Source of the DNA: a virus
Direction: 5' to 3' (one strand)
Length of the DNA stretch: 28,477 bases
Virus record (IMG/VR): IMGVR_UViG_3300030110_000214
Span: 1-28,477 of that record
A program made the position numbers and the translations under genes. The notes under the pieces are model-generated. The model was not told where the DNA came from, searched no databases, and saw only the letters and a list, made by a program, of their open reading frames with translations. Each line of letters begins with the position of its first letter. The stretch's first letter is position 1. Positions 1 to 28,477 of the stretch are shown in pieces.

Positions 1-295
1 TATTTAAATCCTTAATATCATAGTCATGTTCTCTGACTTGGTCTGCTAGTTGTCTATATAAATTTTCTGCCATCTGCCACGTAGATTCTGCAGAAGTTAA
101 TCTTGTATTTTGATCTACAATTTTATCTTCTGCAACTTTTAAATCTCGTTTAAGATCTACAATTTGTTGTTGGTTTGAATTAATAGTATCTGTAAGATTT
201 ACAATATATCTAACACCAGTAAACGTTCCGACTAAGACTGATGCCACAACTGGAACCATTACTATATTTTTCTTTAGTAAATCTGCCAAATTCAT
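1..295 (-). CDS. Membrane-anchored coiled-coil protein (partial, C-terminus outside window)
   Basis: The reading frame is open from an ATG at 295 to the window edge, about 98 codons. It begins MNLADLLKKN, followed by one hydrophobic segment at about residues 11-31 (IVMVPVVASVLVGTFTGVRY). After that comes a long polar stretch rich in Q, D, E and K (NSNQQQIVDLKRDLKVAEDK and onward) that looks like a helical coiled coil. An N-terminal anchor followed by a long polar helix is the layout of Rz-type inner-membrane spanins, so a role in lysis is possible. The sequence shows only the layout, not homology. The gene begins 9 bases after the stop of the 21-residue peptide gene and closes the leftward replication-side transcript in this window. 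Confidence 0.6.
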   Translation of the reverse strand, partial: MNLADLLKKNIVMVPVVASVLVGTFTGVRYIVNLTDTINSNQQQIVDLKRDLKVAEDKIVDQNTRLTSAESTWQMAENLYRQLADQVREHDYDIKDLN

Positions 296-304
296 AAATT
301 AATC

Positions 305-370
305 TTACCAAAATTTTGAAACAATACTTTCCCAGATTGCTTTTAGTTTTTGTTTAATTTTTTTAATCAT
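305..370 (-). CDS. 21-residue cationic amphipathic peptide
   Basis: A 22-codon frame (ATG at 370, TAA at 305) begins MIKKIKQKLK and ends SIVSKFW. It has six Lys and one Glu (net about +5). Hydrophobic residues at 2, 5, 9, 12/13, 16/17 and 20/21 give an i, i+3/i+4 pattern, so it would form an amphipathic helix with a Lys face. A strong Shine-Dalgarno, GAGGAG, lies 7 bases before the ATG, inside the last codons of the upstream 216-residue gene. The ATG overlaps that gene's stop (ATGATTAA), which suggests coupled translation. The sequence resembles membrane-active peptides. Phage disruptins, short cationic peptides that break the outer membrane, are a known functional precedent, but no homology is claimed. 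It could also be a chance frame, although the ribosome site argues against that. Confidence 0.55.
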   Translation of the reverse strand: MIKKIKQKLKAIWESIVSKFW

Positions 371-1013
371 GTTTTTTCTCCTCTATTTCATAGAAGAACT
401 TATCCGTATCTTCTGTACGCCAAGCTCTACTATCTTCAACGTTCCATTCAGATGTTTGCACTTTCCAATCAGGTATGTTGTCCTTCACAGTAAAAGAAGG
501 TATGTCCCATATTATTCTGTTGTTTGGTTGTGCTGCATAATTCCCGTCATCTAGGGCCATTATGTGTGCGCACTTGTGTTCGTGCGGTATCTCTGAATGA
601 TCAGTGTCAACTATATTACTCTCTGGATGTGCAAAGTCAACGGTAAATAAGTATTTACCACTATGCCATTTTTTATCTTTGCCTATGTATTTACCTGCTT
701 GTCCGTCTAGGATGTCCCAACTAGTAACAGCAGGATAATAACTAAAAGAATTCCATAACTCCAACTCGTCCAACCTACGTTGAGGAACTTCTTCCGGCTT
801 AAATCCTCTTTGTATGAAAGCAGAGATTGGTAAGCGGTAGAAGACTGCACCATTTTCCATAATTGCGTGGAACAAAATCGGACGACCAGTGATCGCAGTA
901 ATCCCGAAGACAATACAATCTTCAACTTCGCCATGATGAGTTTTAAGATCATATAAATACTCTCTCCTTATTTGAGCATAAGTTACTGGTATGTTTGCAT
1001 TTAAATAAGCCAT
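363..1013 (-). CDS. Conserved phage protein of unknown function
   Basis: This is a 216-residue soluble protein starting MAYLNANIPVTY, with no signal peptide or membrane segment. The first half has a hydrophobic alternating pattern (CIVFGITAITGRPILFHAIM) that looks like beta strands. The second half is rich in Asp, His and Trp, with DHSEIPHEHKCAHIMALDDG at about residues 137-156. That His/Cys cluster could bind metal, but I recognise no family. The gene starts 2 bases after the stop of the DNA polymerase gene, so it is almost certainly cotranscribed with replication genes. Its 3' end carries the ribosome site of the downstream 21-residue peptide. The function is unknown. Confidence 0.8.
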   Translation of the reverse strand: MAYLNANIPVTYAQIRREYLYDLKTHHGEVEDCIVFGITAITGRPILFHAIMENGAVFYRLPISAFIQRGFKPEEVPQRRLDELELWNSFSYYPAVTSWDILDGQAGKYIGKDKKWHSGKYLFTVDFAHPESNIVDTDHSEIPHEHKCAHIMALDDGNYAAQPNNRIIWDIPSFTVKDNIPDWKVQTSEWNVEDSRAWRTEDTDKFFYEIEEKKHD

Positions 1014-1015
1014 AA

Positions 1016-2872
1016 TTAATCATGTATCGCACCCCAGTTGTCCCCATGTTCATAATCAACTTTGTTGGGGACTTCCAGTGTAACAGCATTTTCCATCACA
1101 TCAATAATTTTTTTAGCATGTGATTTATCCTCAACAGATATATCTAATTCATCATGTATTTGTATATGCGGTATGATACCTTCTTTGTAAAGCTCTAGCA
1201 TTGCTTTCTTAGTCATGTCCGCAGCTGATCCTTGTATGAGTTTATTCAAAGCTTTGTATGTGTAAGCTCTCTTGATCCCCGGTCCATGTTCCCTGAGTGC
1301 ATCTTCGTGGGTCATGGCCTTATGCATACCAAAACTATTAGGCTCCCACAGGTGAAACCTGCACAATCTACCTAGCAAAGTTCTTATCTGACCACGATCT
1401 TGTGCTCTGTTAGATGCTTTTTCCATCAATTGTTTTACAAATGGTACACGTGAATGATATGTATTAAATAATTCTGCAGCTTTGTTTTTTGTTACACCTA
1501 ACTCTGCCTGTAATTTAGCTTTACCCATACCATAAAAAAGACCCAAATTAATTACCTTAGCTTGTGATCTAGGTATGTCAGCCATATCTGCTACGGTTTG
1601 GTGAAAGTCTGCATTAGAATCATTGCTGTATGCATCTACAACATCATAGACCGATGGTAATTTGTATAAAGAAGCATAATGCACTACCAGTCTAGGCTCT
1701 TGCTGAGAATAGTCAAAACAACCCCATGTATGACCTTTCTCGGGTATAAATAATGACCTTATCTTAGGTCCCAGATCTTTGTTTCTGGCTGGTATTTGTT
1801 GCAGGTTTGGATTCTGGTAGGAGAACCTACCAGTAACCGTGCCACCCCCAGCATTACGTAATTGATTAATCTCTGCATGTATTCTGCCGTTATGTTCATA
1901 ACGTAAAATAGAATCTAAAAAAGTTGTATGTGCCTTGTTTATCTCTCTTGCCTGTGCAATCATATTAACAACAGGATGTTCGTGTTCCTGTAAAAAGTTT
2001 TTTGTAAAACTAGGTGCTTCTGTTTTTTCTGTACGTGGATATTCTAACCTTAATATATCAAATACATTTGCAATAGATCTTGCTGCCCAAATTTGTGTAT
2101 CAATATTAGTTTCACCTTTTATCTTGTGTAGTAATTCTCTCTCTTGTGCAATCAATTCTTTTTTCATTTGATGTGCACGTTCTACGTCTACACGTACACC
2201 TTTAAATCTCATATCAACCAGGCAAGGAAACAAATCAGACTCCAGATCAAATATATCTTCTAGGTCCTGACTAATAATTTCTTTTTTCATTTCTTGCCAA
2301 AGTCCTAATGTTACTTCAGCATCTCGTTCTGCATATGCACCAACATGCATTGCAGGTAGTTTATACATTTCTGATTTTGGATCTATGCCCCATTCTTCTG
2401 CAGCTTCTGCAAGTGCAGCTTCGTTCTTACCATAACCAAGATAGTGCCAGGATAAACTATTAAGATCGTATCTAAATCTATTCTCATCTGTCAACGCTGA
2501 TGCAATCATAGTGCAGGCTATGTCACCATTTATTTTAAATCCCATTGCTCGCAACCAACACACATCGTAGATTGCATTGTGAAATATTTTTGTTGATGGT
2601 GATTCTAAAATATCTTTTAACCAAGATAAAACTCTTTTCTTATCCATGTTGCCACCGCCTTCGTGTGCAATTGGAAAGTATCCTTTGTAAAATTTTGTAG
2701 CTACGGCAATACCTATGACTTCACCATTACCAATTACAGAACCAGATCCTTTCTTTAATAAGTCTGGGTCTTTTGTTTCCAAGTCAATTGCTATTTCATC
2801 TACATTACGTAGGTCTGGAAACTCTGTAGGTTTTACCCACTCTGTCTGTGCTTCAAACTTAGGAATTTTCAT
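1016..2872 (-). CDS. polA: DNA polymerase I family A with 3'-5' exonuclease domain (Leu762 type)
   Basis: This is the replicative polymerase of the phage, about 618 residues. The N-terminal third is a DnaQ-like proofreading exonuclease, with Exo I in VDEIAIDLETKDP, Exo II in IFHNAIYDVCWL and Exo III in YAERDAEVTLGL. The polymerase domain has motif A FDYSQQEPRL (catalytic Asp 387), motif B from RSQAKVINLGLFYG and motif C IHDEL (Asp 574). There is no 5'-3' exonuclease, as is usual for phage enzymes. In motif B, Leu 443 occupies the position of E. coli Phe762. A TTG five codons upstream (2887) also opens the frame, but the ATG at 2872 is preceded by AAAGGG at suitable spacing and is preferred. 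The gene overlaps the end of the DUF3310 gene by 14 bases. Identity is very secure. Confidence 0.96.
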   Translation of the reverse strand: MKIPKFEAQTEWVKPTEFPDLRNVDEIAIDLETKDPDLLKKGSGSVIGNGEVIGIAVATKFYKGYFPIAHEGGGNMDKKRVLSWLKDILESPSTKIFHNAIYDVCWLRAMGFKINGDIACTMIASALTDENRFRYDLNSLSWHYLGYGKNEAALAEAAEEWGIDPKSEMYKLPAMHVGAYAERDAEVTLGLWQEMKKEIISQDLEDIFDLESDLFPCLVDMRFKGVRVDVERAHQMKKELIAQERELLHKIKGETNIDTQIWAARSIANVFDILRLEYPRTEKTEAPSFTKNFLQEHEHPVVNMIAQAREINKAHTTFLDSILRYEHNGRIHAEINQLRNAGGGTVTGRFSYQNPNLQQIPARNKDLGPKIRSLFIPEKGHTWGCFDYSQQEPRLVVHYASLYKLPSVYDVVDAYSNDSNADFHQTVADMADIPRSQAKVINLGLFYGMGKAKLQAELGVTKNKAAELFNTYHSRVPFVKQLMEKASNRAQDRGQIRTLLGRLCRFHLWEPNSFGMHKAMTHEDALREHGPGIKRAYTYKALNKLIQGSAADMTKKAMLELYKEGIIPHIQIHDELDISVEDKSHAKKIIDVMENAVTLEVPNKVDYEHGDNWGAIHD

Positions 2873-3080
2873 TGTAGTCCCTTTCAATAATCATTTCGAT
2901 AAAATGAATTGCCTTTTCCAAATCCTGCCTTTTTCCTTTCAGTCGATGACGACATATGTATTTTATAGCACATCCCTCCGGAAATAAAAGCTCATTCTCT
3001 ACTACAAACTTACTTGGCTGAATCTTAAACTTAGAGTAATGTGATCCTCCAATTTGTTTATTCCAAACCTTCGATTTCAT
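2859..3080 (-). CDS. DUF3310 family protein
   Basis: This is a 73-residue protein matching the DUF3310 pattern from memory. GGSHYSKFKIQPSKFV is at about residues 11-26, and EGCAIKYICRHRLKGKRQDL plus EKAIHFIE follow at about 35-62. The family is common next to phage replication and nucleotide-metabolism genes. It is sometimes labelled nucleotide kinase in databases, but no P-loop is visible here and its biochemical role is unproven. The start overlaps the end of the UvrD-like helicase gene by 23 bases, and its stop lies inside the polymerase gene, so the three genes are tightly coupled. Confidence 0.85.
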   Translation of the reverse strand: MKSKVWNKQIGGSHYSKFKIQPSKFVVENELLFPEGCAIKYICRHRLKGKRQDLEKAIHFIEMIIERDYNENS

Positions 3081-4551
3081 AACCTTGGTCCTCCTTTTTT
3101 GCTGCCATGATATATAGATTTTGTTTTGTACGTGTTACACCCACATACCAAACTCTGTGTTCTTCATCAAATTTGTCTATGCTTTTCTCTGATGCTTCTC
3201 TAATTGTTTTTGTGTTGTCTAATATTAATAATACATTATCTGCTTCACCACCTTTTGCAGAATGTATTGTAGATAGTTTTACTCTTGGGTCCTTTCGTAA
3301 TTCTTCCCCATTACTTAACATTTCTCGTATGTATAAACACTCTTCATAGTCTGATGTAAACTCATCATACCAGGGTATTTTTTTATCAAACCCAAACTCT
3401 TCAAGATTATACATTCTTTCTTCGGTTAATTCTGTGTCTGTATTTGTGTATTCAAATATGTCTTTTACTTCTGCTAAAGATAGATCATCACCTTTCTGCC
3501 ATCTTATGTAGTTTAGAATAGTTCTAAACAAGGTTACCTTATAACTTTTACGATTTTTATATTCAAAATAAATACCACGTTCTTTTAAAAAAGGTTTGAG
3601 TCTATTTAGTCTATCATTGTATCTTGCTAGTACCAACCAGTTACCTTCATCTATTGGCACATCGTCTAAACTATAAATGTAATTTACTGTCCCTTGTTCA
3701 TTTCTTGCTTTCCAATTTTTTAATACTCTTCTGTTGGGTGAAATTAAATCTAATATCTTATCTGCAAGATTTTGTACGGTCTGTGGAACCCTGTAAGATT
3801 GTGGCAAAATTATGTCTTTCTTTGAAATTTCTTGCTGAAATTTTTTTACATCTGCACCTGCCCAGCCATAAATCGCTTGATCATCATCACCCGCTAGTAT
3901 AACATATTGGCTATTTTCCTTGATAATATTGAACATTTTCCATTGTATAGGTGATAAGTCTTGAGCTTCATCAACAAATGCTACGTCAAATTTTGGACAC
4001 AATTTAGACACAATAAATTTTTCTATCATGTCTGTAAAATCTACTAAACCAAATGCTTGTTTGTAGTTGTCTACTTCATCAGCAATAATTTTTAACAATC
4101 TCTTATCCATGTCCTGTGAATACATGTCAGTATTATATTCTTCTTCAATAGAAATATTTTTAATTCTAGCTGCATTTATTAAATTAAAATATTCGCTATC
4201 AGAATTTATAAATCCTGTAGTCTCTTCACCATTTGCATAAACTGTAACTTCAATACCTAGTTTTCTACCTATATCTTCATAGTGTTCATCTTGCATAACC
4301 TGTGCTTTCTTCATACCTAATTGATTAAAAGCAAGAGAGTGTAATGTTCTGAAATGTTTAAGATCTTTTCTTTCAAAAGCTGTATGATAGTCTAACATTC
4401 TATCAATAGCTTCGTTTGCAGCCTTGGTTGTAAATGCAAAATACCCTATCTTATCAATAGGTGTTCCTAGTTTTAAAAATGTTTTTACATATTTTAATAA
4501 CTTAGTTGTTTTCCCTGTGCCCGGAGGCCCAAATAATTTTCTACTAATCAT
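3058..4551 (-). CDS. UvrD/Rep-like superfamily 1A DNA helicase
   Basis: This is a 497-residue ATP-dependent 3'-5' helicase, probably unwinding DNA at the phage fork or in recombination. Visible motifs, in order, are Walker A GPPGTGKTT (8-16), motif Ia region GYFAFTTKAANEA, motif II VDEAQDLSPIQW (Asp-Glu at 194-195), motif III LAGDDDQAIYGWAGAD (219-234), motif IV LPQSYRVPQ, motif V LSTIHSAKGGEADNVLL and motif VI WYVGVTRTKQNLY (arginine finger near 474). It is shorter than cellular UvrD (about 720 residues), with reduced 1B/2B insertions, as is common in phages. Its ATG overlaps the primase stop as ATGA, which indicates coupled expression. No DnaB-type replicative helicase is seen in the window, so this or the SNF2 protein may provide the main unwinding activity. 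Confidence 0.93.
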   Translation of the reverse strand: MISRKLFGPPGTGKTTKLLKYVKTFLKLGTPIDKIGYFAFTTKAANEAIDRMLDYHTAFERKDLKHFRTLHSLAFNQLGMKKAQVMQDEHYEDIGRKLGIEVTVYANGEETTGFINSDSEYFNLINAARIKNISIEEEYNTDMYSQDMDKRLLKIIADEVDNYKQAFGLVDFTDMIEKFIVSKLCPKFDVAFVDEAQDLSPIQWKMFNIIKENSQYVILAGDDDQAIYGWAGADVKKFQQEISKKDIILPQSYRVPQTVQNLADKILDLISPNRRVLKNWKARNEQGTVNYIYSLDDVPIDEGNWLVLARYNDRLNRLKPFLKERGIYFEYKNRKSYKVTLFRTILNYIRWQKGDDLSLAEVKDIFEYTNTDTELTEERMYNLEEFGFDKKIPWYDEFTSDYEECLYIREMLSNGEELRKDPRVKLSTIHSAKGGEADNVLLILDNTKTIREASEKSIDKFDEEHRVWYVGVTRTKQNLYIMAAKKEDQGYEIEGLE

Positions 4552-6200
4552 AGTATATCTGTCTTATGTTTTGTTTGAGTGTGATGTATAGGTACTTCTT
4601 CAAAAGATTTTATGTTTATCTGTATAATATTTTTTGTAGATGAATGGTACTTACCGGATTCTTTTGAAGGGAATCTTTTTTGTTCTAAAAACTCTATCTC
4701 ACATTCCTGGTATAATACTTGCATCATACGACCTGTTTTATCTTCACCATACTTCCAGTTCTTTGCTTTTAGTTTGTCGTAAAATTTATCAAACTTAAAG
4801 AATGCATACTCACCCTCTATTAATACAGACCCCGTTTTAAATGCAGCGTCACTTGTTGCTTTAGGTCCATTTATTTTTGCATGTATAACATCATGTAGTT
4901 TTTCTTTTGGTGATGTTCCTACAGGTGGTTGTACTACTTTCTGTGTTTGATATAATGAATCCATAATAGCTTGTTCCTCATCATTCTTTATCAATGGTGG
5001 TAAGAACCCTGCAGCTTTTGATATTGAGTTACGTCTCTTACGTTGATCATTTAAGTGTTCTACATTTCTACAATGCACGGTCGCCGTACCAATACCATCA
5101 GGTTTTGTTACATCAAATTCATACTCCGGTTCTGGATCTAAATCTATTTTCTTGAGGTTTGTAAGTACAGGATAAGATCCTTTTGATCCTGCTAAGACTC
5201 CAAATCTTTTTTTAACACAGATACCTTTCTTACAATTTTCACTTAAAGGACTTTGTGTGCAGGTATAACCTTTAGAACTTCTGTTCCAAGATTTTACTTT
5301 TTGATTTAAAAACTTTTGATCCCATGCATTTGCATGTACGCCAGCAAAATATTTTACCGGTGCGTTCATAACTTTCTGTTGCCAGTTGTCTGGGTATTTC
5401 ATCTTGACCATGACATGATAATTATACATAAATCTATCTTTGCCATCAAATTTTTCATTTCTAGATAGTTTAGATATTGCAGCTAGACATGGTGGACCAT
5501 CTAAAAATTCTTCATCTACACCTTCCATGCTTTTGTGTTCAATATCTTCTGTAATTCCTTTCAGTCTTTCTTTGGTAACCAGGTTTGCACTAATTACTTT
5601 TATAAATTGTTCTAAGGTAAATGGTGTACCATCAACGTTTAAAGCTTTACGCTCCTCTCCGAAGTAAGGTAGATTTATAAACTGCCCTGGTCGTAGTTGA
5701 CCAGTCTCACTATCTTTTGTTAGTTGTGTTTGTTTTGGAAATATTTCTGTATCTTGTTTAAGACCAAACAAAGATAATAAATTTGTTAAAAATGATTTTA
5801 CAGTTTTAGAATCTGTAAAGGTGTCCATAAATAAAAATAAATGCAAACCACCACTTTTAGATTCTACTGGTAATAAAGGTAATTCATATTGTTGGATAAT
5901 GTCTATGTAATCTTTTTTATTAAAGTCTTCGTAATCTTTTGGATCTATATCTATAACTCCAAACTTAACTAATGCATTTTCTGTGCATGGTTGTATACCA
6001 ATAGATAACTTACCTTCAATGTGTTGCTTGTATATTTCATCTGTAAGCTCTTCAAAATTCCATCTGTACACAGGTTTCTTTTTACCTGTCTCAGAGTCTA
6101 TGTAAGAGTCCGGATGATTAAAGTCAGCTACACCGTAAGCATTCCTGTATCCATTAAAAAATTCTATATATCGTTCCATAATAACTGTTATGTGGGCCAC
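4548..6200 (-). CDS. Archaeo-eukaryotic-type primase (AEP superfamily)
   Basis: This is a 550-residue protein that likely makes RNA/DNA primers. The N-terminal domain has an acidic pair in FGVIDIDPKDY (Asp 84, Asp 86) followed by SKSGGLHLFLF (His 120). This matches AEP motifs I (hhDhD) and II (sxH). GQFINLPYFGEERKALN follows, as in TOTE-type and other plasmid/phage AEP primases. Further on, YTCTQSPLSENCKKGICVKK could form a zinc site. There is no C-terminal helicase P-loop. The GTG start at 6200 has GGGAG five bases upstream. An in-frame ATG at 6179 has no Shine-Dalgarno, so GTG is favoured. The start lies inside a strong hairpin (see 6191-6222). The AEP assignment comes from motifs and is fairly secure; the exact subfamily is not. 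Confidence 0.8.
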   Translation of the reverse strand: MAHITVIMERYIEFFNGYRNAYGVADFNHPDSYIDSETGKKKPVYRWNFEELTDEIYKQHIEGKLSIGIQPCTENALVKFGVIDIDPKDYEDFNKKDYIDIIQQYELPLLPVESKSGGLHLFLFMDTFTDSKTVKSFLTNLLSLFGLKQDTEIFPKQTQLTKDSETGQLRPGQFINLPYFGEERKALNVDGTPFTLEQFIKVISANLVTKERLKGITEDIEHKSMEGVDEEFLDGPPCLAAISKLSRNEKFDGKDRFMYNYHVMVKMKYPDNWQQKVMNAPVKYFAGVHANAWDQKFLNQKVKSWNRSSKGYTCTQSPLSENCKKGICVKKRFGVLAGSKGSYPVLTNLKKIDLDPEPEYEFDVTKPDGIGTATVHCRNVEHLNDQRKRRNSISKAAGFLPPLIKNDEEQAIMDSLYQTQKVVQPPVGTSPKEKLHDVIHAKINGPKATSDAAFKTGSVLIEGEYAFFKFDKFYDKLKAKNWKYGEDKTGRMMQVLYQECEIEFLEQKRFPSKESGKYHSSTKNIIQINIKSFEEVPIHHTQTKHKTDIL

Positions 6201-6222
6201 TCAGTCTCCCGTTTGGCCCACA
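6191..6222 (-). promoter_or_regulatory. Hairpin covering the primase start codon
   Basis: A perfect 9-bp inverted repeat (TGTGGGCCA at 6191-6199, TGGCCCACA at 6214-6222) with a 14-base loop would form a GC-rich stem in the leftward mRNA. The surrounding sequence is AT-rich. The Shine-Dalgarno (GGGAG, complement of 6206-6210) is in the loop. The second and third bases of the GTG start are paired in the stem. The structure could limit or regulate primase translation. With no U-run after the stem, it is not a good intrinsic terminator. Confidence 0.55.
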
Positions 6223-6223
6223 C

Positions 6224-6246
6224 TGTGCACATATTCCCGAGGGAAT
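6224..6246. repeat. Two adjacent palindromes between ssDNA-binding-like and primase genes
   Basis: TGTGCACA (6224-6231) and ATTCCC-GA-GGGAAT (6233-6246) sit side by side just after the stop codon of the upstream gene and just before the primase hairpin. They may be protein-binding sites, part of an intercistronic RNA structure that sets the relative output of the two genes, or unrelated. Only the sequence symmetry is established. Confidence 0.4.
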
Positions 6247-7007
6247 TATATAATGCTAGCTTGGTCCTTTGGTTTCTCTTCGCCATGTTTAGCTTTAACA
6301 CTTCCTTTTGAAATGCTATCGCTGAAACTTTTAGCTTGATCGTAAAGACCTTTGTCAGTTACTGGGCCAACTTTACTTACTTCCCAACCAAACCAAGTGC
6401 CTTTATCATTTGACATTTGGGTAGTCTTTAGTTTGTAAATGTGGCTGAAAGATGCCGGTGTAAACATTCCGTTTGCGCCTTTCATTTTGATACCAGACAT
6501 CATTGAATTCCATTTTCTACTAATTTTTAATTGAGTAGATTTCATAGATATCAATGCTGTCGATGGACTATCTCCCGATACTATAACAAAGTGAGATGCA
6601 GTCTTCTCAATATAATTACCATTTGGTAATCTATCTTTGTAGTTTGCATCAGGTTTTGTTTTGGACATAATATCAGATGAAGAGTCATAGATTGCAACTG
6701 GTGCACCTAAACCTTCTCCTCTATCTTTCCATTCAATGTACTCCAACTTATAAAAGCATGGTATTACATTGATACCTTTCACCCCATCATAGAGTTCTCC
6801 AGAGACAGAATTGAATATCATTCCTGGCTCTGCACCTTCGACATACTGACCATCACGTTTGTTAACTTGTGGTGAAAGTTGTCCAAGGATTTTTAGAAAA
6901 GGTAAGGCTAGATCTTCTTGACCTACTGCGCCTAAACCTTTTGCTGCATCATCTTCAAACACATTTGCTGGAAGACCTGCAGACTTTTTCTCTGTTACTT
7001 GGTTCAT
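6246..7007 (-). CDS. Conserved phage replication-module protein, possibly ssDNA-binding
   Basis: This is a 253-residue protein starting MNQVTEKKSAGLPANVFEDD. The central part carries LPFLKILGQLSPQVNKRD (about 35-52), GVKGINVIPCFYKLEYIEWK (about 75-94) and a Ser/Lys-rich segment with LKISRKWNSMMSGIKMKG. The predicted make-up is mainly beta with basic and aromatic residues, as in phage ssDNA-binding proteins, and homologues in other phages sit beside polymerase and primase genes. The C-terminus (KHGEEKPKDQASII) lacks the acidic tail typical of SSB and T7 gp2.5. The assignment therefore rests on context and general resemblance, not on a diagnostic motif. It starts 2 bases after the stop of the preceding gene. 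Confidence 0.65.
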   Translation of the reverse strand: MNQVTEKKSAGLPANVFEDDAAKGLGAVGQEDLALPFLKILGQLSPQVNKRDGQYVEGAEPGMIFNSVSGELYDGVKGINVIPCFYKLEYIEWKDRGEGLGAPVAIYDSSSDIMSKTKPDANYKDRLPNGNYIEKTASHFVIVSGDSPSTALISMKSTQLKISRKWNSMMSGIKMKGANGMFTPASFSHIYKLKTTQMSNDKGTWFGWEVSKVGPVTDKGLYDQAKSFSDSISKGSVKAKHGEEKPKDQASII

Positions 7008-7009
7008 GT

Positions 7010-7564
7010 TTATTTACTCCTCGTTACTTTGGTTCTGTTTCCTGCGAACACGTTAAATAAGTCAGAAGGCATCTCTTGTCCAGACTCAAGACGCTCTCTG
7101 ACTAATGCTTTAAGTGTCATTGGTTCGACCTTTAGTTTCTGGACAGGTTCGTACCCTTGACCCTTTGCAAGGTTTGCATATTCGCTCGCCTTGTTATCTT
7201 CGTTACGACCAAAGGAAACTGTAATCTCATTTTTAATAAGATCACCTAGGCCGTTTTCTCGAAGCCATGTATAAGCTGCTTCTTTATTAGCTATTGTAAT
7301 AGAAGCACCGTAAACTGGTTTTATTTCAACTGAAGAACCATCTGCTAGTTTTAATGTAGAGATGTTCATCTCTTGCATCATGGTAGGAATAACCTCACCA
7401 GAAACTAATTCAATGTTTCGTTTCAGTTCTTTTAATTCTTTTTCTTTTTGTTCAAGTTGATCCTCTAATTGTTTTAGTTTAACAACCTGGTCTGACAATG
7501 ACTGTGCGTCATTGATATTGTGCAGATCTTCTCTTTGGTCTGCTTCAAAGTTTATGTTACTCAT
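7010..7564 (-). CDS. Conserved phage protein with N-terminal coiled coil, unknown function
   Basis: This is a 184-residue protein. Residues about 22-55 are a clear heptad-rich coiled coil (VVKLKQLEDQLEQKEKELKE and onward). A compact alpha/beta domain follows, containing LADGSSVEIKPVYGASI, KEAAYTWLRENGLGDLIKNE and ITVSFGRNEDNKAS. It ends with the segment PMTLKALVRERLESGQEMP, then FNVFAGNRTKVTRSK. This layout recurs in many unrelated phages next to DNA replication or recombination genes, but I know of no proven function. A Gam-like nuclease inhibitor has been suggested for similar coiled-coil proteins; nothing diagnostic is visible here. The start overlaps the end of the upstream gene by 8 bases. 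Confidence 0.75.
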   Translation of the reverse strand: MSNINFEADQREDLHNINDAQSLSDQVVKLKQLEDQLEQKEKELKELKRNIELVSGEVIPTMMQEMNISTLKLADGSSVEIKPVYGASITIANKEAAYTWLRENGLGDLIKNEITVSFGRNEDNKASEYANLAKGQGYEPVQKLKVEPMTLKALVRERLESGQEMPSDLFNVFAGNRTKVTRSK

Positions 7565-7946
7565 CTATCTCTCCTTTCTCGTATAGATTAACTTTGATAG
7601 GATAGTATCTTCTTTCTTGTCTATCCCATTTGAGTAAGTTATATTTTCCGTTTGTGATATCAGATACAATAGAACATGCAACACCTATGATTGCAGGATC
7701 TCCTGTAAGTAATAAATAATCTCTACTACTAAAATCTTTTAATCCTTTTCTTAATTTAAAAATTAATGGTCCAGGAGAAAAAATCATTTGTGATAGTTCT
7801 GGTAATAAAAATTTAAACTGACCATACTGAGAAGCACCCATAATATTTATTTTAGGAGTACCTGCTCTACTTCCTGGTATTTCTTGAATAACATATACCG
7901 TAGACGTATAGTTTTTTAAATCTTCATATTTATTACTTTCTGACAT
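7557..7946 (-). CDS. First gene of the leftward replication operon, unknown function
   Basis: This is a protein of about 129 residues starting MSESNKYEDLKNY. It contains VYVIQEIPGSRAGTPKINIM and GQFKFLLPELSQMIFSPGPLI, then FKLRKGLKDFSSRDYLLLTG with DPAIIGVACSIVSDITNGKY. The fold looks mixed alpha/beta; no family is recognised. A TTG two codons upstream (7952) would give 131 residues. The ATG at 7946 is preferred because the predicted transcription start is near 7948 and would exclude the TTG. No Shine-Dalgarno precedes it, consistent with a nearly leaderless mRNA. As the first, promoter-proximal gene it may be an early regulator or host-takeover protein, but that is speculation. Confidence 0.7.
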   Translation of the reverse strand: MSESNKYEDLKNYTSTVYVIQEIPGSRAGTPKINIMGASQYGQFKFLLPELSQMIFSPGPLIFKLRKGLKDFSSRDYLLLTGDPAIIGVACSIVSDITNGKYNLLKWDRQERRYYPIKVNLYEKGEIDE

Positions 7947-7974
7947 TGACAAATAATATAGGATGTTCTATATA
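7946..7974 (+). promoter_or_regulatory. Sigma70-type promoter for the rightward SNF2 gene
   Basis: A perfect -35 TTGACA (7946-7951) and a -10 TATATA (7969-7974) are separated by 17 bases. Transcription would start near 7981, giving a leader of about 23 bases to the ATG at 8004, with a weak AGAAAGAAG ribosome site between. It overlaps the opposing promoter almost completely. Confidence 0.7.
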
Positions 7975-7982
7975 GATGTCAA
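7955..7982 (-). promoter_or_regulatory. Sigma70-type promoter for the leftward replication operon
   Basis: Read leftward, a perfect -35 TTGACA (7982-7977) is followed after 16 bases by TATATT (7960-7955); TATTAT at 7958-7953 gives 18 bases. The expected start is about 7948, two bases before the ATG at 7946, so the message would be almost leaderless. An internal inverted repeat, ATATAG-N6-CTATAT (7956-7973), could be an operator common to both promoters. Confidence 0.68.
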
Positions 7983-8003
7983 CTAGAAAGAAGAAAAAAT
8001 ATT

Positions 8004-9437
8004 ATGAATTATAAATTTAAGACAACGCCATACGCGCATCAAATAAAAGCGTTAGAAATGTCATGGGATAGACCTTACTTTGCATATTTTATGGAGATGG
8101 GTACAGGTAAATCTAAAGTATTAATAGATAATGTATCTATGCTTTATGATAATGGTAAGATCAATGGTGTTCTAATTGTGGCACCAAAAGGTGTGGTAAA
8201 AAACTGGTATGAAGGTGAGATACCCACACATATTGTTGACCATATAGATTATAAAAGTGTTTTGTGGCAGTCATTAATCAATGCAAAACAACAAAAAAAA
8301 TTAGATACTCTGTTTGAAACAGGAGAAGATTTACATATATTAGTTATGAATGTAGAGGCTTTATCCACAAAGAAAGGTGTAGCATTTGCAGAAAAATTTT
8401 TAAACTCACATAGAACTCTTATGGCTATTGATGAGTCTACCACAATCAAAAATCCAAATGCAAAGCGTACAAAAAATATTGTAAGTCTAGGTAAACTTGC
8501 AACCTATAAAAGAATCCTTACAGGATCCCCAGTAACTAAATCACCATTAGATTTATATAAACAATGTGAGTTTTTAGAGGATGAGTTATTAGGTTTTAAT
8601 TCTTATTTTGCATTTAGAACTAGATACGCAGTTATGAGAACTGCAAACTTTAGTGGCAGATCAGTGCAAATAGTCGTAGGTTATAGAAACCTAGATGAGT
8701 TATCAGAAAAATTAAAAGCATTTTCTTACAGAGTATTAAAAGATGAATGTTTAGATCTACCAAAGAAAACATTTATGAAGAGAGAAGTTATGTTAACTCC
8801 AGAACAAACCAAAGCTTATTTACAAATGCAAAAACTAGCTCATGCTCAAATGAATGGTAAATTAATGTCTACAGCAACTGTGTTAACTCAACTTATGAGA
8901 CTACAACAAATAACTTGTGGTCATTTTACAGCTGATGATGGTACAATACAAGAAATGCCTAATAATAGAATCGGTGAATTATTAGATCTATTGTATGAAG
9001 TAGAAGGTAAAGTTGTAATTTGGGCTCAGTTTCAAAGAGATGTCAGTAATATATTGACAGCATTACATAATGAATATGGAGAAGGTTGTTATGTGGATTA
9101 TTATGGACTAACACCACAAGAACAAAGACAAGAAAACATAAAAAAATTCCAAGACCCTAATTCTAAAGTCCGGTTCTTTGTAGGAACAACACAGACTGGT
9201 GGTTATGGTATTACACTAACAGCTGCTAGTACAATGATATACTATTCTAATGGTTATGATTTAGAAAAAAGGCAGCAATCAGAAGCTAGAATAGACCGTA
9301 TAGGTCAAGAAAAACCTATGACATATATAGATATTATATGTGAAAATACTGTGGACACACGTATTGTAAAAGCACTACGTAAGAAAGTAGATATAGCCAC
9401 ACAGATAATGGGAGAGGAATTAAAATCATGGATTTAA
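8004..9437 (+). CDS. SNF2-family superfamily 2 helicase/translocase
   Basis: This is a 477-residue ATP-driven DNA translocase, the only large gene on the plus strand. Motifs are Q-like YAHQIKALEMSW (10-21), motif I MEMGTGKSKV (Walker A, 30-39), motif Ia VLIVAPKGVVKNW, motif II IDESTTIKN (Asp-Glu 143-144, DEST rather than DEAH) and motif III ILTGSPVTKSPLDLY. The C-terminal lobe has WAQFQRDVSNIL, GTTQTGGYGITLTAAS (motif V) and RQQSEARIDRIGQ (motif VI with arginine finger). This is the minimal SNF2 core without accessory domains. Related proteins occur in many phages and may act in replication, recombination or removing proteins from DNA. It has its own promoter, opposed to the replication operon, so it may be expressed at a different time. 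Confidence 0.93.
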   Translation: MNYKFKTTPYAHQIKALEMSWDRPYFAYFMEMGTGKSKVLIDNVSMLYDNGKINGVLIVAPKGVVKNWYEGEIPTHIVDHIDYKSVLWQSLINAKQQKKLDTLFETGEDLHILVMNVEALSTKKGVAFAEKFLNSHRTLMAIDESTTIKNPNAKRTKNIVSLGKLATYKRILTGSPVTKSPLDLYKQCEFLEDELLGFNSYFAFRTRYAVMRTANFSGRSVQIVVGYRNLDELSEKLKAFSYRVLKDECLDLPKKTFMKREVMLTPEQTKAYLQMQKLAHAQMNGKLMSTATVLTQLMRLQQITCGHFTADDGTIQEMPNNRIGELLDLLYEVEGKVVIWAQFQRDVSNILTALHNEYGEGCYVDYYGLTPQEQRQENIKKFQDPNSKVRFFVGTTQTGGYGITLTAASTMIYYSNGYDLEKRQQSEARIDRIGQEKPMTYIDIICENTVDTRIVKALRKKVDIATQIMGEELKSWI

Positions 9438-9505
9438 GACCTGGTGTTATAATTAGAATGGGACTATGGATTAGTCTTGTTGCTTGTTTGCTTTGGTATT
9501 TTTAA
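9428..9505 (+). CDS. 25-residue single-pass membrane peptide
   Basis: A 26-codon frame begins ATG inside the last codons of the SNF2 gene and ends TAA. It reads MDLRPGVIIRMG, followed by a hydrophobic stretch LWISLVACLLWYF. One transmembrane helix with a short N-terminal tail containing two Arg is predicted. GAGAGGAA lies about 10 bases before the ATG, an acceptable ribosome site. The overlap with the helicase suggests coupled translation. It is too short to assign; small membrane peptides in phages can act in exclusion or lysis timing. A chance frame is possible. Confidence 0.45.
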   Translation: MDLRPGVIIRMGLWISLVACLLWYF

Positions 9506-9981
9506 GCAAAAATATCTTTTGCTTTACCAATAATAGGTTTGTATTTTGTACGACCTTCTTCTCTATATGCATGTAAGAATTGTTTTCTTGGTGTACCTTC
9601 TGTAAAACTACAATGTATCCATCCCGAATTAGGTTCGCCGGGTGTGTAAAATTCTAATATTAGTTGGTCCCAATCTAACTCTCTATGTATCCAATCTGCA
9701 AGCTCACAATTATCTACCCCTATTACTTCGAAGTCAGCCGCTTCTGCACGCGCGTGCTGTGAATTTGGTGAACTGCCAATGGCCTGGCACAGCTGTGGAC
9801 TACGGAACCCGCTAGTCACCTTGACTCTGCCAAAATGATCACGTACTGGTTGTAAAATTTTTTCACAAAGTGTTTTTAATTTTTCAATTTGTTCTGCGTT
9901 AGGATTATTGTTAATTCCTTTTCTGATAGCAGTGTCGCTTTTAGTAAGCTCTGATAAAGTGAAGTTCCGTGTCAGCTCCAT
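9502..9981 (-). CDS. Endolysin, M15-type zinc peptidase
   Basis: This is a 159-residue peptidoglycan-cutting enzyme of the peptidase M15 / DUF882 type, expected to cleave peptide cross-bridges in the periplasm during lysis. N-terminal FTLSELTKSDTA and the helix QIEKLKTLCEKILQPVRDHF precede VTSGFRSP (56-62). The zinc ligands are visible as SQHARAEAADFE (His 76, Asp 83) and WIHCSF (His 123), in the family's usual SxHxxxxAxD...H order. There is no signal peptide, so release would depend on a holin. Its ATG shares one base with the stop of the upstream small membrane gene (TAATG). Its 3' end overlaps the end of the opposing 25-residue gene by 4 bases. Confidence 0.92.
   Translation of the reverse strand: MELTRNFTLSELTKSDTAIRKGINNNPNAEQIEKLKTLCEKILQPVRDHFGRVKVTSGFRSPQLCQAIGSSPNSQHARAEAADFEVIGVDNCELADWIHRELDWDQLILEFYTPGEPNSGWIHCSFTEGTPRKQFLHAYREEGRTKYKPIIGKAKDIFA
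9504..9524. terminator. Candidate bidirectional terminator at the convergent gene ends
   Basis: A perfect 8-bp inverted repeat AAGCAAAA-atatc-TTTTGCTT lies exactly where the rightward SNF2/peptide transcript meets the leftward lysis transcript. The stem is AT-rich and the tails are only partly T-rich, so termination would be weak. Its position between the two converging stop codons is the main support. Confidence 0.35.
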
Positions 9982-10148
9982 TATAGTTTACCCTGTAGTT
10001 CGTTTAAATATTTTTCGTTTTCTTCTTGTTCTATTTGTTCTGGAGTTTTTTGTATTTTATTTATTACATAGTATACAGCTAAAGCACCGATAAGTATGCA
10101 GGTCATACCATATAAAAACATTAAGAAACCAACTTCTAGTGTCATCAT
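9981..10148 (-). CDS. Small membrane protein of the lysis cassette (holin candidate)
   Basis: This is a 55-residue frame starting MMTLEVGFLMFLYGM. It has one strong hydrophobic helix at about residues 7-30 (to ALAVYYVIN) and a charged C-terminal tail, KIQKTPEQIEQEENEKYL, of about 25 residues. It sits between the XhlA-like gene (4-base overlap, ATGATG over TGA) and the endolysin (1-base overlap, TAATG), the usual place for a holin or a spanin component. Single-helix holins exist, but nothing in the sequence proves pore formation. It is real on grounds of coding continuity and tight packing. Confidence 0.7.
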   Translation of the reverse strand: MMTLEVGFLMFLYGMTCILIGALAVYYVINKIQKTPEQIEQEENEKYLNELQGKL

Positions 10149-10324
10149 TTCATATAATTCATGACTAAAGCCAGAATGAGAGATCCCATTCCTCCTACGA
10201 TCATGTACTCAATTCTTTTAATACGTTCTTTCATTTCTTTTATTTGGTCGAACGTTTGCTTTTGCATAATCCTGCAAAGTTTTTCATGAGCTTCTATTTT
10301 TTGTAATGCCGATTTTTTAGTCAT
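10145..10324 (-). CDS. XhlA-like coiled-coil/membrane protein (lysis)
   Basis: This is a 59-residue protein starting MTKKSALQKIEAHEKL. Residues about 7-39 form a charged helix (IMQKQTFDQIKEMKERIKRI). A C-terminal membrane segment, YMIVGGMGSLILALVMNYMK, follows at 40-59. A polar helix followed by a terminal membrane helix is the arrangement of the haemolysin XhlA family, a cell-surface/holin partner in several phages. The Shine-Dalgarno AGGA precedes the ATG at good spacing. It lies 2 bases after the stop of the 1301-residue virion gene and overlaps the next lysis gene. The family resemblance is in layout and general pattern; the role in lysis is inferred from neighbours. Confidence 0.68.
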   Translation of the reverse strand: MTKKSALQKIEAHEKLCRIMQKQTFDQIKEMKERIKRIEYMIVGGMGSLILALVMNYMK

Positions 10325-10326
10325 AA

Positions 10327-13300
10327 TTATCCTGTTGGAAATAATATACGAAGTTTCTCTGCTGTTGACAAGCCTGAAAAAGAACCTGCTGCATTAGGGT
10401 TATTAATTATATTTGAGTTAATACTTGGTAAATTTAACGTTTGTGGTGTTACTGGTGTGTCTTGTGCAATAGGTAATAATGGGTTCTCTATAAATGGAAA
10501 CTCAGGTTCTAATAAAGAAGTATTAAATAGTTGTGATCTTATATTTGCAAGTGCATCAAATGCACCAATCAATGGATTTGGTTCACCAATCTTTGCAGCA
10601 TTTTCTGCAAATGCTTGTTGTATTTCTGTTGATATATTTATTGGTCTAAATATATTTTGATCTATAGATCCCACTTCTATACTAGATAATCTATCTGTAG
10701 ATGTTTGTAATCCCGATTGTGTAATTCCTAAAGTTCTTGCAGCATCTAAATCTAATTTAAAATCTTTTCTTACGCCAAATAAAGCCCTGTTTGCATTTAT
10801 ATATGCATCTACAATATCTCTTGGTTCTATTGGTCCACCACGTAAAGCTTCTCTAGTAAATAGTTGTCTAGATTCCCTTACACCTCTTTGGTAATCTGCA
10901 ACTTTAAATTTTAAAGTTCTGTCTGGATTTACTGCTACAGTTCTAAAACCAAACAATCCTCCAAACTCATCACCAAATTCATATGCTTGCCCAAATTTAT
11001 CAAACTTACCTTTTTGTATAACATCAATAGATTCTATAGATCTATCTAATCTTTTTAATTGGTTAAGTGAAAACGGCATTTGTGCTTCTACTAAGTGACC
11101 CATAATTTTATACGCTTTATCTCCCGCAGTATCTTGTGGGTTAAATACTTGGAAACCATCTCTAGTTCTACCACCTCTAGCTATAATATCTGCCACAGCT
11201 TCTGTCCAAATAGATTCTGATATAAATGGTTGTGCAAACTCGCTCATAGATCCAAACATACCTGCAATAAAGTCATCCATAATACCATCTTCATCAGTTC
11301 TACCATCGGCTACAGAGTTAATTACTGTTTGAATAGGTCTAACTAATGTGTCGTAGGCATTAGCGTGACTAAAATCTATGTATTTAAAATTACCATTCTC
11401 GTCTTTTATTGGCAGTAGTGTTGAGTTTTTTGACCAGTCAGCAACGTATCTTCTAAGAGCTTCTCTTTCATCATCAGTTACATTGTAGATAGCTGCAAAC
11501 GCTTCTGCTGTTGCAGCTGGCACTGCTATTGTAGTTGCACCCATACCAAATAATCTAGTGTATCCAATACTTTGAAAAGGTTTTACAATTGTTCCGTCTG
11601 CAAGTTCAATTGTTTCATTTATTTCTCTAAGACCACGTCTTACAATATTAGTTCCTGTTCTAGCTATTTCTGCAGGAAATGATACGAAATTACCTACAGG
11701 TAATTTTCTTAGACCTTTTACAAAATCAGATACATAATCATAGTTTGGTATATTGTTTCTTACAATATCAGCAGCTTCATTTTCTAAAAAATTATTGTCA
11801 AATACTGTATCTATTCCATTTCTTTTAAATGTTTGTCCTTTTGTTAGTCCTGCATTTGTTAAACTTTTTTCTAATCTTTTTTGTTCCATAGCCCATGATG
11901 CTATCTTCCAGAAGTCATCTTCAGCTGTATATAAATCTTGTGATACTGATTTTAATTTTGACAATGGTTTTAATAACATTCTAAATCCTTTGTCAGACGT
12001 CATTGTTTCACCAAAGTTAACGTCTTCTAATAGTCTTGTTAGATCTCCTAATCTTACGTTACTATTAACAACACCAAGTTTTAAAAGTTTTTCATACAAA
12101 TCATTTTGTTGTCTAGTTCCTTTTAGCGGTGCTTGTAACGCTTGATACGCTTGTTTAACAGCTTCACCATCAGGTATGATACCATTTGCTGTAGCAAAAA
12201 AACTAGCACTAACAAAGTTTCTCATGTGTGTGACTGGTGATAAAATTGTTTTAGCTACTTGTGATAAACCTTTTGGATATAAAACTAAACTTTGATATAG
12301 CTGACCCAGCATCCCTGGTTCTTGTTGCTGTAGGCCTGTGTCTTTTAACGCTTTTGCAACACCAGGTCTTGCAAAAAAAGATTGTTCTGAAAAAGGATTG
12401 GTTGCACCCATGGCAATATTACCTTTATCTAATACTTCTTTCTTAACTCCTTTACCTGCATCAATGGTTAGTCGTTTAGCAGGATCAATAACTTCAACTG
12501 GTACAAAGTCTGTACCAAATAATTCTCTAGCTTCTTCTTCACTTCTAGCTAAAAAAGGTTTTGTTTTACTTGTTCCTGACCTATATAATTCTGCAACTTC
12601 GTCATTTTTTTTTAATAGATCTCTGTAAAACATATTACGTCTTGTAAGCATAGATAGTTTTGCAGTGGCACCTATAATTGTTTGCATAGGGTTTCTTTGT
12701 TTACCAAACAATTCTTCAAACACCTCTCTATCTGCTTTTGATTTTATTTCACCGATAGATACTAAAGGTTGTTTTGTTCTTCTTTGTAGTGTTTCATCTA
12801 ACACAGTTCTATTAACAAAAAAATCTGGTACTTTAAATATAACATCAGATGGTTTATCTAATCTAAAACCTTTAGGAAGATTAGGATCTTTTATTGCATT
12901 AGCTACTATTTCTTCTGCTTGCAAATCTGTAATAGGTTTACCTGCTTCATCAGCGCTTTGTTTAAATACTGTTTTAGCTCTTTCTATTGCTTCTCGTGTG
13001 GGTGTATATGCAAAGAAAGGTAATATACTTTTATTTTGAAATACATCATATGTTGCACCAATATAATTTTTAAATTTATTACCAAATAATTTTTTAAATT
13101 CTGTTATCTCATTTTTACCTAATGTTCTTCCTAAATTAGAAAACAAGTCAGCCCACCTATCTCTAATAGTTGTTAAGCTACCAAAGATAGTGCCGATAGT
13201 ATCTTCATCTACTTTTAATCCTTGTAATTTTTTAAGTAACGCTTCTTTTTTTGTTTGATCTAATGCACCAAATTTTGCATAACCAAGATCATCTATCTGT

Positions 13301-14232
13301 GCATCTCCAGATAATAATAAATCATTAATTTCTTTTAATAATTCATCTCTTTTCTTTTGATTAACTCTGTTACCTATATTTCTAAATGGTGGAAATATTT
13401 TATCGATAGATATATCTAACTCTCTAGATATATTTTTTGCTGCTACAGCATCAGCAGATCTTTCACCAATGTTAGTTCTTTCAATATCAAAAAATTCTTG
13501 TGTCTTACCACTTCGTGCCCTGAAACCTGATGCAATCTTATCTATAAATCTATCTATCTTATCGTTTGAGTCTGTAATATTTTTATTTCTGTTGGTTAGT
13601 TTTTTAATAACTTTACCAGTGCCTGCAATCACACCCGTGAATAGTGCGCCCTCTGTACCAAACTTAACTCTGTTTAATAAATCTGTTAACGGATCATCAG
13701 TCTCTCTATCTATTTCTGTAGGACCACCAATTAAATCACCAAAAGAACCTATCTGTTCTACATCACCAACAAACGTCGCTTCACCAACACCGCCTCCTAA
13801 TGCACCACCAATAAATTTATTTGTTTTACCTTTTAAATTTAATTTTAAAACATCGTCAGCTAATTTTTTTACTTCACCTGTAGGTTTAAAATATTTACCT
13901 CTATTTGCAGCTTTCATAGCATCAACTGCAATCTTAGAACCGATTCTAAAACCTGCTGTAGCAGGGATACCTATGTTAACTAATGCTTCTGTTATTTGAC
14001 CAGCTACGGTTGCTTCGGCTTTCTCATCTAATGTTGTAAGATCATCAAAGAATGCTTCAACTCTAGCTGCTCTGTTTTGATCTACACCTAGATCTAATAG
14101 TGTTGCACCTAATGAAAAGAAACCTTTTGGTATTGCTAGAAGACCAGAACCCACACCGGCTAATATAGATTCAATTGTGCCTACTTTATTATTATCTTCC
14201 GCAGCTATATTTAATTCTCTTAACGTAGCCAT
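10327..14232 (-). CDS. Very large virion/ejection-type protein
   Basis: At 1301 residues, this is the largest gene in the window. A glycine-rich hydrophobic stretch lies near the N-terminus (about 21-50, SILAGVGSGLLAIPKGFFSL). A second is near 190-210 (GALFTGVIAGTGKVI), and a third near 885-915 (TTIAVPAATAEAFAAIYN). The middle contains VAKTILSPVTHMRNFVSASF (about 660-680), similar in pattern to large phage polyvalent or internal-virion proteins, and LYTAEDDFWKIASWAMEQKR. The C-terminus is low-complexity (Asn/Pro/Ile). No transglycosylase or protease motif is seen. Length, membrane-like helices and position at the end of the structural block suggest a protein ejected with DNA, like podoviral internal virion proteins. 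TAGGAG precedes the ATG. Confidence 0.6.
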   Translation of the reverse strand: MATLRELNIAAEDNNKVGTIESILAGVGSGLLAIPKGFFSLGATLLDLGVDQNRAARVEAFFDDLTTLDEKAEATVAGQITEALVNIGIPATAGFRIGSKIAVDAMKAANRGKYFKPTGEVKKLADDVLKLNLKGKTNKFIGGALGGGVGEATFVGDVEQIGSFGDLIGGPTEIDRETDDPLTDLLNRVKFGTEGALFTGVIAGTGKVIKKLTNRNKNITDSNDKIDRFIDKIASGFRARSGKTQEFFDIERTNIGERSADAVAAKNISRELDISIDKIFPPFRNIGNRVNQKKRDELLKEINDLLLSGDAQIDDLGYAKFGALDQTKKEALLKKLQGLKVDEDTIGTIFGSLTTIRDRWADLFSNLGRTLGKNEITEFKKLFGNKFKNYIGATYDVFQNKSILPFFAYTPTREAIERAKTVFKQSADEAGKPITDLQAEEIVANAIKDPNLPKGFRLDKPSDVIFKVPDFFVNRTVLDETLQRRTKQPLVSIGEIKSKADREVFEELFGKQRNPMQTIIGATAKLSMLTRRNMFYRDLLKKNDEVAELYRSGTSKTKPFLARSEEEARELFGTDFVPVEVIDPAKRLTIDAGKGVKKEVLDKGNIAMGATNPFSEQSFFARPGVAKALKDTGLQQQEPGMLGQLYQSLVLYPKGLSQVAKTILSPVTHMRNFVSASFFATANGIIPDGEAVKQAYQALQAPLKGTRQQNDLYEKLLKLGVVNSNVRLGDLTRLLEDVNFGETMTSDKGFRMLLKPLSKLKSVSQDLYTAEDDFWKIASWAMEQKRLEKSLTNAGLTKGQTFKRNGIDTVFDNNFLENEAADIVRNNIPNYDYVSDFVKGLRKLPVGNFVSFPAEIARTGTNIVRRGLREINETIELADGTIVKPFQSIGYTRLFGMGATTIAVPAATAEAFAAIYNVTDDEREALRRYVADWSKNSTLLPIKDENGNFKYIDFSHANAYDTLVRPIQTVINSVADGRTDEDGIMDDFIAGMFGSMSEFAQPFISESIWTEAVADIIARGGRTRDGFQVFNPQDTAGDKAYKIMGHLVEAQMPFSLNQLKRLDRSIESIDVIQKGKFDKFGQAYEFGDEFGGLFGFRTVAVNPDRTLKFKVADYQRGVRESRQLFTREALRGGPIEPRDIVDAYINANRALFGVRKDFKLDLDAARTLGITQSGLQTSTDRLSSIEVGSIDQNIFRPINISTEIQQAFAENAAKIGEPNPLIGAFDALANIRSQLFNTSLLEPEFPFIENPLLPIAQDTPVTPQTLNLPSINSNIINNPNAAGSFSGLSTAEKLRILFPTG

Positions 14233-14241
14233 AAGTTACTC

Positions 14242-15591
14242 CTAACCTATTATACTATCTAAATCTACTGGGAACGCGTTTCCTTCTCCGTCAATTCTAA
14301 TGGCTTTTTTATTTACGATATAAATACCTTCATCTAATGTTTGACCTTTATAAACATCTTGAAGATAATCTATTTCATCTCTACCTTCGTTATTTTTTTC
14401 CCACTTCTGATATTTGTCATCTTTTATTCCGCCTTTTACTTCAGTGCCTTTAGACTCAACTAATCTTTGAACAATATCACTTGTTATTGGTTTGTCTGCT
14501 AAGGCAGCTAAATTGTCAGCCACAGAAGTCATACCGGATAATTTTTTAGCTAATGGGTCATTTGGATTATTTCTAATATAATCTACTTGTTCTGCAAATG
14601 CTGATGGTTTAGTTAGATTAATATCTTTTTGAATTTCACCTTTAAGAACTGCAGCATCAATTGATTTTTTAAGATCTGCAGATTTATCTAAGTTTTTACC
14701 TATTGCTTGTATAAGTCTATTTTGTAAATTACCTGATTTAATTGAACCTTTAAGATCCCCACCTTCTTCAGATACAATTCTACTAGCATCTATTAATGAA
14801 TCGTAGACAGCGTCTTTATTCATTTTGTCTATACCCATTAGTTTATAATATTTATTTTTTGTTTCTTGAATTCTATCTTCGTTTATTTTAGTTTTTTCTG
14901 CTTCTGTTTTTACATCTTTAACTTCACCAGTAACTTCTGGAGTTGGAACAGTTGTAGTTTTACCACCACGTTTTATACCTCCACCTTCAGTTGTTTTTAT
15001 GTCGTCTCCTTTTTTACCTCTTTCAAAATCTGTCCCTAATAAATAATTAACACCACCTAAAGCTGTATCAGCTGCAAGTCCTAATCCACCACCTATTATT
15101 TCTGGTGCATTTTTAATTTGTCCTGCAGCTACAAAGGCTGCAGCAGGGTTTTCTCTTACCGCTCTACCGATAGCTTCTGGACTTTTAATAGCTTCTCTAA
15201 ATCTTAATGGTGCAGGTACATATTTACCTGCTATTTTTTGACCTGTAGGAGTTGCTGGTTGTAAAAATCTTCCTGTAGGTAATAAATTTCTTAATCTTTG
15301 CATGCCAGTAATACCAGAGGCAAAAGGACTTGTGCCTGGTGCTTTAGTCATAACACCTCTACCAAAAGCTTTTGCTCCTGCTGCAATTGCTCTAGGTGCT
15401 AACATTCTAGCTGCATTCATAGCTGCAGCTCCTAAAAAAGGTATAAATAAAGCATGTTTTTCTCTACCCATTGCATCTCTATTAGCATTATTACCAACAG
15501 TATTGATAGCTTGTGGTTCTTTCATACCAGACATGATCCCTTCTTTAATAGGGCCACCGTATTTGAACATTGGTCTATTTAATGGTCTCAT
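14242..15591 (-). CDS. Virion-associated protein, unknown function
   Basis: This is a 449-residue protein beginning MRPLNRPMFKYGGPIKEGIM, an N-terminal pattern seen in marine-phage virion genes. Alanine/glycine-rich hydrophobic regions lie at about 47-77 (FIPFLGAAAMNAARMLAPRA) and 150-186 (IIGGGLGLAADTALGGVNYL). The second half is charged and helical, with a Lys/Glu/Thr-rich linker around 195-235. These hydrophobic segments would suit a protein that inserts in the host envelope during DNA ejection, but no family is recognised. The ribosome site (AGGTAGG) overlaps the stop codon of the upstream gene, indicating coupling. Confidence 0.7.
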   Translation of the reverse strand: MRPLNRPMFKYGGPIKEGIMSGMKEPQAINTVGNNANRDAMGREKHALFIPFLGAAAMNAARMLAPRAIAAGAKAFGRGVMTKAPGTSPFASGITGMQRLRNLLPTGRFLQPATPTGQKIAGKYVPAPLRFREAIKSPEAIGRAVRENPAAAFVAAGQIKNAPEIIGGGLGLAADTALGGVNYLLGTDFERGKKGDDIKTTEGGGIKRGGKTTTVPTPEVTGEVKDVKTEAEKTKINEDRIQETKNKYYKLMGIDKMNKDAVYDSLIDASRIVSEEGGDLKGSIKSGNLQNRLIQAIGKNLDKSADLKKSIDAAVLKGEIQKDINLTKPSAFAEQVDYIRNNPNDPLAKKLSGMTSVADNLAALADKPITSDIVQRLVESKGTEVKGGIKDDKYQKWEKNNEGRDEIDYLQDVYKGQTLDEGIYIVNKKAIRIDGEGNAFPVDLDSIIG

Positions 15592-15596
15592 ATAAC

Positions 15597-16388
15597 CTAC
15601 CTAAATTTTCCAAACAATCCGCCGATACCTAGTGCTGTACTTAAAGCTGTTGAAAATGGACTAGATGTAGCTTGACCTATTGGCGTTGACATAACACCTA
15701 AACCAGATACTTGTCCTAATCCTGTTCCATATTGTTGTAATCTTTGGAATGGTTCATAAGCTCCAGTTCTAGCAGCATCTATATCTGCTTGTAATCTTGT
15801 TTGATCTAATCCTTGTCTAAAAGCACCAAGCTGACCTAAGTTAGCTATGTTTGCAGCTTCGTTCTGTCTTTGGAAATTAGATAATGCAAATTGATCTTGT
15901 AAACCTTGTGATCTTCTTGCTGCAGCATCTGCAAAACCTTGTTGTCTTAATTGTGCTTCAATACCTGCTCTTCCTAATGCAGTGTCGGCCATAAATTGAC
16001 CTTCTAATGCACCTTGTCTACCACCACCAAATGCACCAAACTGTGCTGCAGAGTCTGCTATTTGTTGTAGACCACCTGCTCTTGATTGATCAAATTGTCT
16101 TAATGATTCATCAATAACAGCATCTTGATATGGAGACATAAATGATGCAATAGATCCAACCCCGGTCCCTGCTCCAGGTCCCGTAAGTGTTTGTGCTTGT
16201 GTTAAAAATGGTTTGTAAGATTCTAAACCTTGTGTTGCACGAGTTATTGCATCTGTTTGTAATTGATCTTCACCAGCAATAAACTGTCTACCTGTAAACT
16301 TAGTAGTATCTATAGGTGCAGATGTTGCCGCCGTAAGTTGTTTGGCGTAATCTTTTGCGGTTTCTTGTAAATAATCTGGTAATGCCAT
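15597..16388 (-). CDS. Gln/Ala-rich helical virion protein
   Basis: This is a 263-residue protein, almost entirely helical and rich in Gln, Ala and Arg. Diagnostic-looking segments are FMSPYQDAVIDESLRQFDQ (about 83-101), AAQFGAFGGGRQGALEGQFM (about 113-132) and LRQQGFADAAARRSQGLQDQ. This SPYQ...FGGxRQ pattern is widespread in small tailed phages, where it is annotated only as structural or DNA-transfer-like. A glycine-rich hydrophobic C-terminus (LGIGGLFGKFR) could touch a membrane. The ATG overlaps the upstream stop as TAATG. Membership of the virion is likely; the exact place, ejection protein or tail, is not known. Confidence 0.7.
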   Translation of the reverse strand: MALPDYLQETAKDYAKQLTAATSAPIDTTKFTGRQFIAGEDQLQTDAITRATQGLESYKPFLTQAQTLTGPGAGTGVGSIASFMSPYQDAVIDESLRQFDQSRAGGLQQIADSAAQFGAFGGGRQGALEGQFMADTALGRAGIEAQLRQQGFADAAARRSQGLQDQFALSNFQRQNEAANIANLGQLGAFRQGLDQTRLQADIDAARTGAYEPFQRLQQYGTGLGQVSGLGVMSTPIGQATSSPFSTALSTALGIGGLFGKFR

Positions 16389-17380
16389 TATGCTATTCTA
16401 CTCTCCAACATTTGTGCTTGATCAAACATCTCTTGTGCAGGATTCATACCCTGAGACTCTTCGGATATCATACCACCTGCTTCTAAATTGTCCATCATAT
16501 TTTGCATGACTTCAGCGCCCTTATCTATGTCGCCTCCACCTGCGTTTCTTACAGCATCTGCTGTAAATACAAATTCGTTTTTAGATAATCTTGCAGGTAC
16601 ATCATCTGCTCTCTCTTCTTCTCCTAGTGGTACAAAACCACCTTCTCTATAATCTTTTTCCATACCACCTAGATCCATTAAACCACCTTCAGCTGCAAAT
16701 GCTCTTTGTTCCATATTACCCATTAAATCTTTTACTGCTGGACTGTCTGCAGGAAAACAAACTTTACCGCCATTATCATATCCTCCTCTTGGTATGTCAG
16801 CTAATCCACCATCAGCAGCATAAAAAGAACTTTGTACAGCTGATTTAGGAGGCATAAAATATAATGAAGATTGTGTAGGGTCTCTGTAATATGCTCTTGC
16901 TTGGTCTCGAATATCAGATATCATTGGTTGCGCAAGATTAAATGGTGTGCCCTCGTCAACTTCTTCTTCATCGCCACCCATTAAGAATGGTGCAGCAATT
17001 GCAGAACCAATACCAAGTCCAGCTAATACTCTAGGCACACTGATAGCTTCACCTGCTTCACCACCTACTCTAAATAAATTTCCAAGTGTGCTTAATTTAC
17101 CAGTAGAAGTAAAAGGTGAAAGTAAATTACTAAAACGAGATAGCCCTTGACCACTAGTAAACATACCTTGGCCACCTAAAAATTTAGCACCACCTAATCC
17201 ATAAAGACCTGCACCTAATATTGCAGCTTTACCTAATGGTGATTTAACAACTTTTTTTACAGTTTTTTTTGCTTTTTTTACAAGCTTACCTAAAAAATAT
17301 CCTTGTCTTTGGTCTTCAAGACCCATGATACCGCCCATATTGCGCATCTGTCTTTCCATGTTCATTCTTGAAATTGCCAT
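16388..17380 (-). CDS. Virion-associated protein with conserved C-terminal block
   Basis: This is a 330-residue protein. The N-terminus is basic (LVKKAKKTVKKVVKSP) and leads to hydrophobic Gly/Ala segments at about 50-64 and 118-136 (VLAGLGIGSAIAAPFLMGG). The C-terminal half has repeated glycine motifs, AADGGLADIPRGGYDNGG and AAEGGLMDLGG. The block at 247-303 includes GGFVPLGEEERADDVPARLS, KNEFVFTADAVRNAGGGDID and KGAEVMQNMMDNLEAGG. That block is strikingly conserved among marine phages as I recall, but has no known function. The protein may be an ejection or internal virion protein. The 34-base gap upstream holds its ribosome site (AAGG). Confidence 0.7.
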   Translation of the reverse strand: MAISRMNMERQMRNMGGIMGLEDQRQGYFLGKLVKKAKKTVKKVVKSPLGKAAILGAGLYGLGGAKFLGGQGMFTSGQGLSRFSNLLSPFTSTGKLSTLGNLFRVGGEAGEAISVPRVLAGLGIGSAIAAPFLMGGDEEEVDEGTPFNLAQPMISDIRDQARAYYRDPTQSSLYFMPPKSAVQSSFYAADGGLADIPRGGYDNGGKVCFPADSPAVKDLMGNMEQRAFAAEGGLMDLGGMEKDYREGGFVPLGEEERADDVPARLSKNEFVFTADAVRNAGGGDIDKGAEVMQNMMDNLEAGGMISEESQGMNPAQEMFDQAQMLESRIA

Positions 17381-17414
17381 AATCTTACCTTTTTATAGTC
17401 TTTTTCTCCTATAA

Positions 17415-18389
17415 TCAATCATATATATCTAACATGTTTACGATGCCACCATCCATAAATGAGCCCATAGTATCAGAACCACCTGGTCCAGATGATCCTG
17501 GAGAGGTAGCTTCTTGCGCAGCATCACGGCCACCACCTCCGCCTTCCATAAAATCAGAACTATATCCAAGTCCGTATCCACCCCTGTTCCTATCTCTGTT
17601 TTCATCTTGCAGAGCTTTTGCAGCAGCTTGTCTTATTTCGTCTTGTTTCTGTTCTTGTGCTTGTAATTTTTGCAGGTTTGCTAAAGAAAATTTTTTACCT
17701 AGCTCTTGTCTTCGTAACATGTTTTGAATTCTTTTAGTTCTTCTTCTAGCTGATCTTGCAGCATCTGTGTAATATCCACCTAATGCATTTTGTCTGTTTA
17801 ACTCTTCTTCATCATAAACATTACCAAACTCATCTATGACTGCAGCGCCAAGAGGTCTGTTTTCAAATTGATTTTTTATCGCTTGTATTCCTGATCCTAA
17901 AAAAGGAACTCCTGAAGCAACTGATAATAATCCTCCAAAGACTCTAGCGCCTTGATCTTTTATTGGGCCAAACGCTTTTTGAAACATATTTTGTTTTTGT
18001 GGTTCAAATATTTCTGGAGCAGGTTTTATATATCCTGATTGATCTTCTAAAGGAGGTGCTGCGGTAATTGCAAAATCACCATCCCGGTTTTTAGTTAAAT
18101 CTTCTATTGTAATTCCTTGTGGCGTGTAAGAATACATCTCATTAGGATTTATATCTTGAAAGTTACCTATAAATCCACGAGTGTCTGGACCTAAACCAAG
18201 AGAGGCTGCATAGTCTCCGCCTCCTCCGCCTCCTCCGCTAAATGGTCTTAAGGGCTGCCTTACAGATGTTATACCTGATAAATTAGTTGGATCTGTTGGT
18301 ACTTGAAAAGGACTTGATAAATACCTATCAAATGGCACAAAGTTAAAACCTCTATCTCTTATTGATTGATCTATTGGGTCTAATATCAT
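17415..18389 (-). CDS. Gly-rich virion-associated protein, unknown function
   Basis: This is a 324-residue protein beginning MILDPIDQSIRDRGFNFVPF. It includes poly-Gly at about residues 52-58, a hydrophobic stretch around 149-168 (VFGGLLSVASGVPFLGSGIQ), and a basic helical region RRRTKRIQNMLRRQELGKKF. A second poly-Gly/Ser region precedes the C-terminal FMDGGIVNMLDIYD. The disorder-prone glycine linkers and the terminal DGG motif resemble its two downstream neighbours. It overlaps the upstream 60-residue gene by 4 bases, and GGAG lies before the ATG. No enzymatic motif is seen. Confidence 0.68.
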   Translation of the reverse strand: MILDPIDQSIRDRGFNFVPFDRYLSSPFQVPTDPTNLSGITSVRQPLRPFSGGGGGGGDYAASLGLGPDTRGFIGNFQDINPNEMYSYTPQGITIEDLTKNRDGDFAITAAPPLEDQSGYIKPAPEIFEPQKQNMFQKAFGPIKDQGARVFGGLLSVASGVPFLGSGIQAIKNQFENRPLGAAVIDEFGNVYDEEELNRQNALGGYYTDAARSARRRTKRIQNMLRRQELGKKFSLANLQKLQAQEQKQDEIRQAAAKALQDENRDRNRGGYGLGYSSDFMEGGGGGRDAAQEATSPGSSGPGGSDTMGSFMDGGIVNMLDIYD

Positions 18390-18568
18390 TTGTTTGTATC
18401 TCCAAATAAGTCAAGACTAGGCATTATTACTTTAATGTCTCTTCTAATATCTTGTTCAGGAATTCCTTTTGACTTCCATTCCTTATCATCCTTGTATATC
18501 TCACCTGTTCTAAGATTGCTAATAGTTTCTATAATTTTTTCTGGTTTTATTATAGGTATATCTTTCAT
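18386..18568 (-). CDS. Small conserved phage protein, unknown function
   Basis: This is a 60-residue protein starting MKDIPIIKPEKIIETISN. It continues LRTGEIYKDDKEWKSKGI and has the C-terminal RRDIKVIMPSLDLFGDTNK. It is charged, with no membrane segment. The ordered pattern of the C-terminal half looks like a real conserved family in marine phages, but I cannot name it. It is placed between a likely tail protein and the Gly-rich virion protein, with a 1-base overlap upstream and a 4-base overlap downstream, so it is probably a small virion or assembly factor. Confidence 0.7.
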   Translation of the reverse strand: MKDIPIIKPEKIIETISNLRTGEIYKDDKEWKSKGIPEQDIRRDIKVIMPSLDLFGDTNK

Positions 18569-18909
18569 TACGATGTTACCTCTCTTGGCTGTATTTCTAA
18601 TATAGACGCTATTACATGTAATTCATTAGCATCTGCAGCCTGTACTTTAAGTATTTCACTTTCCTCCATCACAAGAGGTTGACTTAAAAGTTCTGTTGTT
18701 GCTTTAGATGCGATAGCTTTATCTTTAAATAAATTAAATATAGTACCGCTAGAATTTACTAGTGTTATAGTTATTGTACTTCCTGATCCAGCATCCTCAG
18801 ATACTAACAATGATTTAACAACTGTGGTTGTTGCAGTTGGCACCGTATATAAAGTCGTAAGACCTGTTGTTGTAAGATCGACTTTTTTATTTTTAAAACT
18901 ATTAGCCAT
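18568..18909 (-). CDS. Small beta-rich virion protein
   Basis: This is a 113-residue protein starting MANSFKNKKVDLTTTGLTTLYTVP. It is rich in Thr, Ser and Val, with alternating hydrophobic residues throughout (TTTVVKSLLVSEDAGSGST, ITITLVNSSGTIFNL), then LSQPLVMEESEILKVQA and HVIASILEIQPREV. This is the pattern of a beta-sandwich virion protein. Comparable proteins in other phages lie near tail-completion genes and are annotated as structural. The start overlaps the stop of the 54-residue gene by one base (TAATG). Confidence 0.7.
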   Translation of the reverse strand: MANSFKNKKVDLTTTGLTTLYTVPTATTTVVKSLLVSEDAGSGSTITITLVNSSGTIFNLFKDKAIASKATTELLSQPLVMEESEILKVQAADANELHVIASILEIQPREVTS

Positions 18910-19073
18910 TAATTTAAAAAGAAGTTAGATGCCTCTACTTCGTCCTTAAGTTCTTGTTGAAACGTTGTATTTAATTTTTGTATAACAGCATCAAGATCTC
19001 TGACTTGTGAGTCAGCAGTTTGTTTTGAATACTCTTCACTAGGTCTAGTTAATATTTGAACTATTTTTGCCAT
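18909..19073 (-). CDS. 54-residue conserved small protein
   Basis: This is a short frame beginning MAKIVQILTRPSEEYSKQ. It continues TADSQVRDLDAVIQKLNT and ends in a Glu-rich helix, QQELKDEVEASNFFLN. It is predicted to be mostly helical, acidic and soluble. Both ends share one base with neighbouring genes (TAATG upstream and downstream), which is strong evidence that it is translated. I recall similar short proteins at the same place in marine phages, but no function is known. It is probably a small virion component or assembly chaperone. Confidence 0.7.
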   Translation of the reverse strand: MAKIVQILTRPSEEYSKQTADSQVRDLDAVIQKLNTTFQQELKDEVEASNFFLN

Positions 19074-21250
19074 TATCTTTTACCATCTGGTTGTATGTCT
19101 AATCTAAATGTACCAAGTTTCCAACTTTGAGATACAGCTGTATTTGCTATTTTTAAAGATACAGCTCTAGCTCTTGCACGTGTATCTACTTTTTTTGTGG
19201 ATGAAGATATTGTAAATGGTCCAAGTGACGAGCTTGCATAGTCATCATTTGGATAATTACGTAATTGTAATGTAACTTGTGTATTACCTGTTTGTGATAA
19301 AAAGTCTGGAACAAATCTTCTTATCTTCATAATAAACTCACCATCACCTCTAAAATCCGGTAGACCAGTTGACTGTCCAGTTAAGGCTCTGCTTTGTGTA
19401 ATATCAAAATCACCTGACTCTATGCTTGAAGTAACAGCATTAACACCTGTAGCCAAAGCTTCATCAGTTCCTTTTTCATGTTCAAAGTAAGTTGTACATC
19501 CGTCTGTGTTACCTACAACATCATATGATGCATTACTATCTGCATTGTATTCTGTTGCATGTGGTAAACCAAATACGGATGAATCTTGCCATGTTCCCCG
19601 AGCCAGTGTTCCTGTCGTCCAAACAGGTCTGTCTCTTCTAGAGTCTTGATAGTTATAAGTAACACATCTATTAATTATAGTAGAACCTTCTGTACAATAA
19701 AACCAAGTTATTTCTCCAAATAAATTATTTAATCCAACATTAATTAATTGTGATGCTGTAGTATTTAAATTATTAAATACAAAATCTTCTACTAAACAAA
19801 CCATGGTTTCAAGATTACCAGAGTATTTAAAAAAACCATTTTCTGAAAACCAATAAGCAGCACCATCTACTTCTAATGCAGCATTCTGTCCAATTAATCC
19901 ACAGTTTGTACCTACTTGTGTAAAACCAAAAGTAAATGGAGCACCAACAAAACGCATCGTAAATAAAGATGTGTCAGTCCAAACATAGATTGCATCTCTA
20001 CCTCTAACAGCTCCTACAATTCTAGATCCATCGGCTAGTCTTTGTGTACCAGCTGTATTGGTTGCTGTAGGTGCATAAGTATTTATATCCTCTTGGTCTG
20101 AGAATCTTATAAACATTTCATCTTGTGTTGTTGAATCACCTATAGTTGTTTCTGTTCCAAAAAATACTAAGTGACGATCCGGTGTAGATACTAACATATC
20201 CCTTGATGCAGTAGGTGCACCAGATATAATTGTTGCTCTATTAGTTACAGCATTTGATGCATTTGAATCCCATTCAAAAACTTGTGCGTTGTGTATTAAG
20301 GCAATTACTTTATCACCAAAATTATCTATAGACCATAGACCTGGATCAATTACTAAGTCTCCTGATGCAGCTTCACCCCAGCCAATGTAATCAGAACTAT
20401 TTGTAATAGATGCGCCTGCACTGTGAGATGCTGCCGTGGTATTTCTAACTCCTCTTGTTACACCTGATAAAACACCTGATGAGATTCCAGTGTAAGATAT
20501 TTCTTCTGATCCAATTTGTACAAAGTTTGTCCCTGAAGTTGGAAACTGTGTGGCGTCATTTAATTCTATACCTGTAGTTTGTGATGAATTAATACCACCT
20601 GCTAAACTAGTGACTGCTTCACCAGATACCGTACCGCCCCATTGTCCTAAACTCCAACCTAACCCAGGTAATTGTTCTGCTGGACCTACTGGATAATAAT
20701 GTTGAACTCTAATACCTCCTGATGAACTTGCACCAGATCCTGATTCGTTTGAAGGCATTGTAATTGTAATGCTCGTAGAATTAGGAACAGATGTTACCAT
20801 AAATGTTTTATCATTAAAATCTGAAGCACTAAAATTAGAATTTGTAATTGTTGTAAAAGTATCTAGTAAGACAATGTCTTTTGCAGAAATATTGTGAGCT
20901 CCACTAAAAGCTATCGTAACAACTGCTGATCCGTTAGTTGTAGTAAATGCACTTGATAAACTAGTTGTCGATTTAATTGGGTGTATGTCATAAAATACAC
21001 CACCATTATAAGCATATAAAATTCTGTTAGTGCCTATAATAGAAAATTTTTGACCTGATTTATTAACAATATGGTGCATCTTCCTTGCAGCACCTGTTAT
21101 TTTGTTTTCACCTAATTGTGCCCAACCACCTATTTTTTCAGGTGTGCCATATCTAAACCTTACATTATCACCATCAACCCATTGCATTTCAGCTGTGGTT
21201 TCTGTAATTTGTTTATTAAATCCAGGTTGAAACCCTATTTTCTGTAACAT
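19073..21250 (-). CDS. Tail/head-completion protein (stabilisation or tail-tube type)
   Basis: This is a 725-residue beta-rich protein starting MLQKIGFQPGFNKQITET, then DGDNVRFRYGTPEKIGGW (27-43). This N-terminal signature is common to a marine-phage virion family often compared with P22 gp10-like DNA-stabilisation or tail proteins. Two beta modules seem inserted. Residues about 107-172 (GAHNISAKDIVLLDTF ... SITITMPSNESGSG) look like a hydrophobic-strand decoration domain. Residues about 227-285 have FVQIGSEEISYTGISSG and SGVTRGVRNTTAASHSAGA, a widespread phage virion module. The remainder has a propeller-like rhythm (YVWTDTSLFTMRFVGAPFTF). GGAGG lies 3 bases before the ATG. It is the first gene after the oxygenase group. 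Confidence 0.55.
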   Translation of the reverse strand: MLQKIGFQPGFNKQITETTAEMQWVDGDNVRFRYGTPEKIGGWAQLGENKITGAARKMHHIVNKSGQKFSIIGTNRILYAYNGGVFYDIHPIKSTTSLSSAFTTTNGSAVVTIAFSGAHNISAKDIVLLDTFTTITNSNFSASDFNDKTFMVTSVPNSTSITITMPSNESGSGASSSGGIRVQHYYPVGPAEQLPGLGWSLGQWGGTVSGEAVTSLAGGINSSQTTGIELNDATQFPTSGTNFVQIGSEEISYTGISSGVLSGVTRGVRNTTAASHSAGASITNSSDYIGWGEAASGDLVIDPGLWSIDNFGDKVIALIHNAQVFEWDSNASNAVTNRATIISGAPTASRDMLVSTPDRHLVFFGTETTIGDSTTQDEMFIRFSDQEDINTYAPTATNTAGTQRLADGSRIVGAVRGRDAIYVWTDTSLFTMRFVGAPFTFGFTQVGTNCGLIGQNAALEVDGAAYWFSENGFFKYSGNLETMVCLVEDFVFNNLNTTASQLINVGLNNLFGEITWFYCTEGSTIINRCVTYNYQDSRRDRPVWTTGTLARGTWQDSSVFGLPHATEYNADSNASYDVVGNTDGCTTYFEHEKGTDEALATGVNAVTSSIESGDFDITQSRALTGQSTGLPDFRGDGEFIMKIRRFVPDFLSQTGNTQVTLQLRNYPNDDYASSSLGPFTISSSTKKVDTRARARAVSLKIANTAVSQSWKLGTFRLDIQPDGKR

Positions 21251-21274
21251 AGACCTCCAGATTATATTAGATTG

Positions 21275-21289
21275 CGTTGATATTCAACG
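21275..21289 (-). other. Short hairpin after the oxygenase group
   Basis: CGTTGA-TAT-TCAACG is a perfect 6-bp stem with a 3-base loop. It starts at the stop codon of the last oxygenase gene and lies 25 bases upstream of the next start. No T-run follows, so it may be an mRNA processing or stabilising element, or a partial terminator that tunes expression between the two gene groups. Confidence 0.35.
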
Positions 21290-21934
21290 TTATTTGACTA
21301 TTCCTAGCATAGGTCTTTTATCATACAAATTGGTTTTTGCAAACCTCCCATCTGCATGATTATAGTGTAGGAATACTTGGCCGCATAATTTACCTTGAAA
21401 AGGCTCTCTCCAGTGTTCTAATTCACATCCTGAATAAATAAGCATATCTCCTGGTTTTAGGTCTACTTTTATACCTTTGGGTGCACCGGGCTTATGTATG
21501 TTTTTATACTCATCTATGACGTTGTCAGACCCTGTAGGATCGATAAATATAGGCCATTGATCTCCACCTAGATTAAGAGTGGTAGATATTTCACAACTTG
21601 GTCTATCTTTATGTCTTCTTAAGATATTACCGGTTCTATAAAGTCTTGTGTATGAGTATGTTGGTATTAACTTAAGTCCTGTTTTCTTTTGCATAACAGC
21701 TATAGTTTTAACAAGTAATGTTTCCATTAATCTATCGCCATATTTAGCGTAAGAATTTGGAACTTGTGAATCATTAAAATTACCTATAAGTTTATTACTT
21801 TCATGGGTTACACCATTACTTAACATCCAATAATCTGCATCTGCTGATATTTGTAAATACCTGTAAGCTATTTCTGCTACTTCTTTTGATATAGCACCAC
21901 GTATAACTTGATATTTATTTTTTTTAAAACTCAT
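21290..21934 (-). CDS. 2OG-Fe(II) oxygenase (fourth of the group)
   Basis: This is a 214-residue protein starting MSFKKNKYQVIRGAISKEVA. The jelly-roll iron site is visible as LRRHKDRPSCEISTTLNLG (His 108, Asp 110) and, after GDMLIYSGCELEHWREPF, His 174. This is the HxD...H triad of prolyl-4-hydroxylase-like dioxygenases. The usual 2OG-binding Arg after the distal His is not obvious in GKLCGQVFLHYN, although an Arg at WRE is nearby. The substrate is unknown; hydroxylation of a phage or host protein, or of a nucleotide or sugar, are all possible. It overlaps the preceding oxygenase gene by 4 bases and is followed by a hairpin. Confidence 0.82.
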   Translation of the reverse strand: MSFKKNKYQVIRGAISKEVAEIAYRYLQISADADYWMLSNGVTHESNKLIGNFNDSQVPNSYAKYGDRLMETLLVKTIAVMQKKTGLKLIPTYSYTRLYRTGNILRRHKDRPSCEISTTLNLGGDQWPIFIDPTGSDNVIDEYKNIHKPGAPKGIKVDLKPGDMLIYSGCELEHWREPFQGKLCGQVFLHYNHADGRFAKTNLYDKRPMLGIVK

Positions 21935-22536
21935 AATTGTATAAAATTATATGATACAGATATGCGCCAATTCTTTTCACCTTTATCTGTATTTAAATTT
22001 ATATCTACACCATGAGGCAACCAGCTAGGAAAAAACATCATACGACCTTCTACAGGTTCATAAGCGCAAACTCTCCACAGTGCTTCTGGCATATTATCTA
22101 CTCTTCTAGGCATGTGTGTATTAGGCCCGGGTCTAGGGTCTTCTAAAAATAGCTTACCTGATTTTTTTGGAACTTTAATATAATATACACCTGACCACAT
22201 TGAGTTAGGGTGTGTATGTGTTTTGTTATAACTATATGTTGGATTAATATTAGCCCACATATTACCCAAACCTAACTTACCCGTAATACCATAATCTTTA
22301 TTACACTCTTCAGCCATTTTAAATAATTCATTAATAAGTGGTTTATACTCTTTTCGTTTGTCCATATCAGTTGGACTATGCCAACCAAAACCAGAGTTTG
22401 TTTTCTTTTCTCCTTTAGGTTCTGCTTTATGCCACTTCTTTATTTCTTTAAATAAATATTTATTAAGTTCTTTAGCATTAGGTATATCTTTAAAATATAC
22501 AGGAGTTGGAAATAATATTTTTCTTTGTAATTTCAT
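21931..22536 (-). CDS. 2OG-Fe(II) oxygenase-like protein (third of the group)
   Basis: This is a 201-residue protein starting MKLQRKILFPTPVYFKDIP. It continues NSGFGWHSPTDMD, LGNMWANINPTYSYNKTHTH and PNSMWSGVYYIKVPKKSGKL, and ends EGRMMFFPSWLPHGVDIN and WRISVSYNFIQL. This is the pattern of the putative 2OG-Fe(II) oxygenase family with the FPTP start (PF13759-like). Likely ligands are His 107 and/or 109 and His 175, with Arg near 192 for 2-oxoglutarate. The first pair is HxH rather than the classical HxD. The overlap with both neighbours is 4 bases, so the four oxygenase genes are a single translational unit. The substrate is unknown. Confidence 0.85.
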   Translation of the reverse strand: MKLQRKILFPTPVYFKDIPNAKELNKYLFKEIKKWHKAEPKGEKKTNSGFGWHSPTDMDKRKEYKPLINELFKMAEECNKDYGITGKLGLGNMWANINPTYSYNKTHTHPNSMWSGVYYIKVPKKSGKLFLEDPRPGPNTHMPRRVDNMPEALWRVCAYEPVEGRMMFFPSWLPHGVDINLNTDKGEKNWRISVSYNFIQL

Positions 22537-23126
22537 TTAAAAGGAGGTCCTCCAAACCACATAACTAATGATTTTCTAACCCCCTTTTTAACTGGAGCTA
22601 CTTTGTGTCTTAAGAAGGATGCAAAGAATATTGCTTGTCCTTGTTTTAGATCTAATGGTTTATTATCTCCCATTTCTGAAAATGTAAGCTCTCCACCTGT
22701 AAACTCTGATGGATCTGATAATAACAATGTCATAGATATTTTACGTATTGGATTTTGGCCTTCTTGACCAAAAGCATTAAGATCCATGTGCCAATCATAA
22801 AAACCTTTTTTAGGATATACAGTAAATTGTGCAGGTTCTGTAAGTCTTACACCATCAAAATAGAAATGATTTAAGTTTACGATAGAGAGTTGATTTTCAA
22901 TAACTCTATACATCTGTGGTAATTTATCAAAAGGTATCCAAGATATAGTTGTAACTCTTTTCTTAGTATCATACTTACCTTTTTCTCCACCTCCAACTTT
23001 TGCTTGTTCAGGTGCACATTGATGACCAGCATCGATAATTATTTTACATTGTTCAGGTGTAAAGATAGGATTTGTTGTTTGGGCAACATAAGATTGCCAT
23101 GTTGGCATTCGTGGTACTTGTGTCAT
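22533..23126 (-). CDS. 2OG-Fe(II) oxygenase, PKHD-type hydroxylase (second of the group)
   Basis: This is a 197-residue protein with a clear dioxygenase core. FYDWHMDLNAFG gives His 113 and Asp 115, and FASFLRHKVAPVKKGVRKSL gives His 174 and the 2OG-anchoring Arg in VRKSLVMWFGGPP. GGELTFSE (the turn before the distal strand) and LKQGQAIFF also match the PiuC/PKHD family. It is about the length of the catalytic domain alone. Of the four neighbours this has the most canonical active site, so it is the most likely to be an active enzyme. It overlaps both neighbours by 4 bases. Confidence 0.9.
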   Translation of the reverse strand: MTQVPRMPTWQSYVAQTTNPIFTPEQCKIIIDAGHQCAPEQAKVGGGEKGKYDTKKRVTTISWIPFDKLPQMYRVIENQLSIVNLNHFYFDGVRLTEPAQFTVYPKKGFYDWHMDLNAFGQEGQNPIRKISMTLLLSDPSEFTGGELTFSEMGDNKPLDLKQGQAIFFASFLRHKVAPVKKGVRKSLVMWFGGPPFK

Positions 23127-23785
23127 TCGTTTTGTCCCATACCAGTTCTTGAAGATACAGGATTGTAATCAACATCAACATTACAAACTAATGTTCTTCT
23201 TGTTTCTTTAGTTCCGTTAAACGGATATACGCAGTGTCTCATATCATATGGAAAAACATAAAAGTCTCCTATCTTCATATTAGGAGAATAATCTGTTTTA
23301 GAAAACTGTCCATTAGCTGCGCCAATAATTTGTAATCTACCATTCATAGGTTTCGACTCTGCTGAATACTCTACTCCTGTGTCTTTTGGTAATTTTAAAA
23401 TCATTACAGAAGATAAACCTGTATAGAGTTTACCTTGGTGTATATGCACGGGATTATATTCATGTGCTTTCATTTCATTAACCCAAATAGAATTTATAGA
23501 TTTATTTGTTGGACCTATCTTATTCCAATCTGTGTAGTGATCAAATATAGACATAAACCATTTAAGGATGTCGGCTGGTAAAAAAGAATGTTGGTGCATC
23601 TTATCATTGTTAGGACCTGAATAATATAAAGACACTTCATCCTGTATCTTACCTACTAATTGTTTGTTAGCTTTAGGTAATTGTTTTTTTTGTTTTTCAT
23701 AAATCTCATTAAGACCTACAAAAATTTCTAAAGGGACTTCATATTTTAAAACCGTTTGCCCTAGATAGACAAAATCGAAGTTCAT
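23123..23785 (-). CDS. 2OG-Fe(II) oxygenase-like protein (first of the group)
   Basis: This is a 220-residue protein starting MNFDFVYLGQTVLKYEVP. The core has SINSIWVNEMKAHEYNPVHI then HQGKLYTGLSSVMILKLP (His 114 and His 116), GDFYVFPYDMRHCVYPF (His 184) and TKETRRTLVCNVDVDY (Arg near 195). This HxH...H...R order and the WVN...NPVHxH segment belong to a family common in cyanophages and pelagiphages, annotated as putative 2OG-Fe(II) oxygenases. The HxH in place of HxD is a caveat for activity. The gene starts 4 bases before the end of the coiled-coil gene. Substrate unknown. Confidence 0.75.
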   Translation of the reverse strand: MNFDFVYLGQTVLKYEVPLEIFVGLNEIYEKQKKQLPKANKQLVGKIQDEVSLYYSGPNNDKMHQHSFLPADILKWFMSIFDHYTDWNKIGPTNKSINSIWVNEMKAHEYNPVHIHQGKLYTGLSSVMILKLPKDTGVEYSAESKPMNGRLQIIGAANGQFSKTDYSPNMKIGDFYVFPYDMRHCVYPFNGTKETRRTLVCNVDVDYNPVSSRTGMGQNE

Positions 23786-24447
23786 TTTAATTTTTTAATT
23801 TTCTTAGCAGATAAAGATAATGTGTTGTCTTTTAAACCTTTTTCTAAAGATTCTAATTGACCCATTATATTAAATACTTCCGGTTGTGTTGTACCAGGAG
23901 TTATAGTCTCTTTTTGTCTTTGAAATCTTAGCAAGTATGATTTAGCTTGATGCGTGTTCACATCTCTGTCATCAAACGAACCATCATGAAACTCTTTCTT
24001 TAGTTTTGACCAAGTAGATACTTCTCTCATTCTATGTTTAGCAACTAACTCCATTTGTGCTTTTGCATATATTTTTTCTTCTAGCTCAACTTGTTTAAGT
24101 TCTTTCTCTAATGGATCTTTTTCTTTTTTAATATCTCTTTGTAGTTTCTTTATTTCGACTTCATTTTTCCTAGCATCGAAAGATAAATGAACTAAGTTTT
24201 CAAAGTGGGTATTCTGTTCTCTTACAGATTGCCAATACTTTGCAGCTTTCGTTGGATATTTGTTATCTGATAACACAGAGAATCTCATTTCTGTTTCTGT
24301 ACGAAACATTTGTTTCTTCATCCACGTGTCTTGTAACTCTGGTATTAATTTTTTAAAACTTTTAACATCATCTTTATCTAAGATGTTTGTTAAATACTTT
24401 GACTCTGTTTCTAGCTTAGTAGCTATATTACGTTTTTCTTTTGACAT
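23782..24447 (-). CDS. Coiled-coil phage protein, unknown function
   Basis: This is a 221-residue, very charged helical protein starting MSKEKRNIATKLETESKYL. ETEMRFSVLSDNKYPTKAAK and YWQSVREQNTHFENLVHLSF are at about residues 51-90. A long Lys/Glu coiled coil follows at about 98-130 (IKKLQRDIKKEKDPLEKELK), then WSKLKKEFHDGSFDDRDVNT. The TEMRxSVL...KYPT...KYWQ...REQ segment is recurrent in marine phages and is the most diagnostic part, but the function is unknown; a scaffold- or tail-assembly-like role is only a guess. AAAGGAG lies 5 bases before the ATG. It is the first gene after a candidate promoter and leads the oxygenase genes. Confidence 0.75.
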   Translation of the reverse strand: MSKEKRNIATKLETESKYLTNILDKDDVKSFKKLIPELQDTWMKKQMFRTETEMRFSVLSDNKYPTKAAKYWQSVREQNTHFENLVHLSFDARKNEVEIKKLQRDIKKEKDPLEKELKQVELEEKIYAKAQMELVAKHRMREVSTWSKLKKEFHDGSFDDRDVNTHQAKSYLLRFQRQKETITPGTTQPEVFNIMGQLESLEKGLKDNTLSLSAKKIKKLK

Positions 24448-24473
24448 GTTTCTCCTTTATTCATTTCTAAGTT

Positions 24474-24497
24474 CTTTATATATCTTTCTATATAAAG
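24474..24497. repeat. AT-rich 9-bp perfect inverted repeat in the promoter region
   Basis: CTTTATATA-TCTTTC-TATATAAAG is a perfect inverted repeat with a 6-base spacer. It lies between the kelch-protein stop and the coiled-coil gene, and the candidate -10 box is in one arm. It could be an operator or a weak terminator for the upstream transcript. The divergent promoter at 7956-7973 also has an N6-spaced TATA-type repeat. Confidence 0.45.
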
Positions 24498-24502
24498 GTC
24501 AA
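24475..24502 (-). promoter_or_regulatory. Candidate sigma70-type promoter for the coiled-coil/oxygenase genes
   Basis: Read leftward, TTGACC (24502-24497) is followed after 16 bases by TATAAA (24480-24475). The start would be near 24468, leaving about 20 bases of leader with an AAAGGAG ribosome site before the ATG at 24447. The overlapping AT-rich repeat could make the -10 match fortuitous. Confidence 0.45.
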
Positions 24503-24504
24503 GT

Positions 24505-26325
24505 CTACGATACGGTTACTGTAGATAACGTGTTATCTGATGTAAATTCTTCTGTTGCATTTCCTGGAGAACCTCCTCCATAAGCAAGTCCTGCAACTCC
24601 TGACCCAGCACCTGCTAAAGTATTACGTGCACTTGATAAATCTGCAAGTTCTGTCCAAGCAGTTCCATTCCAAAGCTCATTGTTAGCAATCGCACCTGGT
24701 GAAGATTGACCACCAAAAGCTAATGCAAAAGTAGATATTCCACAACCAGCATGATAAACTTTCGCTTGATTCATGTCCGCAAGTTCTGTCCAAGAGCTAC
24801 CATCCCATTGTTCATTTTTTGTTACGCCTGCAGGTTCAGGACTACCACCAAAAAATAAACCATCTGTATTACTACTACCTGCTGCAGCACCAGCATATCT
24901 GCCACTATTAATTTCTGCAATTTCTGTCCAAGATGTTCCATTCCAAGATTCTACATTTGACGTTCCTGGAGTACCTCCTGCTGCTACGGCAGAATTATAA
25001 ACACCAAAACCACCAATAAGACCTCTTGCTGAATTTGCTGCATTACCTGCAGTCCAATTAGTTCCATCCCAAGTTTCAGTATTAGTTACATATCCAGGAC
25101 TAGGAGCTATATACCCTAATCCAAGAACTGTTAACGTTGATGTTCCACCTACCGCAGCATTGCTTCTTGCTTGATTTAAATTGTTAACTTCTGTCCAGCT
25201 AGATCCATTATATAATTCAGTATTTGCAGTAGATGTTGGATAACCTCCACCTGCTAACATTGCAGCAGTTTGAGTTCCCCCAGTGCTAGACGGATTATTT
25301 CCTCTAGCAGTATTTAAATTACCACCAGTTGCCCACGTTGCACTTGGTATTCCAGCCGCTTTTCCAAAACCTTTTAACGTTGTGCCTCCAGATAAAAATA
25401 CCATACCTTCTACTAAAAAGTTTGATGTTGGAGGTGGAACATTCCACTCTTCACTTGAAGCTTTAAATGATGTTGATGGTGCTTTTCCTGCAAAACTTAA
25501 TGCAGAAGTATTAGATGATGAATAACCAGAAGCAGCATGATCTTTTCTAGCTGTAGATAAATCTGCAACTTCAGTCCAACTAGTTCCATCAAATGATTCA
25601 GTATTTGTTATTTGTGCGCCTGGAGCTGCTTCTCCTCCATTTGTAAGTAAAGCAGTACCATCACCAGTTAAAGCATTAGAATATCTACCTGTATTTAAAT
25701 CTGCTTTTTCAGTCCAAGTTGAACCATTCCATTGTTCTGTGTTTCCAGGAGTTCCTGGAGAACCAGCGACTGCAGATGCAGACGAACTAGATTGACCAGA
25801 GGCAGAACCTTGACCTCTAGCAGTATTTAATTCTGCTCCTGCTGCCGACCAATTTGTTCCATCCCAAACTTCAACAGTATCTTGGTTACCATTTCCACCA
25901 CTTATTAGTCCTGATGTGGCTGTACCTGCACCTGATATGTTCATAGCAAATCTTGCGGTGTTCATATTATTTACTTCAGTCCAACTAGATCCGTTCCAAT
26001 ATTCTGTGTTAGCTGAAGTTGGAGATCTACCACCGCAACCAATCATTGCAGTATTTGTTGCACCAAAAGCTGCCATAGAATTTCTTGCTGAATTTAATTC
26101 AGCTATTTCAGTCCAAGAGGTTCCGTTATAATTTTCAACAGCCGATTGTGTTCCAGGACTAGCATAACCTGCTATAGCCATAGCAGAAGTTTGAATACCT
26201 CCACCTGCTAAGTCTGATCTTGCAGTATTCATAGTTCCACCACTAGACCAAGATCCTGCATTTACAACTGGATCGCTGTCTAATGTTTGTATTGTTCCAC
26301 CTTTTACTTCTCTATATGTTGCCAT
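24505..26325 (-). CDS. Kelch-like double beta-propeller tail protein (copy 2)
   Basis: This is a 606-residue protein built almost wholly of repeats of about 47 residues, each with the core [N/D]G[S/T]xWTE..[D/N]LN.AR followed by a Gly-rich hydrophobic strand and NTE.W. Six units form a first propeller (ending SSEEWNVPPP). A linker, FLVEGMVFLSGGTTLKGFG, leads to six more units closing with NATEEFTSDN. The N-terminus MATYREVKGGTIQTLDSDPV closely parallels the upstream paralogue (copy 1) and is likely the virion attachment. Such kelch-like proteins are plausible tail fibres or receptor-binding proteins. There is no signal peptide and no catalytic motif. The receptor is unknown. Confidence 0.78.
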   Translation of the reverse strand: MATYREVKGGTIQTLDSDPVVNAGSWSSGGTMNTARSDLAGGGIQTSAMAIAGYASPGTQSAVENYNGTSWTEIAELNSARNSMAAFGATNTAMIGCGGRSPTSANTEYWNGSSWTEVNNMNTARFAMNISGAGTATSGLISGGNGNQDTVEVWDGTNWSAAGAELNTARGQGSASGQSSSSASAVAGSPGTPGNTEQWNGSTWTEKADLNTGRYSNALTGDGTALLTNGGEAAPGAQITNTESFDGTSWTEVADLSTARKDHAASGYSSSNTSALSFAGKAPSTSFKASSEEWNVPPPTSNFLVEGMVFLSGGTTLKGFGKAAGIPSATWATGGNLNTARGNNPSSTGGTQTAAMLAGGGYPTSTANTELYNGSSWTEVNNLNQARSNAAVGGTSTLTVLGLGYIAPSPGYVTNTETWDGTNWTAGNAANSARGLIGGFGVYNSAVAAGGTPGTSNVESWNGTSWTEIAEINSGRYAGAAAGSSNTDGLFFGGSPEPAGVTKNEQWDGSSWTELADMNQAKVYHAGCGISTFALAFGGQSSPGAIANNELWNGTAWTELADLSSARNTLAGAGSGVAGLAYGGGSPGNATEEFTSDNTLSTVTVS

Positions 26326-28120
26326 AATTAACTCGCTGTAATTGTTTTATTCTGTAAACCTGAAGGAACTACCCACTCTTCTGTTATTGCAGGTTGAGGG
26401 TTAGATCCTGGATAACCTCCAGCCATCCAAGCTGATGTGCTTGATCCCGCAGATGTTCCATTATATCGTCCTGTTGCTAAATCTGCAACTTCTGTCCAAG
26501 CCGTTCCGTTCCAAGATTCTGTGTTAGCATAATAAGTAGGGTGATTTCTGCCACCAAAAATAAGTGCTGCGGTGCTAGTGCTTGCTGCTCCGTTAGCACC
26601 TTCTCTAGATGTATTAAATTCTGCTATTGTTGTCCAACTTGTACCATCCCAAGTTTCTGCATCAGCAGTTTCACCAGATCCAGGGTGTCCTCCTCCCATT
26701 ATAGCGTCTGTAGATAATCCTCCACCTGTTATTTGAGTTCTCCCTTCATTTAAATCACCTGTTTCAGTCCAAGAACTTCCGTCCCATATTTCTGTTTTAG
26801 CTTTATTAGCTGGAAAAGGACTACCTTCTCCACCACAAAATATAGAAGCAGTATGAGTTCCTGCTCCCCATGCTTGAACTCTTTGAGAATTAACATCTGT
26901 TGTTTCAGTCCAATTAGTTCCGTCAAAAGTCTCTACGTTAGTCATTCCTGCGGCTTGTCCTGCTAAAATACCTGAAACAACTAATGCACCTGCAGGTGTT
27001 CCTGCACCAGAAGAATAACCTCTTGATGTATTAAGATTATTTACTTCTGTCCAAGAAGTTCCGTTATAAATTTCTGTGTTAGTGTAAGATGCACCAGGTG
27101 AATATTTATTACCACCACTAACTAATCCTATTGATGCACTACCACCAGAGGCATTGTTTCCACCTTGTGATCTTGCTTGATTTAAATTGCCGCCAGATGA
27201 CCAAGAACCTGTGCCAATAACTGTCATTGTTTCTTTAAAAGTGTTTGTTGTTGAATTAAAATATAATTGTCCTTCAGTAATTTTAGAAAAACTAGTTCCT
27301 GTGACCGTAAATTCTTCTGTTGCGGAACTTGTAGGGGGTGTCCCTCCTGCTATTATACCAGCAGTTGCTGTTCCTCCACCAAAAACTGCATATCTAGCTG
27401 TTGATACATCAGCTACTTCAGTCCAAGATGTACCATCAAAATTTTCTGTTTGTGTATAATGTGTCGGACCAGGAACATTTGAACCTGACATACAGAGAGC
27501 ATTTGTTTGAGTACCACCGCCACCACCATATGCTCGTGCTGTGTTTAAATCTGCAACTTCAGTCCAAGAAGTTCCGTCCCAAGATTCTGTTACTAATTCA
27601 GCGGGATTACCACCTTGACCTCCAAAATAAAGTGAAGCTGTATATGGACCTGAACCACCTAAAGACATACCTCCTGTTCTAGCAGTATTCATGTCTCCAA
27701 CTTCTGTAAAAGCACTTCCATTATATGATTCCGTTTCTGCTGATGGTGAAGGTGATCCACCATTACCACCAATAACCAAACCCGCTGTTACAATTCCTGA
27801 AGCTCGTCTATATCTTTGACCTGAATTTAAACTTCCACCTGATGTCCAAGAAGAACCATCCCATTCATAACTAGCAGTTGTAGCTGGAGATCCAGGTGTT
27901 TGTCCAGCTGCAACTAATACAGCAGTGCTAGATGCACCTGTTCCAGCAAACGCATACGTAGCAGTAGGCATAGCTGTTCCATTAGTCCAAGAAGAACCAT
28001 TATAATTTTCAACGGTTGAAACAATACTACTAGTATAACCACCAACAGCCATTAAAGATGTTTGAGTTCCACCAGCAGCACCATCATATCTAGCAGTGTT
28101 CATACTACCACCAGATGCCC
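24600..28120. repeat. Degenerate DNA repeat array of about 140 bp period
   Basis: The kelch-like units are visible at DNA level as recurring blocks around TCTGTCCAAG, spaced about 137-141 bases, across both genes. The units share segments long enough to allow recombination between units and between genes. This is coding repeat DNA, not CRISPR or an intergenic repeat. Confidence 0.6.
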
Positions 28121-28205
28121 ATGAACCTGTAGCAATTAAAGAGCTAGCAGGATCCGTGCTAACAGTTTGAACTGTAAATCCTTTTATATCCGAATACTTA
28201 GCCAT
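26328..28205 (-). CDS. Kelch-like double beta-propeller tail protein (copy 1)
   Basis: This is a 625-residue paralogue of the next gene, with the same architecture. The N-terminal segment is MAKYSDIKGFTVQTVSTDPA. Six kelch-like units end with ATEEFTVTG. An inter-propeller linker, ITEGQLYFNSTTNTFKETM, is followed by six further units closing with ITEEWVVPSG. The linker resembles the QxxYN(S/T)T repeat seen in marine-phage tail fibres. Unit cores (DGTSWTEVADLNTAR) are nearly identical between units and between the two genes, while the strands between vary, as expected for a binding surface. It sits 2 bases upstream of copy 2. Surface attachment is likely; enzyme activity is not indicated. Confidence 0.78.
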   Translation of the reverse strand: MAKYSDIKGFTVQTVSTDPASSLIATGSWASGGSMNTARYDGAAGGTQTSLMAVGGYTSSIVSTVENYNGSSWTNGTAMPTATYAFAGTGASSTAVLVAAGQTPGSPATTASYEWDGSSWTSGGSLNSGQRYRRASGIVTAGLVIGGNGGSPSPSAETESYNGSAFTEVGDMNTARTGGMSLGGSGPYTASLYFGGQGGNPAELVTESWDGTSWTEVADLNTARAYGGGGGTQTNALCMSGSNVPGPTHYTQTENFDGTSWTEVADVSTARYAVFGGGTATAGIIAGGTPPTSSATEEFTVTGTSFSKITEGQLYFNSTTNTFKETMTVIGTGSWSSGGNLNQARSQGGNNASGGSASIGLVSGGNKYSPGASYTNTEIYNGTSWTEVNNLNTSRGYSSGAGTPAGALVVSGILAGQAAGMTNVETFDGTNWTETTDVNSQRVQAWGAGTHTASIFCGGEGSPFPANKAKTEIWDGSSWTETGDLNEGRTQITGGGLSTDAIMGGGHPGSGETADAETWDGTSWTTIAEFNTSREGANGAASTSTAALIFGGRNHPTYYANTESWNGTAWTEVADLATGRYNGTSAGSSTSAWMAGGYPGSNPQPAITEEWVVPSGLQNKTITAS

Positions 28206-28214
28206 AGGTTAAGA

Positions 28215-28477
28215 CTATGGAAGATTATATACTACTGGTCTTGGATTATTATCGGTTTTTTCTTCATCCGGTAATGCATCCCAAGCAGTTTGTGCTGCTT
28301 CGATTTCACCAGTAACGATAGCTTGTGCTTCTTCTTTTGTTTTAATTGCACCAGCTACTTTACCGATCCATTGATCACCGTAAAGATTATCGCCTACAAC
28401 CCATACTTCGCCAGGATGACCTGATAGGTGAAACTGTTTTCTCTCTTCGTGAGTGAAAAAGTTTTTTCCCCAGTTAG
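28215..28477 (-). CDS. C-terminal part of an unknown tail-region protein (partial)
   Basis: The frame enters from the right window edge and ends with TAG at 28215, giving 86 visible residues. These begin NWGKNFFTHEERKQFHLSG, then HPGEVWVVGDNLYGDQWIGK, a helical segment KTKEEAQAIVTGEIEAAQTA, and the C-terminus DEEKTDNNPRPVVYNLP. It is acidic and soluble. It directly precedes the kelch genes in transcription order with only 9 bases between. It may be a tail-fibre accessory or assembly protein, but I recognise no family and the N-terminus is missing. Confidence 0.6.
   Translation of the reverse strand, partial: NWGKNFFTHEERKQFHLSGHPGEVWVVGDNLYGDQWIGKVAGAIKTKEEAQAIVTGEIEAAQTAWDALPDEEKTDNNPRPVVYNLP

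Follow-up and report, generated by a model that had tools for sequence, protein, structure and literature searches.

The phiKT protein gp28 is described as a disruptin with a role at the outer membrane (Holt et al. 2022, as presented in PMC12819732). It comprises 56 amino acids with a net charge of +7 and a helical hydrophobic moment z-score of 2.7, and its gene lies between the endolysin and holin genes, overlapping the endolysin gene by 8 nt. Disruptins have been compared with LL-37-like host-defence peptides, and their diversity hampers prediction (PMC12819732). In a census of spanins, 91 of 677 phages were without spanins and their outer-membrane route was left open (PMC6139136). Our literature search found no paper on the way in which phages get through the outer membrane of SAR11, and no description of a peptide like the one reported here in the pelagiphage literature.

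Here, we analysed a window of 28,477 nucleotides (bases 1–28477 of a 34,582-base virus record), which encodes a 21-residue peptide. At the same position, directly after a phrog_3704 gene (hereafter the slot), relatives encode either similar bare peptides (type A) or variants with a transmembrane tail (type B), a CxxC zinc-ribbon-like domain (type C) or a poly-Lys tail (type D). Like gp28, type A peptides are short, cationic and amphipathic, lack a signal peptide and are encoded with an 8-nt overlap with the preceding gene; in T7-like relatives, type D is encoded right after a holin-candidate gene. In contrast to the 56 residues of gp28, type A peptides mostly have 16–33 residues, and the present peptides are highly variable, heptad-stepped and in some cases fused to a zinc ribbon. 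Furthermore, the window peptide appears to be coupled to the phrog_3704 gene, and its disruptin-like activity is putative. Comparisons with gp28 revealed no homology, as blastp gave no match better than an E-value of 1 and hhalign probabilities were 0.1% (type A) and 2.7% (type B). The peptide could therefore at best work like a disruptin, and we do not assign it as a member.

A likeness to the two-component spanins Rz/Rz1 (PMC6139136) lies in the genes adjoining the peptide, which encode proteins with an N-terminal transmembrane segment and a coiled coil, and in one relative where a Pro-rich lipoprotein-like ORF occupies the slot in place of the peptide. The peptide itself, however, has neither a transmembrane segment nor a lipobox, and its neighbours match spanin families below significance. 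With LL-37-like peptides, the present ones share a Lys-rich composition, a Trp/Ile hydrophobic face and a single helix, but they are phage-encoded, any activity of theirs would start from within the cell, and they showed no homology in Pfam and PDB searches.

Results

A short cationic peptide gene next to the contig end

The minus strand of the window encodes, in this order, a helicase, a DUF3310 protein, DNA polymerase A, a phrog_3704 protein, the peptide and a protein with a transmembrane segment and a coiled coil. The relevant features are as follows.

2–295, minus strand: downstream gene (CC99 family), one N-terminal transmembrane segment, then a coiled coil; cut by the contig end
305–370, minus strand: gene for the 21-residue cationic amphipathic peptide (type A) MIKKIKQKLKAIWESIVSKFW, from the ORF reading and same-position relatives
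363–370, minus strand: 8-nt start/stop overlap ATGATTAA of the peptide ATG with the stop of the phrog_3704 gene
363–1013, minus strand: upstream gene, 216 amino acids, phrog_3704 (E 2.4e-71; 112 phage records)
378–383, minus strand: Shine-Dalgarno sequence GAGGAG, ending 7 nt 5' of the peptide ATG
1016–2887, minus strand: family A DNA polymerase (PF00476, E 1.1e-65)
9502–9981, minus strand: M15 peptidase endolysin (PF08291, E 2.1e-18; phrog_894 endolysin, E 2.5e-42)
9981–10148, minus strand: small transmembrane ORF adjoining the endolysin, holin or spanin candidate
10145–10324, minus strand: small ORF with coil and transmembrane segment by the endolysin, holin candidate (phrog_38642, E 9e-21; phrog_689 holin at E 0.01 only)

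A sequence-only reading had proposed the cationic amphipathic peptide gene, its ribosome site and its overlap with the upstream gene, all of which were borne out. Six Lys and one Glu give the peptide a net charge of +5, and AGGAG or AGGAA is likewise placed before the peptide start in nearly all relatives. The overlap suggests translational coupling of the peptide to the phrog_3704 gene. Over 18 residues, the helical hydrophobic moment peaks at 0.54 (z about 2.0 versus shuffles of the peptide itself, p 0.03–0.04), which is good, not extraordinary, for the peptide taken singly. The whole 34,582-base contig was scanned on both strands for ATG ORFs with a Shine-Dalgarno sequence, at most 40 amino acids, a charge of at least +4 and at least two Trp or Phe, and the peptide gene was the sole ORF with all of these properties. 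As the contig contains no second ORF of this kind, peptides of this sort occur at the same position in dozens of contigs and the relatives change synonymously in frame (see below), we consider the ORF to be beyond chance. Searches of Pfam and PHROGs with the window peptide returned nothing, two type A relatives gave no meaningful match in PHROGs and a type A profile had no match among PDB sequences. The peptide is thus covered by neither a Pfam nor a PHROG family.

The phrog_3704 protein had no match in Pfam, and the ferredoxin/PurM label that its gene bears in many records therefore looks doubtful. The CC99 gene is incomplete because base 1 of the window is the contig end. Its product had been taken for an inner-membrane spanin; its layout, an N-terminal transmembrane segment followed by a coiled coil, fits an i-spanin, for which it is a candidate at most, with matches to phrog_89 (E 0.006–0.017) and phrog_739 (E 0.03–0.06) below significance. 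The M15 endolysin lies about 9 kb from the peptide, beyond an opposite-strand gene, and the two small transmembrane ORFs (9981–10324) sit just upstream of it. The coding strand of the 34.6-kb contig, which is incomplete and ends at the CC99 gene, yielded no lipobox o-spanin candidate. Elsewhere in the window, four tandem short genes (21290–23785) have by eye an oxygenase-type (2OG-Fe(II)) look, and two proteins of about 600 amino acids (24505–28205) with repeated kelch-like '-NG(S/T)SWTE-' units are likely tail or adhesion proteins.

Content of the slot in relatives

Viral contigs were retrieved with the upstream protein (80), two divergent homologues (a further 160) and the downstream protein (a further 80); since these queries were selected, the proportions given here are not population frequencies. 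These relatives are HTVC023P/HTVC027P-type pelagiphages. Within the upstream-protein set, 42 of the 70 contigs with a readable slot encode a cationic Trp-rich peptide at the same position, either bare (type A, 37) or with an A-like N-terminus and an extra tail (5). The other slots contain type C (14) or a transmembrane-type class (11, nine of them clear type B and two less certain); in the remaining 3 contigs, an M15 endolysin gene is coupled directly to the upstream gene. Across all 292 loci, we counted 57 type A, 6 extended type A, 94 type B (plus 9 uncertain), 53 type C and 17 type D slots, 23 with other content and 33 in which the peptide is absent. Type B carries a hydrophobic segment at its C-terminus, and type D follows the pattern MIDKFIYNFFGALDK...KKKKKK. 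In 53 of the 57 type A loci, the peptide start lies at −8 as counted from the stop of the upstream gene, and a cationic aromatic tail (e.g. SWWKRIFFWNR) ends 37 of the 47 distinct type C sequences from all sets. In this slot, the bare peptide thus interchanges with other membrane-seeking forms, which bear a zinc ribbon at the front or a transmembrane or poly-Lys tail.

Among individual slots, those of L112 and L154 contain a 53-residue ORF resembling a fusion of type D and type A helices. Type C proteins such as those of L129, L125 and gp12 of HTVC027P are small and zinc-ribbon-like with a cationic Trp tail (WWKKII-WL) at the end, and gp12 shows a weak Lar-like similarity. The lipoprotein-like ORF mentioned above (L120, 40 amino acids, Pro-rich, MKISLLLIVLVLLGNCASQTSLKFDPKDIIIPPPKPKINE) gave weak o-spanin matches (E 0.08–0.2) and possibly represents a swap of outer-membrane disruptors. 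Small lipoproteins with a common FDG[FY]DP-TA-V[RK]W after the lipobox are encoded about 2.3–2.9 kb downstream of the slot in L001, L022 and L317 and are candidates for o-spanins or for curli-related proteins. Lipoproteins were few among the loci when these were examined for complementarity between peptide and o-spanin. A curli-like secreted protein is encoded next after the slot in several relatives.

The 33 loci without the peptide, of which 29 keep both neighbours and 4 are coupled straight to M15, stem mostly from the downstream-gene retrieval; the neighbours are directly joined, in many cases with MNLADLLKKN... at −4. No convincing equivalent peptide was found in the downstream sequence as available. 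Because the peptide is missing in relatives that keep both neighbours, it is an accessory gene. The sequence-only reading would have counted such absence against a function; the pattern does occur, in 29 of 292 loci, but it marks the gene as accessory and replaceable and is not proof of non-function, as the evidence for constraint stands.

Selection on the peptide

For type A pairs with a DNA identity of at least 0.7, pN/pS was 0.33 in frame and 0.72 and 1.09 in the shifted frames; with an identity of at least 0.6, the values were 0.41 compared to 0.69 and 1.07. In a wider set selected by the motif, with the motif itself excluded (572 non-independent pairs), pN/pS was 0.46 in frame compared to 0.63 and 0.73 in the shifted frames, and that of type B was about 0.2. 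The 49 distinct type A peptides have a mean charge of +5.4, 2.9 Trp on average and a mean alpha-helical moment z of +1.98 versus composition-matched shuffles (p < 0.05 in 69%), and type D reaches an alpha moment z of +2.43 over its first 24 residues; as related peptides are non-independent, these moment and charge statistics are only descriptive. The beta periodicity of the same 49 peptides is not raised (z −0.38). Peptides with a shared C-terminus differ in length by 7 (or 14) residues in five groups (18/25/32, 26/33, 23/30, 18/25 and 17/24), and other length differences are mostly 3, 8, 11, 12 and 15, or, with a different choice of start, 1 or 4. Steps of seven residues hold the helical face in register. 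For a 32-residue relative, AlphaFold2 predicted a single helix from residue 2 to 31 (pLDDT 82.5). Both marks by which the sequence-only reading expected function to be recognised, the same frame with synonymous-biased variation in relatives and a conserved charge and heptad pattern, were found. The gene is under protein-level constraint and encodes a single cationic Trp/Lys amphipathic helix. In particular, the in-frame synonymous bias, the amphipathicity and the 7-residue steps show selection on what the sequences indicate to be a membrane-binding helix.

Association with lysis genes

An M15 endolysin is encoded downstream on the same strand, at a median distance of about 1.1 kb, in 57 of the 139 loci whose sequence extends for 2 kb or more beyond the slot. 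In L134, the run consists of the peptide, a TM-coil protein (phrog_20984), a small TM/Cys protein (phrog_24646) and M15; L062 has a similar run with one additional small ORF, and gp12–gp17 of HTVC027P follow a similar plan. The sequence-only reading had placed the peptide far from the main lysis cassette, which, given the phage's own M15 endolysin, is correct for this contig but does not extend to relatives, in which the slot opens or sits within the lysis cassette.

A search independent of the neighbouring genes, a DNA-motif scan for the codons of WLFSWQ, matched 120 stretches, of which 119 were read. The motif was located in ORFs of at most 75 amino acids in 102 cases, 81 of them directly after a phrog_3704 gene. 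Eleven of the 21 short motif ORFs without phrog_3704 directly upstream show the order phrog_2524 transmembrane protein, coil protein and peptide. An Amidase_2 endolysin (PF01510, E 1e-13) is visible just upstream in ten of these 11 contigs, and in the eleventh (L420) the contig end cuts off the amidase position; a TM-coil protein is encoded downstream of the peptide in 8 of the 11. In L367, L380 and L421 the peptide follows a small gene, which in L367 and L421 is preceded by structural genes.

T7-like pelagiphages encode type D directly 3' of the phrog_2524 gene. In HTVC119P, a phage lysozyme gene (PF00959) is directly followed by phrog_2524 and then by type D. The type D start lies within the phrog_2524 gene, 4 nt from its end, in HTVC119P, HTVC105P, HTVC021P and HTVC121P, and a TM-coil family gene is located 3' of the peptide in HTVC022P, HTVC105P, HTVC021P and HTVC121P. 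The peptide and its variants hence accompany endolysin and holin-candidate genes, and with M15, Amidase_2 and lysozyme three unrelated endolysin families associate with the peptide set. The locus therefore looks like that of a mobile lysis-cassette peptide and not of a stray replication-region gene.

Members in cultured phages

SAR11 are the most abundant bacteria of the ocean, and pelagiphages rank among the most abundant marine phages. Family members occur in the cultured phages HTVC023P, HTVC027P, HTVC119P, HTVC022P and Skadi, and from cultured SAR11 phages we infer a SAR11 host. Unannotated peptides are present in HTVC023P, Skadi-5, HTVC019P and Jormungand. Between gp44 and gp45, HTVC023P encodes a 30-residue peptide, MIDKYLYKFFDALDKFGSLIDNLFKRKKKK (L327:4741-4833, record ~29171-29263). 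In Skadi-5, a 33-residue type B peptide (L083 ~4145-4246, minus strand) is encoded directly before a coiled-coil gene and two genes after the multi-TM gene Skadi5_50, with type D further on; Skadi5_50, annotated as 'peptidase M15', has a multi-TM look and no Pfam match. HTVC019P (L335:2351 onward) and Jormungand (L337:2351 onward) encode a GTG-started type D directly after the phrog_2524 gene.

Discussion

We propose, with a probability of roughly 0.47, that these peptides belong to the lysis module of pelagiphages, as a rapidly changing family of very short, membrane-active peptides with a disruptin-like action on the outer membrane. By analogy, disruptin-like rupture, the precedent to which the sequence-only reading had pointed, is retained as the best single, putative, mechanism. 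The peptide would be made by translational coupling to the upstream gene and, having no signal peptide, would accumulate in the cytosol. Once holin triggering had opened the inner membrane and the peptidoglycan was cut, it would be released to the periplasm and reach the outer membrane, where it may bind anionic lipid or LPS and disrupt the membrane, replacing or assisting a spanin. As for the traits of disruptins, we found a short cationic amphipathic helical peptide in a phage of a presumably Gram-negative host. A location in the lysis cassette is seen in relatives with M15, Amidase_2 or lysozyme, compared to a distance of about 9 kb here. Concerning a lack of spanins, the coding strand of the incomplete contig has no lipobox o-spanin, and some relatives carry small lipoproteins. 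Against this proposal speak the distant endolysin and the position after replication genes in the window phage, the 33 of 292 loci that have neither the peptide nor a detected equivalent in the downstream sequence available, the lack of a sequence relationship to gp28, and the many type B and C variants, which fit an action at the inner membrane at least as well.

The last point leads to a regulator of lysis at the inner membrane, i.e. a small holin, an antiholin or a holin partner, whose helix would lie on the cytoplasmic face and tune hole formation by the adjoining TM/coil proteins, with the TM-tailed type B as the full-length form. The lysis contexts are the same, and the next genes encode a transmembrane segment and a coiled coil, type B has its C-terminal hydrophobic segment, and the 4-nt overlap of type D with phrog_2524 in four phages is typical of coupled partners. 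Yet type A has no segment of the length and hydrophobicity needed to span a membrane, the extreme freedom of sequence suggests lipids and not proteins as partners, and the peptide also occurs beside non-homologous cassettes, so that we regard a regulator as quite improbable. A membrane-active peptide without a role in lysis, which might help to take over the host, exclude superinfecting phages, cause depolarisation or compete with amphipathic membrane anchors of host proteins, is unlikely as well. FtsA is a host protein with such an amphipathic anchor. The slot would then be a hotspot for accessory genes, which is in line with its highly variable and dispensable content, the curli-like gene next to it in several relatives and the zinc-ribbon fusions bearing the same tail, and a non-lysis role retains some probability because the slot is dispensable and the peptide here follows replication genes. 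However, the motif-only search recovered the peptide in amidase and phrog_2524 cassettes without phrog_3704 immediately upstream, and its placement near structural genes in L367, L380 and L421 points to a late lysis function.

We give next to no credence to a non-functional ORF with no role other than that of a translational spacer separating its neighbours. Its very short length and its absence from some relatives would be compatible with this, but pN/pS is well under 1 and lowest in the coding frame, the amphipathicity is specific to a helix, the length steps keep the helical phase and one peptide appears in several genomic contexts; the in-frame constraint largely refutes a spacer.

Beyond the proposed disruptin-like lysis peptide, it may be speculated that pelagiphages use modular, rapidly exchanged minimal membrane-active lysis peptides in four forms (bare heptad-stepped helix, zinc-ribbon-fused helix, TM-tailed and poly-Lys) instead of conserved spanins. 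We consider this rather doubtful; if true, disruptin-like lysis would be common in the ocean and the lysis genes would be among the smallest known. In any case, the peptides are a recognisable, widespread and testable family that is often missed by gene callers. If the proposed lysis function is correct, the peptides of SAR11 phages may help to rupture the host envelope, which would account for a key step in the carbon-releasing lysis of abundant marine bacteria and would provide a naturally varied set of minimal membrane-active peptides.
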